From contig QNGA01000008.1 in assembly GCA_003298465.1 (NCBI GenBank), positions 189,204 through 253,203 of the forward strand: 64,000 bases of DNA. The letters are read 5' to 3'. Below the pieces are notes generated by a model that saw nothing but the letters and a program-made list of their open reading frames with translations, had not been told where the DNA came from and made no database searches. Shown here piece by piece: positions 1 to 64,000 of the stretch. A program made the translations under genes and the position numbers. Positions within the stretch are counted from its first letter, which is position 1, and every line of letters begins with the position of its first letter. The stretch comes from a halophilic archaeon. GTDB lineage: Archaea > Halobacteriota > Halobacteria > Halobacteriales > Haladaptataceae.

Positions 1-1296
1 ATGACCATGGCATCGAACTCTGGTAGCACCCGCGACGAGGCAGCAGAATCGACCGAACCCGAATCGGCGCTTGAAACAGCCCGCCGGCAGTTGTACCATG
101 CTGCCAACTATCTCGATATCGACCCGAATATCGTCGAACGACTCAAATATCCCAAAAAGGTTCACGAGGTTACGATCCCCATTGAGCGGGACGACGGGAC
201 GGTTGAGGTATTCACGGGTTATCGCGCCCAGCACGACAGTGTCAGAGGGCCATACAAGGGCGGACTCCGGTACCACCCCAACGTGACCAGAGACGAGTGT
301 GTCGGCCTCGGCATGTGGATGACCTGGAAGTGCGCGGTCATGAATCTCCCCTTCGGCGGGGCCAAAGGCGGCGTCGCTGTCAACCCGAAGGAGCTGAGTG
401 CGGAGGAGAAGGAACGGCTCACACGACGGTTCGCACAGGAACTTCGCGACAATATTGGCCCCAACCAGGATATTCCCGCCCCCGACATGGGCACGGACCC
501 CCAGACAATGGCGTGGTTCATGGACGCCTACTCGATGCAGGAAGGCGAGACGACACCGGGCATCGTCACCGGAAAGCCACCCGTAATCGGCGGGAGCGAA
601 GGCCGTGAAGAAGCCCCAGGACGGAGTGTCGCGATTATCACGCAGTTGGTTTGCGAATATTACGACCAGCAACTCAATGATATCACCGTTGCAGTCCAGG
701 GGTACGGGAGCGTCGGGGCGAATGCGGCCCGGCTCCTCAACGAGTGGGGCGCGACCATCGTCGCGATCAGCGACGTGAATGGAGCGATGTACGAACTGGA
801 AGGAATCGATACGGCGTCAGTTCCGTCACACGACGAAGAGCCAGAAGCCGTCACCACATACGCAGACACGGTGATTTCGAATGACGAGTTGCTTTCCCTC
901 GATGTCGACGTGCTCATTCCGGCCGCCCTAGGGAACGTGATTACCAAAGAGAACGCGGAAGCAATTGCTGCAGACCTCGTCGTTGAAGGTGCAAACGGTC
1001 CGACGACGTCCACGGCTGATTCGATGCTCGCCGAACGAGATGTCGACGTGATTCCCGATATTCTCGCCAACGCAGGCGGTGTCACCGTGAGTTATTTCGA
1101 GTGGCTCCAGGACATCAATCGACGAGCGTGGTCGCTCGAACGGGTGAACGATGAACTCGAAGCGGAGATGCAGGCTGCCTGGGATGCGGTTCGATCAGAG
1201 TTCGAGCAACGCGACGTAACGTGGCGTGATGCAGCGTACATCGTGGCGCTGTCCCGCATTGCCGAGGCGCACGAAGCACGAGGGTTGTGGCCGTAG
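1..1296 (+). CDS. Glutamate dehydrogenase (Glu/Leu/Phe/Val dehydrogenase family)
   Basis: Cytosolic enzyme for reversible oxidative deamination of glutamate to 2-oxoglutarate with NAD(P). It has 431 residues, normal for the hexameric family. Visible landmarks are the substrate-binding lysine in KGGLRYHP (Lys86), the catalytic lysine in PFGGAKGGV (Lys122), the aspartate in PAPDMGT (Asp162) and the dinucleotide-binding motif GYGSVG near residue 235. The acidic, Ser/Thr/Glu-rich N-terminus is typical of haloarchaea. The ATG is the first base of the window, with a second ATG two codons later, so the start cannot be checked against upstream signals. Cofactor preference cannot be read from the sequence. 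Confidence 0.95.
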
Positions 1297-1299
1297 CAG

Positions 1300-1707
1300 A
1301 TGCCTCACCCCTCCGCTCTGCGAGCATGGCACTCATCGACGCCGCTTGAGCGAAAGCTGTATCGCGTGTTCCGACTGTCATCGGTCGGAAGCGCAGTGAC
1401 AGTGGCCGGCTTTATCGGGTACCTTAGCATCGGCAGTGCTCTCCATGTAACCGGTATCTATACGCCCCCATTCTCAGTGATGAGTTTCTCAGATCCGGTA
1501 TTCACCAGTCTGAGCTTTCTCGTCGGAGGACTCATCTGTCTGCTCTCTGGATCACTCATGGTTCTCACACTCCTTGTGAGCGTGAAGGATGCCAACGCCG
1601 AATTCGTCCTCTTGATGAGTCTCATCGCCTTTGGATTCGGCGCAGCCACGGTCCGAGTCACAGCTGGCCTAGTCCTGACATGGCTTGCTGGACTCGGACC
1701 GGTGTAG
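1300..1707 (+). CDS. Small polytopic membrane protein, unknown function
   Basis: 135-residue protein with about four hydrophobic segments (roughly residues 30-50, 65-85, 90-110 and 112-132) and no recognisable catalytic motif. It begins three bases after the glutamate dehydrogenase stop on the same strand, so it is probably cotranscribed. I do not recognise the family. Its length and hydrophobicity pattern fit a small haloarchaeal integral membrane protein. Confidence 0.7.
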   Translation: MPHPSALRAWHSSTPLERKLYRVFRLSSVGSAVTVAGFIGYLSIGSALHVTGIYTPPFSVMSFSDPVFTSLSFLVGGLICLLSGSLMVLTLLVSVKDANAEFVLLMSLIAFGFGAATVRVTAGLVLTWLAGLGPV

Positions 1708-1788
1708 AGCCCAGAATATGACGGATTTCGCAGCCCACTACGTACAAATTCTACTACGAATGTTTCCAATAGCGCCACTTCTCGAAGT

Positions 1789-2523
1789 ATGACCAAGCCA
1801 ACTGTAGCGGTCCTTCGACCCGATGATAATCGTATTGCCGAGGCGGTCGAGTATCTCCGCTCACTTGGAGTGTCGTCAGTCGCAGATCCAATGCTTACGA
1901 TCCGACCGACCGAAGAGACGCCTGCGACGGCAGACTATTGCATCTTCACAAGCCCGACCGGAGTACAGATCGCTGCAGAACTGGACTGGCAGCCGAGTAG
2001 TTCAACAGTGTGTGTCGTCGGCCAGCAGACCGCGTCGGCATTACGATATTACGGTGTGCCAGTCGACATCGTGCCGTCGACATACACGTCCACAGGCCTC
2101 GTTGAGGAACTCGCAGCTGAGGTTGACGAATCGACTGTCGAGATCGCTCGCAGCGCCCACGGGAGCGACGTATTGATCCAGGGATTAGAGGCCGCCGGTG
2201 CAGATGTTCATGAAACGCAGTTGTACCGCTTGGAGCGACCGAACACAGCTGGTCGGTCAGTCTCGCTCGCTATTGACGGTCAACTCGATGGGATACTATT
2301 CACGTCACCGAGAACAGTGAACCATTTCTGTGAGATTGCCGCCGAACAAGACGGTGTTTCCGCACTCAAGCAGGGAATCGCGGAGACATGTATCGGGGCC
2401 ATTGGGACGCCAACGGCCCGTGCGATTCGAAACCACGACATCACGGTGGACGTGATACCAGACACAGTCGAGTTCTCTCAGCTCGCAGATCGCACCGTGG
2501 AGGAAATCGACACCCGCAATTAA
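1789..2523 (+). CDS. hemD: Uroporphyrinogen-III synthase
   Basis: 244-residue protein matching the HemD family, which cyclises hydroxymethylbilane to uroporphyrinogen III for heme, siroheme and cobalamin. The two-lobed pattern is visible: an early TSPTGV motif, a central linker around residues 125-140, and a second-half FTSPRTVNHF motif followed by AIGTPTARAI. The family is poorly conserved in sequence, so the call rests on these motifs and length. It stands apart from other tetrapyrrole genes, so it could be a second copy. An AT-containing spacer of about 80 bases separates it from the upstream gene and may hold its own promoter. Confidence 0.85.
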   Translation: MTKPTVAVLRPDDNRIAEAVEYLRSLGVSSVADPMLTIRPTEETPATADYCIFTSPTGVQIAAELDWQPSSSTVCVVGQQTASALRYYGVPVDIVPSTYTSTGLVEELAAEVDESTVEIARSAHGSDVLIQGLEAAGADVHETQLYRLERPNTAGRSVSLAIDGQLDGILFTSPRTVNHFCEIAAEQDGVSALKQGIAETCIGAIGTPTARAIRNHDITVDVIPDTVEFSQLADRTVEEIDTRN

Positions 2524-2554
2524 CTCCTGATTCCTCATAACCCACTATACAGCC

Positions 2555-3019
2555 ATGACAACGCCCCAGTTCGATGATTTTTCACACGAGTCGCACATGC
2601 GTGAAGCCTTCGAGCTTGCGCGTGAGGCTGAAGGCCGCGGCGACGAGCCGTTCGGATCCGTTCTCGTCCACGGTGATACCGTCATCATGTCCGAATCAAA
2701 TCGAGTGCGAACAGAGACGGATATCCGCCGCCACCCCGAGCTCCATCTCGCGTACCGTGCGTGCCGAGAGTACGACGCCGATGAGCGAGCTGCGATGGTC
2801 ATGTATACGAGCACCGAGCCTTGTCCGATGTGTGCTGGCGGGATAGCGACAGCTGAGATCGGGCGCGTCGTCTACAGTGTCGGAAGTGATGAAATCGCGG
2901 CGTTCACCGGAAACGAGCCAACAGTTCGGTGCGCGGAAATCCTAGATGGCGTCAGCGAAATGGTCGGCTCGCTGTTGAACGAGGAAGGTCGTCAGATACA
3001 CCAGGAGTACGACTGGTAA
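2555..3019 (+). CDS. Nucleoside/cytidine deaminase-family zinc hydrolase
   Basis: 154-residue member of the deaminase fold (guanine deaminase / tRNA-adenosine deaminase-like group). Zinc ligands are a histidine in HPE (RRHPELHLAY, about residue 64), where the Glu is the proton shuttle, and the two cysteines of EPCPMCAGG (about residues 89 and 92). The HPE form in place of the usual HAE is common in haloarchaea. The substrate cannot be assigned; guanine, cytosine or a modified nucleoside is possible. Only about 30 bases separate it from hemD, so cotranscription is possible. Confidence 0.88.
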   Translation: MTTPQFDDFSHESHMREAFELAREAEGRGDEPFGSVLVHGDTVIMSESNRVRTETDIRRHPELHLAYRACREYDADERAAMVMYTSTEPCPMCAGGIATAEIGRVVYSVGSDEIAAFTGNEPTVRCAEILDGVSEMVGSLLNEEGRQIHQEYDW

Positions 3020-3046
3020 CTGCCAACTTCGTTCGGCAAGTCGTCG

Positions 3047-3370
3047 TTAGTGGCCTCCAGAGACGAGATGGAGGCCGACAATCCCGAAGATAATTACGGA
3101 GATAAACAGGAGGCGAGCACTCGTCGCTGGTTCGTCGAATAAGACGATACCGAGCGAAGCGGTTCCGACGGCGCCAATCCCCGTCCAGACAGCATACGCG
3201 GTCCCGATCGGTAGATCCTGGACTGCCTTCGCGAGCAACACCATACTGATGATGAGCGCACCGACTGTCCCCACTGTCGGGAGCGGTTCTGAGAGCCCGT
3301 CAGAGTACTCTAAGCCAATTGCCCAAGCGATCTCGAACAACCCAGCGACGAAGAGAACGAGCCACGACAT
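3047..3370 (-). CDS. Small multidrug resistance (SMR) family transporter
   Basis: 107-residue, four-helix membrane protein of the SMR/EmrE superfamily. The essential glutamate lies in the first helix (AGLFEIAWAIGLEYS, about residue 13) and the GTAYAVWTGIGAVG loop-helix signature is intact. The WAIGLEYS segment after the glutamate resembles the SugE/Gdx branch, which exports guanidinium-type cations, more than broad drug exporters. These proteins act as antiparallel dimers driven by proton exchange. It is convergent with the deaminase gene. Confidence 0.92.
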   Translation of the reverse strand: MSWLVLFVAGLFEIAWAIGLEYSDGLSEPLPTVGTVGALIISMVLLAKAVQDLPIGTAYAVWTGIGAVGTASLGIVLFDEPATSARLLFISVIIFGIVGLHLVSGGH

Positions 3371-3554
3371 TCCTCTAGCTCTTCCTCACTCCGTGGGCTA
3401 TGGCTTTCGATATCAAGAGTAGCGGATCGCGGACGATTTCTGTCCGTGCAAGTCTCCGACCCAGTGCGATACTATCCATCATTCTATTGCCAGTGGACAG
3501 CGACTGTCGCCGGGAGGTTCACTATCCTGGGTTCCTACCCTTGAGCTAGAGATC

Positions 3555-3989
3555 ATGACCACGACTGATCGCCTCGAGGATACCTACGTCGCAGCGCTAC
3601 AGCATGATTTCGTAGACATTTCCCCGGAAGCTACGCTCGTGGGTGTCGTTCGACGGCCAACCGGCTGGTTTAGAACAACGATCGACGAGAACTACCCGGC
3701 ACTCGGTCCACCCCCAGACCTCCTTGACGAGTTCAAACAGCGTCACGAGGATTTTAAAATGCAGAGACTGTGTGACGAAGGCGCCCATAATGCTGCCTGG
3801 GACGAGGTCGGATTCGAGGACCGGTACCGAACACATCTCACCGAAGCTGCGGATGCTCAGGAGGCAGTTGCTGAGCTCACGGACCGGCTTCATGACGACG
3901 AACACCTCGTCTTCGTCTGTTTTGAAAACACTGACCAGAAACGCTGTCACCGGACGCTGCTCAAAGATCATATCACTGAACAACTATAG
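3555..3989 (+). CDS. DUF488 family protein
   Basis: 144-residue soluble protein. The C-terminal LVFVCFENTDQKRCHRTLL is the conserved DUF488 signature, in which a Cys/His pair follows a predicted Rossmann-like strand. No biochemical role is established for the family. It is flanked by the divergent SMR gene and the decayed dehydrogenase. Start taken as the ATG at 3555. Confidence 0.8.
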   Translation: MTTTDRLEDTYVAALQHDFVDISPEATLVGVVRRPTGWFRTTIDENYPALGPPPDLLDEFKQRHEDFKMQRLCDEGAHNAAWDEVGFEDRYRTHLTEAADAQEAVAELTDRLHDDEHLVFVCFENTDQKRCHRTLLKDHITEQL

Positions 3990-4052
3990 CCGGGCACAGT
4001 CGTGTGTCTCTCTGTTCGAGCTGCGCGATCTGCGTAATCCCGAGCCGCTCGA

Positions 4053-4987
<935 letters not shown>

Positions 4988-5260
4988 TTTGTTCGGTCGA
5001 ACGGGTATTCAAGGGTGCGAAGCGTACCGGAACAGGACGGTTACTGCAACCCACTTCTGAGTCGTGACAGCCTCTAGTTCTGGCTCTCAGCGGACTCGTC
5101 AGTACATGTCTTCAGCCTCGATCGGGGCGCTGACTATCTAATAGAGTTCTCAAAGTACCCGAGGTAACAATAAGCCCAACTCAGGCAGCACCACAGCTCC
5201 GCCGGAATGCTTGGAATGGGTTCGCAGCTCCTGAATGAATAACACCGGTAAGATGATTGC

Positions 5261-5656
5261 TCACAGATTCGTCGATGCACGCGTATCGCGGACGAACTGG
5301 ATTACGGCAGCGAGGAGGACGAGACAGATGACGATCATCGCGCCTTGGGAGACGGCCGCGATAACTGAGTCGACTGAGTCGCCGGTCAGCAACGCGATAA
5401 TCGCTGGAATCCCACGCATCGACCCCAGCACTCCGAGCACGGCCAGAAGACCGATTCCGTAGGCGGCGACCCGTTGCCGAGCCGGCTGCCGGCGACCCAC
5501 CACGCCCAAGATGACGATGAGGACGCCGAAGAAGGCTGGAATGAGCGCCGTGATACTCGCGAAGTCAGAGAGCACGTACGCACCGATCCCCAGGACGACG
5601 AGTACGATGCCAAGCACGATGCCCAGCATGAACGTAGACGGACTGGAATTCGCCAT
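5261..5656 (-). CDS. Membrane protein with four predicted helices, unknown
   Basis: About 131 residues from the ATG at 5656 (MANSSPSTF). Four hydrophobic stretches are visible: an Ile/Val/Gly-rich first helix, ITALIPAFFGVLIVILGVVG, a Gly/Leu helix after a short basic loop, and a last helix before FVRDTRAST. An ATG 13 codons upstream would add a less likely segment. It is on the same strand as, and downstream of, the degraded membrane gene at 5.6-6.1 kb. No family recognised. Confidence 0.65.
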   Translation of the reverse strand: MANSSPSTFMLGIVLGIVLVVLGIGAYVLSDFASITALIPAFFGVLIVILGVVGRRQPARQRVAAYGIGLLAVLGVLGSMRGIPAIIALLTGDSVDSVIAAVSQGAMIVICLVLLAAVIQFVRDTRASTNL

Positions 5657-6149
5657 ATATGAACTCCTGTGTGGGACAGGCGTATAGGTTTCCACTCGTG
5701 CCGCCCCGTCTCACGACTCGTCGCTGTTCCGGGAGGGATGTCAGCGGCAGTTCGCAGATGCTCGTTGTTGTCCGTCGGAGAGGGGATTCAGTTGGTGCTG
5801 GAGTGATCGACGTAGATTGTCCGGCCTGGTGTGCAGATTCGACGGAATAGATCAGGCTCCCTGCGAACAGAATGACACTCCCGATGATGAACAGGGTACT
5901 GACTGGGAAGGCGGAGTCGACAAACACCCAGTACAACGGAGCGACAATCGATGGCCCAGCTGCGAGCACCGCGATCTTGGCGACGAGCGGCCCGCAGCAT
6001 CCACAGGTACACGAACCCACAATCGCAGCGCTTCCCGCCGTGCCCTCCGTCAGCCCTGCCCGTTCTTCGACCCGCCAGTGGCGGGCGATAAGCGCCGCAT
6101 TCAATCCGATTAGCGTGCTCAGCAGTCCGACGACGATGAGTTGTGCGGG
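5565..6149 (-). pseudogene. Remnant of a Cys-rich membrane protein
   Basis: An open frame encodes SCTCGCCGPLVAK followed by two hydrophobic helices (APLYWVFVDSAFPVSTLFII and on), preceded by another helix (QLIVVGLLSTLIGLN). That helix has no ATG: an in-frame TAG at 6150 sits directly upstream of it. After about residue 110 the frame runs into the neighbouring gene in another frame, and the sequence loses membrane-protein character. The simplest reading is a membrane protein that has lost its start and shifted near its end. The closely spaced cysteines suggest metal binding, but this is inference. A functional protein starting at the TTG at 6104 cannot be excluded. Confidence 0.45.
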
Positions 6150-6222
6150 CTATATCGCTACGAAGAGGGGTATATGCGGGAAATAGACTTCAAAAACGGG
6201 TCACGTCACGAGCTGGTGAACC

Positions 6223-6245
6223 GCCTCGGGGTCACGCCCCGAGGC
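6223..6245. repeat. Perfect 9-bp hairpin at the end of a TnpB remnant
   Basis: GCCTCGGGG and CCCCGAGGC flank the 5-base loop tcacg. The hairpin overlaps the stop codon of the TnpB-like tail on the minus strand. Such right-end hairpins are typical of IS200/IS605-type elements in haloarchaea. It also lies downstream of cydB and could act as its terminator. Confidence 0.7.
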
Positions 6246-6330
6246 TTCCCGTTTCGATGACGCGACTTGCAGGAACAGATGAGGCTGTGCCTCCGTCGGT
6301 TTCCACAGCGGTCGCAGTCTCCACGAGTCA
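6232..6330 (-). pseudogene. C-terminal remnant of an IS200/IS605-type TnpB
   Basis: The minus strand reads VETDGGTASSVPASRVIETG and then a stop at 6232. This resembles the C-terminal tail of haloarchaeal TnpB (RNA-guided nuclease) proteins. An in-frame stop about 30 codons upstream and the absence of any catalytic domain show it is only the right end of an element. The call rests on recalled tail sequence and the adjacent hairpin, not on a search. Confidence 0.5.
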
Positions 6331-6481
6331 CGAGAATCCGTGACAACAACTGTGGCTCGGTACCTGGCCGTGACGACGTCACTGTTCCCACCCTATCAGT
6401 AGCGCAGTTCGTCCCCACCATCCCTCTCGAATAGCTATCAGTCCCCCCGGACGGTCATTCTGAAAACGGATTTTCGGGGCA

Positions 6482-7483
6482 TCAATAGGTCTCACCTATC
6501 TCGACGGGGCCACTAAACGCTGAATAAAGCACGACGAAATACCCGAGAACAATCGGGATGAGCACGCTCGCCATGATCGACATGAGATTGAGGGGCAGAG
6601 TGGAGACGATAGCGTCCTGAACGGTGAGGCCCGCTGCACGGTTGATGTACGGGAACATGAGTGTGGCCACGAGCCCGACAAGCGCGAACACGAGAGCGGC
6701 CGCTGTGACGAATGCCACGTAGTATCGACGCCTCCGGAGGGCGACGATATAGCCGATTGTAAGGACGCCAGTCGTGACGATGAGCACACCGACGAGCGGT
6801 GACAGGAACGACGTGCGCAGACTCGGGGCAGTCGCGTACGCGGTCCCCAGCGTGAGAACGGCGAGTCCCAGATAGCCCAGCGCGGCTCGCACCCCATACG
6901 TACGGGCATCATCACGGAGGCTTCCGCGAGTCTTCAGACCGAGAAACGCAGCACCGTCGACGACGGTGAGCGCGACGACTGCGAGCCCACCGAGGATACC
7001 CGTGGGCGTGATGATACCAGGTGCTCCGAGTAGCCAGTTCATCACGAACAGCCCCAGCAAGAATGGCGTCATCGCACTCCCAATGATGAACGAATAGCCC
7101 CAGAATCGTCGCCACCGAGCGTCCTCACGTTCCTCGTACATTTCGGGCGCGAGTCCCCGGAGTCCGAGCGCAGCGAGAATGGCGAACATCAATAGGTAGT
7201 ACCGACTGAAGAGATTCGCGTACACGGCTGGGAAGGCCGCGAACAGGGCACCGCCGAAGACGACGAGCCAGACCTCGTTCCCATCCCAGAACGGCCCGAC
7301 GGCCGCGAGCAGTTGTTCTTTCTCGTGGTCATCGTCGCGAGTCGCGAAGAGGATGCCGACACCGAAGTCGAAGCCGTCGAGAAAGAGGAACATCCCGAAG
7401 ATGAAGAACAAGAGGGCAAACCAGAGCTCAGCGAGCGGTAATCCAAACAACGGCTCAGCGGCTAGCGCTTCGACGTCAGTCAC
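6482..7483 (-). CDS. cydB: Cytochrome bd-type quinol oxidase subunit II
   Basis: 333-residue integral membrane protein, the CydB half of the bd oxidase. It is marked by LWFALLFFIFGMFLFLDGFDFG in the first helix and by GPFWDGNEVWLVVFGGALFAAFP, the family signature. About eight to nine helices follow. CydB forms a heterodimer with CydA in the cytoplasmic membrane and helps the complex reduce O2 with quinol electrons at high affinity. Its start lies inside the 3' end of cydA (8-base overlap), implying translational coupling. A hairpin at 6223-6245 lies downstream. Confidence 0.95.
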   Translation of the reverse strand: MTDVEALAAEPLFGLPLAELWFALLFFIFGMFLFLDGFDFGVGILFATRDDDHEKEQLLAAVGPFWDGNEVWLVVFGGALFAAFPAVYANLFSRYYLLMFAILAALGLRGLAPEMYEEREDARWRRFWGYSFIIGSAMTPFLLGLFVMNWLLGAPGIITPTGILGGLAVVALTVVDGAAFLGLKTRGSLRDDARTYGVRAALGYLGLAVLTLGTAYATAPSLRTSFLSPLVGVLIVTTGVLTIGYIVALRRRRYYVAFVTAAALVFALVGLVATLMFPYINRAAGLTVQDAIVSTLPLNLMSIMASVLIPIVLGYFVVLYSAFSGPVEIGETY

Positions 7484-8900
7484 TGGTGGTCACCTCCGAC
7501 GCGGGCGATTCTGAGCGGTCGAGGAGGTCAAGGTCGTTACGTGCCGGTGGTCCGTCCCGAATAATGCGACCGACAACGTAGGTATACAGGCCCAACAGAA
7601 GCGCATACCCGGTGGCGAATCCGAGGAGGGTGAAGGTCGCTTCAGTACCTGTCAAACCTGGTGAGACGGCAGCAGTGGTCTTCATGACGCCTTGGATGAC
7701 CCAGGGTTGTCGGCCGACCTCCGTGACGATCCAGCCGACCTCAACGGCGATGAAGCCGAGAAGTGAGGATGCCATCAACGCTTTGTGGAGCAGATCGTCG
7801 TCGAACAGTTCGCCCCGCCACCAGCGATATGCGCCCCACCCCGCGAGCAGGATGAACCAGAATCCAAGTGCGACCATGATGCGGAACGCCCAGAAGACGA
7901 TCGCTACCGGTGGGGCTTTCGTCGAGAACGATTCGAGACCGCGTATCGTTGCCTGTGCGTTCCCACCGCTGGCGAGCCACGACGCCCCACCAGGGATGCC
8001 GATGCCAAAGAGGTCCTTAGTTCGGGGGTTCAGCAGGTTATTGATGTCCGTCGGAAACGCGACGATGTATTCGGGGACGTAGGACTCTGTCTCCCAGACA
8101 GCTTCCATCGCCGCGAATTTCTGCGGTTGTGTCTCGGCAACGTGGCGCGCATAAGCGTCACCTTGGAGCACCTGCAGGGGTGCGGTGATGAGAAGAGCCA
8201 CGAGCGCGATCTTGAGTGTCTTCTCCCAGAAGTCAATGTGTTGGATCGGGTAGCCCCAGACGTGATGGCGGAAGACGTAGTAGGCGGCGACACCTGCCAT
8301 GAAGAGGGCAACCGATTCGACTGCAGCGTTCTGCATGTGGATGAACATATAGGGGAATCGCGGGTTGAGATACGCCGCCAGTGGATCGGTAAGTTTCACG
8401 ACGCGGTGGCCGTTCTCGACGACGATTTCGAATCCACGAGGCGTCTGCATCCAGGAGTTCGCGATCAGAATCCAGACGGCCGAGAGCCACGTTCCGACCC
8501 CAACGGCAATACTCGACAGAAAGTAGAGGCGGTCCGAGACGCGATCTCGGCCAAAGACGAAAATACCGAGGAAGGTTGCTTCTAGCATGAACGCCATCAT
8601 TCCTTCGAGAGCGAGCGGGCCACCGAACAGCTCTCCGGCCGTCGTCGAGAACGCCGCAAAATTGGTTCCGAATTCGAACTCGAGGACAAGCCCAGTCACT
8701 GTGCCGACGACGAAACTCACCGCAAATATCCGCGTCCAGAACCGGCGCAGCTGCTCATAGATCGGCTCCGCTGTCCGGATCTCCTTCCACGTGAAGTAGA
8801 TGAGAAAGGGCGCGAGCCCCATGCTCATCACTGGGAAGATAATGTGAACGATCGTTGTGAGAGCAAACTGGAGCCGGCTCGCAAGGACAGGATCAACCAT
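7476..8900 (-). CDS. cydA: Cytochrome bd-type quinol oxidase subunit I
   Basis: 474 residues from the ATG at 8900 (MVDPVLASR), which matches the usual CydA N-terminus; a 26-residue longer frame upstream is unlikely. It carries the b-type hemes and the quinol site. Landmarks are RLQFALTTIVHIIFP with the axial His in helix I, the ALEGMMAFMLE segment, the long periplasmic Q-loop with SYVPEYIVAFP, and GRQPWVIQG near residue 410. The operon is cydA-cydB. A damaged halocyanin gene lies upstream in divergent orientation, which suggests a former respiratory cluster. Confidence 0.95.
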   Translation of the reverse strand: MVDPVLASRLQFALTTIVHIIFPVMSMGLAPFLIYFTWKEIRTAEPIYEQLRRFWTRIFAVSFVVGTVTGLVLEFEFGTNFAAFSTTAGELFGGPLALEGMMAFMLEATFLGIFVFGRDRVSDRLYFLSSIAVGVGTWLSAVWILIANSWMQTPRGFEIVVENGHRVVKLTDPLAAYLNPRFPYMFIHMQNAAVESVALFMAGVAAYYVFRHHVWGYPIQHIDFWEKTLKIALVALLITAPLQVLQGDAYARHVAETQPQKFAAMEAVWETESYVPEYIVAFPTDINNLLNPRTKDLFGIGIPGGASWLASGGNAQATIRGLESFSTKAPPVAIVFWAFRIMVALGFWFILLAGWGAYRWWRGELFDDDLLHKALMASSLLGFIAVEVGWIVTEVGRQPWVIQGVMKTTAAVSPGLTGTEATFTLLGFATGYALLLGLYTYVVGRIIRDGPPARNDLDLLDRSESPASEVTTSD

Positions 8901-9144
8901 CCACATCACTGTCATGCAGTTTGCTGATATCCCAAATACGTGAGGTCGAAATGGATATCCCCCATAGCTGACCGGCATGTGAGCACCGTTGCTCGAGGCT
9001 ACCTGGACGCCAGAGCTGACGAACGGAGGCGACTGACATTGCCATCAGTCGAATTTCGAGTGCGATGACAGTCAATCGATGGCGGAATCCCGACCGGTGG
9101 GAATCCGCCAAAGTGGTCAATCATCGCAGTTCCCAATGTTCAGG

Positions 9145-9707
9145 TATGGAGCGTCAACAGGTGCTGAAGGCCGCTGGAATGGCTGCAACCACCGGCGTGA
9201 CTGGAATTGCTGGCTGTAGTAGTTCACCAGATGGAAGCAGTTAACTGCCCCGACCGCAAGGGTTGGGGCTTGTCGGTGGACTCCTCTCTGACAACCGGAA
9301 CCACTCCGTTCCACTCTCAGGTTCAGCATCTCCGATTTCGGGCCAGTTGACTGGTGGCCCGTCCATCCAGACGCGTGTGACCTTGATGGACGTGTTCTTG
9401 ACAATGTATCGAAGTTCGATAGGCTTATTGGCTTCCTCCTCGGGGTCATCCCCCAAGATATCCGCCTATCACAGCCTGTGAAACAAATGCGCTATCGCAC
9501 GGAGCAACCTTCGAGCATATATTCGAGACGATAGGGACGTACGACTACTTCTGTACCCCACACAAGAGCCTCGGCATGGTTGCCCGAATCGTCGTCGGTA
9601 ACCCTGGCGGTCCTGCCGAAGGCAGTATGCCGCAAGACGGAGAGGTCCCTGAGAGCCAGACAATCGTGGAGCAAGGAGCAGTTTCGTCCAGTAGCTTCTC
9701 CGGTTGA
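9145..9707 (+). pseudogene. Halocyanin-like blue copper protein, interrupted
   Basis: Two pieces of one gene are visible. At 9145-9243 an ATG opens MERQQVLKAAGMAATTG followed by a lipobox ending in GIAGC, then a premature TAA at 9241. From about 9475 to 9707 a C-terminal cupredoxin domain reads TFEHIFETIGTYDYFCTPH, supplying the Cys, His and (in KSLGM) Met ligands of a type 1 copper site. The 230 bases between are foreign in character and contain a terminal-type hairpin. The intact gene would have made a membrane-anchored electron carrier. The first copper His would lie in the lost segment. Confidence 0.75.
9244..9470 (-). mobile_element. Small insertion splitting the halocyanin gene (MITE/PATE-like)
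   Basis: About 227 bases separate the halocyanin signal peptide from its copper domain. One edge carries a hairpin at 9247-9269 (GCCCCGACC, loop gcaag, GGTTGGGGC) like the right end of IS200/IS605-type elements. The minus strand has an open frame here ending ERSPPTSPNPCGRGS but no transposase domain, so the element would be non-autonomous. Exact ends are uncertain because no target duplication is obvious. Confidence 0.5.
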
Positions 9708-9909
9708 CATTTCGTCATTGGCTAATCGTTTTCCGAAAAGATACACCTGTGTTTTTGACCCGGTACTTTTGGTCCCCTTTTCGTAAACCAGTCTGGCGGA
9801 TTCCCAAGGCTTGGGAATCCACCGCATACTCTTTTGGATATCACGTACCACTATTGCTAGAGACACCCATACGGGGTGCTCAAAAGAAGAAATCTGAGAC
9901 CTGAATTTC

Positions 9910-10887
9910 ATGACCAAAACACAACTCCATGTAGAAGACAGCCCCACCGATGAAAAACAATCGGGCATCAAGTCCCAGCTGGCATCATCATGTCCAGAAT
10001 GTGATGGGAGGGTCATTCGCGACGATGAGCACGGTGAGACGACCTGCGAGGAGTGTGGCTTGGTACTCGACGACGTGTCCATCGACCGGGGGCCAGAGTG
10101 GCGAGCGTTCAATAGCGAGGAGAAACCCGAGAAAAGCCGTGTCGGAGCGCCGACGACGCAACTCATGCACGACAAGGGGCTCAGTACGACGATCAGCTGG
10201 CAAGACAAGGATGCGTATGGCCAATCAGTGTCCGGTCAGAAGCGAGCCCGCCTCCAGCGCCTTCGCACATGGGACGAACGGTTCCGAACGAAAGACGCCC
10301 ACGAGCGGAATCTCAAACAGGCACTCGGCGAGATCAGTCGGATGGCATCTGCCCTCGATGTGCCAGAACCAGTACGCGAAACCGCAGGAGTGCTCTATCG
10401 GCGAGCGGTCGACGAAAATCTCCTGCCCGGCCGGTCCATCGAAGGCATGGCAACAGCCGCACTGTACGCCGCAGCCAGACAACACGGGACACCCCGGCAG
10501 TTGGCCGAATTCGCTGAAGTCAGTCGTGTCGCAGAAATCCGGATTCAGCGGGCCTATCGGTATGTCTCCAGGGAACTCGACCTGGAAATCAAACCAACGG
10601 ATCCGCTGGAATACGTCCCCCAGTTCGCGTCAGCACTCGATGTGAGCGACGAGGCAGTACGCCAGGCTCGCGATCTCCTCACCACGGCGAAAGCACAGGG
10701 CGCTCATAGCGGGAAAAGTCCTGCAGGTCTCGCAGCGGCCGCACTCTACGCGGCGACGCACCTCACGAATGAACAACTGACACAGGAGACGGTGAGCAAC
10801 GCGGCTCACATAAGCCGGGTCACGATTCGAAATCGCTACCAGGAACTGCTCGACGTCTACGCTGAAAACGGAGGCTCTGCACGATGA
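9910..10887 (+). CDS. tfb: Transcription initiation factor IIB (TFB)
   Basis: 325-residue archaeal TFB, which joins TBP at the promoter and recruits RNA polymerase. The N-terminal zinc ribbon has Cys28, Cys31, Cys46 and Cys49 (CPEC and CEEC). A B-finger/linker follows, with EWRAFNSEEKPEKSRVGAP, then two cyclin repeats (about residues 125-215 and 220-315), the second with a helix-turn-helix that reads the BRE (TQETVSNAAHISRVTIRNRY). Haloarchaea carry several TFBs, often on plasmids, with distinct promoter sets. The stop overlaps the ATG of the next gene by four bases, so both are translationally coupled. Confidence 0.96.
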   Translation: MTKTQLHVEDSPTDEKQSGIKSQLASSCPECDGRVIRDDEHGETTCEECGLVLDDVSIDRGPEWRAFNSEEKPEKSRVGAPTTQLMHDKGLSTTISWQDKDAYGQSVSGQKRARLQRLRTWDERFRTKDAHERNLKQALGEISRMASALDVPEPVRETAGVLYRRAVDENLLPGRSIEGMATAALYAAARQHGTPRQLAEFAEVSRVAEIRIQRAYRYVSRELDLEIKPTDPLEYVPQFASALDVSDEAVRQARDLLTTAKAQGAHSGKSPAGLAAAALYAATHLTNEQLTQETVSNAAHISRVTIRNRYQELLDVYAENGGSAR

Positions 10888-11174
10888 CCGAACAAGCAAA
10901 ATCGCATCATGAGGAGACAGCGACCGCTGGCCGAGCGACGGATGTGATGAGTGAACTCGATCGTGAAACCGACCAGGAAATCCTTACAATACTCGTCGAG
11001 GATTCGCCGCTTCATGTCATGGACATCGCCAGCACTGCAGATCGTCATCCGATCACGGTCGACCAAACGTGTGCCCGACTCTATGAGCACGGACAGATCC
11101 ATCCAGTCGGCCGAGGACTCTATGAGGTTACTGACGACGGAAAACAACGGACTGAAGACGGCTCTGAGTCGTAA
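10884..11174 (+). CDS. Winged-helix DNA-binding protein coupled to TFB
   Basis: 96-residue protein. After an N-terminal disordered stretch, residues 27-85 form a winged helix: ETDQEILTILVEDSPLHVMD, a recognition helix around HPITVDQTCARLYE, and a wing HGQIHPVGRGLYEVTDDG. It shares an ATGA overlap with tfb, so it is probably made in proportion to TFB and may modulate the same promoters; that role is inference. The fold resembles DUF2250-type regulators. Confidence 0.8.
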   Translation: MTEQAKSHHEETATAGRATDVMSELDRETDQEILTILVEDSPLHVMDIASTADRHPITVDQTCARLYEHGQIHPVGRGLYEVTDDGKQRTEDGSES

Positions 11175-11266
11175 TCCCGGGAGATGACAGCGCCCGCAGG
11201 CTGGCTCCCCCCGACTAGTGAATCGTAATCGGATAGCATATCCCGAGTACCTGCCAAACTTAGACA

Positions 11267-11644
11267 ATGGTGCGCGATTCAGCGTCATCCGAGGACTCTC
11301 CATCGCTGCAAACTGTCCTTGATGCGCTGGACGACGCCGACTGTCGGGCCATCCTCCATGAAATAGCTGAACCCATGACCGCAACCGAACTCATTGAGAT
11401 CTGTGACATCCCCAAATCAACGTTGTACCGGAAACTTGAACTCCTCAGCGACGCCTCACTCGTCCGCGAACAGGACACGATCAACCCTGGCGGCGGCCGA
11501 ACCACGAAATACGAACGCGATTTTGACGATGTGACGATATCTATGGATGAGGACGATACCCTCTCTGTAACGGTTGAACGACCGCCACGGAACGCCGACG
11601 AACGCCTTGCTGACATCTGGTCGAAAATGAGTGATGAACTATGA
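11267..11644 (+). CDS. ArsR-like helix-turn-helix regulator
   Basis: 125-residue winged-helix protein: LDDADCRAILHEIAEPMTAT, then ELIEICDIPKSTLYRKLELL as the helix-turn-helix, then a wing with GGGRTTKYERDFDDVTISMD. The C-terminus ends in RNADERLADIWSKMSDEL. In haloarchaea this regulator type is typically followed by a small three-helix membrane protein, exactly as here with a 4-base overlap. The pair may sense a membrane or envelope signal; the ligand is unknown. Confidence 0.88.
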   Translation: MVRDSASSEDSPSLQTVLDALDDADCRAILHEIAEPMTATELIEICDIPKSTLYRKLELLSDASLVREQDTINPGGGRTTKYERDFDDVTISMDEDDTLSVTVERPPRNADERLADIWSKMSDEL

Positions 11645-11922
11645 TTTGGGTGGAAACAGCTATCATCGTCGTGAAGACGGTGATTTTACTCCTCGGGAGT
11701 AGTATCACATATATCGCGTTTAAAGCGTATCAGCGGACTGGAACCCCGTCACTCCGTGTTCTTGGAATTGGATTCGGCGTCGTTACCTTTGGCGTCTTAC
11801 TTGCAGGGATTGCCCACCAAATTCTCTTGGTTTCTTTTCAGGTTGGAATTCTAATCAATAGCGTCCTCGTCGCAATTGGTTTGGCAATCGTCATGTACTC
11901 GCTCTATCTCGAACGTGACTGA
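11641..11922 (+). CDS. Small membrane protein paired with HTH regulator
   Basis: 93 residues with three hydrophobic helices (about 4-25, 35-58 and 62-87) and a short charged C-terminus. The ATG lies within the stop of the regulator at 11267-11644 (ATGA overlap). The regulator/membrane-protein pair recurs in haloarchaeal genomes (DUF7521-like); no function is established. It is slightly AT-richer than its partner. Confidence 0.8.
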   Translation: MIWVETAIIVVKTVILLLGSSITYIAFKAYQRTGTPSLRVLGIGFGVVTFGVLLAGIAHQILLVSFQVGILINSVLVAIGLAIVMYSLYLERD

Positions 11923-12502
11923 TACCTAAATATTTCTATCCTTCATGTCGATATTGCTCAAAAACATTCCATTGGGGAAGGATAGACCGGCTCTGTTAGA
12001 CCCCTTCGAAACTGACGTCCGCCGCGGACAACATCACGCCGGTCGCATCGGATAAATGTGAAGATTAGAGCTAGACGGAGAATGCAGATATTGTCGGTAG
12101 CGCTGCGAATGCGGTAAGTTGTTCAGAGGCTAATACTACTGACGGTGTAGGCGGTAGTATATTCTGATACCATCAATAGTATCACACGCGTCTCTGCCGA
12201 CCGCTCCGTCAACGTCTGCTGGTGACACCAACTGACTAGCTCCGACTCAATCGAACACAGCGGCAATTGATACTGGTTGGAGTGAAACGCCGTAACAGCT
12301 TGCTGTCCCTCTAGATTCAGATAAACCTGGGACGCAGTAGGATTCCGACTTTCCGGCTTTCCCGGATTACAAAGCCTGTAATCGGTCAATGAGACTGTTT
12401 TGTGTGCGGTCTCGGGGGTAGCTATTTGGATGGTCCCCTGGTATCTTTTTACGTGGAACCAGACTACCCTCTCAAGTGAGTTTCATGGTCCCATCCCATC
12501 AT
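11923..12502. other. Intergenic region, no gene supported
   Basis: About 580 bases between the membrane protein and sdhB. Open frames here lack haloarchaeal acidic composition and recognisable motifs. The last 60 bases include an AT-rich stretch and the ATG chosen for sdhB. Confidence 0.5.
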
Positions 12503-13363
12503 ATGAGTTCCCAACAAACATCACCAGAGACAGAAACCGGCTCTGGCACTGGGTCTTCACCACAGCAGCGGCGTATCGATAGGAAACACGAGCGGGCGAC
12601 ACAAACGGCCACTGAAAAACAGTCTGGCTCCGATGAGAAGGCCACTCACCTGAAGGTCTTCCGGTATGACCCTGAAGTCGAAGCCAAACAAGAACCTCGA
12701 TTCGATGACTTCCACGTTCCCTACGACCAAGGGATGACGGTCTTGGACGCACTCATTTACGCTCGTGATCACTTCGATTCAAGTCTCACATTCCGACATT
12801 CGTGCCGCATGGCGGTCTGTGGGAGCGATGGTCTATTCATCAATGGCAGGCAGCGGCTCGGCTGTCAGACACAAATTTCCGACCTCGACGAGCCAGTCCG
12901 AGTTGAGCCGCTTCCGCATGAACCAGTGATCAAGGACCTGGTGGTGGACATGGATCACTTCTTCGAGCGGATGGAGTCCGTTGACCCATATTTCCAGCCA
13001 GACGATCTCTCTAAAGGCGAAGTCGAAGAACAGCGCCAATCCCCCGAAAATCGGGAGAAGATCAAGATGGCCTCACGATGTATTCAGTGCGGCTGTTGCA
13101 CATCGTCGTGTAATCCCTCGCAGACCGACGATGAGTACATCGGCCCCGCTGCCATCGTCAAGGGGTATCGGTTCTATATGGACGAACGTGAAGGTGAGGA
13201 CGTGAAGGAACGTCGGCTGGAACTACTCGATAAAGAACACGGAGTCTGGCAGTGCCATACGCAGTTCTCGTGTACGACTGTCTGTCCGAAAGACATCCCC
13301 ATCACCGAGGAGATTCAGGAACTGAAGCGCGAATCCGTCAAACAGAACCTGAAATTTTGGTAA
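12503..13363 (+). CDS. sdhB: Succinate dehydrogenase/fumarate reductase iron-sulfur subunit
   Basis: 286 residues from the ATG at 12503 (MSSQQTSPETETG); in-frame starts 9 codons upstream are less likely. The N-terminal ferredoxin domain has SCRMAVCGSDG and GRQRLGC. The third 2Fe-2S ligand is Asp, as in E. coli SdhB. The C-terminal domain carries CIQCGCCTSSCNP and CHTQFSCTTVCPKDI for the 4Fe-4S and 3Fe-4S clusters. SdhB passes electrons from the flavoprotein SdhA to quinone at the membrane. No sdhA, C or D lies nearby, so this is an orphan or extra copy. Confidence 0.95.
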   Translation: MSSQQTSPETETGSGTGSSPQQRRIDRKHERATQTATEKQSGSDEKATHLKVFRYDPEVEAKQEPRFDDFHVPYDQGMTVLDALIYARDHFDSSLTFRHSCRMAVCGSDGLFINGRQRLGCQTQISDLDEPVRVEPLPHEPVIKDLVVDMDHFFERMESVDPYFQPDDLSKGEVEEQRQSPENREKIKMASRCIQCGCCTSSCNPSQTDDEYIGPAAIVKGYRFYMDEREGEDVKERRLELLDKEHGVWQCHTQFSCTTVCPKDIPITEEIQELKRESVKQNLKFW

Positions 13364-13474
13364 CAGACAGTGACCCCCGTCAGAACGATTGGTCCTGGTC
13401 GTCACGCGGATACTCGTAATCGCCTCTATCAATGTTTGCTCCGCGATCGTTGTACTACCTGGTCGATGTAGCTA

Positions 13475-13747
13475 TCATCCAAATTTCAATACTAACTTAA
13501 AGAGATTGTCAACTGATTCCCATATATTGTCGTTGTCACTGGACATGATTTCATCGATTGTCTCAGAATCGATATCGTCGGGAGTATCGACAGTAGTTTC
13601 ACCGATTTGAGTGAATACCGTAGCGCGATCTACTAGGTACTCGAATTCGTCTTTAGGTGATCGTGTAATTGGCGGGGTTTCATCATATCCTGTCCATGGT
13701 GGTATTTGTCTGACCTCATTTTGGACAAGGAGCCTGCCCAATACCAC
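13475..13747 (-). CDS. Small acidic hypothetical protein, possibly truncated
   Basis: 90-residue frame beginning at a GTG directly after an in-frame stop. The body is acidic and plausible for haloarchaea (ETTVDTPDDIDSETIDEIMS), but the first 20 residues are less so. It lies downstream of the membrane gene at 13793 on the same strand. It may be an intact small gene or the tail of a longer one that lost its start. No family recognised. Confidence 0.4.
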   Translation of the reverse strand: MVLGRLLVQNEVRQIPPWTGYDETPPITRSPKDEFEYLVDRATVFTQIGETTVDTPDDIDSETIDEIMSSDNDNIWESVDNLFKLVLKFG

Positions 13748-13792
13748 TCACTCTACTTGGCGATATAATTGCCTCGCCGAAAAGACCATCTC

Positions 13793-14515
13793 TTAATTTC
13801 GTTGGAGGCGGTGTTCGCGCTCAATGTCCTGTAGCTGTGGGATTAGTTCAGACTCCCTTGTGACGTGGATAATATAGCGAGGGACATCCCTTGTCGTCCG
13901 GGCCATGAACGGTTCGCCCCAGAAACTCAAGAGCGCGTCTGTCTGCTCATTTTCCGTCCCACGAAGAATGAACGAGACGTTCTCATCAAGTTCACGCCAA
14001 ACCGGTTCCAGTACCGTCTCACTGCCCATACACTCTTCTACTTTTGGTTTGACTTGGGTGTTCCAACGCTCCCGTTCACTCTCATCAAGTACAAATCGGA
14101 TCGAAGTAACATTTGGATTGTCAATGGGCGGACGAAGCAACGCATCGAACAAATCTTGGGGGATGAACATAAGCAAACAGACGTTGAACCAGATCATATC
14201 CCCACGGGCACCCTGGCCGAATTGCGTACTTCGTGATCTGAGTTCTCCAGGACCGATAAGTTCGAGATCGGGAGAATCTATACTGGAACGGATTTCTTCG
14301 ACAGTGCGTTCGGTGTGAGCTACGGACTTAGCGAGGTGTTCCGTTTCTGATTCACGCCGGAGATGACTGAGAAACAAGAACGCCATAAGAACAAGCGTGA
14401 TTTGAAGAAGTACGGCTTCGTCCACGATGTGCAGGAAATGGAGTACGAGTGCAAGAACCGCCGCTAGGATACCTGCGACAGCTTCCCATTCAACCTGCTT
14501 GATCTGCCATCTCAT
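13793..14515 (-). CDS. Two-helix membrane protein with large soluble domain
   Basis: 240 residues. Two adjacent hydrophobic helices (about 10-28 and 33-50) are followed by a short coiled coil (ESETEHLAKSVAHTERTVEEI) and a soluble domain of about 150 residues rich in beta segments (MIWFNVCLLMFIP, SIRFVLDES, ENVSFILRGTENEQ, PRYIIHVTRE). The soluble part faintly resembles phospholipase D-like sensor domains of membrane-linked defence or signalling proteins, but no HKD motif is present. It starts about 160 bases beyond the 3' end of tRNA-Glu, where integrated elements often lie. Confidence 0.65.
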   Translation of the reverse strand: MRWQIKQVEWEAVAGILAAVLALVLHFLHIVDEAVLLQITLVLMAFLFLSHLRRESETEHLAKSVAHTERTVEEIRSSIDSPDLELIGPGELRSRSTQFGQGARGDMIWFNVCLLMFIPQDLFDALLRPPIDNPNVTSIRFVLDESERERWNTQVKPKVEECMGSETVLEPVWRELDENVSFILRGTENEQTDALLSFWGEPFMARTTRDVPRYIIHVTRESELIPQLQDIEREHRLQRN

Positions 14516-14674
14516 ATCGACTGTATCCCTGAGACAGGATTCTGGCTATAGGCTCATTACTCTGTGCAGTCAAGTAGCGAACCCCCAGATGACTATCGTT
14601 ACTTTAAACGAGGAGTCCCAGACCAGCCGTCCACAGGATTAAATTACCTCAATATCGGGGAGTTCAGAACTCGA

Positions 14675-14749
14675 TGCTCCGTCGAGGATTTGAACCTCGG
14701 TCCCCGACGTGAGATGCCGAGATGATTGGCCGAGCTACACCAACGGAGC
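14675..14749 (-). tRNA. tRNA-Glu (anticodon CTC)
   Basis: On the minus strand a 75-nt cloverleaf folds: acceptor GCTCCGT with ACGGAGC, T-arm CGAGG-TTCAAAT-CCTCG, and an anticodon loop ATCTCAC giving CTC, which reads GAG (Glu). The anticodon stem has G-T pairs. The discriminator base is A and CCA is not encoded. Its 3' end faces the gene cluster at 13.4-14.5 kb, so it could have served as an integration site, but no partial duplicate was seen. Confidence 0.88.
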
Positions 14750-14929
14750 ACACTGACTTTGTTACCGGGTTCTATTAAACCTATCCACGAGCCACGCCTT
14801 AGTCGGTTAGGTGTCTGTTCAATACAGGCTTTTCAATATTCTTTGTGAGTCAGACTTGCCCTCCTGTCGCGAAGGAACCTTTTGACACGAAAATTATTGT
14901 AAATACAAGTGTTAATTTACCAAGCAGCG

Positions 14930-15058
14930 ATGGAGGATACACTATCACAGCACAACGTCTCGGCAGATTTCTACAATGCACTTGACGAGGAGGTTGTTGA
15001 ACCACTCGAACACATTGCCCGACGTACCGAAGCCAACGACCGGGAGACCGTCCAGTAA
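14930..15058 (+). CDS. 42-residue acidic protein
   Basis: Short frame from ATG 14930 to TAA 15058, starting MEDTLSQHNVSADFYNALDE and ending NDRETVQ. Composition is strongly haloarchaeal and an AT-rich tract (aaattattgtaaatac) precedes it at promoter distance. It predicts as a single helical unit. I do not recognise the family. Confidence 0.55.
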   Translation: MEDTLSQHNVSADFYNALDEEVVEPLEHIARRTEANDRETVQ

Positions 15059-15107
15059 CAGGATCTATAGCCAGCCTAGGCCGCATTCGAGCAAGTACTC
15101 CTATTCA

Positions 15108-15620
15108 CTACTGAGCTGAAACTAAGTCGACGGCTTCGAGGATAGTTTCATATTCCGGTTCATTCGTCGGATCCTCAGCGACCAAGTTATACATCATTGT
15201 CCTGTCCTCCTCCAGCACAAATCAGCGTGGTTTGCGATATCGTGCGATCCCAACTCCTCGATATCTATCTCTAGGTCAAATTCCTGAACCGCATCCCGAC
15301 TCATGTCGCTTACAAGTTCAAACTCGATCCTGTGTTGATCGCGGAATGCCCCGAGGGAGAACGGCGAATCGACACTTTTCCCCACGGAGGGTTACCCCGA
15401 CGTTTTGGAATTGCTCTTGACGCTCTTGGAGCGCAACCATTTCATTCGTGTACGGTGTGGTGCGAATGCACCGGGGAAAAACGCCAGAACGACTAGCCCG
15501 TCGTCGAGGTGGTCGGCCAGGTTGAAGGACTCGTGATCCTTATTCCGACTGTCGCCGAAAATCTTGCCCTGTTGAATAGCGGAGTCTTTCCGAACGTTCG
15601 CCAGCCGAGTTGGCTTGTGA
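15108..15620 (-). pseudogene. Decayed peroxiredoxin (AhpC/TSA, Bcp-like)
   Basis: Fragments in different minus-strand frames join into a thioredoxin-fold peroxidase: HESFNLADHLDDGLVVLAFF then PGAFAP, NEMVALQERQEQFQNVGVTL, SVDSPFSLGAFRDQH, FELVSDMSRDAVQEFDLEI, and finally VAEDPTNEPEYETILEAVD to a TAG at 15108. The active-site segment, normally containing the peroxidatic Cys after PGAFAP, is shifted and has no Cys. Further frame changes occur near 15385 and 15195. The intact enzyme would have detoxified peroxides. It lies beside a truncated hemoglobin gene. Confidence 0.82.
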
Positions 15621-15818
15621 GCTACTAACGGGTAGGGTCTCAGACGCGAGATTGTTTCACCTCCAACTCACGCCAAGTCGGGGGGCAATTCCCGACCGGG
15701 TGATGGCCGAAGACGACGATTGACTACGAGGAGAACGAACGTCTGTCCTCAGTCCAAATCCCTGCATGCCTTTGATTTCATAACTTCCTTAGCCGTCACA
15801 CTAGAAGCAAGTCACGTA

Positions 15819-16217
15819 ATGAGCGACGACGAGACAGTGTTCGACCGCCTCGGCGGTCACGAAGCAGTGGAGAGCGTCGTGAACGACTTCTACGACCGTG
15901 TTTTGAACGACGAGCGCGTCATTCACCACTTCGAGGATAGCGACACGACAGAACTCCGGGCTCATCAGGTCCAATTTATCTCAGCGGTAACCGGCGGTCC
16001 GGTTGAGTATTCAGGAGACAATATGCGCGAAGCTCACAGAGGGATGGGTATTACCGACAACGAGTTCGACGTCGTGGCAGAGCACTTGGATACGGCATTG
16101 GCTGAAAACGGTGTCCCCGACAAAGATCGTGAACAGGTTCTCGAGATGGTTGAAGGGTTGCGCCCTGAAATTGTAGAGGCCACGGAGAGTGGTGAAACCG
16201 GTTCGGCAACCTCGTAG
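15819..16217 (+). CDS. Truncated hemoglobin (group I-like)
   Basis: 132 residues from ATG 15819 (MSDDETVFDRLGG). The 2-over-2 globin pattern is clear: FDRLGGHEAVESVVNDFYDR with the helix B Phe-Tyr pair, QVQFISAVTGGPVEYSG, and the proximal His in NMREAHRGMGI, followed by DFDVV-like and LAENGVP segments. Such proteins bind O2 or NO and often protect against nitrosative stress. Longer starts upstream lack haloarchaeal composition. It sits next to the peroxiredoxin remnant, suggesting a former stress cluster. Confidence 0.93.
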   Translation: MSDDETVFDRLGGHEAVESVVNDFYDRVLNDERVIHHFEDSDTTELRAHQVQFISAVTGGPVEYSGDNMREAHRGMGITDNEFDVVAEHLDTALAENGVPDKDREQVLEMVEGLRPEIVEATESGETGSATS

Positions 16218-16589
16218 TTCGGCCCTCCTGTATAAACAGCCTCTCCAGCAGCTTTGATGCTCACCGCCGAATTCCCTTCAGTTGGGATCGCTCGGAATCT
16301 TACACTCGACTGATACAACGGTACTGTGGTACTGGATACAAACCTTCGCATGGAATCAGCTAAATTCAACAATGCCGTTGGCGATCGACGGCCCGCATTC
16401 AAACACTCGATCTCCGCCGGTAGTCTTACTGCTACGGTCAGCTCGTATTAGCATATTTCAATAATCTGACTATAATAAATAAATAATACAGCTTCGGTAG
16501 CTGAAGTAGTCTTTTGTCGCACCGTGTGCAGCCCACTCTGGATATGAACAGAAAGATCTATCATCGATATGCATTACGTACGTAGTATC
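16218..16589. other. Intergenic region, promoter for acyl-CoA synthetase
   Basis: About 370 bases without a supported gene. The right third contains an AT-rich tract (actataataaataaataata, near 16470), a plausible archaeal TATA region, though it is over 100 bases from the chosen start. Confidence 0.4.
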
Positions 16590-18197
16590 ATGGAACGATC
16601 ACTCCTGGTTACCGACTTCCTTGATCGGGCGCGCAAGTACTACGGCGACGAAACCGCGGTCGTCGCGACAACCGGCGAGCGATACACCTACGACGAGTTC
16701 GTCGACCGAGCGGACCGGTTCGCAGCCATGCTCCAAGAATGCGGGATCGAGAAGGGCGACCGCGTGGCAGTGCTCGATCCGAACACCCACTACCACCTCG
16801 AGGCAGCCTTCGGCTCAATGCAGATCGGCGCAGTGCACACGCCACTTAACTACCGCCTCACACCCGACGACTTCGAGTATATTCTGAACGACGCAGGCGT
16901 GGACGCCATCTATGCAGACCACCAATACGCCGACCACATCCAGGAAATCCGCGACGAAGTGCCAACAGAGACCTTCATCACCAACGATCCGGAGGCGGTC
17001 AAGGGCAACTGGAATGATTTCGATACAATCATCAATGGAGTCGATGCCGACTACGACCGGCCTGAAATGGTAGAAGACGAAATAATCACTATTAACTACA
17101 CCTCAGGGACGACCGGTGACCCAAAGGGTGTCTGTCGCACTCACCGCAATGAAACGTTGCACGCCTACCTCGTCTCCTACCATCAGGATGTCCGCGACAC
17201 CGATACCTACCTCTGGACGCTCCCAATGTTCCACGTCAACGGATGGGGACATATCTACGCCGTTACGGGTGCTGGCGCGACCCACGTCTGCACACGCGGC
17301 ATTGACGCCGAAAACATCTTCAACACAATCCATAAAGAGGATGTCTCCTACCTCTGTGCCGCGCCGACTGTCCTGAACCAGCTGCAAGACTACTACGCTA
17401 ACAACGACATCCAAACGACGGGAGACGCAGACATCCGCGCCGCGACGGCGGGCAGTGCACCGCCCGAAGCGACTATTCAGACCATCGAGGACGAGTTCGG
17501 CTGGGAGCTCATGCACGTCTACGGCGCAACCGAGACCGGTCCGCTCATCACAACCTCAGAGGCTAAGCGCCTGCTCAATGAGGAACACCGCTATTCGCTG
17601 AAGAAGCGCCAGGGCATTGGTTATCTCGGTACTGAGATTCGCGTCGTCGACGAAGACGGCGACGATGTCGCGTGGGACAATCAAACCATCGGCGAAATCG
17701 TTGTTAGCGGCAATCAGGTGATGGAAGGCTACTGGGGAAAGCCCGAGGCGACCGAGGAAGCGTTTAACGACCGTGTTGAGGGATACTACCACACGGGCGA
17801 CCTTGCAGTTGTCGATGAAAACGGATTCGTCTCTATTCAGGACCGCAAAAAGGATATCATTATCTCGGGCGGGGAGAATATCTCCTCGATCGAACTTGAG
17901 GACACACTCTTTGACCACCCCAAGGTGAGCGACGTAGCGGTCATTCCCTCACCACACGACGAGTGGGGCGAGACACCGAAGGCGTTCATCGTTCCCGCGT
18001 CTGACGACCCGGAAACACCCGAAGTCACTAAGACTGAACTCGTTGAGCACACACGCGAGAACATCGCCTCCTACAAGACGGTCCGCCGCATCGAGTTCGT
18101 CGAGGAACTCCCGACAACCGCGACGGGGAAGATCCAGAAATACGAACTCCGCGAAGAAGAGTGGGAGGACGAAGACCAAATGGTTGGGCAGGGCTGA
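16590..18197 (+). CDS. AMP-forming acyl-CoA synthetase
   Basis: 535 residues from ATG 16590 (MERSLLVTDFLDRARKYYG). It belongs to the adenylate-forming superfamily that activates a carboxylic acid to acyl-AMP and then acyl-CoA. Motifs in order: NYTSGTTGDPKG (phosphate loop, about 172), YGATETGP (about 312), YHTGDLAVVDENGF (about 398), DRKKDIIISGGENISSIELE (hinge, about 420) and the catalytic lysine in TATGKIQKYEL (about 516). The sequence fits medium- or long-chain fatty acids, but chain length cannot be read. It stands alone. Confidence 0.94.
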   Translation: MERSLLVTDFLDRARKYYGDETAVVATTGERYTYDEFVDRADRFAAMLQECGIEKGDRVAVLDPNTHYHLEAAFGSMQIGAVHTPLNYRLTPDDFEYILNDAGVDAIYADHQYADHIQEIRDEVPTETFITNDPEAVKGNWNDFDTIINGVDADYDRPEMVEDEIITINYTSGTTGDPKGVCRTHRNETLHAYLVSYHQDVRDTDTYLWTLPMFHVNGWGHIYAVTGAGATHVCTRGIDAENIFNTIHKEDVSYLCAAPTVLNQLQDYYANNDIQTTGDADIRAATAGSAPPEATIQTIEDEFGWELMHVYGATETGPLITTSEAKRLLNEEHRYSLKKRQGIGYLGTEIRVVDEDGDDVAWDNQTIGEIVVSGNQVMEGYWGKPEATEEAFNDRVEGYYHTGDLAVVDENGFVSIQDRKKDIIISGGENISSIELEDTLFDHPKVSDVAVIPSPHDEWGETPKAFIVPASDDPETPEVTKTELVEHTRENIASYKTVRRIEFVEELPTTATGKIQKYELREEEWEDEDQMVGQG

Positions 18198-18496
18198 GGC
18201 ACCGAAGGGCATTCTCCACGGCGATACTGCTGCGCGTTTTCGCAACTCTGTGCCGATACTCCCATAGACATCTAACAGCCGCTTTCCACAGACGATTGTT
18301 GACTCACACGGCGTTCTCACTTATCCCTTCCGCACCTTCTCCTTGCCAGTATATCTTTGCCCATCGCATCGATGATTCGTTTTCCAGTCTCCGACCACAA
18401 CTGCGGTGGCCGGTACCTGCTCTCAACCCCCTGCTGGAAAGTAGCCGATAGAAGCCGATACAACTGCCGTACTAACGTGTAGCCGTACGGCGTCGG

Positions 18497-18519
18497 TCCC
18501 GAACTGTGTCAATTCGGGA
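18497..18519. terminator. Perfect 7-bp hairpin between convergent genes
   Basis: TCCCGAA and TTCGGGA flank a 9-base loop in the 397-base gap between the acyl-CoA synthetase and the convergent coiled-coil gene. No long T-run follows, so a terminator role is only suggested by position. The rest of the gap shows nothing coding. Confidence 0.45.
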
Positions 18520-18594
18520 CGTCCACAACCGCGTTCGAGACGTGGTTTGCGTTAGATATCGACCCCTCTCGGGCGTGATTTCGCCCCGGCCACG

Positions 18595-19305
18595 CTACTC
18601 TCCGGCAGCCGTGTCTGTGGTCGGATCACCGTTCGCATTCTCCGACAACCGTTCGCCGGGGATCTCGACATCGGCTTTCAGCACGAGACGGGTTTCCTGA
18701 TAGGTCAGGCCGTCTTTGGACCGCTGGCGTTTGGTCTTCCCGAGGCGGTTTTTCGAGAGTTCGTGCATTGCGTCCATCGTCCGGCGCGCAAGCTCCTGAG
18801 AGTATTTCTTGCTCACGCCGACTTCTTTGACGCGAATCCACTCGGCGAGATCCGACGCATCCAGGAACGCTCGAATCTCGCCGCTGCCACTTGACCATAA
18901 CTCATGGCGGCCGGTGTCGTCGCGTTCGCGCCATGCTTTCCCGGCGAGTTTGTCGGGCTTGCGATTCGACACTGACGCAAGCATCTCATCGTCGTAGCGC
19001 GCCAGCCGCTGGATCGGCAGGAGGTCTACCGTGGCGTGTGCGACTGCGCCGCCGCGATCGAGGGCATCGTCTTCGCCGGGCACACGGAAGTAGTGCTTGC
19101 CGTCGTCTTTCGTGATCCGTTCGAGCTTGTTGCCCTCGACGGTGACGCGGTCCTGGTCGACGTTGTCGGCGAGCAAGTGCGCGCCTTTCTCAAGTTCGCG
19201 CGCTTGGAGTTCTTCAATTCGGTTGTCGCGGGCGTTCGTCTTCCGGGCGAGCGCTTCTCTATGGGCTTCCGCGTTCTCTAACTCGTTCTCCAGCTTAGTC
19301 GGCAC
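18595..19305 (-). CDS. Coiled-coil replicon-associated protein
   Basis: 236 residues. Residues 1-45 form a charged coiled coil (ENELENAEAHREALARKTNA) followed by a middle domain (YFRVPGEDDALDRGGAVAHA) and a segment containing SGEIRAFLDASDLAEWIRVK. A basic stretch NRLGKTKRQRSKDG precedes the tail. It resembles in layout two other proteins in this window (21897-22865 and 28418-29284): coiled-coil N-terminus, DNA-binding-like C-terminal half, and a Thr/Gly/Glu-rich tail. Such proteins are common on haloarchaeal plasmids, where a role in replication or partition is plausible but unproven. Confidence 0.7.
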   Translation of the reverse strand: MPTKLENELENAEAHREALARKTNARDNRIEELQARELEKGAHLLADNVDQDRVTVEGNKLERITKDDGKHYFRVPGEDDALDRGGAVAHATVDLLPIQRLARYDDEMLASVSNRKPDKLAGKAWRERDDTGRHELWSSGSGEIRAFLDASDLAEWIRVKEVGVSKKYSQELARRTMDAMHELSKNRLGKTKRQRSKDGLTYQETRLVLKADVEIPGERLSENANGDPTTDTAAGE

Positions 19306-20230
19306 ACTCTTCCAATGCGTCGATGTGCTGCTAGAGATTAGTGGTCAATTTTCTTCTCTGTTCTAAGTCTCTGTGCACCGTATGATACGAGGGAGACGAC
19401 CTTCAATTATCTTTGAGACTCATGGGACCTAACCTCGAAAGGAGTTGCCACTATCGGGAGTGAGCACCGTCACGTAATATTCTGAGTTCATCTGATGGGG
19501 TTGGTAATCCATGGGCGGGTGAGAAGGGCCAATGTTAGTTTGATCTGCCACAGATTGAGATCATCCAACTCCCTATCTAGGACTACGGTTTCTAGTGAAC
19601 GAATCTAGGGTATCGGTGGGAACCGGGTAAGCTAATGGAGTGGTGGGGGTGAGTGACCTCCGTGACGGTGGCGGGCATCAGGGAGGCTGAACGACCAGCA
19701 GGGGCGTTCAGGGAAGTGTGGTCTATCCAACCACGGTTAGTCCAAAGTCGGCTACCACTATTGTTATGCGGTACCTGAAGTACAAGATAGAATAGATTGA
19801 GTGAGATAAAATGCAGGTGGATTGCCGGCTAGATGTGTCTATCGATCCACTTGCAGAACTCGTCAAAGTCATTTGCACCCGCTTGTTCAGCAATACTGCT
19901 GAGTGTCCCTGTAGCAAGTTCATCGTGCATGGGGACAATGACTACGGCAGAAATACTGGGTGACCAACGTTAGTTTGGGCTACTAACCTTGTTCTAGCAA
20001 CTTATCGCTAAGTTCCGAGTTCCGGGTGGCAATCTAGATCTCCATGGCGATGTTAACGCCAATGCGTTTTGATTGCTCACGTCAATCTGAGGGCCACATG
20101 CTGAATGCGTGCCTCATCTTTGGGAGTAAAGGGACAGACAAGGGGAATGCGTCGTCTCGATCTCGCTAGCCAAAGTTGGACGGAGTGGACACACTCCCCG
20201 ATATCACAAAGGATTTGATGGAGTAATTGG
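19306..20230. other. Gene-poor region with gene debris
   Basis: About 925 bases with no intact gene. It contains the HicA tail at 19829-19972 and a small hairpin near 19687-19711 (CTGAACG with CGTTCAG). Composition is mixed and repeated stops occur in all frames. It leads into the structured repeat array. Confidence 0.5.
19829..19972 (-). pseudogene. C-terminal remnant of a HicA-type toxin
   Basis: The minus strand reads VVIVPMHDELATGTLSSIAE, then QAGANDFDEFCKWIDRHI and a stop at 19829. This matches the C-terminal half of HicA mRNA interferases of toxin-antitoxin pairs. The N-terminal half with the catalytic His is absent and no HicB partner is seen, so the remnant is non-functional. Confidence 0.6.
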
Positions 20231-20241
20231 TTTGTGACGAC

Positions 20242-20374
20242 TGTCGGGCTACCCTGACTCAAGGACTACCCGACATGCCTCAGGATAGCGCACCCATTTG
20301 GAACGTGAAACACAATCCCACGTTCTATTATCCTGCCATAGTTGCCAAAGTTGGTTTACTCCCGAACCAACTTT
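20242..20374 (+). repeat. Structured repeat unit A
   Basis: Three hairpins in a row. H1 at 20242-20275 pairs TGTCGGG with CCCGACA. H2 pairs CAGGATA (20281) with TATCCTG (20329-20335) and, inside it, AACGTG with CACGTT. H3 at 20347-20374 has perfect 10-base arms AAAGTTGGTT and AACCAACTTT. Unit A shares H1 and the GTTGGTT...CTCCCGAACC primary sequence with unit C. Confidence 0.7.
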
Positions 20375-20518
20375 CCTCGAAACAGTGAAGACGAATAGTG
20401 ATTCATTCTCTCATATCTCTCGTCTCCTTGAGGAGCCTCACAACGGGGTTTAGATCGTCGCTATTGGAACCCTTTTCTTCGGAGGAAGATTTTAGTTGAT
20501 AAATGCTTAATGGACTAG

Positions 20519-20610
20519 TGTCGGGTATTCCTTTGACTATGGGGCTTACACCCGACAGCCATCAACGATTGGCGCTCGGGGCGTGGAGACTCCCTTCCAC
20601 GTTTCCTTTC
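20519..20610 (+). repeat. Structured repeat unit B (short)
   Basis: H1 at 20519-20557 pairs TGTCGGGT with ACCCGACA. H2 at 20582-20601 pairs CGTGGA with TCCACG and is followed by TTTCCTTTC. No third hairpin is evident, so the unit looks 3'-truncated or diverged. Confidence 0.65.
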
Positions 20611-20730
20611 TGTATCCAATATCGCTGTTAGCTAATCCTTCACCAAGAATAACGGACAGAATTGCATCCTCTTCTTTGGCATTATTTTCACCAATGGTAA
20701 AATTTAGCTTATAGTGATCTAGTACTCAGT

Positions 20731-21030
20731 TGTCGGGAGATCGCCGCACCATTGGCTTTCCCGACATAAGGACTATGTGCAGTTCGATAGAGCGTGGACT
20801 TGCCTACTCCACGTTTCCTTCCGTGTGTCATAGTTCGTGGGGGTTGGTTCCTCCCGAACCCTTCGCTAATGCACTCAAGGCGAAGAGCCACAAGCCGCTA
20901 GCGTCCTCTTGAGGAACACATGTCGAACACAGAGCGACAAGAAATAATCCCGCCCATCTCCCCTCCATGTCTCTCGTTTGTCTTTGGAGTTCATGTGACG
21001 GCAACGGTCGAGACTCCAGACTCACACGTC
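20731..21030 (+). repeat. Structured repeat unit C (full length)
   Basis: H1 at 20731-20766 pairs TGTCGGGA with TCCCGACA. H2 at 20793-20813 pairs CGTGGA with TCCACG, followed by TTTCCTTC. H3 at 20833-20859 pairs GTTCG with CGAAC plus a G-rich/C-rich inner stem. Downstream blocks shared with unit D include GGCGAAGAGCCAC, AGCGTCCT, GGAACA and ATAATCCCG. Confidence 0.7.
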
Positions 21031-21103
21031 TTTCTGACGGCACCCTCATTCCTTGAGTTGTCACCACACAAAGTTTGATAATTGGTTAGTCCCATAGTCC
21101 GGT

Positions 21104-21360
21104 TGTCGGGAGTAATGCCCCCGACACTGGTGCCGAGTATGTGTTCGAGGGACGTGTCACCTACCCACGTTTCCTTCTATGTGTCATGGTTCGGGAGGAT
21201 TGATCCCTCTCGAGCTTTCGTTGATGGACTCAGGGCGAAGAGCCACGAGTTCATTAGCGTCCTTTTGCGGAACATATGGCGGACGCATAGGGACATAAGA
21301 TAATCCCGTCCGTTTCCCATCCCTGCCTCTCGATTGGTCATTGAGTCCCTGTGATTCGCC
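21104..21360 (+). repeat. Structured repeat unit D (full length)
   Basis: H1 at 21104-21126 pairs TGTCGGG with CCCGACA around a short loop. H2 at 21152-21170 pairs ACGTG with CACGT, followed by TTCCTTC. H3 at 21189-21215 pairs GTTCG with CGAGC, and its inner pairs differ from unit C in a compensating way. It keeps the same downstream blocks as unit C at the same spacing. Confidence 0.7.
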
Positions 21361-21694
21361 CTGTAGACAAGTTTCGAAGATTGTGACGCCTCCATAAGGT
21401 CTCGGAGGGAAAGCTAATGTGAGACTATTTCAATCTTCGATCTCCTCAACTATCATCCTACTACCACTACCTGCAAGCGTTGAACCATGGGGTCCACCAA
21501 GGGTTGCGCCATGCTCTCCGCGACGTGTGGATGATCTTCAACTGCCAGGGGGCGTGAATTCATTTCACGGTCCTTTTCGCGACGCCATATGTAGTCACAG
21601 CGAAAGAGACTTTTCTAACACGCGTTCTCGGCGAGGCTATGCGCAGACAACGACTCATTTCGCTTTCCATTGGTTTCATGGTTGATGAGAAAGT

Positions 21695-21912
21695 GATTAC
21701 ACTGTCGTAATTAACCTTGGATGAGCGGTGTAATCAACTGAACCTCTTCTTTTCTCTTCTCAAAAACGAGAAGAGAACGAGAAGAGATTACACCACAGCG
21801 TAGTCGACCTTTCATTCCGCCATCAGAGGGGGCGCAAGTTGCGCCCCCTCCTCATCTGGAAGGGGCCAGAGATTACACCGAGACTATCGTCCCTGATTAC
21901 GACACCGTAATC
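21695..21912. repeat. Iteron-like GATTACACC repeats and hairpins
   Basis: GATTACAC occurs at 21695 and, with a final C, at 21786 and 21871. The inverted form GGTGTAATC lies at 21727, and GATTAC/GTAATC form a small palindrome at 21895-21912. The inverted pair at 21727 and 21786 closes a hairpin with pyrimidine- and purine-rich arms. A second hairpin with 12-base arms (GAGGGGGCGCAA and its complement) sits at 21826-21850. The cluster lies at the 3' end of a replicon-type operon, and the last palindrome overlaps its stop codon. A replication origin or control site is plausible. Confidence 0.55.
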
Positions 21913-22865
21913 TCTCCGTCAACCGAATCGTTCTCGTCGGACGTGACCGCCGAGGCAGACGAGAGGGCGTCCATCTCGACGTTCACGTTCTCCGCAGGTG
22001 CATCGTCGTCCGTTGACTCTTCTTCGTCCTCGTCGCTTTGAGCGTCGTCATTCATGCTGGCGGCTTGCTGCATCTGCTCTGCAAAGAACGACTCCCACTC
22101 GTCTTGGTCGGCAACGAGCGTGTTCCGCCTATTGCCACGCTTCAACGTGATTAGATTGCTGTCGTCCTCAGGATGAGGATCATCGTTTTGTCCTGTGCCT
22201 TTTGCCACGAACTCCATGACGCGACGGACTGTGTTTGGATCGGTCGGGCAATCGTTGTCATCGAGAATCTGTTTGACAAGCCACGACGGCAGACGCAACT
22301 TCCCGTGTCCGGGCCGCGAACACTCGTGGAACGCGGCCCAAACGTGGGTGGCGCGCTCTTTGTTCTCCGAGAGGTCGGCGGGAGCATCGGCTTTTCGCGC
22401 GGCATTGTCCCGCTGAATCGGCAACTGGTTCTCCGTGCCCTCGTGGTCGAGCACGTCGTCAACGTCGATCTCGCCCCGCTCGAGATCTTCGATGCGACTT
22501 TTGGTGTCCTTGATCGACCTGTGGGCCTTATCGATGAGTTTGCCGACGGGCGTCGATTCAATCCAGAGATTCGTCAGTTGGTTCTTGTTATCCTCTCGGA
22601 ACTCGATCGTCGGCTGATCTGCTATGCTCTGTTCTACGTCGGCAATCTGGTCACGCAGTTTTTCCTTCGTTTTCCGCTCGTCTTCGATACTCTCCTCTAA
22701 CTCTTTGATTTGCTCTGCTTTGCGTTCGTTCTCTTCGCGGAGAGCAGCGTTTGCTTGCCGAAGGTCGGCCACTTCGTCACGAAGGGTGGCTATTTCGTCA
22801 CGGAGTTCGGCGACCGCTGTTGTACACTCGCATGTCGGCGTTTTTGTCGAGTTCGTTGAGCTCAT
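21897..22865 (-). CDS. Coiled-coil protein with winged-helix-like middle, replicon-associated
   Basis: 322 residues. A Cys pair (TCECTTA) opens the protein, then a long heptad coiled coil spans about residues 17-85 (RDEIATLRDEVADLRQANAA). The middle has a putative DNA-binding segment, ATHVWAAFHECSRPGHGKLR to DPNTVRRVMEFVAK, which reads like a winged helix. The tail is very acidic. Its ATG overlaps the stop of the HTH gene upstream, so the two form an operon. The repeats at 21695-21912 touch its 3' end. A role in plasmid replication or partition is inferred from layout only. Confidence 0.75.
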   Translation of the reverse strand: MSSTNSTKTPTCECTTAVAELRDEIATLRDEVADLRQANAALREENERKAEQIKELEESIEDERKTKEKLRDQIADVEQSIADQPTIEFREDNKNQLTNLWIESTPVGKLIDKAHRSIKDTKSRIEDLERGEIDVDDVLDHEGTENQLPIQRDNAARKADAPADLSENKERATHVWAAFHECSRPGHGKLRLPSWLVKQILDDNDCPTDPNTVRRVMEFVAKGTGQNDDPHPEDDSNLITLKRGNRRNTLVADQDEWESFFAEQMQQAASMNDDAQSDEDEEESTDDDAPAENVNVEMDALSSASAVTSDENDSVDGEITVS

Positions 22866-23284
22866 CGGCGCTCACCCAGTGGCGAGAGTCCGAGATCTTC
22901 AGGCGACAGCTCTTCCAGCCGGTTAGCAACGGTCGAAACCCCCTCGGTTTCGGGATCATAGATCTCGTGGTGAATCAACCATATGCGGGCTGTCGTTTCT
23001 GAGACGTCGAAGTGGGCAGCAGTACCGGTGATTGTTCCAACTCGGTCGTAGACAGTCCGCAGCTGCTCTGGATCACGGTACGGATGTTGTTCGAGTTCGT
23101 CGGTTGTCGTCAACGGGGACTGTCGCTGTGGAGTGCTTGTCGACTGTGTGGCGGGATTCGTGGACGACGAACTCGGGTGGTTCTCACTTGGACTATTCGC
23201 CCACTGGTCTAGGCGGCACTGCTTGTCCGACGGCGGGGAAGTTTTACAAGAACTGGTCTCAATGCTTCGCTTACTCTGGGACAT
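22862..23284 (-). CDS. HTH protein, first gene of a replicon-type operon
   Basis: 140 residues. The first 65 are Ser/Thr/Pro-rich and probably disordered. The C-terminal half has a helix-turn-helix: YDRVGTITGTAAHFDVSETT then ARIWLIHHEIYDPE, like resolvase or SinR-type DNA binders. It overlaps the downstream coiled-coil gene by four bases (ATGA). It may bind the iteron-like repeats nearby; that is inference. Confidence 0.7.
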   Translation of the reverse strand: MSQSKRSIETSSCKTSPPSDKQCRLDQWANSPSENHPSSSSTNPATQSTSTPQRQSPLTTTDELEQHPYRDPEQLRTVYDRVGTITGTAAHFDVSETTARIWLIHHEIYDPETEGVSTVANRLEELSPEDLGLSPLGERR

Positions 23285-23620
23285 ATTGGCCTATCACTTG
23301 GTCATGATCCACCAGAGATGGCCGGTGCGTCCGCGAACGAGTGATTGGTACCCACGTGCGTTCGCTGCTTTGCGCACCGGCGACACCAACCTGAGAGCCA
23401 TGCGATTGCCATGCGTCGGCTAGATGGTGCAACCGACGATGCATCCAGGCTCGCAGATCGGGAAATGATCTCCGGCGTAGCTACCGCTTCTCACGGGGGT
23501 GTATTATTTGCACCGCCGTTAACGACGTTAATGCCTATGAAACAATGGAAATAAAGACTGCATTTTCAGGAGAGATATCCGAAGGAGGATGGGAGAAAAG
23601 TAGCTGTAGAACGATCTCAA
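23285..23620. other. Intergenic region
   Basis: About 336 bases between two minus-strand transcription units. The left part should carry the promoter of the HTH/coiled-coil operon. No coding sequence or strong repeat was seen. Confidence 0.4.
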
Positions 23621-24727
23621 CTACTGATTCAGTTCTAATTCCGTTGGGTGCTTCGATTGCTCCCGATAGGAGTCATACAGATCGATACCCCATTCGACAA
23701 CTCGATCATCCGTACTCACAATCATCGCAATGTGCTGGCCCTTCCCAGATGTGTTGTACGCACCAATTGCAACTTTCCGTTCGTCGTAGATACCGATTCC
23801 AAGCGTATGGGACTGATCTAGAACCAATGGATCGTCGCCGTCTCTATCGTCATCGTCGATCTTGTACTCAAAATCAGTCGTTTCCCTCATCTTGAAGAAT
23901 GTTGGTCGGTCCACGATAACTTCGTAATTCGGTCCCATATTGAATTGCTGTATTTTGTTGTAGGTTTTGAAAAGCAGCGAATTGTAGATAGAGCTCATCC
24001 CCCGAAATTGGTCAACATTCCGGTCGTAGAGTGCCAATGCAGTGGTGAGAACGGAAGAGGGTCGACTAGGGTTCGAGATGGTTAACTCAGCGTCGGCGAG
24101 CGCTTGAATTGGGACGGTGGCATCTTCTGGTGGGAGACGCTGGAACCATGGTGCTTTCTCAATGAGCTGCGTGAGCGATGATGCTAACTCAACATAGGCC
24201 GACAGCACTTGCCGACCAGTTTCTGTGATTTGGTGTTCACCACGATCCTCGACCACCCAGTTCTTCTCGACAAAGTCGTCCAGAGCGCGCCTGATTGTGG
24301 AATCAGATGGTGGCTTATCGAGTGCCGTTTGGAACTCTTGTACTCGATAGGGTTGACCTGTAAGTACCTCCAAGATAGGTAGCAGATAGTCCGAGCGAGT
24401 AAGAAACCCCAACTCCTCAATTGAAAGCGTCTCAAGACGCGTTTCAAGGGCATCGAGAAATAAAATACCGCCAGCGGTCAGCTCGATTTCATTCTCATCC
24501 CGATTTACAAATCCCCGGTCTTGAAGCACAGCGAGATGATTTGAGACCACTTGCCGAATAGGGTCGATCTCATTGGCGATCTCGATTTGAGTGACTGGGT
24601 TCGAGAGAGAATCAATCGTGCGGAGTACAAGAAAACGGGTTGAATCGATTGTCTCATTGATTACACTCCGGATAATCAGTTCTTCCCCAGACAGCGGATT
24701 CGTCGCTCGATGATCCATAGTAGTCAT
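23621..24727 (-). CDS. Winged-helix regulator with FilR1-type output domain
   Basis: 368 residues from ATG 24727. A first winged helix lies at about residues 25-90 (TRFLVLRTIDSLSNPVTQIE, then QVVSNHLAVLQDRGFV). A second HTH-like segment occurs around 115-180 (TLDKPPSDSTIRRALDDFVE-like). The C-terminal part, including VDQFRGMSSIYNSLLF and NYEVIVDRPTFFKM, then a beta-rich end with DRVVEWGIDLYDSYRE, matches the archaeal FilR1 (DUF1724) domain. It is divergent from the P450 gene, with a 170-base AT-rich spacer, and may regulate it. Target and ligand are unknown. Confidence 0.8.
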   Translation of the reverse strand: MTTMDHRATNPLSGEELIIRSVINETIDSTRFLVLRTIDSLSNPVTQIEIANEIDPIRQVVSNHLAVLQDRGFVNRDENEIELTAGGILFLDALETRLETLSIEELGFLTRSDYLLPILEVLTGQPYRVQEFQTALDKPPSDSTIRRALDDFVEKNWVVEDRGEHQITETGRQVLSAYVELASSLTQLIEKAPWFQRLPPEDATVPIQALADAELTISNPSRPSSVLTTALALYDRNVDQFRGMSSIYNSLLFKTYNKIQQFNMGPNYEVIVDRPTFFKMRETTDFEYKIDDDDRDGDDPLVLDQSHTLGIGIYDERKVAIGAYNTSGKGQHIAMIVSTDDRVVEWGIDLYDSYREQSKHPTELELNQ

Positions 24728-24868
24728 AGCGTCATCTCCCACGGTAGTTTTCTATCTATGTCGCTTATAGAATTACTGAATTAGCTCTAGGAATTCAAAA
24801 TATATGGGAACTTAGACAATATGTTCATCACATTTTCATAAAGTACCAGGAGATTCGAACCTCACCGG

Positions 24869-24878
24869 TTTTATTTAT
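24869..24878 (+). promoter_or_regulatory. TATA-like box for the P450 gene
   Basis: The tract TTTTATTTAT is centred about 28 bases before the ATG at 24901. That spacing would place transcription start at or next to the ATG, giving the leaderless mRNA typical of haloarchaea. It supports 24901 over an in-frame ATG at 24877. Confidence 0.55.
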
Positions 24879-24900
24879 GACCCCACGGGATACGATAATT

Positions 24901-26241
24901 ATGAAATCAGACCTCCGCCGGCCTCCAACTCCTGAAGGGCATCCCTTTATTGGTCACACGATAGATTTCGCTCAGGGTCCGTTCGATTTCGTCGATCGAG
25001 CAATCGAAGAGTGTGGCGACGTCTATCGAATGAAACTGCCGGGCAGTCAAGTGTTCGCGCTCGCTCATCCAGACTACTTTAAACAAGTCCTGGTAACCGA
25101 GATTGATGCCTTTGGAAAGAGTGATGATTTTCAGACAGCATTTGGGGATGGTGTGCTTGCCGCAGAGGGGGATCAATGGCGTCGGCAACGGGGTGTTCTC
25201 CAATCGTTTTTTACCCGACGGCAGGTCGCAGAATACACCGACTACATGGTAGAGGCAACACAACGCCGTCTCGATACCTGGCACCATCGAGAGATTCGCG
25301 ACATGGAAACCGAAATGCAGAATCTTACCCTAGAGGTGCTGTTCGCGACACTCTTTGGTCGTGAACTCCAACCTGGAGAGGGTGATGATCTTCGTGCTGC
25401 AGCAGATGGTCTCAACAACTGGTTTGCACCCACATCGTGGCTGTTGCCGAATTGGATCCCAACCCTCTCGCGACGTGACTTTAAGAACTCGAAAGAACGA
25501 CTTCGGACAGAAATCCGCGAGCTCCTCGCAGAGCAGGTCTCGTCAGATACCATAGGAACTCATCACTCAGAGACGCTTCTCTCGAAACTCGAGAAGGCAC
25601 GCAAAGCAACGGATGAGAATCAGTTGAGTCAGAAGGAAGTCGAAGGCGTGATGATTACTATGATCTTTGCGGGATACGAGACTACGGCTTCGGCTCTCGC
25701 ATTTGCATGGTACTCACTTGCTACGCATCCCGAGATCCAAGACGCACTTCATGATGAACTTGACTCAGTCCTTGATGGCGATACACCGACGCATGCAGAT
25801 GTTGAGAACCTCACATTTACGCGTCGGATTGTCAAAGAAACCATGCGGATGTATCCCTCAGTGCACACGATTCCCCGTCAAACCAATCGAGCAGTTGAGG
25901 TCAACGGATATGAGCTGCCGGCCGATGAAGAGGTTCATCTGAGTATCTTCGCCGTCCATCGCGACGAGCGATTCTACGACGATCCGGAGTCATTCCGACC
26001 ACATAGATGGAAAGCAGACTTAGAAGACCAGTTGCCCGAATTCGCGTACATGCCGTTTGGAGGGGGCCGCCGGACGTGTATCGGGCGCGATTTTGCACTG
26101 CTCGAAGCAACGCTGGTGTTGGCAACGATCGGACAAGAGTGGGAGTTTGAGTGGAAGGGAGATGACGACTCGATGACCATCGAACCTGAGCTCACGCTTC
26201 AAACTCAGAATGGCCTACCCATGTGGCTGAAACAGCGATAA
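24901..26241 (+). CDS. Cytochrome P450 (CYP174-like)
   Basis: 446 residues from ATG 24901. All P450 hallmarks are present: the I-helix AGYETTASAL with its Thr, the K-helix EXXR (ETMR), the PERF-like region FYDDPESFRPHRW, and the heme-binding loop FGGGRRTCIGRDFA with the thiolate Cys near residue 393. It is a soluble monooxygenase needing external redox partners, none of which are adjacent. Neighbouring rhodanese and UbiA genes face it, so the substrate could be an isoprenoid or lipid; this is inference. It resembles the single P450 family common in haloarchaea. Confidence 0.95.
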   Translation: MKSDLRRPPTPEGHPFIGHTIDFAQGPFDFVDRAIEECGDVYRMKLPGSQVFALAHPDYFKQVLVTEIDAFGKSDDFQTAFGDGVLAAEGDQWRRQRGVLQSFFTRRQVAEYTDYMVEATQRRLDTWHHREIRDMETEMQNLTLEVLFATLFGRELQPGEGDDLRAAADGLNNWFAPTSWLLPNWIPTLSRRDFKNSKERLRTEIRELLAEQVSSDTIGTHHSETLLSKLEKARKATDENQLSQKEVEGVMITMIFAGYETTASALAFAWYSLATHPEIQDALHDELDSVLDGDTPTHADVENLTFTRRIVKETMRMYPSVHTIPRQTNRAVEVNGYELPADEEVHLSIFAVHRDERFYDDPESFRPHRWKADLEDQLPEFAYMPFGGGRRTCIGRDFALLEATLVLATIGQEWEFEWKGDDDSMTIEPELTLQTQNGLPMWLKQR

Positions 26242-26303
26242 AGAGACGTCGACAACTCTCAGAGAGGAAATGAGAAGTGGTGTGCTAACTGTGTGGGCTG
26301 TCT

Positions 26304-26633
26304 CTACTGTTGCTCTTGTGTGCGGTTCCACGCATTCATTCCGCCCTCAAGCGCACTCGCCGCTTGGCCTTTGTCTTGAAGTATCCGAGCTGTCTCTGTC
26401 GAAGCGACACCGGCATCACATACCATCACGAGTTCTTTCTCGTCCGGTAAGTCATCGAGTTCGGCTAACGCTTCCTCAACATTTCCTTCCAAGAGTTTCG
26501 TTCTGATCGGACGATTCTCACTCCGTTCGATGTGATTCTCTTCGTAATCATCTTCAGGGCGAATGTCAACTACACAGACATCCCTGCCGTTCTCCAACCG
26601 TTCTTTGAGTGTTTCGGGGTCAATCGTTGTCAT
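26304..26633 (-). CDS. Single-domain rhodanese
   Basis: 109 residues from ATG 26633. The fold follows the order VDIRPEDDYEENHIERSENR then the active-site loop MVCDAGVASTETA with the catalytic Cys (about residue 72) and the closing LEGGMNAWN. Rhodaneses carry a persulfide and move sulfur to acceptors such as cyanide or thiol proteins. It converges on the P450 gene and lies downstream of the UbiA gene. Confidence 0.92.
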   Translation of the reverse strand: MTTIDPETLKERLENGRDVCVVDIRPEDDYEENHIERSENRPIRTKLLEGNVEEALAELDDLPDEKELVMVCDAGVASTETARILQDKGQAASALEGGMNAWNRTQEQQ

Positions 26634-26718
26634 CAACGGACCTTATCTGACGAACGCCATGAATACGGTGATACCAACTAAGAGAGTGACTCGTTCAACA
26701 CGTCTTCAAATCCGCCCT

Positions 26719-27570
26719 TCACAAGAGCAGCGCCAGACGTCCACCAATAAACGCCACTGCAGAGATGTACATCCCGTACTTCAATAGTGACTGCCCACCC
26801 GCTGGGTCGTCGAAACTTCGGTATCCAGAGTAGAGCATGACGAGAACTGCTGGTGCAACCAAGATGAGATATGCTGCGCCAAAAGTGCCGATGAAATACG
26901 GTATCGGACTAGCAAGCATCCCAACCACCAATACTGCCATTGCGAGGATAAGCGCTGGACGTCGACCAACGGAGATCGGGAGTGTGTTCAACCCTTCCTC
27001 ACGGTCACCTGCGAGGTCTTCAACGTCCTTGATCACTTCTCGTGCAAACGTCGACAGAGCTGCTAACAGGAACAGGACACCTACTGCCGAGGTCAAGTTG
27101 CCGGCGGCTGCTGCACCGAACAAGAATGTACTCCCGCCAAGGTATGACACAAGCAGGTTGCCGACCCCTGGAAGTCCCTTGAAAAATTCCGTATACGTGA
27201 TGAGCGCAATGAGATTGAGAACGGCGATGATTGTTGCCAGCACTGGGAGCGTAAGAGCGAATGCGCCAGCGATAGCAAACAGGACGAGACTAAAGACAAG
27301 GACAGTCCGTGGTTCGACTGCGCCACGCGGAATGGGCCGCTCAGGGTTGTTAATTCGATCGATATCCCGATCGAAATAGTCGTTGATAGCCATTCCTGCA
27401 CCAGTGGCAAGAATCGTTGTGATGGTGGCGGCACTGCTCGCGCCAAGATGGGAAAGAATCTCGCTTCCTTGAGCAACGAACGCTCCAGTAAACGTGAGTA
27501 CTCCTGACGCAATGGCATTCCCTGGACGGGTGAGTTCGATAAGTCCTCGAATGCGCTCGTCAGATGACAC
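26719..27570 (-). CDS. UbiA-family prenyltransferase (digeranylgeranylglyceryl phosphate synthase-like)
   Basis: 283 residues from GTG 27570. The upstream ATG at 27615 would put a TATA-like tract (atttatag) inside the gene, whereas GTG 27570 places that tract about 30 bases upstream. The product has about eight to nine helices and both Asp-rich prenyl-diphosphate motifs: NDYFDRDIDRINNPERPIPR and VIKDVEDLAGD. In archaea this branch adds the second geranylgeranyl chain to GGGP for membrane lipids, but the same family also makes menaquinone or C50 carotenoids. A GGGP synthase lies at 55 kb in this window. Confidence 0.88.
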   Translation of the reverse strand: MSSDERIRGLIELTRPGNAIASGVLTFTGAFVAQGSEILSHLGASSAATITTILATGAGMAINDYFDRDIDRINNPERPIPRGAVEPRTVLVFSLVLFAIAGAFALTLPVLATIIAVLNLIALITYTEFFKGLPGVGNLLVSYLGGSTFLFGAAAAGNLTSAVGVLFLLAALSTFAREVIKDVEDLAGDREEGLNTLPISVGRRPALILAMAVLVVGMLASPIPYFIGTFGAAYLILVAPAVLVMLYSGYRSFDDPAGGQSLLKYGMYISAVAFIGGRLALLL

Positions 27571-27703
27571 ACCAGCGAATTTCTTTGCTGTGACTATAAA
27601 TAGCACGAAACGCATGCTGTTATACTCAAACTGACGTGATCTCAGCGCGCGCTTACGCCGGTGTATCGAAAAAGCCTATTAATTATCACTAGACCATTTC
27701 TAT

Positions 27704-28144
27704 ATGGACCAGTCAGATTTCGGGATGATACGAAGAGGCGTACGTGCTGATGACCGAGATGAGGACGCGTCCGAACGAATTCACGTATTTCAGCAACTAC
27801 TGGCAGAGAATTCCGAGCTAGAGCTGACCGATGCGATGGCCACCATTTGTGGCATCAACGAAGCTGAGTTTCGTGTGTATCTGATGGTCCTTGACTATCC
27901 ACATTGCTCAATTACGGACATTGCTGACGTTCTCGACCGCGACTCTAGCACGGTTGGCAAGCAAATGAAACCGCTGCTCAAACAGGACCTTGTTGAGCGA
28001 TTTCCGCGAACGGTGGACAGTGGCGGTATCAAGTACCTCTACGAGGCGCAATCGCTTCCGGAAACCAAACAGTGGCTCCAACACGAGTTGGACGCCTGGA
28101 CAGATGAGATACTGTCCCAACTCACACGTCTTCACGCGAACTGA
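27704..28144 (+). CDS. MarR/TrmB-like winged-helix regulator
   Basis: 146 residues. A winged helix spans about 55-110: CGINEAEFRVYLMVLDYPHC, then SITDIADVLDRDSSTVGKQM as recognition segment, then VERFPRTVDSGGIKYLYEA as wing. A helical C-terminus (TKQWLQHELDAWTDEILSQL) probably dimerises. It is divergent from the UbiA gene. A TATA-like tract (ttaattat) lies about 25-30 bases before the ATG. Target unknown. Confidence 0.85.
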   Translation: MDQSDFGMIRRGVRADDRDEDASERIHVFQQLLAENSELELTDAMATICGINEAEFRVYLMVLDYPHCSITDIADVLDRDSSTVGKQMKPLLKQDLVERFPRTVDSGGIKYLYEAQSLPETKQWLQHELDAWTDEILSQLTRLHAN

Positions 28145-28202
28145 TTCGATTATTGGGGTCAGGACGCGTTCCAGCTATTGACAAAACATTGTGGGTTCGA
28201 TA

Positions 28203-28221
28203 AGTCACACCCGTTGTGACC
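28203..28221. repeat. Left arm of a perfect 19-bp inverted repeat
   Basis: AGTCACACCCGTTGTGACC. The exact complement lies at 28442-28460, inside the 3' end of the coiled-coil gene. The interval between contains further GTCACG-type words. Each arm is itself partly palindromic (GTCACA...TGTGAC). Confidence 0.7.
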
Positions 28222-28417
28222 AAACACGAGACCGAAACCACGAGGCAGCTGTAACATACAGTACCACTACTACTGAACGAAAAGGATCTTCTTCCTTAGT
28301 TGTGACTAGCGTAAGAGGCGTCGGAGACGTGAGGAACCGCCCCAAGCTGTGGCCAAGGGCGGTCTACACGTCACGTCCCGTCCAACGTGTCACTATAGAT
28401 CTGTTTCCTCGCCGTTC

Positions 28418-29284
28418 TCACACCTCACTACCGTCACGTCCGGTCACAACGGGTGTGACTCCGCCCGTGACCGTGCCATTCTCGAGGAGATCAAACTCGT
28501 GATACCGCATTTCATTCAGCGCTTCTGCTGTGGCCATATCCATCGCCACGATCTCGACTGTCTCCTGTTTCTGACTCACGCGGCGCTCTTTGACCGTCAC
28601 GTCCGAGCCACCGAGTTCGACGAGCGCGTTCCAGACGCGCGTGATGGTCGTTCCGTGCGGTTTCTCGCCATCGATAGCGGTGATCGCAGCCTTCAGATCC
28701 GCCCGCGTCCAAAAGACGCCTGAGCCGTTTTTCCGCCGCGTGGCGACTTCGTCCCATCGCCGGGCGGCTGTCACCGCTCGCCACGAATTCTTTTTGTTCT
28801 TCTCGTCCACGAGCCGCTTTTTCACTTGGTACGGCGAACAGTTCGCGTACAGATCCAGTGGGGACGTCGCTGGATCGACGCTACCCGGCAGGCCAGCGGT
28901 GTTCGACGATTCGCCATCGTCTTCAATCTCGGCTTCGAGTTGGCTCACCTTCGCTGTGGCCGCTTTCGAGGTCTCCCGCGCAGTCTTTGCGTTCTCTTTC
29001 GCCTCGTGTGCATTCGCGGCCAGCTCCTTCCGGGCCGTGCTAGCCTTCTCGGCGTCCGCTTGGAGTTCATCAACGCGCTCTTCGAGCACGTCGATCTGCC
29101 TGGCCTGCTGCTGGATCACCGCCCACATCGTTTCCCGGCTTGGGAGCTGCTGCTCGGAATCCGGCTCGGCCGCGCTCGCGTTCGACGTACTCGGCTCTGC
29201 CACGTCTATCCCCATCGCGGCGGCAAAGTCTTCGTCCGATACCACGTTTTCATCAACTTCTTCGAGCGAAAGTCCGACAGCCAT
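28418..29284 (-). CDS. Coiled-coil replicon-associated protein
   Basis: 288 residues, last gene of a compact minus-strand operon. Residues 60-125 form a long coiled coil (VIQQQARQIDVLEERVDELQ). The next 100 residues include VKKRLVDEKNKKNSWRAVTA and FWTRADLKAAITAIDGEKPH, which read as a DNA-binding helical domain. The final residues encode one arm of the 19-bp inverted repeat, so coding and cis-acting sequence overlap. Layout matches the proteins at 18595 and 21897. Function unknown; replication or partition is plausible. Confidence 0.75.
   Translation of the reverse strand: MAVGLSLEEVDENVVSDEDFAAAMGIDVAEPSTSNASAAEPDSEQQLPSRETMWAVIQQQARQIDVLEERVDELQADAEKASTARKELAANAHEAKENAKTARETSKAATAKVSQLEAEIEDDGESSNTAGLPGSVDPATSPLDLYANCSPYQVKKRLVDEKNKKNSWRAVTAARRWDEVATRRKNGSGVFWTRADLKAAITAIDGEKPHGTTITRVWNALVELGGSDVTVKERRVSQKQETVEIVAMDMATAEALNEMRYHEFDLLENGTVTGGVTPVVTGRDGSEV
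28442..28460. repeat. Right arm of the 19-bp inverted repeat
   Basis: GGTCACAACGGGTGTGACT, the exact reverse complement of 28203-28221. It lies within codons near the 3' end of the coiled-coil gene, about 20 codons before its stop. Confidence 0.7.
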
Positions 29285-29481
29285 CAGTTCTCACCTCCGA
29301 AATCCGTCTCCACATCCTGTTGGAGCGACTCGATCTGCTCGTCTTTCTCGACTACTTCCTGTTCGAGGTCGTCAATTCGGTTGGTAAGCGATTGGACGTG
29401 CTTGGCAAGGTCGCTGGCCGAGATATTGCTCTCATCGAGAGTACTGGACGCTCTGGAAGCGGTGGTGTTACTCATCGGCAC
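29284..29481 (-). CDS. 65-residue coiled-coil protein
   Basis: Small acidic protein whose residues 18-60 form a continuous heptad helix (DLAKHVQSLTNRIDDLEQEV). Its stop overlaps the start of the downstream coiled-coil gene, and its start overlaps the upstream gene by 14 bases, so it is firmly within the operon. It could pair with the coiled coil of the 28418-29284 product; that is inference. Confidence 0.7.
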   Translation of the reverse strand: MPMSNTTASRASSTLDESNISASDLAKHVQSLTNRIDDLEQEVVEKDEQIESLQQDVETDFGGEN

Positions 29482-29875
29482 GCACCTCCGCTAGGGCTGC
29501 AGTATCGTCTCCTGGCGTGGAGAGCTGGGGGAAGTGCGCAATCGTGGTGAGCGCCCCAATACAACGAGCAGTCGTGTCACTGGCGGTGTGAGTGTACTCG
29601 ATAACAGCCATCGGCGAATCAGCGTGGCTGGCCGTACAGTGGTAGGTGGCTTGTTGAATGTCGTCCTGTGTGGTCGTCGTAACCGGTGGAACTGTCAAGA
29701 CAAGCTGTGGTGCCTGACTCGTTACTGGGTGTGTTGCTCTCACCGTGCAAATCGTCCGTGGGAGGTCAGTCGTCGTAATGCCAATGCGATCCTCGGGTGA
29801 AAGCTCTTGGACGAGTGTGTCGGCATCGCGGGGATTCAACGGCTTGGGAACGATCGAATGCTCGTGGGTACTCAC
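29468..29875 (-). CDS. Hypothetical protein of replicon-type operon
   Basis: 135 residues, Thr-rich and beta-rich (RTICTVRATHPVTSQAPQLV), with no recognised motif. It overlaps both neighbours (ATGA with the upstream gene). The His and Cys residues are scattered and do not form a clear metal site. Confidence 0.65.
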   Translation of the reverse strand: MSTHEHSIVPKPLNPRDADTLVQELSPEDRIGITTTDLPRTICTVRATHPVTSQAPQLVLTVPPVTTTTQDDIQQATYHCTASHADSPMAVIEYTHTASDTTARCIGALTTIAHFPQLSTPGDDTAALAEVRADE

Positions 29876-30204
29876 GCCTGCTCACCTCCCGTTGGATTGG
29901 TGATGCACTCGACATGCGCACCCGTCCGAAGCCAGGTGTACCGTCCACTCGGTGAGAGGTCGTAGTACTCGAGCGTTGTCTTGGTGTGCTCAATCTCGTT
30001 GTAGTAGGAGTACTGGAGTCTGTAGAGGTCGTGGGTAGGTGTGGCGACGTACAGAACGTGCTCACCGGGCTGGGGGCCACGACAGGAGAGTTCGGGTTCG
30101 CAGTGGTTACACTGATAGACGACGCCCGTGAGCGTGCGCTTCTCGGTGTGGATCTGGATCGGGTCTGCACGCGCCAACGCGAGGACAGCGTCTCGGTTGG
30201 TCAT
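29872..30204 (-). CDS. Hypothetical protein with CNHC motif
   Basis: 110 residues from ATG 30204, which overlaps the upstream stop (ATGA). A Cys pair CNHCEPELSC around residue 33 could bind zinc. The remainder is beta-rich (HVLYVATPTHDLYRLQYSYY). No family recognised; the operon context is its only clue. Confidence 0.65.
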   Translation of the reverse strand: MTNRDAVLALARADPIQIHTEKRTLTGVVYQCNHCEPELSCRGPQPGEHVLYVATPTHDLYRLQYSYYNEIEHTKTTLEYYDLSPSGRYTWLRTGAHVECITNPTGGEQA

Positions 30205-30581
30205 TGGTCTGCCTCCCGGTTCTGGCGAAAGCGTTGACACCGCTGACACGGTGCGTACTGATCGTCCTGAGCACCCTCCCGAGTGCGATCGTCGAGTGGG
30301 TTGTCGGTATGCAGCGTACAGAGTGGCTCGTTGTCCTCGTCGAGTTCGTGATAGGCGAAGGCGTCGCCTGCCTGCTGGTCGACGATGGCAACCATCTCGT
30401 CGGCAGGATAGGGATCGGCAGCGATGCGCTGGTGGCGTTCGGCATCGGTGAGAGTGGTTTCGAAATGCGCCTCACAGTAATGAGAATCAGTGATTTGAAT
30501 CGCGTACGTCCCACAGTGTGGACAGCGTTCGAATGTGTCTTCGATCTCGTCGGGCGTGATCGGGTCCGAGGAGCGGGTCAT
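30201..30581 (-). CDS. Zinc-ribbon protein of replicon-type operon
   Basis: 126 residues from ATG 30581. An N-terminal CPHCGTYAIQ with a downstream HYCEAHF and a C-terminal CQRCQRF suggest one or two zinc sites. It is acidic throughout. It overlaps the downstream gene by four bases. Confidence 0.68.
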   Translation of the reverse strand: MTRSSDPITPDEIEDTFERCPHCGTYAIQITDSHYCEAHFETTLTDAERHQRIAADPYPADEMVAIVDQQAGDAFAYHELDEDNEPLCTLHTDNPLDDRTREGAQDDQYAPCQRCQRFRQNREADQ

Positions 30582-30637
30582 CACCCATCACCTCTCGTGG
30601 CTGTCGCTCTTTGGGGAGGGCGTACTGTGGGGTGCAT
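30581..30637 (-). CDS. 18-residue coupled micro-ORF (tentative)
   Basis: ATG directly follows the stop of the upstream gene and its TGA shares a base with the next ATG, so it fills the only gap in the operon exactly. The product (MHPTVRPPQR...) is basic and unlike the neighbours. It may serve translational coupling or be coincidence. Confidence 0.25.
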   Translation of the reverse strand: MHPTVRPPQRATATRGDG

Positions 30638-31138
30638 TTACGTGCGCACCTCAGTTGTGTTGGCGGTGTAGGTGGTGGGGTCGACGTCGTAGCACCGCTT
30701 GAGGATACGCTGGTAGTACCTGCGGGTTTCCGCTTGGGTTTCACCCGGTGGTGTCGAGGGGAGCTTCTGGTTGCCCGTTTTGGTCGTCGCGACCGAGCGG
30801 TGGGTTTCGGTATCGTCGGGAATCTGGAAGCCCTCCTCGCCGTAGTCGATCGGGAGGCGACGTTCGAAAAAACGCTGACAGTCCGCTGTAGCGTAGATGC
30901 AATACAAGTAGGGCTCTTGACTGGTGGTCTTGGTTCGGGTTTCAAAGCCCACGCGGAGTTCGACGAGGTACGCGCGGGTGATCGCCTCGTCGGTGGTTTC
31001 GGGAGTGGGTTGGTCTGGGTCTTGATTGGTGGTTTCGGGTGTGGGTTCGAGGCGCTTGACGGGTTCGAAGACTTTCTTGCCGAATTGGGCCTCGAGGGAG
31101 AGAGCGCCGCCGTTGGGTTTCTCGTCGAAGGACGCCAT
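30638..31138 (-). CDS. Hypothetical protein, early gene of replicon-type operon
   Basis: 166 residues: a Thr/Pro-rich linker (TPETTNQDPDQPTPETTDEA) after a short N-terminal segment, then a compact domain with YLYCIYATADCQRFFERRLP and RYYQRILKRCYDVDPTTY. No motif recognised. The start overlaps the stop of a 23-residue ORF (TAATG). Confidence 0.68.
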   Translation of the reverse strand: MASFDEKPNGGALSLEAQFGKKVFEPVKRLEPTPETTNQDPDQPTPETTDEAITRAYLVELRVGFETRTKTTSQEPYLYCIYATADCQRFFERRLPIDYGEEGFQIPDDTETHRSVATTKTGNQKLPSTPPGETQAETRRYYQRILKRCYDVDPTTYTANTTEVRT

Positions 31139-31209
31139 TAGTGGTGTCCTCCGGTGAAGGGTGGTTGGTAGTCGATGCGTTTTTCAACAGTAGGCGTGTT
31201 TTCAGTCAT
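31138..31209 (-). CDS. 23-residue leader ORF coupled to operon
   Basis: ATG 31209 to TAA 31138, starting MTENTPTVEKRIDY and ending in GGHH. Its stop overlaps the ATG of the next gene, and haloarchaeal codon use looks normal. It could be a real micro-protein or a leader peptide that couples translation. A 7-bp hairpin lies just upstream. Confidence 0.4.
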   Translation of the reverse strand: MTENTPTVEKRIDYQPPFTGGHH

Positions 31210-31229
31210 GCTTCGGCTGATCCCGAAGC
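31210..31229. promoter_or_regulatory. 7-bp hairpin upstream of the operon
   Basis: GCTTCGG and CCGAAGC with a 6-base loop lie immediately upstream of the leader ORF, in the region that separates the operon from the divergent winged-helix gene. It could be an operator or an mRNA leader element. Confidence 0.4.
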
Positions 31230-31391
31230 GCGGTCGGTGTTGCAACCACCGGCCTTTCTACAAGGCATTCCGCGCTTCTACAACTATGCCTTTGTTTTAC
31301 AGGGAAATAAAACTATGTATTGCATAGTGTTCTGCAGTATTCAAAGTAAACTATTTTGCATATCAAACCATCTTTTGTACTGTACTGCACT

Positions 31392-31652
31392 ATGAATCGC
31401 ATAGAAATGGTCAACGAAGATTTCGACCCTTCTGAAGATTGTGACCGAGTTCTTAATGTATTCAAGGAGGGGCAAGAGAACGACAGGCCCTGGGGGCGTG
31501 CGAACCCTCGCTTCATTATTGACCAGACAGGGATTGAGAAACCAAATGTTGAGTATCATCTCCGCCGATTAAGGGATGCTGGTTGGATTACCCGCTGTGC
31601 TCGCGGTCTCTATGAGTATGTAGAGGATCCAAGAGAGGAGAAAGATGAGTAG
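31392..31652 (+). CDS. Winged-helix regulator divergent from replicon operon
   Basis: 86 residues from ATG 31392 (MNRIEMVNEDFDP). The fold is clear: NPRFIIDQTGIEKPNVEYHL as the HTH and RRLRDAGWITRCARGLYEYV as wing. The ATG is preceded by AT-rich DNA (aaactattttgcatatc). It is AT-richer than the operon and resembles small phage- or plasmid-type repressors. Control of the divergent operon is a reasonable inference. Confidence 0.82.
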   Translation: MNRIEMVNEDFDPSEDCDRVLNVFKEGQENDRPWGRANPRFIIDQTGIEKPNVEYHLRRLRDAGWITRCARGLYEYVEDPREEKDE

Positions 31653-31805
31653 TGGCTCCTAAAGAAAACGTCACAGGTGGGGTTGTAGAACGGGAGAAAC
31701 AAATCCGCGAAATTGCACATTATCTATCGCGAGCGTCGTGTGTAAATCAAGTCGATCGCCTGTGATTCGACACTGCTTCGAAGAGGTGATAGAACGGTGA
31801 TGTCA

Positions 31806-32050
31806 AAGCGGATGAGCAAGATGAGCTCTCTGAGATCATAGCCGAAACCGTTGACTTTTACATTCCATCGATGGAGTATGAGGTGGACACTTACACGTAC
31901 GCTGATGACCCAATCGAATTAATCCCCGGTGAGGAAGTTGCCTGCTTTGTTCTCCAACAAACTGTCAAGGACATACTTGAAGCAATTATCGGGACTGAGC
32001 CGTTCGAAGAATACAGTAAAAGCAACTTGCACGGAATCGGTGAGTATTGA
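31806..32050 (+). pseudogene. Acidic fragment without a proper start
   Basis: An open frame reads ADEQDELSEIIAETVDFYIP, later VACFVLQQTVKDILEAIIGT, to a TGA at 32050. An in-frame TAG lies just upstream and the only ATG is internal (31871). It looks like the end of a gene that lost its 5' part, or a small gene starting at 31871. Confidence 0.4.
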
Positions 32051-32100
32051 CGTGGACGGCCATGCTTCGCGCGTAGCTCTCCATCATCACATGGGATCGT

Positions 32101-32814
32101 CTACGGAAGTGCAACTGAAATAGCTTGAAAGATGAAACCCGAGATGAGGATGGCCAATCCAAGACGCCTGAATTGTGCCTCTGATTTTTCTATCCGTTCT
32201 TCAATGGGAGCAGACATGGAATAAAAGGGTCCTTTTTTGAAAATCTTTGGTTCGCCCTCATTTTCTAAAGCAATCACTAATTCCACATATCTGCCTATGC
32301 CTGAAGAATTCTTTTCTTTGGTATTAAATCCGTATACGCGATCCCAATCTTGAGATTTATTCTTGATATCATCATCACAGAATGCCTCCTTCAATTCGTG
32401 AAAACCTTTATTATATAAATGGTTTTCAGGAACACTACCCGCTCCTTCAGCCATTCGTCTCAGGTGGGAATCGGGAGACTCTGATCCAAGAGTTCTCCCT
32501 TTAAAATATAAATATTCAATTTGGTGAGCTTCAGCATTAGGGTCGCATAAGATGGTGAAGGCATCCCCGTTGTCCTCTATTCGTAGACGGTCAAGAGCAC
32601 TTTCTAGCTTTCCTGGGAAGAAATGATTACAGAAGAAAGGGATATCTGGTATCGCCAGAATAGAAGCTCCGAGAATATCGAGTGCCAACCCGACACCGAG
32701 AATGGTCCGACTGGGGTTCCATCTGAGACAAGCCCAGGAAAGGAAGACAACAAGTATTGAGACAAAAATCGCGATCAGGGCGTATCTTAGTCTCGGTGAT
32801 TTCAGCGTTACCAT
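32101..32814 (-). CDS. Membrane protein with soluble middle domain, unknown
   Basis: 237 residues: two N-terminal helices (about 9-30 and 38-58), a soluble middle of about 150 residues (LESALDRLRIEDNGDAFTIL and on) and one C-terminal helix (RRLGLAILISGFIFQAISVA). It is AT-rich relative to most of the window, with more Lys and Asn. Same strand as the membrane pair at 33.6-35.4 kb. No family recognised. Confidence 0.65.
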   Translation of the reverse strand: MVTLKSPRLRYALIAIFVSILVVFLSWACLRWNPSRTILGVGLALDILGASILAIPDIPFFCNHFFPGKLESALDRLRIEDNGDAFTILCDPNAEAHQIEYLYFKGRTLGSESPDSHLRRMAEGAGSVPENHLYNKGFHELKEAFCDDDIKNKSQDWDRVYGFNTKEKNSSGIGRYVELVIALENEGEPKIFKKGPFYSMSAPIEERIEKSEAQFRRLGLAILISGFIFQAISVALP

Positions 32815-33570
32815 CTTATCTTCACTCGTAGAATGTGATCAGGGAAAATGAATAAGGTTCGGTAATTGTCGTGTTATCCTACGGCACGCTCAGAGAGAAT
32901 CCGTGACCATCTACCTACCTGTAATAATTGTGGTGAAAAATCAAACGAGTCCTAAGAACAATCGACGGCAATGGTGAAAACCCCCGTTTTCAGAATCGTT
33001 TGCTTGCTACTGTGAACCAGTATCAATTTCAAATAAGACTATCGATGAAGAAATCTCCAAATCATGGGAACATCTAACCCCTGAATCACAATTCTAACCC
33101 CTGCGACCGCCGTTGCCGTACCGTCACTTCCCTACCCACTATGGAATCTAAATCCCCATGCGGCACAGCGAGTGTGCTGTAGGGGTCGATGGTATCCTAC
33201 GTGGTCGTTGACGAGCAGCGGTTGCTCGTCAGCGAGCCGCAGGTACCTCAACCGCCACTCTGCTGTCTCTCGTGACACCCATGTCGCCCCGTGACGTCCA
33301 TTCTTGAGACGGTGGTTCACGGCGGGACGTCTCGCCTCGTATGAGTGTCTACATATGCTGGATTGGTTGCGTCGTCATTTAGCTGGCGTAGACGGCGGTA
33401 TCAGACGGTGATGGGTGTTACAGTAGGAGATGTTTGTAATGGCAAGTTCGAAAGTACCCGTGTATGGCTTGCGACACGCTGTGTCATTGCCTCGGAATCA
33501 GATTTGCGTTCTGTCAACGTTTTGTCTCGCCCGTAGTTACGGCTATCCCTTCCAATGGTATGTGGGTAGT
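32815..33570. other. Intergenic stretch with a GC-rich islet
   Basis: About 755 bases. The flanks are AT-rich and empty. Bases 33115-33340 are GC-rich; one frame on the minus strand is open for 62 codons (NHRLKNGRHGATWVSRETAE) but has no clear start or domain. It looks like a fragment of a mobile element. It contains a small inverted repeat, CGTTGACGAGCAG with CTGCTCGTCAACG-like arms around 33207-33230. Confidence 0.4.
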
Positions 33571-34338
33571 TCAAAATAGATTTCTGATGCGCCCCGATAC
33601 AGAGCCACTCAGAGACGAAAGTGGCTCAACGATAGCCGACCAGGCCTTACGTTGCTTGTTTTCACTGCTATTCGGCTGCTCTGTAAGTTCCTCTATCTCT
33701 CCAGTATTGATACCAGTGTGTGCTTTACTATTTGAGGCTTCTTCAACATTTAGGGGCTCATTCAATACTATCTTCTCGGGATATCTGGTTACTGGTAATA
33801 CCTGTCTTTGTCCTAAATGGTCGGTGTATGAGAGATACAACTTGAATCGAAATCCCTCAACTCGGCTTTCTAGTAGTCCTTCTGTTCCAACCCGAAACGA
33901 TTGCACACCGTTATAGTGAGGGTGTTTTTTCAGTTTCATACTGGGGGCAGCGTAAAACTCAACATTCTCTCGCTGGCCTGCGATAGAGGATTCACCTTCA
34001 AGATTTGAATCAGGACTTCCCCGTATCACTCGGGACGTTGAGGGACCATCGGGAGCTATCAAATCATTTGAAGGGAAGGCAACTTGTGTGATCAGTTTGA
34101 GATCAGTCGCAACACCGTTCCCTAAGTTGGAAAGCCAGAGATGTACGCTCTCATCCTCATATCTGTAGTCACTAACCGCTATGACTGGCTTTTTATCCCG
34201 TTTCGTCAACTCGTGTTGTTGTTTCTGAATTTTATACTGCTGCCTATACAGAACCACCAGTAGTAGTGATAAGAGTAGCGACCCAGCCGTGTCTAATACC
34301 ATTCCCCAGTTCTCAAGCCAGGTAATAATCTCTACCAT
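33571..34338 (-). CDS. Membrane-anchored protein with beta-rich domain
   Basis: 255 residues. One N-terminal helix (about 14-32) followed by a basic stretch (RQQYKIQKQQHELTKRDKK), a beta-rich domain of about 140 residues (AVSDYRYEDESVHLWLSNLG) and a disordered tail. This layout occurs in proteins that tether a small beta domain to the membrane. It starts nine bases after the gene at 34347, so they form a two-gene operon. AT-rich; function unknown. Confidence 0.7.
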   Translation of the reverse strand: MVEIITWLENWGMVLDTAGSLLLSLLLVVLYRQQYKIQKQQHELTKRDKKPVIAVSDYRYEDESVHLWLSNLGNGVATDLKLITQVAFPSNDLIAPDGPSTSRVIRGSPDSNLEGESSIAGQRENVEFYAAPSMKLKKHPHYNGVQSFRVGTEGLLESRVEGFRFKLYLSYTDHLGQRQVLPVTRYPEKIVLNEPLNVEEASNSKAHTGINTGEIEELTEQPNSSENKQRKAWSAIVEPLSSLSGSVSGRIRNLF

Positions 34339-34346
34339 GTGAAGGA

Positions 34347-35417
34347 CTAACTGTCTTTGAGCTGTTTACGAAGCAGTCCAAGAACAATTAACAGACCAAC
34401 AGCCCAAGAGGAGAAAACTAATGGAGGCCCAGAACCACTGGGAAGAAGATTCAGTCGGAAATTCATAACAATTGCAAAATAGGATAACATTGGAATCACC
34501 ACAGAGAGGAATATAGTCGCAGCATTAAAATACAAGAAAGAAGCTAGGTCAGAAGTATTCTTGTTCCTAAGATCTTGTTCCACTCTCTCTAAGTCATCCT
34601 CAAGATAATCAATACGAGTAGAAGTCTGAAGTAAATCTTGTTTCAGACTATCATGTCTTTGACGACTGAAGGAAGATGGATTAAAATCTGAGTTAGTAAA
34701 ATCTACTGCTGGTATTGTAGTGGACGTGAAGTTCATTGCGGCCATATTTTGCATACCACTAGGTAAATTAGAATATTTTTGAAAATTCTTCTTCAGATAT
34801 TTTCTAGTTATATCTGATATATTGTCTATATCGTGGTGTTCTTTGTACTTTCTGACAAATCTATTAAACCGGGTATCTTCATTGGAGAACGAGGTGGAAG
34901 AAGAGCTGAGAATTCTAGTACTAATCTCTTTAGTAGGGAAATTATAATCCTCCGAATAATCATTCACAGATGCTTTTGCTAATTTCGTGTTAATCTCACC
35001 CCTCCGCTCTTCCACTTTTTGGGAATGGTATTCTTTCTCTACTTCAGAATCTATCTTAGACTTGTCTTTATTTATAAAATTCGCAAGTCCCTCCATGATA
35101 TCATCATGTGATACCTTTTCTGGAGGACTGATGTAATGATTCCCTACCCGTTTTTCAACAAAATCGTCTACGTTCTTCCGTGCTGTCTTTTCAGCTTCGT
35201 CCTCCCAATTCTTTTCTATCTCTTCTATATCGTTCACTAGTGTTTCTTTCTTGGCTCTTTTATTTTCCAATTCGTTTTCAAGAGAAGACTGTCTTCGAGA
35301 AAGACGGCTAATTTCCCCTTTTACTTGCAAATACTCATTGACTAAGAGGGCAGTCAATATGGCGACAAAAACACTCGCTGAACCAGCTAAAGCCCCATAG
35401 AATCTAGCGATGGCCAT
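34347..35417 (-). CDS. Long coiled-coil membrane protein, AT-rich
   Basis: 356 residues. One N-terminal helix (about 9-28), then a coiled coil (EISRLSRRQSSLENELENKR) and a long Ser/Asn/Lys-rich soluble region, a second coiled coil (LKQDLLQTSTRIDYLEDDLE) and two C-terminal helices separated by LLPSGSGPP. It is markedly AT-rich and lysine-rich for a haloarchaeon, suggesting transfer from a different host pool. It is cotranscribed with the 33571 gene. No family recognised; a membrane-spanning defence or envelope role is only a guess. Confidence 0.7.
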   Translation of the reverse strand: MAIARFYGALAGSASVFVAILTALLVNEYLQVKGEISRLSRRQSSLENELENKRAKKETLVNDIEEIEKNWEDEAEKTARKNVDDFVEKRVGNHYISPPEKVSHDDIMEGLANFINKDKSKIDSEVEKEYHSQKVEERRGEINTKLAKASVNDYSEDYNFPTKEISTRILSSSSTSFSNEDTRFNRFVRKYKEHHDIDNISDITRKYLKKNFQKYSNLPSGMQNMAAMNFTSTTIPAVDFTNSDFNPSSFSRQRHDSLKQDLLQTSTRIDYLEDDLERVEQDLRNKNTSDLASFLYFNAATIFLSVVIPMLSYFAIVMNFRLNLLPSGSGPPLVFSSWAVGLLIVLGLLRKQLKDS

Positions 35418-35555
35418 AATTAGCTCAGTAAACTAACTAATCATAATAGTTGCGGAAGAGTTGTGTAGTTGAAGAATCTATTAGGGAATAAAGCTATTCT
35501 ATCCCATCTTGTCAAGGGCATCACGTCGATTTTCGACGGGAGTATTGTCGTATTT

Positions 35556-35881
35556 CATCGTCGTCTGAGAACTGGAGTGCCGTAACTGGGATTGAACCAC
35601 TGCATTTCGAGCTCGTCCGACCACAGTCCGCGATCGATTGGATTGGCGACCGCGCCGTCGGCGTCTGCGTCAGCATCGGCACCATCTGAATCAGTGTCGC
35701 CGTCGTCGCTGTCGGAGTCGCTGTCACCGTCGTCGCTATCAGAGTCAGTGTTGGAATCACTGTTTGACCGCGTTTCCGAATCGGCGTGGGAAGACCTTTC
35801 ATCCGGTGAAGCCGGTGTCTTCCCGTACTCAGCGCCAAGGCTATAGAGGACGACTCGCGCGCTACCAGCGCTCGAAGGTCG
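35556..35881 (-). pseudogene. Asp/Ser-repeat C-terminal fragment
   Basis: The most haloarchaeal of the minus-strand frames reads VLYSLGAEYGKTPASPDERS, then a run of Asp-Ser repeats (SDSDSDDGDTDSDG), then WSDELEMQWFNPSYGTP and a TGA at 35556. An in-frame stop lies upstream at 35882 and no start is seen. It looks like the 3' end of a longer gene with an acidic linker. Confidence 0.4.
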
Positions 35882-35955
35882 TCACACAGCCCGAGAAGTA
35901 CAGTTGTGGTGACTGTGGTGGGGCGCTGCGCGTCGAGGAGGCCGACGACGAATGA
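35851..35955 (+). pseudogene. Zinc-ribbon tail lacking its start
   Basis: A plus-strand frame ends VTQPEKYSCGDCGGALRVEE with a CxxCG knuckle and stops at 35955, overlapping the ATG of the next gene (ATGA). No start codon is evident nearby, so the 5' end was probably lost when the fragments here were joined. Confidence 0.4.
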
Positions 35956-36146
35956 CGGCCAAACGCTGCCCACACTGTCGCCAGCGAGTGATGACAGCAG
36001 AGATGCATGGCCCCTCGGAAATCACGATTCGGCCATGCGGCCATGAAATCGGGATGATGGAGGAGTTGATCGACGCGGACCGTCTCGCCCCGCTGTCACC
36101 CGGTGAGTGGCTCACCGAGTTCCTCGCCGACGCTGACGACAACTAA
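35952..36146 (+). CDS. 64-residue zinc-binding protein
   Basis: Small protein with KRCPHCRQRV and a later IRPCGHEIG, which together give a possible four-ligand (Cys/His) zinc site, followed by an acidic helix ending in LADADDN. The start ATG overlaps the preceding zinc-ribbon stop. Such single-domain zinc proteins are abundant in haloarchaea and often unassigned. Confidence 0.65.
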   Translation: MTAKRCPHCRQRVMTAEMHGPSEITIRPCGHEIGMMEELIDADRLAPLSPGEWLTEFLADADDN

Positions 36147-36301
36147 CACCCCTGACGGTTTCGACCCTCCCCACCCTCTCATCCGTTCGTCCCCAAACAG
36201 AACAAGTGCTGACACCGGTTAGTAGATTATACTAACCTTGGCGTATTCACTTCCGCTTTGGCTGGCGATTGTTTACGGAGTGGACTAGTGAAGAGTCTTC
36301 T

Positions 36302-36673
36302 ATGCTCCGTGAGACGCCCTTGTTCGATATACTCCTCAGCGAGCTTGCGATTGTCCTGGAGGAGACGCGGGACGACGAGATCGACGCTGATCGACTTGCC
36401 ACGCTGATACTCGACAATGACGGGGATACATGGCTGCTGATCGGCCTGACTGAGGATGCAACAGCGGTCCTCACCGACAATCGGCTGATGAATTCGATCA
36501 TCCGAACACCAATTGAGCGTGATAGTCTAGATGGAAATGGACGTCGGCATATCGACCGCCAACGGACGGAAGGACAAGTGCTTGAGTCAGTCCAACAGCT
36601 TGGCAGGGCGTATTTTGACTGGGTTCATCCGCGCTATCGGTGGGTATTCGTTGCAGAATATACGGTCGAATGA
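36302..36673 (+). CDS. Hypothetical acidic protein
   Basis: 123 residues from ATG 36302 (MLRETPLFDILLSEL). It is acidic and mostly helical, with ARATLILDNDGDTWLLIGLT-like and FDWVHPRYRWVFVAEYTVE segments. No catalytic motif is obvious. It converges closely (6 bases) with the nuclease gene. A longer start at TTG 36269 is less likely. Confidence 0.6.
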   Translation: MLRETPLFDILLSELAIVLEETRDDEIDADRLATLILDNDGDTWLLIGLTEDATAVLTDNRLMNSIIRTPIERDSLDGNGRRHIDRQRTEGQVLESVQQLGRAYFDWVHPRYRWVFVAEYTVE

Positions 36674-36679
36674 GGGTAT

Positions 36680-37384
36680 TTAGGCTGCTGTCGTGGTGTT
36701 CCAGAGGCCGTAGCCGCCTTGCTTGGCCTCCTGTTGCTTTTGTTCAAACTTCGCTCGCTTGCTAAACTCGCCGTCTGCTACCCGTGCATATCCCGTCCGG
36801 AGTAACTGGGTGTTGTACAGCCAATTGCCGGTATAGACATACGCCTGTAGGTGGCCGTCACTGTCGGTGCGCTCGATCTTCGGGTCAGTAACAATGGTCA
36901 CTACCCTGTAATCTAATTGTGCTTTGGTCGTCTGGAGTGCTCGTTTGTGGATGACGCCGGTGTTAGGGACGCGTACGCCGATCAGATCGACGGTCCGGGT
37001 CTTCCCGTCGTGTTTGATCTTCACAGTTGTCGGATCGACGATCTTCGTCACGCGCGCCTCGAAGCGATCGCTCCCATTGGGCGCATCTACTCGGGCAGTC
37101 GTCCGCGTTCGAACATACGCCGTCTCGGTCGCCTGCGTCGTTGCTGTGGTCGTCTGAGTGGCCGTTGTCGGCGTCGTGCTGCTGGTTGTGGTCTGGGGGG
37201 TGGTTGTGGTCATCGCCTCGCTCGTCGTCGTTGCTGACGTGCTGGTCGGCGTCTGTGTTGTTTCTGTACTGGTGGGTGTCGTGGTGGTTGGGTCGTCGCT
37301 ACTACCGCCGAGTCCAAGGCCGCCGAGACAGCCTGCGAGCGCGACGACGGCAACAAGGGCAAGAAGGGGAAGTGTGCGGGGCAT
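36680..37384 (-). CDS. Secreted thermonuclease-like lipoprotein (SNase domain)
   Basis: 234 residues. A signal peptide with lipobox (LVAVVALAGC, Cys18) is followed by a Thr-rich linker of about 70 residues that probably crosses the S-layer. The C-terminal 130 residues form a staphylococcal-nuclease fold: VKIKHDGKTRTVDLIGVRVP near the Ca/phosphate site, and LLRTGYARVADGEFSKRAKF then QEAKQGGYGLW at the end. The predicted role is extracellular nucleic acid degradation. The position of the second catalytic Arg could not be confirmed by eye. Confidence 0.85.
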   Translation of the reverse strand: MPRTLPLLALVAVVALAGCLGGLGLGGSSDDPTTTTPTSTETTQTPTSTSATTTSEAMTTTTPQTTTSSTTPTTATQTTTATTQATETAYVRTRTTARVDAPNGSDRFEARVTKIVDPTTVKIKHDGKTRTVDLIGVRVPNTGVIHKRALQTTKAQLDYRVVTIVTDPKIERTDSDGHLQAYVYTGNWLYNTQLLRTGYARVADGEFSKRAKFEQKQQEAKQGGYGLWNTTTAA

Positions 37385-37728
37385 ATATGCTGTCGTTGCT
37401 CTCGTTAGTTCAATATTCGGGGTGGCGAACGATGTTCGGAGCCGGCGTTCTGGGTGCGATCTTCTGTTGAAGCTATTTTAGTGGTGAACAGAAAGAGAGA
37501 TGATACGTTCGTGGTGAAATTGAGCAGTGAATTCCAGGTATGGATGAAGAAGTTCGCTATCATAGAAGTTATCAGGAATGGCATCAAACCACTATGCCGC
37601 CAATATTTTGTTTTCAGTCACTCCCGATTCGTCTTCGAAGATTCGGTGGTGTGGAGCGTTTTTCAACTGTATATCCAAACTGTTCAGCTTGGTCTTCTGG
37701 CAATGTTAATCGTCTTGGCTTTGGTCTG
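37385..37728. other. Intergenic region, nothing supported
   Basis: About 344 bases, AT-rich in its left half (probable promoter of the nuclease gene near 37390-37410). Frames crossing it have no haloarchaeal composition. Confidence 0.4.
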
Positions 37729-38325
37729 TCAACGCTGCCAGAGTTCTGCAGCGTCTTGCGCAATTTGCTTGTGGTTTTTGTGCCACTCAGGCACCGCATC
37801 TAAGTCCCAGTAACGCAGATCTTTGCCCTCGTGGGACACCTCTAACTCGCCATCAACTACTGTGCAGAGGTATTCGTGGGTGACGAGACAATGCGGACCA
37901 TAGTCACCTGGTTTCCGCGTATAGATGCCGACTAGTTCAACTGGTTCAACTACGAGACCACTCTCTTCACGCGTTTCGCGGATAGCCGTCTCTTCAGGCG
38001 ATTCATTCGGCTCTGTATAGCCCCCTGGAAGGCACCACGTATCATCGTCAGCTCGGAGTTGGAGCAGAATTTCGCCATCGTCGTTGAAAATGGCTGCATC
38101 GGCGCTTACTTTCGGCGTGGCACGTCCGACTTCAGCAGCAAAGCGGTCGCGAACATCCGCAGGTGGTAGGTCGACTGTCTGGCCATACCAGTGGCTTACG
38201 AGTTCGAGGATGCGTTTATACCGCTGTTCATCATACGGGTCATCTGCGTATTCGAGCCCAGTCTGCGCCATGATCCGCAGCTCGTCAAGCAGCGCGAGGA
38301 ACTCGTCGTCAGTATCGTCGGTCAT
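37729..38325 (-). CDS. Nudix hydrolase with N-terminal helical domain
   Basis: 198 residues. The first 65 residues match the helical Nudix N-terminal domain (LLDELRIMAQTGLEYADDPY). The Nudix box follows as GGYTEPNESPEETAIRETRE then ESGL, with all metal-binding Glu residues present. The enzyme should cleave a nucleoside diphosphate linked to another moiety; ADP-ribose or a damaged nucleotide are typical. Substrate not determinable here. Confidence 0.92.
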   Translation of the reverse strand: MTDDTDDEFLALLDELRIMAQTGLEYADDPYDEQRYKRILELVSHWYGQTVDLPPADVRDRFAAEVGRATPKVSADAAIFNDDGEILLQLRADDDTWCLPGGYTEPNESPEETAIRETREESGLVVEPVELVGIYTRKPGDYGPHCLVTHEYLCTVVDGELEVSHEGKDLRYWDLDAVPEWHKNHKQIAQDAAELWQR

Positions 38326-38374
38326 GATAGGTCTGTATGGGAGACATACGTACGACCATTATAGTGCCGATTCC

Positions 38375-39379
38375 TCAGTTGACGCTCTCTAATGCTTCGA
38401 GAGCCTCGTCCGTGAGGGTTGCCACGACTTCATCTGCTGGCTGTACTTGCTGAGTTAGTCCTACACTCTGTCCTGCATAGAGCGGCAACTCCTCCACATC
38501 CCCATTCATGCTCGGAGTCGCGAGCGAATCCTCATAGCGGCGGACGGGAGTCCCATTGTCGGTTTCTGCAACAACATCGCCTTCTCCCGGCCGCTCAATC
38601 GTCGGTTGCCCTGCGGCTTTCCAGTCCGCGACAGTCGTGTTTTCAATTACCCGATGCGGAACATCCGGCCAGCCCTCATCAAAGAGGGTCGAATAGACCG
38701 TCTCGGTCTCATCAGCCTCGATAACACGCTGTCGATACAGCCGATGGACACGGGCTTCTTTGGTTGCAAGAAATCGCGTTCCAAGCCATGCTCCATCTGC
38801 ACCAAGTGTAAGTGCAGCAGCAATCCCACGCCCATCTGCAATGCCGCCAGCGGCAATAACGGGCGTCTCAGGAACAGCATCGACAACACGTGGTACTAAC
38901 GGGAGTGTCGCGACGTCACTCTGGACGTGGCCGCCTGCTTCCCAACCCTGTGCGACAATAATATCGACGCCAGCAGCAACCGCATCCTTTGCCTCTGCAG
39001 CACTCCCGACCGATTGGAGGACGATCCCGTCGTGGGAATGAATCTGGTCGACATACGGCGCAGCATCTCCAAATGCAAAGGAGAAGATGTCGACCCCTTC
39101 GTCGAGACAGACCCCAACGTGAGTCTCCGTCGAGATATCTTTAGCATTGGAATCTGCGACGATATTCACGCCGAACACTCCGTCAGTTCGTTGGTTGGTT
39201 TCCGTGAGAGCGTCACGCGTTGCCGCCTCGTCTCGCCACGTCACAGCGAGCATTCCAAGTGCGCCGGCGTCAGCAACTGTTGCCGCCAGCGCTGGACTGG
39301 TCGCGCTTCCAATCGGCGCTTGAACAATCGGCACGTCAAGTCCTAGAGTCTCAGTGAGTGTGGTTGTCAGATGCGTCAT
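38375..39379 (-). CDS. Nitronate monooxygenase (2-nitropropane dioxygenase family)
   Basis: 334-residue FMN enzyme with a TIM-barrel fold. Signatures: PIVQAPIGSATSPALAATVA at the N-terminus, VDIIVAQGWEAGGHVQSDVA in the middle (class I motif with the His in GGH) and PVIAAGGIADGRGIAAALTL then GADGAWLGTRFLAT for phosphate binding. It oxidises alkyl nitronates such as propionate-3-nitronate. It is adjacent to the Nudix gene on the same strand, but no functional link is apparent. Confidence 0.92.
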   Translation of the reverse strand: MTHLTTTLTETLGLDVPIVQAPIGSATSPALAATVADAGALGMLAVTWRDEAATRDALTETNQRTDGVFGVNIVADSNAKDISTETHVGVCLDEGVDIFSFAFGDAAPYVDQIHSHDGIVLQSVGSAAEAKDAVAAGVDIIVAQGWEAGGHVQSDVATLPLVPRVVDAVPETPVIAAGGIADGRGIAAALTLGADGAWLGTRFLATKEARVHRLYRQRVIEADETETVYSTLFDEGWPDVPHRVIENTTVADWKAAGQPTIERPGEGDVVAETDNGTPVRRYEDSLATPSMNGDVEELPLYAGQSVGLTQQVQPADEVVATLTDEALEALESVN

Positions 39380-39528
39380 AGTCAGTCAAGTAGCGAATTG
39401 TGGGAAGCATGCTTGATTCTGGTGATAGCTGCATGCACTCCAGTGCTCTGCTGATGTAGATACCAAGTAATATAATTACTATACTTGGATTAGAGAGGTG
39501 AAATCGGTGTGAGCTACGTCAAGAAGTG

Positions 39529-39972
39529 CTATAGTTTTTGAGTGAGCATTGTGGTTTGCTCAGTGAGAGTGAATCCGTTTTTCTTATAGAAATCGTATGC
39601 TGGACTATCTCTCATTGTAAGAAGATACACTTGCTCAACGTTTTCGCGTCGAAGTTCGGTGATGAGATAGTCCAGAAGGTCTGTCCCAATACCACTCTGC
39701 TGTAAAGCAGTATCGACCAGCATCTCTTTCAAAAAGAAACGTTTGCCAGAGTGCCACTGTTCGAGATTTCCCATAGCGAAACCGATCACGTCACTATTGC
39801 GAGTAGCTGCATATCCGCGATAGCCGGGTGCTTCCAGTATTTCATGTAGCCGTGTTTGAGCGGTTTGCTCTGTCCACGCGTCATTCCATGGCTCCTCATT
39901 AAATACAGAACAATAGAGACGCACACACTCTGTGAGATCATTCTCTGAGACTGGTCGAAACGACCCCGTCAT
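39529..39972 (-). CDS. GNAT-family acetyltransferase
   Basis: 147 residues from ATG 39972. The fold is recognisable: FRPVSENDLTECVRLYCSVF at strand 1/helix 1, FLKEMLVDTALQQSGIGTDL with the acetyl-CoA pyrophosphate loop (QQSGIG), and the C-terminal LLTMRDSPAYDFYKKNGFTL. Substrate unknown. Slightly AT-richer than its neighbours. Confidence 0.9.
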   Translation of the reverse strand: MTGSFRPVSENDLTECVRLYCSVFNEEPWNDAWTEQTAQTRLHEILEAPGYRGYAATRNSDVIGFAMGNLEQWHSGKRFFLKEMLVDTALQQSGIGTDLLDYLITELRRENVEQVYLLTMRDSPAYDFYKKNGFTLTEQTTMLTQKL

Positions 39973-40389
39973 CAAAGAATAATTTAGACAGACCCGTATT
40001 CAATACTATGGATGCGCTCTCTGTGGAATCTAACTATAGTGTTCGATTCACGCTCTGGACTCTACACGACCAAGTGATGAGCGCTGCAGCTGTGGTCCAA
40101 TGTACTCTGATCGCCATTGCTGCTGCCGAACGGCGGACAGTCGGCCTGCATTAGTCGGGCTGACAGTCAGAGACTGTGTCGTGGTATCTGATTCGATGTA
40201 TCTAGAGATCTAGTTTAGCTACTTAGAGTATCGTGAGACAGTCGGCTTGTTCCGGTCATGTCGACAGTTCCATTTGCTCGTGACGAGGACACCAGGTTTC
40301 CGTCGTAATCTGGCTGCTTGCAGGCGTCTCAGCGGCTCTTGTGCCCGTCACGCTCTCCAGTGATAGCCCGCTCAATGGAGCTCGCTATT

Positions 40390-41449
40390 GACAGTCCCTG
40401 TGGGAATCTGCCGGAGGACAGTCGCCCCTGCTGATACTGGCAATCGTGGAGTGTCCTATCAGATAAGCAGTCCCCTCGTGCTGTCGCTGCTCGACGTCCA
40501 GCTTAGTTTTCCCGGCAGGGTGGACAGTCCCTCCAGTGGGACACCGCCGGAATCCAGGGCGTGCTGGTCGCCAGATCTGACAGTCCCCTGTTGCAGTGGG
40601 CCGGCGCACACGGCGCTATGTCGCTGGTAGACAGTCCCCCATGCTGTAGCCACTCCTGTAACGGTCTCTGTCACTGAAAGTGCGGTGTCTCGCAGAAGAC
40701 GGCACCCCACTGGTGCGCTCAGGGACGGCACCCAGATCATGCCGTCACACTGGCACCCAGTCGTGCGTAGTGCTGCTGGCACCCCGGTAATGCAGTAAGA
40801 TGACGTGATCTGTATTGCTCACGTCGGCACCCACTTGCTGGTTGCATCGGCTGGCACCCCCACAGTAGCAGACAGCGGCTTGCTCGCTGTGTCCCGGTAG
40901 GGCTGACTGTTCCCTTCTCTCATAGCAGACTGTCCCTTCTTCCCGTCGGTCATTCTGTCAAGGGTCTTCCGGCCAGTCTCGTCTGTGCTGGCCGTCACTC
41001 GGTCTCTGGGGTGCCCTCCTCGCTGTTGCTGTCGCTGCTGCGTCCTGCTGGTGCTGTCGCTGTTGCGGCCTCCTGCTGTGCGGTACACTGCCTATTCTGC
41101 TCATGGCGGCTTGCCGCCCTCCTCGTTGCTGACTGTACTGCTGGCGGTCTCCTCTGCTCTGCGGTCTATTACTTGCACTGCTGGACTGTCCCTCCTTCTC
41201 GTCGCTGTGTCTTTCCGCTCTGGTCCAGCTGGGCCTGACTGTCCCACAATCTCACCAGCGGGTCTCCTCCTCGCGTGACCTCGGCTGGACTGTCCCACTC
41301 CTCGAGGTTGCCCTGATAATGGTTTCTTCGCTCGTCGGCTTTTTCGTCTGCTTTGCGCTTGTTGGGGTGCCTCTGTTCACGTTATCTCTGGCTATTTCTT
41401 TATTGTGATAGGTTGGGGTGCATTTTGTCACGCACTCATTCGGGTGCCC
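40390..41449. repeat. Two-motif array with orientation switch (possible origin)
   Basis: A non-coding stretch in the 1.67 kb gap 39973-41643. Left half: GACAGTCCC-type words at 40390, 40417, 40467, 40523, 40579 and 40630, then GGCACCC words at 40701, 40727, 40752, 40778, 40826 and 40853. Right half: the reverse-complement core as GACTGTCCC at 40915 (one variant base), 40928, 41184, 41237 and 41288, with GGGTGCC words at 41009, 41364, 41415 (partial) and 41442. Orientation of both words flips at about 40.86-40.91 kb. The right half is also CTG/CCT-rich. It sits beside the transfer-type operon, so a replication or transfer origin is plausible. Confidence 0.6.
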
Positions 41450-41643
41450 ACACTACACTCACTCGGTTACCAGTCCATCCTCTCACCATCACCACTCTAA
41501 CACTTCCTCGCATACCCCATATTCCCCGTAGCACTCGGCGATGTTCTCTTGGGAGAGTTAGTGAGTCGGTGTTTCTAACTACGGCTATATTCAGTCGTAA
41601 TATTAATGCCGTCATAACCCGTTATCGCCGTGTGTAGAAATCT

Positions 41644-42120
41644 ATGACAGATGATACTCACACCGGGACACCGGCACCGGACAAGATAGCCGCCCAACTT
41701 GGAGAGCATCGTCGGAACCTCCTCACCGTATTCAAGAAAGCTGATACAAGAGAACTCAATACCTCCACTCTGCGCCAACGCAGCGGCGTGCCCAGCGGGA
41801 GTATGAACCACCATCTCAACACCCTAGAGCGGTGGGGTCTCATCACGGAAACCGCAGAGCGTCAGTACGTCTCCCACGGTGGATCTAAAGCGCGTGTGTG
41901 GCGGCTCACTGACGAAGGACAGACGTTCACAGAAACGCAACTGGATGGCGCGGTCACACCCAGTGTACCTACTGATGCCCTCCATGAGAAGATACAAGCC
42001 CAGCAGGACGAACTCGACGCGCTCCGCAGTGACCTCGAAGACACACAGAAAATGCTCGTCAAAGTTGCCCAGCAAGCCGACCTCATCGACGACGAGAAAG
42101 CGGCGGCATTACTGAAGTAA
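41644..42120 (+). CDS. Winged-helix regulator with coiled-coil tail
   Basis: 158 residues. The winged helix covers about 20-95: ELNTSTLRQRSGVPSGSMNH as HTH, then ERWGLITETAERQYVSHGGS and RVWRLTDEG as wing. A coiled coil (KIQAQQDELDALRSDLEDTQ) fills the C-terminus. It lies between the motif array and the convergent transfer operon and may bind the array; that is inference. Confidence 0.85.
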   Translation: MTDDTHTGTPAPDKIAAQLGEHRRNLLTVFKKADTRELNTSTLRQRSGVPSGSMNHHLNTLERWGLITETAERQYVSHGGSKARVWRLTDEGQTFTETQLDGAVTPSVPTDALHEKIQAQQDELDALRSDLEDTQKMLVKVAQQADLIDDEKAAALLK

Positions 42121-42126
42121 CGCCGT

Positions 42127-45100
42127 TTACTTGCCAAACAGTCCACTCAGTCCCTCTTCAACCGACTCTTCATCATCGATTTCTTCGGCGCTCTGCACTG
42201 GCTCGCGTATCACATCCTCAGTCTGCGTTTCAGTCGCTGTCTCGTCCTGTTCGTCGGCACTCACGGACGAGTCCCCGTCATTGTCCACCAGATCGGTTAA
42301 CGGTGTCTGCGTGTCGCCTTCGTACAGTCGGATGTCCATCGGCGTCTGTGTCTCCGGCGGCACCACGATCACGTCCCACTCCACCTCGCTCAGGTCGCCG
42401 TCCATCTCATACTCCGGAATGACTGGCGGCTTGATGTTCCGCTCGCCACCGCTCGGGTACGCACTCGCGTCAGTAAAGATGTCTGCTGCCGTCTCAAAGC
42501 GCGCGTGGACAGTGCCGTCCCCGTCTCGAAGCTCATACTCGCCGGTCTGCTCGTCGTACACCCAAATGTTCTCCCGACTGCCCGGTCGGGTCATCGCTTC
42601 GTCGTCAATCCTGAGCGTCTGGGTGTCCGTGTAGAACCGGCGCTCGGTTGTGGCGGGGTGACTGCTCCGACAGCAAAACGGCTCCGCTGCCACCGTCTCA
42701 TACACCTTCTCGGCAACGTCCTCACGGGCGAAGAACAAGCAGCGATGGCCTGCGTTGTGCGCTTGCGCGAGATTCTTCACGGTCTGGGACGGCTGCGTAC
42801 TGCCGGTGGTGTGTTCACTCTCGATATAGGCGTCACTCGTCCCTGCAAGGCGATTCAACAGCGCGTGATCCTCACGGTAGCTGTTGACCTTGTCGGCTAT
42901 CGTCTCGGGACCATCGTCCGGTCCAATCGCAAGTACATCGTCCAGTCGTGCGAGGCCGTCGGGCATGGCGTCGCCAGTCTGCTCGGGGATCTCAAAGATG
43001 AACCCGAGTTGCGTCATCGGGATGTAGGCGTCGGCCATCGGTGCCCAGTGCTCGGCGTTGCCGTCGTTCTCACTGTCACCGAGGTTTAGGAACCCAGTAT
43101 CCAGTGGCTTGACCTGCATTTCGGCCCCGACTTCGCGTTTGTCGATGTACGGGTCTGGGATCTCCTGTAAGACTTTCCGCCATGCTTTCCCTTCGTCAGC
43201 CACGTTGTCACCCGGCAGATACCGATTCAGCCGGTCCACACAGTCAGCCACTGGAATCCACCCACCGGGATGACCGTGGCGGATCGTCTCGTCATAGACG
43301 GCTTTCAGCGCCTGATTGCGCCACGCCTTCTCGCTCATCTCGCCACTAGCGGGCGACGGGGCTGCTGGTGACTCGTCCTGCTGACCGTTATAGAAGTGCG
43401 AGACCTCCTGCTGCTCTTCGGCAGTGAGTTGCGTCGTTCCGTACTCCGCGAGCGACGTCCGTTTGAGCGCGTCCAGTTCCGCGTCGGTGCGACCGGGCTG
43501 GCCGGTCTGCTCGGACCGTACTTCGCCGACCGGCGGGAACGCTTGGACCTTGTAGGAGTGGGTGAGTTGGTCGTCGTCGTCCAGCGTCCGCATGAAGAAG
43601 GTGTACGGACTCATGTTCATCAGGTCGTCCCACTCGATATCCCGACTGTGCTGCTTGGCGATCAAGCGGGCGTCTTCGTCCCCACCGGGGTTGTAGGAGA
43701 TGAACGTCCGGCACTGGTTTGCAATCGCCTTCTCAACCTTCTTCGGCAACTGATTCGACGGATTCTGGCACGCCAGCGTGAGGCAGAAGTCGAACGCACG
43801 GGCTTCCGAGAGGATCTTGTGGATGTTCGACTCTTCGGTGACGATGGAGTCGAACTCGTCACAGATCACGTAGAACGGTGGGTTGTCGTCGGCTTCCCGA
43901 ATGGCAACCCACGCGCGACGAATGAGCGCCGTTGCGAACAGTCGTTTCTCGGTCTCCCCCGATGACGGATCGTTCCGAACAACCACGATCTTCCCGTCTT
44001 CGACGGCCTCCTGGATCGACACCGTGCTATCCGGGTTGCTAATCAGGTTCCGCACGGCGTCGTTCTCAATCCACTGGCTGAAGCGTCCAGCGAGCGGTTC
44101 GAGGTCGCTATCCTCTTTCTCGGCAATGCGTTTGGCCGACTCCCGGATGAAGTGGATACGTTCTTCATCCATCCAGTTGTGGAATTTGTCGAGATTGTCG
44201 CTGTCTGCAACACAGCACGCGAGATCGAGCAGCGTGCAATCCCGCCCGGACTTCGCCATCCCTCGGATGAGCGTCCGCGTCACCCGATTCATCAACGCAC
44301 CCCAATAGTTGTCGTCACCGCCCGCTTGGGCCGCAATCGCCACCACGTCGTCGGCCAGCGCCTCGACAGCGCTCGCGAACGCTCGACTATCCGGCGGCGC
44401 ATTGCTTGGCACTTCCATGAAGTTGAACGTCACTTGCTCGTCGTACTCGTCGGTGAGGTCGACGAACACCAAATCGTCCTCGCGGTCTTCGGGCACCTCA
44501 CGAAGGAACTCGTCGGCATCCTTGCCTTTCGGGTCGAAGATGAGACAACCATGGCCCCGATTCATGATCTGGCTTGCCTGATTCACCAAGAATGTCGTCT
44601 TGCCCATCCCGGTCCCGCCGCCGACAAATTGGTGGATATTCAGGATCTCCGGATCAACGCCCGCCTCAATCCCGTTCTTCTTCCCTCGACCATACCAGTA
44701 CGGCCGCTCGGGATTGTCTTCCGAAAGCATGGCGAGCTGTATCGCGCCAGGGTCACTCGTTGCACGTTCGAGGCCGTGGGCGTCGTAGTCGAAGCGCGGC
44801 GTCCGTGGCGGAATGCCGCGTCCGGACTTCGACATCGTGTACTCGATCTCTTGGGTGTTGAGGTCTGTCGGAACGTGACAGATGCCGGTGAGCGTGTCCG
44901 TCGCGAACGTAATCCCTTGATTGGTGCCTGTCCACTCGCGGCCCGCCATCGACTCCAGAAACCCATCTAGCTTCTTTTGCTTGAAGAACTTGGGCGTAAA
45001 CCCTTGCTCGTAGCTTGAATCGTAGAATTTCCGGTACATCCCCGCCGTCTCCTCGACGCGTGAGACGGCTTCCTCTCTGTCGTCAGAGACGGCGACCACG

Positions 45101-45951
45101 CGAATATCGACGTGATAGCCCTTCTTCCCGCGTTGATTCGCAACGATGTTCGCGGCTTTCGAGTTGCTGGCTTCCTCGCGATACTTCGTGAAGTTCTGCT
45201 GTTCGTCTGAGTCAACGCCTTCGAGCTTCCCGCCTGTGATAGCAGAGGCCGTCTCCTCCAGCACTGCACCTGCATCAAAGCCGCTCTTGGACTCCTTGAG
45301 GCGGCGTACCGTTTTCCCGATGCCGTGGTACCAATTCCGCCGGTCCCACGTCGCATTCGAGATGGCGGGTTTGATCATGATCTGGACCATCACGTCCGCG
45401 TTCGGACGATGGGGCGCACCGACCATCTCGCTCGTAATGCTGTCGTAGGGATCGGTCTCGAAGTGATCGGGATCGAGCTTGAAGTGCTTGATCGGTAAGA
45501 ACGAATCATCCTGTCGGAGCCTCAGACGGGCGGCAGCGACGTACTGGCCGGCGGCCATATCCAAGAACTCGGGTTCGATCTCAACGATGTCGCTGTCCCC
45601 GTAGTACGTCTTCAGTTGCCGGTCCAGCCGGTCGTGCATGCCATCGTCACCGGGCGCGAACCGGTACTGCAAGATCTCCTCATCGTCGTCATAGACGAGT
45701 TCGAACGCACTCCCCGGCGTCACATTCCGCTTGCGTACTCGGCCGTCTAACCGAACATCGTGGAGCGAACTGAGTAGTTGCATCCCGCGTTGGAGGCCGC
45801 CTTCGTCCTTGTACGGGCGAATGCCGATGAGTGCCGATTGGTCGCGCGCATGGTCGTAGAGGTCGGTCACGAGGTCGTCGTTGACTTGCCGAACGGCGGG
45901 GCTGCCCTGTCCGCGCACGTTCTCGTAGACGCTTTCGAAAAAGCCCGTCAT
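42127..45951 (-). CDS. VirD4/HerA-like transfer ATPase
   Basis: 1274 residues, last gene of the transfer-type operon. A large N-terminal region (1-430) has no obvious membrane helix. Walker A is GGGTGMGKTTFLVNQ (about residue 448), followed by CLIFDPKGKDADEFL; Walker B is FYVICDEFDSIVTEE (about 692); and LTLACQNPSNQLPKKVEKAI resembles motif III of coupling ATPases. A 500-residue C-terminal extension includes an HTH-like stretch and an acidic tail ending in LSGLFGK. By context it would be a coupling or DNA-pumping ATPase at the membrane. It overlaps the small membrane gene by four bases. Confidence 0.85.
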   Translation of the reverse strand: MTGFFESVYENVRGQGSPAVRQVNDDLVTDLYDHARDQSALIGIRPYKDEGGLQRGMQLLSSLHDVRLDGRVRKRNVTPGSAFELVYDDDEEILQYRFAPGDDGMHDRLDRQLKTYYGDSDIVEIEPEFLDMAAGQYVAAARLRLRQDDSFLPIKHFKLDPDHFETDPYDSITSEMVGAPHRPNADVMVQIMIKPAISNATWDRRNWYHGIGKTVRRLKESKSGFDAGAVLEETASAITGGKLEGVDSDEQQNFTKYREEASNSKAANIVANQRGKKGYHVDIRVVAVSDDREEAVSRVEETAGMYRKFYDSSYEQGFTPKFFKQKKLDGFLESMAGREWTGTNQGITFATDTLTGICHVPTDLNTQEIEYTMSKSGRGIPPRTPRFDYDAHGLERATSDPGAIQLAMLSEDNPERPYWYGRGKKNGIEAGVDPEILNIHQFVGGGTGMGKTTFLVNQASQIMNRGHGCLIFDPKGKDADEFLREVPEDREDDLVFVDLTDEYDEQVTFNFMEVPSNAPPDSRAFASAVEALADDVVAIAAQAGGDDNYWGALMNRVTRTLIRGMAKSGRDCTLLDLACCVADSDNLDKFHNWMDEERIHFIRESAKRIAEKEDSDLEPLAGRFSQWIENDAVRNLISNPDSTVSIQEAVEDGKIVVVRNDPSSGETEKRLFATALIRRAWVAIREADDNPPFYVICDEFDSIVTEESNIHKILSEARAFDFCLTLACQNPSNQLPKKVEKAIANQCRTFISYNPGGDEDARLIAKQHSRDIEWDDLMNMSPYTFFMRTLDDDDQLTHSYKVQAFPPVGEVRSEQTGQPGRTDAELDALKRTSLAEYGTTQLTAEEQQEVSHFYNGQQDESPAAPSPASGEMSEKAWRNQALKAVYDETIRHGHPGGWIPVADCVDRLNRYLPGDNVADEGKAWRKVLQEIPDPYIDKREVGAEMQVKPLDTGFLNLGDSENDGNAEHWAPMADAYIPMTQLGFIFEIPEQTGDAMPDGLARLDDVLAIGPDDGPETIADKVNSYREDHALLNRLAGTSDAYIESEHTTGSTQPSQTVKNLAQAHNAGHRCLFFAREDVAEKVYETVAAEPFCCRSSHPATTERRFYTDTQTLRIDDEAMTRPGSRENIWVYDEQTGEYELRDGDGTVHARFETAADIFTDASAYPSGGERNIKPPVIPEYEMDGDLSEVEWDVIVVPPETQTPMDIRLYEGDTQTPLTDLVDNDGDSSVSADEQDETATETQTEDVIREPVQSAEEIDDEESVEEGLSGLFGK

Positions 45952-46217
45952 GCGACGCCCTCCTGAGAACGCTCGGCCGCATATTGGGCGAGTCGAAGCG
46001 TGTTGCTCACAAGGATGAAGACGGCGAAGTGGGCCGTCAGGAGACAGGTGAGCGCCCAGAGGTCGCCCACAAACCCGCCGCTGAGACCGGTGGTGAGTGC
46101 AAACGCAAACTGCTCCGGGAGCGACACGCCGAACAGTTCAACAACGGGGGCGAGCGGACTTGCAAGCAACAGATTCCCGAGCAGCGAGAGAAGCCAGCCG
46201 GCGATAGTTGGTGGCAT
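45948..46217 (-). CDS. Small membrane protein of the transfer operon
   Basis: 89 residues from ATG 46217, whose A is shared with the TAA of the VirB4 gene (TAATG). Two hydrophobic helices (about 5-25 and 45-75) flank a loop with PLAPVVELFGVSLPEQ. Its position between the two ATPases suggests a membrane anchor or channel part for the ATPase; no family recognised. Confidence 0.75.
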   Translation of the reverse strand: MPPTIAGWLLSLLGNLLLASPLAPVVELFGVSLPEQFAFALTTGLSGGFVGDLWALTCLLTAHFAVFILVSNTLRLAQYAAERSQEGVA

Positions 46218-49200
46218 TAGGACCACCCCCAATCCCACTGCTCGTCACTATCCACACAGTAGTCCTCCAGGAACGCCTGCAAGTCGTTGTCTTCGTCGTT
46301 GGCAGCGTCGTACTCGTACAGCGCGAACTCGCGGGGATTCATCTCATCGGTCATGACGACACGCAATGGATAGCTGCCTTTCTGGTCGATGTCCAGCAAG
46401 GCGTCCGACCAGCCTTTCCCGGCTTCGCCGGGGTCGGCGTCCTGAATGTAGTTCACTGCCTGCTCGCTCAGCCCGATCTCCCCACCACGTTCGTCGTTCA
46501 TCTCCTTGAGGTAGTGGTAGATCTGGCGACTCTGGTTCTGAAAAATCACTTCTGCGCTCTCGGTCAGCGTCTCGGTCTGGCCGTCATCGCCGCTGGTTTC
46601 GGCGAAGAACTCAGACACCGACTGGGTGAACAACCCGATAGCAAGGTCGTAGTGGCGGCTGTGCCGATGGGCCTGCTTCAGCGACTCCAGATTGGCGGAG
46701 TTTTTGAGCATGTAGCTGGCCTCGTCGATCAACATCATCAGCGGCTCCGGCGAGGTCTTCGCCTGCTCGTACATCTCCTTCAACAGCAACTCCATCATCA
46801 GGCCGCCGCGTTTCTGCTCGTTCTCGTACCGCTGGAGGTCGAGATAGATCGTGTCGGCGTCGTCAAAGCTGATGTTCGACTGTCGAGTTAGCTGCTCGTA
46901 TTCGTCACTGAACGCTTCAATATCGTTGTTGACGATGTCGATGGCGGTCTGCTGGCGGTCGCTCACTGCTTCGTCCGACTCTCGGATCTCCTCATCGACA
47001 TAGTTCTCCGGGTCGGTCACCATGTCTTTCAGCACGTCGATCACGTCTGCCAGCGTCGGACTCGCATTCCCGTGAGTCGTTGGGTCCTTCGTGATTCCCG
47101 CGCGCTTGTACGCGCCCTTGACGGCCTTCTGCCACGTGCCTTTCTTCTCTTCGAACCCAGACAGCCCTTCGATGTGGTAGTAGTTCCCGACGAATCCAAT
47201 CGTCTGGGTGACAGCGTCGTTGTACGGCGTGTGCTTGCCGATCTTCTGGAGCCGGTCCGTGGGCGTCGGTTCGATACGCATCGGGTTGATCGGCGTGTCC
47301 CCGCCGACGATGATGTGCTGACCGTCGAACGCCTTACACAGACCAGTGAATTCTTGGAGGGGATCGACCATCACCAGCTTCATGGCGGGGTTTTTCGTCT
47401 TCTGGCGGAACGCGATCTGCTTGCCAGTGGTGGTTTTCCCGCTGCCGATATTACCGTAGATGCCGAAGTTGTACCCGGTCTGGCAGTCATACCAGTCCAC
47501 GATGGTTGGTTCGCCCGTGTGGGCGTGTTCGCCGATCTCGATGCCACCTGGTTCCTCGACGTTCTGGGTACTCCACGGAAACAGACTCGCCAAGCCCATG
47601 CCAAGCATCTTCACCGGCTGATACGCCGAGTCCGGGACGGTTGGCGCGGTCATCTGGTAGCCTGCTTCGTGGTTGTACTTCATGCGCTTGGCCGAAATCC
47701 GCTCGTCCTGGAGCCGCGCCCGTATCTGGTTGAGTGCCGTCTGCAGCGTGTCAGTATCGGAGGCGCGAACGGTGACATAGGTCTGGGTGTCGAACAGGCC
47801 GTAGTCGGTCGCTTCCAGCGCGTCGAGGGCCGAACTCACCTTGTTGAATTGCTTCTCGTACTTACTGCCGAACGGATTCCACTTTGACTTCAGTGCGTCC
47901 TCAGCCTTCTTCTCCAAAGCGTCCTGGGCGTCGGCAAGCTCGCGACGGGCCTTCTGTTCGTCCACGCCTTCGATAGAGGTCGAAACCACGACTTCGACGC
48001 CGGGCATGCCGTAGTTGAGGACGTTTTCGAGCGCGCCATAGGCGGGCTGGCCGGGCCACCCACGCAGGGCAAGCGTCGTCGAATACAAATCGTCGTCAAT
48101 CTGGACGAAATCCGGGTCGCTCCGGTCGAACACTTCCGGTGCGAGGACGCTGCGGAAGTGTTCCGCAGTCGCTTGCTCGCCTGAGACGAGGTCTGACACT
48201 GCGTTTGCGTTGACGGCAGTGGCATCGAACTCCCAATCACCGACGTCGCCGGGCTGCCCGGCGTCTGGGGCCGACGGTGACCGCTGCGTTCGACCACGTG
48301 CCGGCTGCTGGACCGCGCCACCGTCAGCCTCGATCGGCTGCTGGGCGGTGTCGGTGTTGAGGTTGGTGACGTGCTGATAGGTCATTTCGTGTTCCGGATC
48401 TTCCAGCGTTCCTGGTGTGGGTGCGCCACGAAGCGCGTCGGTCCAGTCGTCGCGTGCGCCCACGTCGTCGGCTCGGTAGTAGTCCGCCGCAACCTGTGCG
48501 AGGTCGAACGAACTCACTGGATGAACCGAGAGGCCTTCGATCTGGCCGAGAACGGTCGCGAGCTCCTCGACCCGCCGTCGGAGCGTATCCAACAGTTGGT
48601 TCGTGAGGTCGGCACTGCCCGCTTGCTCGCGCAGTTCCTTCTTTTCGATGAGCTGGCCAAGACCGGGGACGTTGCCAAGCCCGCCCTCCCCGCTGGTCGT
48701 GTCCAACACGCCTTCGTCGGGGCAGACCTTCGCGAGCATGTAGTACTCACGTGAGAGGGTGGTTTGCTGGTAGAGGTCAACGACGGCGGCACGTTCTTCG
48801 CAGACGTCTGCGCGCAGTTGCTCGGCAAACGAGAGATCGTCCTGCTGGCGTCGGAGGCCGTGTTCAGCGTCCTTGTATCGCTGCTGGCGGTCGTCATAGT
48901 CCACGGTACGCATCGGGCTGTACCACTGGGCCTCGTAGGAGACGGTAGTGGCGAGCGCGTCAGCGAGCGAGCGCACGCGTTGTTCCCATGTGCCGGCGTC
49001 GGCCAGCGCCATGTTTGCTGGGTCGATCTTCACGCCACCGATGAGTGCGCCTGACTGATCGACGAGTGCGGGATCACCACGGAAGGGGTAGTTGAGGTCG
49101 ACCAACTCTTGAGTGCGGTCGTCGCTACCGTCTGGAACGCCCGGCAGTCGGTTCAGCAATGGTTGGCGGGCGAGACGGGCGGGCAGGCTGGTGTTCTGCG

Positions 49201-49261
49201 GTTGGTTGAACAGGCGATTCTCGGCGTCGGTGTCGTCGGAGGTATCGGTGTTGTCGAACAT
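46217..49261 (-). CDS. VirB4-like type IV secretion ATPase
   Basis: 1014 residues. The C-terminal half is a HerA/FtsK-type motor: Walker A IYGNIGSGKTTTGKQ (about 607), KLVMVDPLQEF, Walker B PLMMLIDEASYMLKN (about 845) and GLFTQSVSEFF (motif III-like). The N-terminal half holds a Gln/Arg-rich coiled coil (QQRYKDAEHGLRRQQDDLSF) and resembles the mating-pair VirB4 N-domain only weakly. VirB4 powers pilus assembly and substrate transfer. It overlaps the downstream membrane gene and is 5 bases from the upstream one. Confidence 0.88.
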   Translation of the reverse strand: MFDNTDTSDDTDAENRLFNQPQNTSLPARLARQPLLNRLPGVPDGSDDRTQELVDLNYPFRGDPALVDQSGALIGGVKIDPANMALADAGTWEQRVRSLADALATTVSYEAQWYSPMRTVDYDDRQQRYKDAEHGLRRQQDDLSFAEQLRADVCEERAAVVDLYQQTTLSREYYMLAKVCPDEGVLDTTSGEGGLGNVPGLGQLIEKKELREQAGSADLTNQLLDTLRRRVEELATVLGQIEGLSVHPVSSFDLAQVAADYYRADDVGARDDWTDALRGAPTPGTLEDPEHEMTYQHVTNLNTDTAQQPIEADGGAVQQPARGRTQRSPSAPDAGQPGDVGDWEFDATAVNANAVSDLVSGEQATAEHFRSVLAPEVFDRSDPDFVQIDDDLYSTTLALRGWPGQPAYGALENVLNYGMPGVEVVVSTSIEGVDEQKARRELADAQDALEKKAEDALKSKWNPFGSKYEKQFNKVSSALDALEATDYGLFDTQTYVTVRASDTDTLQTALNQIRARLQDERISAKRMKYNHEAGYQMTAPTVPDSAYQPVKMLGMGLASLFPWSTQNVEEPGGIEIGEHAHTGEPTIVDWYDCQTGYNFGIYGNIGSGKTTTGKQIAFRQKTKNPAMKLVMVDPLQEFTGLCKAFDGQHIIVGGDTPINPMRIEPTPTDRLQKIGKHTPYNDAVTQTIGFVGNYYHIEGLSGFEEKKGTWQKAVKGAYKRAGITKDPTTHGNASPTLADVIDVLKDMVTDPENYVDEEIRESDEAVSDRQQTAIDIVNNDIEAFSDEYEQLTRQSNISFDDADTIYLDLQRYENEQKRGGLMMELLLKEMYEQAKTSPEPLMMLIDEASYMLKNSANLESLKQAHRHSRHYDLAIGLFTQSVSEFFAETSGDDGQTETLTESAEVIFQNQSRQIYHYLKEMNDERGGEIGLSEQAVNYIQDADPGEAGKGWSDALLDIDQKGSYPLRVVMTDEMNPREFALYEYDAANDEDNDLQAFLEDYCVDSDEQWDWGWS

Positions 49262-49265
49262 TGGT

Positions 49266-49640
49266 CTATGAGTCGTTTTCAGGGTCGTCTGCGGGGCGAT
49301 ACTCCGGGGGTTGATACCCGAGGACGGGTGTCTGGGTGTCGCGGTCGTGCAAGAGGACGTGCTGGCGGGTGTAGTGGCGGATGATCACCGAGAGATACTC
49401 CACCGGCCCCATATGGTCGGGCGTCGCAAGCACGCCAATCGTGGTAATGAGGACAGTGATCACGAGGAGAATCCAGCCGAGCGTGGCGAGCACTCCTGAG
49501 AACAGGAATTTCGCGATGAAATACAGAACAAGCGAGGGGACGTACAGCTTCGCGAGGTCGAACTTGTCGTAGCCGTACAGATCGGCACTCGCCGAGTAGT
49601 CCGCCAACACGAGTTGGACGTCGCCATCACGACGGGCCAT
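49266..49640 (-). CDS. VirB3/PrgI-like membrane protein
   Basis: 124 residues with two closely spaced helices (about 32-50 and 52-72) after a basic N-terminus and before a soluble tail (HYTRQHVLLHDRDTQTPVLG). The size, two-helix hairpin and position directly upstream of a VirB4 gene are the usual features of VirB3/PrgI proteins. The assignment is by context. Confidence 0.72.
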   Translation of the reverse strand: MARRDGDVQLVLADYSASADLYGYDKFDLAKLYVPSLVLYFIAKFLFSGVLATLGWILLVITVLITTIGVLATPDHMGPVEYLSVIIRHYTRQHVLLHDRDTQTPVLGYQPPEYRPADDPENDS

Positions 49641-51127
49641 TAGTCGTCACCTCCCGTCCGACTGAGTCGGTAGCGTGGCTTCGCCTGATAGGACTCCGAC
49701 TGTGAGGAGTCGGTGGTGGTGTCGAGTGTGGTCGTGGTGCCAGGGGCCCGCTGACGGGTGCGGACGACCTGCTTGCGGGTTTTCGTCCGCAGTCGTGGCT
49801 CGGACGACTGATTCGCATCGTGGATCGCACGAATGCGTTCGGCGGTCTGCGTGTCGTTGGTCTGTGAGTCGCGGTTCAGCCGGTTGGCGAGCAGTTGGGT
49901 CTGTCCCCTGGTGATGCCACCGTCGGCGGCGACTGCGCGGTCCTGGGGACTCGCGGTATTCGAGTTCGACGTGACCGTTACATCATCGTCACCATCATCG
50001 TCGTCGTAGTAGCGGTCACGGAGGTCATCGGCCTTTGACGAGGCGGCGCCACTGACGGCCGCGGCGCTCGTCGTGATCGAGGCTGGGAATTTGAAGAATC
50101 CATACGAGATAACGAATGGAAGGACGAGTGCGATGGCGAAGATCGCAAGGGTGAGGAAGAACCCGATGAGGCCACCAACGCCGAAACTCCAGTCTAACTC
50201 GTAGGCGATCCTGAGTAGGATGGCCACGGGGAGTGAGACCCAGACGAGGCCGAACCACTGCCAGAACAGCATACTCCCGAGCATTCGCAGCCGGCGGTGG
50301 GGAGCTGCATAGGCGGTCAGCAGGATAATGGGCATCATGATTGGGGCAAGCAGCAGCACAAGCTGGCGGAACCCATAGACTAATGCAAGTGCGATTGCCT
50401 CCCCAACGCCACCGAGATAGAGAACGACAGCGCCAGCGATTGGACCGGCGCTGAGTTTGAACACGCCGCCCATCGAGCTCGTGAGTTCCTTTGGTCTCGG
50501 TGCAAATGCCCACGCAACCGAGTTTGAGAGATGCTGCATCAAATTCGTGAAATTGTAGGCGAGACCGACGACGATAACCGCCATCCCAAGTCGGCCAAGC
50601 CAGCGGGTGATACGCCCCCGACTGAAGATCGTGCTGGCGCTCATTGCGGCGGCGCTCATCATGATGAACATGCCGAGGAACAACACGATTGCCGGGAAGA
50701 TGTATGAACCGTACACCTTCTTGTGAAGCGTTGTGAAGGGCTCATTCGTCGGAACGCCATCGGCACCCATGTGCGCGTAGGGAGTTCCAACCCACAGCGA
50801 CATTGAGGCTTTCAGCATCCAACGGAAGATCTTCTCACCCTGTGTTTTGAGCCACTCTGCGATATCGGCCGCCCATTCTTTGGGGCCAATGCCGAATCCA
50901 CCGCTACCACCGACAGTGGTACTGTTTGTTGCGTTCGTCCAGTGGCTCCAGTCACCGCTGCCGGGACTGTAGCCATTGTTGCCACCGGGTGAACTGCTGT
51001 TGTTGGTTGTTGAATTGTTCGACTGTGCTTGTGCGGCGACCGGACTTGCGATACCTGTCGCTGTGAGTGCTGATGTGAGGACAAGCAGCGCGGCAAGCGT
51101 CCGAATCGTCCGATGAGGGGGTGTCAT
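49640..51127 (-). CDS. VirB6/TrbL-like polytopic membrane protein
   Basis: 495 residues. A signal peptide (RTIRTLAALLVLTSALTATG...) precedes an Asn/Ser/Gly-rich segment and about six to seven helices between residues 120 and 350, including FPAIVLFLGMFIMMSAAAMS and QLVLLLAPIMMPIILLTAYA. The C-terminal 140 residues are charged and disordered. This matches the polytopic VirB6/TrbL channel component of type IV secretion systems. It overlaps the VirB3-like gene start (TAATG). Confidence 0.75.
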   Translation of the reverse strand: MTPPHRTIRTLAALLVLTSALTATGIASPVAAQAQSNNSTTNNSSSPGGNNGYSPGSGDWSHWTNATNSTTVGGSGGFGIGPKEWAADIAEWLKTQGEKIFRWMLKASMSLWVGTPYAHMGADGVPTNEPFTTLHKKVYGSYIFPAIVLFLGMFIMMSAAAMSASTIFSRGRITRWLGRLGMAVIVVGLAYNFTNLMQHLSNSVAWAFAPRPKELTSSMGGVFKLSAGPIAGAVVLYLGGVGEAIALALVYGFRQLVLLLAPIMMPIILLTAYAAPHRRLRMLGSMLFWQWFGLVWVSLPVAILLRIAYELDWSFGVGGLIGFFLTLAIFAIALVLPFVISYGFFKFPASITTSAAAVSGAASSKADDLRDRYYDDDDGDDDVTVTSNSNTASPQDRAVAADGGITRGQTQLLANRLNRDSQTNDTQTAERIRAIHDANQSSEPRLRTKTRKQVVRTRQRAPGTTTTLDTTTDSSQSESYQAKPRYRLSRTGGDD

Positions 51128-51172
51128 AAAATTGGGATGCTGAATGCGGTCGGACCGCGGTGTGATCGGGCG

Positions 51173-51565
51173 CTATCCGAGGATGTTCCCACAGGAGCTA
51201 CTGGCATCCACTGGCGCGAACCCGAGCGCGAAGTCGGCGAACGCGAGCCCCAGCACGATCATCGCAACACCGACGAAGAACCCTCCGATTGCGACGTTGC
51301 CGAGCTTGGAGGTGCCTTTGACCGGCACGGCTTTCAGGACGACCGAGGCCAGCAGCATCGCGACGAGGAACGCGATGGCAAGCCCGCCGATGCCGCTTTG
51401 GACGGCTCCAGCGAATTGGCCGCCTTGGGTATTGCAGAAGTTCTGTGCAGCGGCGGTGCCCGTCATGAGGACGGTGCTGGCACCGACGAGTGCAGCGGGG
51501 CCGAGACGCCGTGTGAGGGTTGTTGTGAGCGATTCGTGGAAGTTTGACGGTAATTTGTTGATCAT
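51173..51565 (-). CDS. VirB2/TrbC-like pilin candidate
   Basis: 130 residues. A cleavable signal with a TGTAAAQ-NF junction (about residue 41) precedes two long helices (about 55-80 and 90-115) joined by a short loop with VPVKGTSKLG. Two cysteines (NFCNTQ and SSSCGN) could form a disulfide. Signal plus two-helix hairpin is the VirB2/TrbC pilin layout, and it is the first gene of the operon. Assignment is by layout. Confidence 0.7.
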   Translation of the reverse strand: MINKLPSNFHESLTTTLTRRLGPAALVGASTVLMTGTAAAQNFCNTQGGQFAGAVQSGIGGLAIAFLVAMLLASVVLKAVPVKGTSKLGNVAIGGFFVGVAMIVLGLAFADFALGFAPVDASSSCGNILG

Positions 51566-51639
51566 TGTTTCGGGGGGATTTTGTCCAATCTGTTGATTCG
51601 GACAATAATTCTATTTGGTCGTTTTACACATAGTTTTAT

Positions 51640-51692
51640 ATCGTACCATTAGACTTAGTACTTACGAGCTAAAATATAGTATAGAATTACAT
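51640..51692. promoter_or_regulatory. AT-rich divergent promoter region
   Basis: The interval between the pilin-like gene and the divergent 59-residue regulator is AT-rich, with TATA-like tracts (tagttttatatcg and aaaatatagtatag). The second lies about 20-25 bases upstream of the ATG at 51693. A regulator binding here could control both directions. Confidence 0.5.
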
Positions 51693-51872
51693 ATGGCTCG
51701 ACCACATGTCGATATTCCGTACTACATCATCGGTGGCGTCAAAGACTACGCAGAAAAGCACGATCTCAGCCGCGACAAAGCCCACGCAAAGCTGTTGCGC
51801 GAGGGGTTAGTGGCTGACGACATTTTCGACGCAGAAACTCCCCAGTCTGATGATTCAGACACAACAGAGTAA
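51693..51872 (+). CDS. Small ribbon-helix-helix-like regulator
   Basis: 59 residues from ATG 51693. The body PHVDIPYYIIGGVKDYAEKH then LSRDKAHAKLLREGLV fits a short DNA-binding or antitoxin-type fold, with an acidic tail. It is divergent from the transfer operon and likely to control it. Assignment to ribbon-helix-helix is tentative. Confidence 0.65.
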   Translation: MARPHVDIPYYIIGGVKDYAEKHDLSRDKAHAKLLREGLVADDIFDAETPQSDDSDTTE

Positions 51873-51941
51873 CTGTCCGATAGGTATTGTGCGAAAAATT
51901 AAGATGAGACGGTCTAAACGAACGGATACGAGGTAATTACA

Positions 51942-52184
51942 ATGGGACTTCACGCACGGATGAATGCCAAAGCAACAACGTTCCTCGGACTCATAACAAT
52001 CATCTGCGCAATCGGGATGGTTTTTGATTGGGGAATTATTTCGTCTATATTCATCGCGCTAGCTGGCGTACTGATGGTCACACGGGAACCCCACCAAACC
52101 AGTGGCTTATCCGCTGTTCTCGCCGGATTCGGCTACTTTGCACTCATCTTTGTCGGACTCATGTTTGCCCCGATTAATCCCTAA
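51942..52184 (+). CDS. Three-helix small membrane protein
   Basis: 80 residues with three hydrophobic helices (about 10-27, 29-43 and 53-77). It follows the small regulator by 70 bases on the same strand. Not recognised; slightly AT-richer than the transfer operon. Confidence 0.65.
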   Translation: MGLHARMNAKATTFLGLITIICAIGMVFDWGIISSIFIALAGVLMVTREPHQTSGLSAVLAGFGYFALIFVGLMFAPINP

Positions 52185-52255
52185 CCACCCCATTCTGTGA
52201 TGACTACGTCTCTGTGACACTGTTTCACTGAGATCATCCTCGTGGCTGTCTGCAG

Positions 52256-53584
52256 TTACGCGATTGATCGACCATTCACCGAGATATTTTTCGCCACGTC
52301 CGGCCACCCACGGAACAACGCTGCTTTTGTCCCGTGCCAGCCCTTCGTCCGCACGGCAAACCCGTTGACGGTGCACTGATTGACTGCATCATCAACGACT
52401 AACGCCAATTGAGCGTGCTTGTGGATCTCAACGTGGATGTTTCTGAGCGTCGCCTGCTCCATCGCGTGCTGCACCGTCACTGCCCATCCGGTCGGGAGGA
52501 TCTGTTTGATTCGCACATTCTCCACCGTGCAACTCCCACCGTCCAATCTGATTGGGCGCTGTTCGAAGTAAAACTCCTCTTTATTGAAATCAGAATCCGT
52601 AATGACAGTACAGTTCTTAATGCGACAATCCGTCCCCGAAATCCGGATATTCGATGCCTGGCTGTTTGCCGCAACGCAATTGATCACTTCCACCGTCTGT
52701 TTCGGACCGCCTGCCACGTAGAATCCATTATCAGGCCACCCACCACACGTAGAGTTCTGTACGCGGAGATGTCCCTTGGCTTCCGGATAAGACGTGATAC
52801 CGCTCGTTGCCCACGACCGCCCCGCGTCGGTCCCGCCACCAGATCGCTCTTCCCGAGTGTTAATCGTGAACTGGTAGCTTTTTCCCCCGAATCGCAGATC
52901 CACGCCACGCACGATTGCTTTCGAGTTCGGTCCGTGGCAGTCGATCCGGAACGGGCCTTGACAGCCGAGCGCGTGAATTCCCTGCTGGCGGACGTTTTCG
53001 ATAATACTGGTTCCATTTGTATGGTGGTTTAGGATCTGTATCCCCGAGTTTGGCCGTCGCCAGTCGGCGATGAATCCGCCGAAAATGAACTTGCCCCTGT
53101 GCGGGTTGTCGGGAATCCCGATCTTGAAATGTTGTGCCGGGCCTGAGAACTCACCGTTCGTCACGTCGAACCCGTCGATAGCTTTGACAGTGCCGTGGCG
53201 CAGGACCGCGCCTCGGCCGATGATTCCGATGTTTCGCAGTCCGACGCGTCGAACCTGCGAGTTCATTTTGTAAGTTCCTTGCGGGAATACCAGGAGCGTA
53301 TCGCTGCCGATCTCCCGTTGAATGACGGGACTCACGTCTTCTTTCCCCGTGGGGTCGGCCCCCGCCTCAACCATATCCACGACGTTCTTGAACCCGCTTG
53401 CGTACTGATTGGGGTCACTGACGGGCGCGGGAAGTCCGGCGGTGCGATTCTTTGTAGCGTTGGTCGCGTTGCTAGTGCTACCACTACCGGTGCCTCCGGC
53501 GGAAAACCCACCCATCCCACAGCCTGCGAGAGCGGAACTGACGCCGACTGTTGTGGTTGCTTTGAGGAATGATCGACGGTTCAT
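52256..53584 (-). CDS. Tat-exported beta-helix lipoprotein (pectate lyase-like)
   Basis: 442 residues. The N-terminus MNRRSFLKATTTVGVSSALA is a twin-arginine signal ending in a lipobox Cys (AGC, residue 22). A Gly/Ser/Thr linker leads to a right-handed parallel beta-helix of about 360 residues with repeated short strands and Asn/Gly turns (IGIIGRGAVLRHG, SNIRISGTDCRIKNCTVITD). The N-cap DMVEAGADPTGKEDVSPVIQ is the pectate_lyase_3 signature. It may bind or cleave a polysaccharide at the cell surface; substrate unknown. Confidence 0.85.
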   Translation of the reverse strand: MNRRSFLKATTTVGVSSALAGCGMGGFSAGGTGSGSTSNATNATKNRTAGLPAPVSDPNQYASGFKNVVDMVEAGADPTGKEDVSPVIQREIGSDTLLVFPQGTYKMNSQVRRVGLRNIGIIGRGAVLRHGTVKAIDGFDVTNGEFSGPAQHFKIGIPDNPHRGKFIFGGFIADWRRPNSGIQILNHHTNGTSIIENVRQQGIHALGCQGPFRIDCHGPNSKAIVRGVDLRFGGKSYQFTINTREERSGGGTDAGRSWATSGITSYPEAKGHLRVQNSTCGGWPDNGFYVAGGPKQTVEVINCVAANSQASNIRISGTDCRIKNCTVITDSDFNKEEFYFEQRPIRLDGGSCTVENVRIKQILPTGWAVTVQHAMEQATLRNIHVEIHKHAQLALVVDDAVNQCTVNGFAVRTKGWHGTKAALFRGWPDVAKNISVNGRSIA

Positions 53585-53683
53585 ATGAAGTGGCTACTCC
53601 GTTAATTCAGGTATACTATATTACCAACACAACTAGGATAAAGATTGGGGGCTAACCCTCACGAGAGGGTAGAGAATTCGCCG

Positions 53684-53890
53684 TTACTGTCGGGAGGAGT
53701 TCGTCACTGACGCCTGTGCACACGCCCAATTCGTATCAATCGCATTCTGACGAATCGCCTTCCCACCGTATTGAATTGTCACTGCAGACCGCTGCGGTGA
53801 GGAATGCAAACGGACGTGCTTCTTGAACGATAGCAAGTGAATCACGGACCCTTCGATCTTCTTGAAGGGGGTTTCAACTGAGCCGCTCAA
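53684..53890 (-). CDS. Possible small protein (tentative)
   Basis: 68-residue frame, SGSVETPFKKIEGSVIHLLS and on, ending NSSRQ. It is less acidic than typical haloarchaeal genes. It lies just upstream of the beta-helix gene on the same strand. It may be a truncated gene or chance; no family recognised. Confidence 0.25.
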   Translation of the reverse strand: MSGSVETPFKKIEGSVIHLLSFKKHVRLHSSPQRSAVTIQYGGKAIRQNAIDTNWACAQASVTNSSRQ

Positions 53891-53907
53891 GAAGAAAATG
53901 GAACTAA

Positions 53908-54864
53908 TTACGGGACTTTCAATGGTGCGGTCACACGAGCGAGTGCTGTATCTATCCGTGACAGTGCAGACTGAGCCGTCGAATCAGCTGCCTCCGGATA
54001 GTATCTAATCATTCCCTCTTCTGGCGACGGATAGAACTTCGTTCCCGATGGTTCCGACAGCCATTGCAGTACTTGATAGAGATCCCCGCCCGCCATTCCC
54101 GTGTGGAACAGCAGCACGAGGACACCGATCGCCATCAGCACCCAACTCCCTGAGAGCGCCAACCCGACAGCGATTGGGGTAATGACGAGGAAGGGGACGG
54201 CTGTGATAAGGATCAGCGCGCGGCGGGAGAGAATCGTATTCTCATAGATAGTTGCTGGTCCGACAAGTCTGAAGGCAAACGACACATCCGCACCATATGC
54301 AGCAGCGACAACCGCATGGAGTCCCTCATGGACAGCGACCATCCCGACAACAATCCCACCTGCGAGTGCGAAGTTAGCTAGGGGCGATAGTTCGGGGGTC
54401 GTAGGAAACGATTTCCGAAGAAGCATGATGGCAAAGACACCAAACCATCCGAGGGCAACTAACGGAAAACAACTCACGGATGCCCGCCCAGTGAATTCGA
54501 ACGCTGAGCCCTCAGCAGGGTGGTGTGGCTCATAGCCGTTCTTACTGAGCGTTGGCGCAGGGTCCGGGGTGTCAACAGACTCGCTCCATGTCTCCGGGTT
54601 CGTAAGGGGGGTTGTCCGCCATTTAGCGACCGCGCAGATGAGCGAATCGAGAATGAGAGTGACGCCAATGGTGAGGAACACAAAGAACGTGATGCCGGTC
54701 ACCCAGTCGCTGAAGGAGGCCATCGTAGCTGGAGTGGGGTTATCGATGATGAACACTGCAGACCATAGTGCGAGGAGGACGGTACCCAACCGAAGCCGGT
54801 GGTAGCGATTCCACGCCTGTGATAGTTCAGTCCAGACGGTCCTTGGTGCTTTCTTCCAGTACAT
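53908..54864 (-). CDS. Membrane metalloprotease-like protein (DUF3267-type)
   Basis: 318 residues from ATG 54864 (MYWKKAPRTVWTELS); a start 45 codons upstream is less likely because the added part is low-complexity. About six helices; the zinc-protease motif is VHEGLHAVVAAAYGADVSFA, an HEXXH equivalent where the second His is conserved (HEGLH). Proteins of this type are predicted intramembrane or membrane-bound zinc peptidases. Substrate unknown. Confidence 0.82.
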   Translation of the reverse strand: MYWKKAPRTVWTELSQAWNRYHRLRLGTVLLALWSAVFIIDNPTPATMASFSDWVTGITFFVFLTIGVTLILDSLICAVAKWRTTPLTNPETWSESVDTPDPAPTLSKNGYEPHHPAEGSAFEFTGRASVSCFPLVALGWFGVFAIMLLRKSFPTTPELSPLANFALAGGIVVGMVAVHEGLHAVVAAAYGADVSFAFRLVGPATIYENTILSRRALILITAVPFLVITPIAVGLALSGSWVLMAIGVLVLLFHTGMAGGDLYQVLQWLSEPSGTKFYPSPEEGMIRYYPEAADSTAQSALSRIDTALARVTAPLKVP

Positions 54865-55057
54865 TACAATTTGATCACAGATGAGGCTCCTATAAATTTG
54901 TTCGGGGCTGGGAGAGTCATACTGAGGAGTGCAAGGGACAGACAGAGCGACCCTGCCCGTCGAGAGACCAGTGCTGGTGGAGTGGGCGTACGGAGACACT
55001 GATCGTTCGTCGTAAAGAGAAGTTCAGGAGACGTCTCTTCAATCGTTGAGGGCACGA

Positions 55058-55768
55058 TTATGACTCGTGCTGTGCGTCTTTTACTCCACGAACGGTGTCC
55101 TCGACTGCCTTAATCCCAGCGTCATGGAGCAGATCACCGACAATGACCGTGTCAGCGACACTCGCCATCATGTACGCCGAGTCATAGTCGTGAATTCCAC
55201 CCCCATAGAAGAGCTGCGCTGACGAGAGCACATCACGTACGGCAGCGACAACACTGGGATCGCCGAGAGTGCCAGAATACTCGAGATAGACGATCTCCTG
55301 GCCGAGAATCTGTTCAGCGAGTTCAGCATAGACAACGACATCATCACTACTGAGATCACAGTTGGCCTGCGTGTATGCCGCGACTGACGACGCTGGATTG
55401 AGGACAATGTACGCTTCTGGCTGCACATAGTCCCACTCTAGGTCGGATAAGCGAGCCCATTCGTGGTGGGCACCTACAATCCACATTGTATCACCAGCAT
55501 TCAGGACAATCGGAACCAGGTAGCCGGAGAGTGACTCAGTCTGGAACCGCGTCGGACGATAGGTCGGCTCGACGAATATCGGGATCTCCGTCGAAGATAG
55601 TGCGTCAAGAATCGGGTATACACGTGCTTCTGTGACGTTTGTGGTGCCACCGATAATGATTGCATCTGTTCCTGTCTCGGCAATGCCAGCGTAGGTATCC
55701 CCGTCGCGAAGTGCTTTGTCTGGGTCGACTTTCGTCACGTGATCCCACTGTGCCCACACACCCGCCAT
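55058..55768 (-). CDS. Geranylgeranylglyceryl phosphate synthase (PcrB/GGGPS family)
   Basis: 236-residue TIM-barrel enzyme that joins sn-glycerol-1-phosphate to geranylgeranyl diphosphate, the first step of archaeal membrane lipid synthesis. Landmarks are HVTKVDPDK (metal/phosphate site), TNVTEARVYPILDAL, YLVPIVLNAGD, EAYIVLNPASSVA, VYLEYSGTLGDP and FYGGGIHDYDSAY followed by VIVGDLLHDAG. The UbiA protein at 26.7 kb could perform the next step. Whether this is the only copy in the organism cannot be known here. Confidence 0.93.
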   Translation of the reverse strand: MAGVWAQWDHVTKVDPDKALRDGDTYAGIAETGTDAIIIGGTTNVTEARVYPILDALSSTEIPIFVEPTYRPTRFQTESLSGYLVPIVLNAGDTMWIVGAHHEWARLSDLEWDYVQPEAYIVLNPASSVAAYTQANCDLSSDDVVVYAELAEQILGQEIVYLEYSGTLGDPSVVAAVRDVLSSAQLFYGGGIHDYDSAYMMASVADTVIVGDLLHDAGIKAVEDTVRGVKDAQHES

Positions 55769-55941
55769 AGCTCACCGTAGTGCCATCACACGCAAACCGC
55801 TTTCCCTCTGTTTGTCTCGACGGACAAAACGCCGGGGTTTGCGGACGACACTGTCATTCTGGGGATGGCTACTCCCTAATATCGTTCTGCTCCGTCTTTT
55901 AGGCCCTGAATCACAAACCAGTCTCTTTCGAACGCGAAGAG

Positions 55942-56284
55942 TTGGTTACCGAATTCACCGAGCACATTGCCGAGTTGCGTGAAATCTCGAATGACGATGC
56001 AGAGTTGATGACGAGCAAAGTCCTGAGTCGCGCGTATAGCACGATTCATTTGGTCGGGCTATCCGACAATGGCAAGCAGGCACTCTACCATTGGGATACG
56101 TCAAATCCTGACGCACGGGCCTCGTTGATACCTTTGACCGAGCGTGACGTTGATAGTCTCAATACGATCATTATCTGGTAAGAAGCTGACCAGAACCAGC
56201 CGGACGACTTTAAGACGTGGCTCAAACCGCGGCTAAGTGGATTGGATTCGTCCGGACTATTCACCTACACAATAGGAGGTTAGA
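55942..56284 (+). pseudogene. Decayed acidic gene
   Basis: An open acidic frame (VTEFTEHIAELREISNDDAE) has no ATG, only a TTG near 55942, and an in-frame TAG lies upstream. It ends at TAA 56179, but the same frame continues as EADQNQPDDFKTWLKPRLSG to a TAG at about 56284, which reads as one original gene with a nonsense mutation. Function not recognised. Confidence 0.5.
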
Positions 56285-56538
56285 TAGGCGTAAAATTTTT
56301 TAACTTATATTTCCCCCATAGAATTTAGAATCACTAATATTTCTATTTATATTATTATATTATATTTGTACTCTTGTATCCTTAGATATAAATGTTGTTT
56401 TTACTTTCACCCTACTTCACAAGTCTTTAAATAGATATTTCTCCTATTTGCTATTATCTTCCCCAGAAAACAGAGCGGAAGAGTACCACACAAGCAGTCC
56501 AGAGTTTCAGGCTTCGATGCAATCAGTTTTAGTTATCA

Positions 56539-58410
56539 ATGAAGGATAATTCCGTTCCACCTCGTAGATCCACAGACATCAGTGTAGAAGATTACCAATG
56601 GAACCTCAGAGAATTCGTTTCATCTGAGAGCGAAGCAATAAGAAAAAAGAATCGGGACTTTTTCCAGAAACATACTGATCCTGAAAAATTGCTGAAAGAC
56701 GAGAATTATGGGTATATACCGGAGGTAATTAAATACAGTACTCGTCAAAGAATCGTTGTTCAATCCCAGGTACCAAGCGACCCTGGTTCGAAGGACGAAG
56801 TAGACGTCCCTGATGAATATGGAATATATAAAAATAGCGAGGTATTGGTTCGACCTGTGAAGGAGGAAGGCGGAAGGAGAGAGGTTGGGAGTACGCAAGA
56901 AGCCATCGTTAGTAACGTAAGTAGCGTTTACATCGATTTATCGTTGCATAATCTCGGGAGTTCACCTAACGAACTCCGAGAGACAATTTCAGAATTTGAT
57001 CATGCGGACTTTCTCGAAGTTGGTGCTCTACTGAATCACGTTCCTTTAGAACGTAAAAAGAAGGGCGTGAAAGCACTAGATGAGAAATATTGCGAGATAC
57101 TTACTGGAGAACGGGAGGTCTCATTTGGATCGTCTGTGCTATCCAACTCGAGTCAAAAGGATTCTGAACTCTACCAAAATAGTTCACAACGGAAGGGGAT
57201 TGAGAAAGCTCTCTCCGCAGTAGATATTGCTTGCTTCCAAGGTCCTCCAGGAACTGGGAAGACGCGAGTTATTACTGAACTTGTACGTCGTAACGTTGAG
57301 GCAGGGAACCGTGTTCTAGTGACAGCTGAGGCGAACAGAGCAGTGGATAATATTTTATTCGGTAATTCCTCTGCTGATGATATTCGCGAAACATGCTTAC
57401 ACTACTACTCTAATAATGGAGAGCTACAAGTTGCTCGAGCAAATCCTGACGCGAGCTCTCACCCTCTTGTTTCTTATTACTACGATGCAGGAGCGACTGG
57501 AGGAGAGGAAGTAGTATTAGCGACAAACAACAGTGCGGGTGATCTTGACCGCACCCCACTTGGAAAACAGTGGTTCGACGTAGCTATCATTGATGAGGCT
57601 ACACAAGCCACCCAACCGTCAGCTGCAGTTCCGATGAGCTTAGCGTCGACTACAATACTGGTTGGTGATCATAAGCAGCTTGGCCCGAGTATAAATTCTG
57701 ATCTGAGTAATCTTGATGATGAAGTTGCGGAGTCCCGAACTTCTCCGTTTTCTCTTCTTTATGGAGAAAATGGACTTTACGGTGATGATCTTGGTGTGAT
57801 GTTTGATGTTCAGTATCGGATGCACGAAGATATAACGAGGTTCCCTAATCAGGAATTTTATGCTGGAAAGCTCAAAAATGGGGCAGATAAAGAGACTCTT
57901 GACGACATCTCACCACTTCTCATCCGTCACGTTGATGGCCAAGAAAAGAGGCAGGGTACTTCTCGATACAACGAAGAAGAGATCGAAGATGTGATTAGCT
58001 ACGTGAAGCAGTTACTCGAGTATACTACTGCTTCCCCAAGCGATATCGGTATTGCATGCGCGTATCGTGCCCAGGCAAACGAGCTCCAAGGGAGAATTAA
58101 TTCAATAGAAATAAAAAACAAAAATAATATTGCTGTTTCTACATTTGATGGTTTCCAGGGGAGTGAGCGAGCCGTTATGATCCTCTCCTTCACTGTATCG
58201 AATGCTGATGATGATTTGGGGTTTTTATCGAAGGGACAAGCATCGAGAAGATTGAATGTTGCGTTGACGCGTGCTCAACAACACGTCGCACTCTTCGGTG
58301 ATTGGATGATGCTCCGAACCGATCCAAATGGACGATTTGAGCGGTTATTTCAGATTGCTGCAAGCCACGGAAAGATAGTTAATCTACAAAATGCTTCAGA
58401 AGTAGTTTAG
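56539..58410 (+). CDS. Superfamily 1 helicase, UPF1/DNA2-like
   Basis: 623 residues. All SF1B motifs are present: Q-like region, Walker A GPPGTGKTRVITEL (about 235), Ia VLVTAEANRAVDN, Walker B AIIDEATQATQPSA, motif III LVGDHKQLGPS, motif IV VQYRMHEDITRFPNQEF, motif V STFDGFQGSERAVMI and motif VI RRLNVALTRAQQHV. The 200-residue N-terminus is not recognised. It is much AT-richer and Lys/Asn-richer than the window, with AT-rich flanks, so it was probably acquired. Stand-alone UPF1-type helicases often work in defence or RNA/DNA processing; the role here is unknown. Confidence 0.92.
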   Translation: MKDNSVPPRRSTDISVEDYQWNLREFVSSESEAIRKKNRDFFQKHTDPEKLLKDENYGYIPEVIKYSTRQRIVVQSQVPSDPGSKDEVDVPDEYGIYKNSEVLVRPVKEEGGRREVGSTQEAIVSNVSSVYIDLSLHNLGSSPNELRETISEFDHADFLEVGALLNHVPLERKKKGVKALDEKYCEILTGEREVSFGSSVLSNSSQKDSELYQNSSQRKGIEKALSAVDIACFQGPPGTGKTRVITELVRRNVEAGNRVLVTAEANRAVDNILFGNSSADDIRETCLHYYSNNGELQVARANPDASSHPLVSYYYDAGATGGEEVVLATNNSAGDLDRTPLGKQWFDVAIIDEATQATQPSAAVPMSLASTTILVGDHKQLGPSINSDLSNLDDEVAESRTSPFSLLYGENGLYGDDLGVMFDVQYRMHEDITRFPNQEFYAGKLKNGADKETLDDISPLLIRHVDGQEKRQGTSRYNEEEIEDVISYVKQLLEYTTASPSDIGIACAYRAQANELQGRINSIEIKNKNNIAVSTFDGFQGSERAVMILSFTVSNADDDLGFLSKGQASRRLNVALTRAQQHVALFGDWMMLRTDPNGRFERLFQIAASHGKIVNLQNASEVV

Positions 58411-58502
58411 CTCTTCCTCATTGTGGATCCGCCAATTCCGAATGTTCTTAAGGGAGCAGTCAATTCCCTCAGAATATAGAAGGATATTTATAAATACAAA
58501 AT

Positions 58503-58628
58503 CTACCTTACGAGAATAACTCGGCACACGCAGGGTTCAAGGCGGATAACCTCAAGGGCCGTGACGGAGACCATAGCGACGAGTTCGCCACACTTCGGAC
58601 AGCGAACCGTCTCGTTGACGTCGCTCAT
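58503..58628 (-). CDS. 41-residue CPxCG zinc protein
   Basis: ATG 58628 to TAG 58503. The product begins MSDVNETVRCPKCGELVAMV and ends with LEPCVCRVILVR, so CPKC and CVC could form a zinc knuckle. Very small zinc proteins of this type are numerous in haloarchaea. It is downstream of, and opposite to, the helicase gene. Confidence 0.55.
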   Translation of the reverse strand: MSDVNETVRCPKCGELVAMVSVTALEVIRLEPCVCRVILVR

Positions 58629-58948
58629 TGGTTGCCCTCGCGACCGTCGGCGACGAGCAGACGAAGAAGCCAGCGGTCCGGGGAGCTAAGAAACGATGGA
58701 TAGTTTCGGAAACACGAATCGGAAAGCAAGAATGGACAGGAATACTGTCTCGATCCTGGTCACCACACCACCCCTGATGAAGAGACGAGTAACGTGCTGA
58801 AGCGGGGTTGAGAGGGAGATGTTCCTCTCACACCTCGACCGAGAATTCTTCTGACTCGATACGAGGACACCAGGGTTTCACTGTATCGGAAGCACTGGAA
58901 ACGACCCAGTCGAGCCTATGAACGCCAGTTCACGTACGTCCATATGTG
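58629..58948. other. Intergenic region with one hairpin
   Basis: About 320 bases. A hairpin TGAGAGG/CCTCTCA lies at 58809-58830. No gene supported. Confidence 0.4.
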
Positions 58949-59623
58949 ATGCTGGGGAAGACACGGCAACCGGACTTACCAACGCTTAACCCAGGGGTAA
59001 CGCTGCTCGAAGTAACCGACCGCACGACTGGAACACTCCACTCGCTCGTGCTCGACCACCTGCTCGGCGACGACGGTGATGCTGTTTGGGTTGATGCCCA
59101 CGGCCATGGCACGACTCAGCCACTGACTCGCATTGCTCCATCAATGCGAGTACTCGAGCGCATCGCTATCGCGCGTGGGTTCACTCCCTGGCAGCACGTC
59201 AGTCTGCTTCAGGATCTGCCCGACCAATTCTCGGAGTCGACAGCACTGGTTGTGCTGCCAGCGTTCGACTGGTTCTATCGGTCGGACGATTGCTCGGACC
59301 GAGAAGGTGAATGGTTGTTCTCGGCGGCCTGCTTGCTGGTCGCTGATCTCGCTGCCAGCGAAGACATCCCGATCGTGCTGACGCGAACAGCTGACGACGA
59401 CTTCACCGCCCCGCTTGCGGATCTCGCGACTGATATTGTGCAATGTGAGGTGACTGAGTTCGGGCCTCGGTTTGCGGGTGAGGACTTCGAGACACTCGTT
59501 TACCCGTCTGGGGATGGGACATTCCAGACGACACTGGCGTACTGGCAGCGCGTGCTGACCGCTCGCCATCCAGCACTTGCCTCGACGGATACCCAGGAGG
59601 TGACCGTCCATGGGACGAACTAA
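58949..59623 (+). CDS. Degenerate RecA-like protein of polymerase module
   Basis: 224 residues from ATG 58949. The fold looks like RadA/KaiC: LNPGVTLLEVTDRTTGTLHS occupies the Walker A position but lacks GKT, and STALVVLPAFDWFYRSDDCS sits at Walker B. The rest follows the RecA strand/helix order. It is probably not an ATPase. It overlaps the 90-residue gene by 14 bases and is followed by a family B polymerase, a layout that suggests a complex in DNA repair or mobile-element replication. Confidence 0.7.
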   Translation: MLGKTRQPDLPTLNPGVTLLEVTDRTTGTLHSLVLDHLLGDDGDAVWVDAHGHGTTQPLTRIAPSMRVLERIAIARGFTPWQHVSLLQDLPDQFSESTALVVLPAFDWFYRSDDCSDREGEWLFSAACLLVADLAASEDIPIVLTRTADDDFTAPLADLATDIVQCEVTEFGPRFAGEDFETLVYPSGDGTFQTTLAYWQRVLTARHPALASTDTQEVTVHGTN

Positions 59624-59882
59624 CCCAACGTATCGCGAGCTGGTGCGGGCGATGGAAGACCGGTGGAGTGACTATCGACGAGCACTCTACCATGGCGACC
59701 AAGCAGCGTTCGACCGCCTATTCGAACACGTCCGCGGATACGCCGACGCCGGTGGGATGCAGAACCACCAACCAGTCGAGGTCGCTGTCCTCATGTCGAT
59801 TGCACTCGCCCACCAGCGACAGCTCGACGATCTTGAAGAGCGCCTCGGCGCCCTTGAAGACGATCTCAACGCCGGCGAGTAA
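59610..59882 (+). CDS. 90-residue helical protein of polymerase module
   Basis: Highly helical and acidic: YRELVRAMEDRWSDYRRALY, EVAVLMSIALAHQRQLDDLE and a coiled-coil end. It overlaps the RecA-like gene by 14 bases and stops four bases before the polymerase ATG. It may bridge the two proteins. Family not named with certainty (DUF8156-like). Confidence 0.72.
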   Translation: MGRTNPTYRELVRAMEDRWSDYRRALYHGDQAAFDRLFEHVRGYADAGGMQNHQPVEVAVLMSIALAHQRQLDDLEERLGALEDDLNAGE

Positions 59883-59886
59883 ATGG

Positions 59887-61983
59887 ATGGTGTACACGAT
59901 CGACTATCGCGATGGCGACGTCCTCCGATGGTCGCTCACCGACGACGGCGCCGACTACACAGTCGACGACTCGTACACTCCGTCACTGTACGTCTCTGCG
60001 CATGGAGAGGGGTCGATCCCTGAGATTCAACCGGCAGTCAACGACCATCCTGCCGTCGAGTGGACGGAGGTTGTCGACGAACGGATCTCGTTCCGCCATG
60101 ATCCAGCCCCCGTTCTCAAAATCAACGTCGTCGACCTTGATGCGGTCATAACAATCGCTCGGACTGTTCGTCAATGGGCTGATCCAGCCACGTACCGCTG
60201 CTACAATGTCGACCTTTCCCGGGAGTTTCGCTATTGCCTTGAAACCGATCTTAACCCGCTTCCTGAGCGCGAACTGGAGTGCTTAGAGCTGTCCGTGCCC
60301 GAGTCAGAGCTCGCCAGCAACACCATCACCGAGTGTACGATCGACGACGACCACACTTCCGGAAGCGGTAGAGCAGTGCTCGAAACAATTCGGGCTCAGC
60401 TTGAACGTACTGATCCGGACGTGCTCATGCTGAATACGAGTGATGTTGTCCCTGCACTATACCACCAGGCAGAACGCTGCGACATGGAGTTCGAACTCGG
60501 ACGCCTGCCCGGCTGGCAGCAACTCGCAGGTGAATCAACCTACGAAAGCTATGGGCAAGTCGGCCACTCACCCGCCCGCTACAATGTTCCTGGTCGCGTC
60601 ATCGTCGACAAGTCGAACACATTCATGTGGAACCAGACGAACCTCGACGGCTGTCTCGATCTCGTCGAACGCTCCTGGAAGCCCTTACAGGAACTCTCGT
60701 GGTCGTCGATCGGGAGTATCCTAACTGCGATTCAGATCCGGGAAGCGCGCGACCGAGACGTGCTCGTCCCGTGGCGGTCGTGGCGTCACGAGCAGTTCAA
60801 AACGATGCGCCAACTCCACGACGCTGACCGTGGTGGATTCACGTTCGCTCCCGAGGTTGGGCTCCACGAGGACGTCCACGAACTCGACTTCTCATCACTA
60901 TATCCAAATATTATCGTGACGCGGAACGTCAGCCCCGAGAAGATCCGGTGTGACTGCCATGATCGGACGGACGTGCCTGGTCTCGATTACAGTATCTGTG
61001 ACGAACGTGGGTATCTTCCGGATGTGCTTGAGCCACTCATCGAGGATCGCGACGCGATCAAAGCCGAACTTCGCGGGATAGAGGATGACGATCGACGGGA
61101 AGCACTCGAAGGCCGCTCAAACGCAATCAAGTGGATTCTTGTCTCGTGTTTCGGCTACCAGGGGTTCTCGAACGCGAAATTCGGCCAGATCGAGTGCCAC
61201 GAGGCAATCAATGCGTATGCTCGCGAGATACTGCTGGAAGCGAAAGCGATACTTGAGGAGAACGGCTGGCAGGTCGTTCACGGAATCGTCGACAGTGTCT
61301 GGGTGACGCCTCGCGACGGAAGCGAGCAAATGCCGCTCGAGACACTCACTAAGCGCATCTCCGAGCAGGTTGAGATTCGGCTGGAACACGAAGCTCACTA
61401 CGATTGGATAGCGTTCGTCCCGCTCCGCGATTCGAATGCCGGGGCGTTGACGAAGTACTTCGGGAAAGAGGCCGGCCGTGACGAGTACAAGTATCGCGGG
61501 ATCGAGTGTCGCCAGCGAAGTACGCCACCGTTCATCGAGCAGGCGCAGAAAGCGCTCATCGCCGAACTTGATGCCAGCCGTGATCCGGAAGCAGTGTGTA
61601 CTGAACTGCAGTCATGGCTTGACCGGCTTCGGCGAGGTGCTGTCGATCCAGCAGATCTCGTGATTACGAAGCGAGTGTCAAAGCCACGCGACGCCTATAC
61701 CCAGTCGACATACAGCGTTGCCGCGCTGGATCGCGCTGCCGACCTCGGCCTGACGCGAGCACCTGGCCAGGACGTTTCGTATGTTGTTGTTGATGACAAC
61801 AAGCAGTCGCGTGATCGGGTCGCGCTTGCAGTCGAAGAGCCGGCCACGTACGATACCGAAGATTATCACGAATTGTTGGTGCGTGCGGGATCAAGCGTAT
61901 TGTCGCCGCTTGGCTGGCGCGAGACTAAGATCGAGCAGTTTCTCTCGGAGCATGAGGAGGTCTGCTTGCAATCGTTTCGCTAA
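59887..61983 (+). CDS. Divergent family B DNA polymerase
   Basis: 698 residues from ATG 59887 (MVYTIDYRDGD). Motif A is intact (HELDFSSLYPNIIV, about 333). Motif B is altered, KWILVSCFGYQG, with Val in place of the usual Asn. Motif C is HGIVDSVWV (about 466): the first Asp of the usual DTDS is lost but the second, which ligates the catalytic metal, is kept. A KYRG segment (DEYKYRGIECRQRS) is kept. The exonuclease domain has no DIE motif, so proofreading is probably absent. It may be a low-fidelity or translesion enzyme, or a structural one. Confidence 0.88.
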   Translation: MVYTIDYRDGDVLRWSLTDDGADYTVDDSYTPSLYVSAHGEGSIPEIQPAVNDHPAVEWTEVVDERISFRHDPAPVLKINVVDLDAVITIARTVRQWADPATYRCYNVDLSREFRYCLETDLNPLPERELECLELSVPESELASNTITECTIDDDHTSGSGRAVLETIRAQLERTDPDVLMLNTSDVVPALYHQAERCDMEFELGRLPGWQQLAGESTYESYGQVGHSPARYNVPGRVIVDKSNTFMWNQTNLDGCLDLVERSWKPLQELSWSSIGSILTAIQIREARDRDVLVPWRSWRHEQFKTMRQLHDADRGGFTFAPEVGLHEDVHELDFSSLYPNIIVTRNVSPEKIRCDCHDRTDVPGLDYSICDERGYLPDVLEPLIEDRDAIKAELRGIEDDDRREALEGRSNAIKWILVSCFGYQGFSNAKFGQIECHEAINAYAREILLEAKAILEENGWQVVHGIVDSVWVTPRDGSEQMPLETLTKRISEQVEIRLEHEAHYDWIAFVPLRDSNAGALTKYFGKEAGRDEYKYRGIECRQRSTPPFIEQAQKALIAELDASRDPEAVCTELQSWLDRLRRGAVDPADLVITKRVSKPRDAYTQSTYSVAALDRAADLGLTRAPGQDVSYVVVDDNKQSRDRVALAVEEPATYDTEDYHELLVRAGSSVLSPLGWRETKIEQFLSEHEEVCLQSFR

Positions 61984-62086
61984 GCGACGGTCAGCAGATC
62001 ACGCGCTCTCTACTCGTCAATTCGAGTGGGCCCCAATATACCAAAAGGAGTTTAATAGGTCAGTGATACTCCCTAGTCGAGTACCA

Positions 62087-62377
62087 ATGCACGATCTCAC
62101 TGGCTTTCAACGCGACCTGCTGTACGTCGTCAATGGCTTAGACGACCCACACGGACTCGCCATCAAAGACGAACTCGAAGGTTATTATGAAGAGGACGTC
62201 CACCATGGGCGTCTATATCCCAACCTGGATACACTCGTCGAGAAAGGGCTTGTTGAGAAGGGTGAGATAGACGACCGAACGAACGTTTACACGCTTACTC
62301 GACGTGGCAAACGAGAAATTGAGGCACGCAACGACTGGGAACAGCAGTATCTCGACCAGGACGCTCCGACAGCCTGA
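62087..62377 (+). CDS. PadR-family transcriptional regulator
   Basis: 96 residues from ATG 62087 (MHDLTGFQRDLLYVVNGL). The PadR winged helix follows: IKDELEGYYEEDVHHGRLYP, NLDTLVEKGLVEKGEIDDRT and NVYTLTRRGKREI. A TATA-like tract (tttaatag) sits about 35 bases upstream. It lies just downstream of the polymerase and may respond to a phenolic or drug-like ligand, or act as the module's regulator. Confidence 0.9.
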   Translation: MHDLTGFQRDLLYVVNGLDDPHGLAIKDELEGYYEEDVHHGRLYPNLDTLVEKGLVEKGEIDDRTNVYTLTRRGKREIEARNDWEQQYLDQDAPTA

Positions 62378-62436
62378 CAAACTCGCTCTATAGCCGTCCG
62401 TTCCATTGGCTGCTAGAAGCTAGTATTTCTGACTGC

Positions 62437-62580
62437 TTAGAGGAGTTGACGTCCACAATGAGGACATGTGTCTTGCTGTTCTTCCACTGTTTCACCGCAT
62501 CCAGGACACTCAAACTCAATATCTGCGAAAAGTAGCGAATTATTTCGAAATGCCGTCCAGAGATCCGCTATCTTACCCAT
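62437..62580 (-). CDS. 47-residue zinc-ribbon protein
   Basis: ATG 62580 to TAA 62437. The product has ECPGCGETVEEQQDTCPHCG, a clean double CxxC zinc ribbon. It is preceded by GKIADLWTAFRNNSLLF. Such stand-alone zinc ribbons are common in haloarchaea; function unknown. It converges with padR. Confidence 0.65.
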   Translation of the reverse strand: MGKIADLWTAFRNNSLLFADIEFECPGCGETVEEQQDTCPHCGRQLL

Positions 62581-62839
62581 ACCTCGTGGCTATCAACGGT
62601 CCATCTATAGGCCTTCTGGTAAAGGGCGAAACCTCTTTAAAACTAAGCTCATATTTATTTCTTCAACTCACCGACAAGGGCTATCTCAAGTAGAACCTGA
62701 CAACAGCGACGATTCGCCGAGAGCCGAATTTTGACGCTATCGCGCTACTCCTGAGGGTAATAGACCCCCATGCAGATGAGTTGCCCGACGACTGGCCGTA
62801 CCGAAGCAGGAAAATTCCAGAAATCACAGCCCTGTCTTA

Positions 62840-63328
62840 TCAGTGAACAGGAGGAAGTGCTGATCGCTCTTCGCCGGTGAGGAATGCGTGTGCCTGCTGT
62901 GGCGAGAGGTGTTCAATTGTAAGTGAGTCGAACTTACAGTCGGTATAGAAATCGAGAAGCGATGACTTGGCGGGAAATTGGAGGAGGCACCGCCAGAACG
63001 TCTGGTCGGCTCGACCGAACAAGACGATGGCATCGTGGGCCTGAATTGTCTCTATGAAGTGAGCGAGATCACCGGTTAGATCGGTATTCCAGCGGACACT
63101 GTACTGGACACGATCATTACACTCGGTTTGCTGGGAGACCGATTCGACGTCAGAGGCAGTGTTGAGACGCTCTGCGAGCACCTCGCTCTCGGCCCCATAC
63201 GCCCAAAATCGGGGGAGGATTTCCGTCTCGGGGTCGCCGAGCGTGGCGAATTCAAGATAGGTTGCTGGGCCGAGTGAGAGTGGGCGAGCAAGGTCGAGCT
63301 CCTGCATCGGTAGTTGAATCTGATACAT
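62840..63328 (-). CDS. Bat-type sensor domain without its HTH
   Basis: 162 residues from ATG 63328 (MYQIQLPMQELDLARPLSLG). The sequence resembles the N-terminal ligand-binding part of HTH-10 (bacterio-opsin activator-like) regulators, including TLGDPETEILPRFWAYGAES. The usual C-terminal HTH is missing; the protein ends EERSALPPVH at a stop. It may be a truncated gene or a short anti-regulator. Start upstream at 63373 is possible. Confidence 0.6.
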   Translation of the reverse strand: MYQIQLPMQELDLARPLSLGPATYLEFATLGDPETEILPRFWAYGAESEVLAERLNTASDVESVSQQTECNDRVQYSVRWNTDLTGDLAHFIETIQAHDAIVLFGRADQTFWRCLLQFPAKSSLLDFYTDCKFDSLTIEHLSPQQAHAFLTGEERSALPPVH

Positions 63329-63492
63329 ACTACTGTCCTCTTTGTACGATGAAAAGAGAGTTACACAGGACAAGTATGATGTGGCCGTACTATCGCCCCA
63401 CAGAGGTCCTCATCGCCAGCAACGGTTGCCTTTCCTAATTTGATCGACTGTCTTCGTGATACAGTAACTAGGAAATGGAATACAGGATGGGC

Positions 63493-64000
63493 GGCACTGT
63501 CTAGTTTAGCTCCTCCTCGGCAGGTGTTCGATCGTCGAGCGATTGGTGCGGTCGCTGATGGTTATAATAATGCGCAAATTGTTCAAGCCACCGTTGGACG
63601 CTGGGCTGACTGCCAACCCACGACGTATGAAAGCGGTCAATACGCTGTTTAAGCGTGTGAAACCATTTTTCAATCAGGTTTCGCTCCGTATAGTTAAGCT
63701 GACCGCTCAACCCAACTCGAAAGAGGGCAGTCCGATAGCCATAGCCATCGACGAGAAACTCAGCGTCCGAGAGATCGTGTTTCTCGGCCAGTTGGCCGAG
63801 AAACACGGCCGCTTGATCAGTGCCATGCTGCTCAAATACGGTAATATCAAGCAGCAACTTTGTGTCGGTGTCGATTGCAGCATACACCCACAACCACTCG
63901 CCGTTCACTTTGACAGCGGTTTCGTCGACCGCGACCCGCGTCGGCTGCGCCGACGGCGGGTCTGAAACGCTGTCAGCAACGCGATGCACCCACTGAAAAA
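63493..64000 (-). mobile_element. IS6-family insertion sequence (left end, partial)
   Basis: An element end is visible at 63493 (GGCACTGTCTAG), like known haloarchaeal IS6 termini. The element encodes a DDE transposase and runs off the window. Confidence 0.75.
63501..64000 (-). CDS. IS6-family transposase (partial)
   Basis: At least 166 residues visible; the frame is open to the window end, so the N-terminus with the HTH is missing. Catalytic residues: first Asp in RVAVDETAVKVNGEWLWVYA, second in FLVDGYGYRTALF, and the Glu in RNLIEKWFHTLKQRIDRFHT. The C-terminal FAHYYNHQRPHQSLDDRTPA is characteristic. It copies the element by cointegrate formation. Nearest relatives are the ISH14/15/28-type group by recollection. 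Confidence 0.92.
   Translation of the reverse strand, partial: FQWVHRVADSVSDPPSAQPTRVAVDETAVKVNGEWLWVYAAIDTDTKLLLDITVFEQHGTDQAAVFLGQLAEKHDLSDAEFLVDGYGYRTALFRVGLSGQLNYTERNLIEKWFHTLKQRIDRFHTSWVGSQPSVQRWLEQFAHYYNHQRPHQSLDDRTPAEEELN

Follow-up and report, generated by a model that had tools for sequence, protein, structure and literature searches.

Four repeats in a 64-kb stretch of haloarchaeal DNA (the window) raise the question of what such an array is for: a family of structured RNAs, repeated DNA signals, a mobile repeat, or the remains of genes. The original prediction, made from the sequence alone, took them for a plus-strand RNA family with compensatory base changes.

Tandem hairpin units in the window

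The motif TGTCGGG..CCCGACA was detected at 4 sites in the window, all inside the array at 20242-21126, and at none in 100 dinucleotide shuffles, confirming the hairpins (P1) predicted at the starts of units A to D as the only such sites. A second hairpin (P3) of the CGTG/CACG type was located 3′ of every P1 in A-D, where an ACGTG/CACGT type had been predicted (Table 1). The sequence CCACGTTTCCTTC was exact in C and D and had one mismatch in B; its counterpart in A was CACGTTCTATT. A third hairpin, said to be present in A, C and D and absent from B, was upheld by comparison with shuffles (p = 0.002, 0.024 and 0.002 for A, C and D, respectively); for B, folding was not beyond shuffles (p = 0.30).

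A possible degenerate unit, E, was found in the same gene-poor stretch and on the same strand. It scored 15.8 bits (E = 0.015) with covariance model R1 (see below), was not reported by model R2 at E up to 5, and overlaps an 88-codon ORF. The array is counted as four, perhaps five, copies, E being the possible fifth.

Table 1. Units of the array and TATA-like words upstream of them
Feature	Position	Strand	P1	P3	Third hairpin	Remarks
TATA-like TTTG	20214..20217	+				28 nt upstream of P1 of A
Unit A	20242..20518	+	20242-20275	20301-20325	20347-20374	T stretch plus C at 20473
TATA-like TTTA	20491..20494	+				28 nt upstream of P1 of B
Unit B	20519..20730	+	20519-20557	20579-20604	none significant	T stretch plus C at 20685
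TATA-like TTTA	20703..20706	+				28 nt upstream of P1 of C
Unit C	20731..21103	+	20731-20766	20790-20816	~20833-20859	CCTAC in P3 loop
TATA-like TTTG	21074..21077	+				30 nt upstream of P1 of D
Unit D	21104..21380 (nominal 3′ limit)	+	21104-21126	21150-21172	~21188-21216	CACCTAC in P3 loop
Possible degenerate unit E	21498..21592	+	GGTTGCG/CGCGACG	GGCGTGA/TCACGGT		upstream region without TTTR

Across A-D, the P1 stem was identical in 84/84 compared letters and P3 in 73/84 (87%); the trimmed P1 loop retained 10/54 (19%) and the linker 33/132 (25%). The four units look like old duplicates whose stems are maintained by selection, the remainder being saturated. No pair among A-D had changed on both sides, P1 being invariant and three P3 pairs varying on one side only, and "compensatory base changes" was therefore too strong a term for the window units. 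The changes ascribed to the third hairpins of C and D (paired by hand) were indeed one-sided differences of wobble type, but one pair was gained, one was lost and none was compensated on both sides. This hairpin is outside the common core of the family.

When C and D were aligned, the 5′ 140 nt were structured beyond column shuffles (z = -4.2 on the plus and -2.7 on the minus strand) and the 3′ half was not. The full-length slice gave a weak signal (z = -1.76 plus, -1.59 minus), and a slice lacking P1, in which the aligner had P3 out of register, gave none (z = -0.22). The 5′ parts of A-D folded better on the plus than on the minus strand in 3 of 4 units, and unit D folded no better than shuffles. 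For kissing between P1 loops in A-D, 2 of 10 combinations fell below p 0.03, uncorrected. An outer helix around P3, seen by eye, was dropped because shuffles equalled it (combined z = -0.05).

Relatives on Haladaptatus plasmids

Two covariance models were used, R1 from A-D, with the P1 loops trimmed to nine letters, and R2 from A-D plus seven of the first eight Haladaptatus units. The search set was 13 Haladaptatus plasmids of four species. Run as a single large batch, R1 gave no match in 15 plasmids; in batches of less than 2 Mb it matched Haladaptatus plasmids, mostly weakly, and 12 plasmids of other genera gave one match of 11.9 bits. Minus-strand R1 matches in the window reflect the palindrome. 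The three best R1 matches outside the window (L052-L054) proved to be a different hairpin and were rejected as units. At these loci (~1501-1580, minus strand), a terminator-like GTGCCGGGTG../..CACCCGGC hairpin with similar flanks is found in three Haladaptatus species. Real tandem sets were reached from weaker matches, which scored 15.7 and 15.1 bits.

The first eight relatives were obtained from R1 matches, exact P1 sites, reading and a stem descriptor. They included three tandem units between annotated genes on H. salinisoli plasmid unnamed6, two tandem units on H. halobius plasmid unnamed2, where the flanking annotated genes leave a gap of 582 bp, two units on H. caseinilyticus plasmid unnamed6 and one on H. 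halobius plasmid unnamed3. Exact P1 sites numbered 7 in the 13 plasmids (reversed-pattern control, 0). Four of them were units; L050 was rejected as lying inside a lipoprotein-like coding sequence, and L065 and L066 as being without P3. The latter two are similar loci on plasmids of two species, in which (~1501-1546) the TGTCGGG/CCCGACA hairpin is preceded by a GGGGGC../..GCCCCC-type hairpin.

With R2, 15 further units were accepted, the best four having E values of 3e-7 to 3e-6 per record. The accepted relatives total 23 units, several in tandem; 11 of the 13 Haladaptatus plasmids scanned with this model carry at least one. The check suggested with the original prediction, a covariance model built from A-D, had led to relatives with these two stems. 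From 22 places extracted after R2, seven were dropped before counting: N16-N21, which had no P1-P3 layout, and N22, a real-looking unit with a wrongly set P1 start. N16 was the best non-unit match in the Haladaptatus plasmids (20.8 bits with R2). Because non-units reach this score, N11-N13 (20.1-20.9 bits, level with N16) and N14 and N15 (17.9 and 17.8 bits, kept although below it) were accepted for their layout, the motif in the loop, a box upstream or a tandem position, not for their score. On five plasmids, from Halorussus, Natrinema, Halalkalicoccus, Halobacterium and Halomarina, R2 scores did not exceed 15.8 bits.

When one tandem pair was used as a blastn query, it matched 7 records, every one from Haladaptatus, including NZ_CP085341 and NZ_CP085343, which were outside the model searches; no listed gene lay beneath the best place in each record, the gene table being incomplete. 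With the array itself as query, blastn searches of plasmids and phages gave nothing for the units, only the neighbouring operon, a hicA remnant and short chance matches. Exact motif scans of viral and genome contigs gave scattered matches or none, and these were rejected; L001 and L002 were inside coding sequence, and four genome-contig matches were actinobacterial. R1 reached at most 13 bits on 33 motif-scan and plasmid loci, and R2 at most 19.4 bits on 17 viral loci. Within the records searched, the family appears so far confined to Haladaptatus plasmids and this window.

Rfam 15 gave 0 matches in the whole window at the gathering cut-off and, at E up to 1 in 19400-22000, STnc320 alone, below gathering and outside the units. 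In eight Haladaptatus loci, it gave sot0042 alone, in L064 away from the units. This RNA (RF02656; 382-556, above gathering) is found where an annotated transposase ends, and unit H1 follows ~950 nt further on.

Window units and relatives differ in spacing. P1 and P3 are 0-3 nt apart or have one letter in common in the relatives, and are separated by a linker of 22-26 nt in the window. This linker explains why A, B and C score only 9.5-13.2 bits, at noise level, with R2 (D, 19.1 bits); two non-array places, at 15.8 and 14.9 bits, exceed A-C. In H1, S4 and N6, one A is common to P1 and P3, so that both outer pairs cannot form together. Window units and relatives were joined as one family on the basis of the same stem letters, order and strand, and of CCTAC in the P3 loop of C and D. 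Of the 27 units with a readable loop, 10 carry this motif, namely C, D and 8 relatives; the count has no shuffle control. The window array is best called a subfamily.

Covariation, strand and upstream signals

The 28 units together have 392 stem cells, of which 95.9% were standard pairs, compared with 35.2-50.0% when the stems were slid. Two-sided changes occupied 12 cells against a shuffled mean of 3.6 (0/500 as high), and none of the 500 shuffles reached the covariation score. Such changes fell in 4 pairs, a number that was not significant (74/500 shuffles). P1 pair 6 was G-C in 20 units, A-U in 4, G-U in 2 and C-G in 1, and P3 pair 7 was G-C in 21 and A-U in 5. In the 15 new units alone, covariation was significant in P3 (p = 0.0035) and not in P1 (p = 0.28 paired, 0.08 two-sided). 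Once relatives were added, the units thus showed the conserved, covarying secondary structure expected of a small non-coding RNA gene. This evidence is good, not conclusive, since the unit searches favour stems and the shuffle tests ignore kinship.

The stems contained 39 G.T cells and 6 A.C cells (binomial p = 5e-7, a guide only, because stem cells are not independent), so that pairing is possible in 95.9% of the cells as read on the given strand, against 87.5% on the opposite one. Such an excess favours a plus-strand RNA and, with the two-sided changes, supports the predicted plus-strand family. The wobble argument itself, first drawn from the window units, holds over the 28 units; for A-D alone the counts were 4 and 1 (p = 0.38). 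Whole-unit folding against shuffles gave a mean z of -2.5 on the plus and -2.0 on the minus strand, the plus strand being better in 21 of 27 units; unit D again did no better than shuffles.

Palindromes could also act at the DNA level without any RNA, either as binding sites of a protein for plasmid partition or replication or by hairpin extrusion. They are identical on either strand, the letter-for-letter constancy of P1 in A-D is like that of a protein site, and the array adjoins plasmid replicon-like genes. However, the 8-letter P1 arms are 7-39 nt apart, which is odd for a dimer site, P1 letters vary among the relatives and do so in part by two-sided changes, and the surplus of G.T over A.C runs against a DNA element. 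We consider this account unlikely.

A TATA box lies about 27 nt upstream of the transcription start. In A-D, TTTR at -28/-30 was the sole word of 1792 to recur in this manner on the plus strand, there being none on the minus strand, and 0 of 60 random anchor sets behaved likewise; an earlier p of 5e-6 for TTTR is not a fair value because the criterion was chosen with TTTR already in view. The signal was not carried over to the relatives, in which a listed TATA-like word occurred at -31 to -26 in 1 of 15 new units. Upstream of the Haladaptatus units, TGCCG at -45 was found in 7 of 23 (shuffle maximum, 4), CCAAA at -36 in 5 of 23 and AAGTGA at -25 in 5 of 23; kinship accounts for part of these fixed boxes. 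Boxes and TTTR are read, short of proof, as putative promoter regions of differing type. For haloarchaea, PMC4983044 gives TTWT as the TATA box and CGAAA as the BRE. At the other end, A and B have T stretches followed by a C near the unit ends, a run of four T is missing from C, and the one in D, at 21263, has no C after it; Haloferax intergenic sites are described in PMC7237163 as T stretches with termination at a C.

The upstream boxes bear on whether the units are a REP-like or other non-autonomous mobile repeat that a hairpin-acting transposase would move and that is kept as sequence and not as an RNA gene. Their dispersal over many plasmids in tandem arrays would suit such a repeat, as would a transposase close to H1 and H2, but boxes at fixed distance and strand-biased wobble pairs would not, and this origin also seems unlikely.

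Neighbourhood, function and comparison with known systems

The units combine directly observed common stems, covariation, wobble strand bias and tandem layout, and we lean, modestly, to the reading that they are tandem plus-strand small non-coding RNA genes with a two-stem fold, duplicating on Haladaptatus plasmids. Transcription would begin with the first base of P1 or close to it, and the RNA would fold into the TGTCGGG-type P1 stem with its variable loop and then the RRCGTGG/CCACGTT stem of P3, whose loop is often CU-rich (ACACCTACCTCTATCACCT as DNA in unit N2) and presumably resembles the 16S rRNA 3′ end. Copies would arise by tandem duplication, and they are present on several Haladaptatus plasmids. 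With less weight, the constant stems may be a scaffold for a common protein, and the loops may base-pair in trans with purine-rich mRNA stretches, which is our preferred mechanism; the array would then be a set of sibling regulatory RNAs. As far as can be judged from DNA, the units are probably plasmid small RNAs that act as base-pairing regulators. It is quite unlikely that they are instead guide-like RNAs, whose two-stem scaffold would be bound by one Haladaptatus protein, whose variable P1 loop would give specificity, and which coexisting megaplasmids would direct at one another or at invaders.

Both neighbours of the array are antisense to the units, as are the flanking genes in two annotated Haladaptatus stretches, in which the units are intergenic. 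This orientation and the plasmid location would fit a special case of the RNA reading, a copy-control or incompatibility RNA (antisense or decoy) acting on the replication genes of its own plasmid. The longest antisense matches of P1 loops to window genes, however, are just 9-11 nt, a figure without control, and several differing units per plasmid and per strain do not suggest a single replicon-specific control. We regard it as very doubtful.

Several features surround the array. On one side, a 236-residue gene (18595-19305) matches the C-terminal part of ~300-residue plasmid proteins and may be a truncated copy of a gene of replicon type; the best matches of its protein are to proteins of Haladaptatus plasmids, with identities of up to 80%, and the neighbour proteins had no relatives in viral contigs. 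A hicA-type toxin gene remnant lies at 19842-19912 (minus strand), its DNA being 80-81% identical to hicA on two haloarchaeal plasmids. Following a 322-residue gene, the non-coding region 21694-21915 contains GTGTAATC-type inverted repeats, is conserved on Haladaptatus plasmids and folds far beyond shuffles on both strands (z about -7); it is possibly an origin or partition site. Elsewhere in the window, a 1274-residue protein (42127-45951) with a TrwB-type coupling domain suggests a conjugative or mobile element, and a tRNA-Glu (ctc) gene occupies 14673-14750, several plasmid matches stopping at 14750.

The gene desert of the original prediction stood in that 19305-21897 contains no supportable gene, the ten array frames being without Pfam match, but the 88-codon ORF (21419-21685) lies within it. 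Descent from a decayed protein gene or insertion sequence is highly improbable: C and D share 77% of their letters over 198 nt, the unstructured part included, but variable loop length puts the P1 arms in different frames between units, the best-kept frame has preserved 19 of 32 residues where the DNA is 73% identical, two frames gave only unrelated matches by tblastn, and neither a homologous protein aligning across a unit nor an excess of silent changes was found.

The units look like an undescribed small structured RNA gene, in agreement with the statement that no described element matches them; Rfam 15 had no unit match, and a limited search of open papers found none on such an element. 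To our knowledge, little has been described of functional RNAs other than CRISPR RNAs on archaeal plasmids, to which a structured family with covariation and tandem-gene layout is added here. Constant stems, very variable loops and several copies per plasmid make redundancy, target divergence and plasmid-to-plasmid control testable as sibling-RNA questions in cultured, plasmid-sequenced Haladaptatus strains.

Among known systems, the intergenic sRNAs of Haloferax volcanii are likewise haloarchaeal and intergenic. In the available text of PMC4983044, nearly all known non-coding RNA genes of that species have a clear promoter, and the description includes no tandem family with common stems; the sequence comparison of those sRNAs with the present units went through Rfam. 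Bacterial sibling small RNAs, as presented in PMC4211561, are alike in that several related small RNA genes occur per organism, whereas the window units are archaeal, plasmid-borne and known from DNA alone, with constant stems and diverged loops. Type III toxin-antitoxin repeat RNAs are also tandem structured RNA units on plasmids, but the units here are diverged and lie 155-452 nt from one another, and no plus-strand toxin gene was identified after the window array. REP/BIME-type repeats are similar as dispersed intergenic palindromes; the present units differ from them in the strand bias of their wobble pairs and in having boxes at a set distance upstream.
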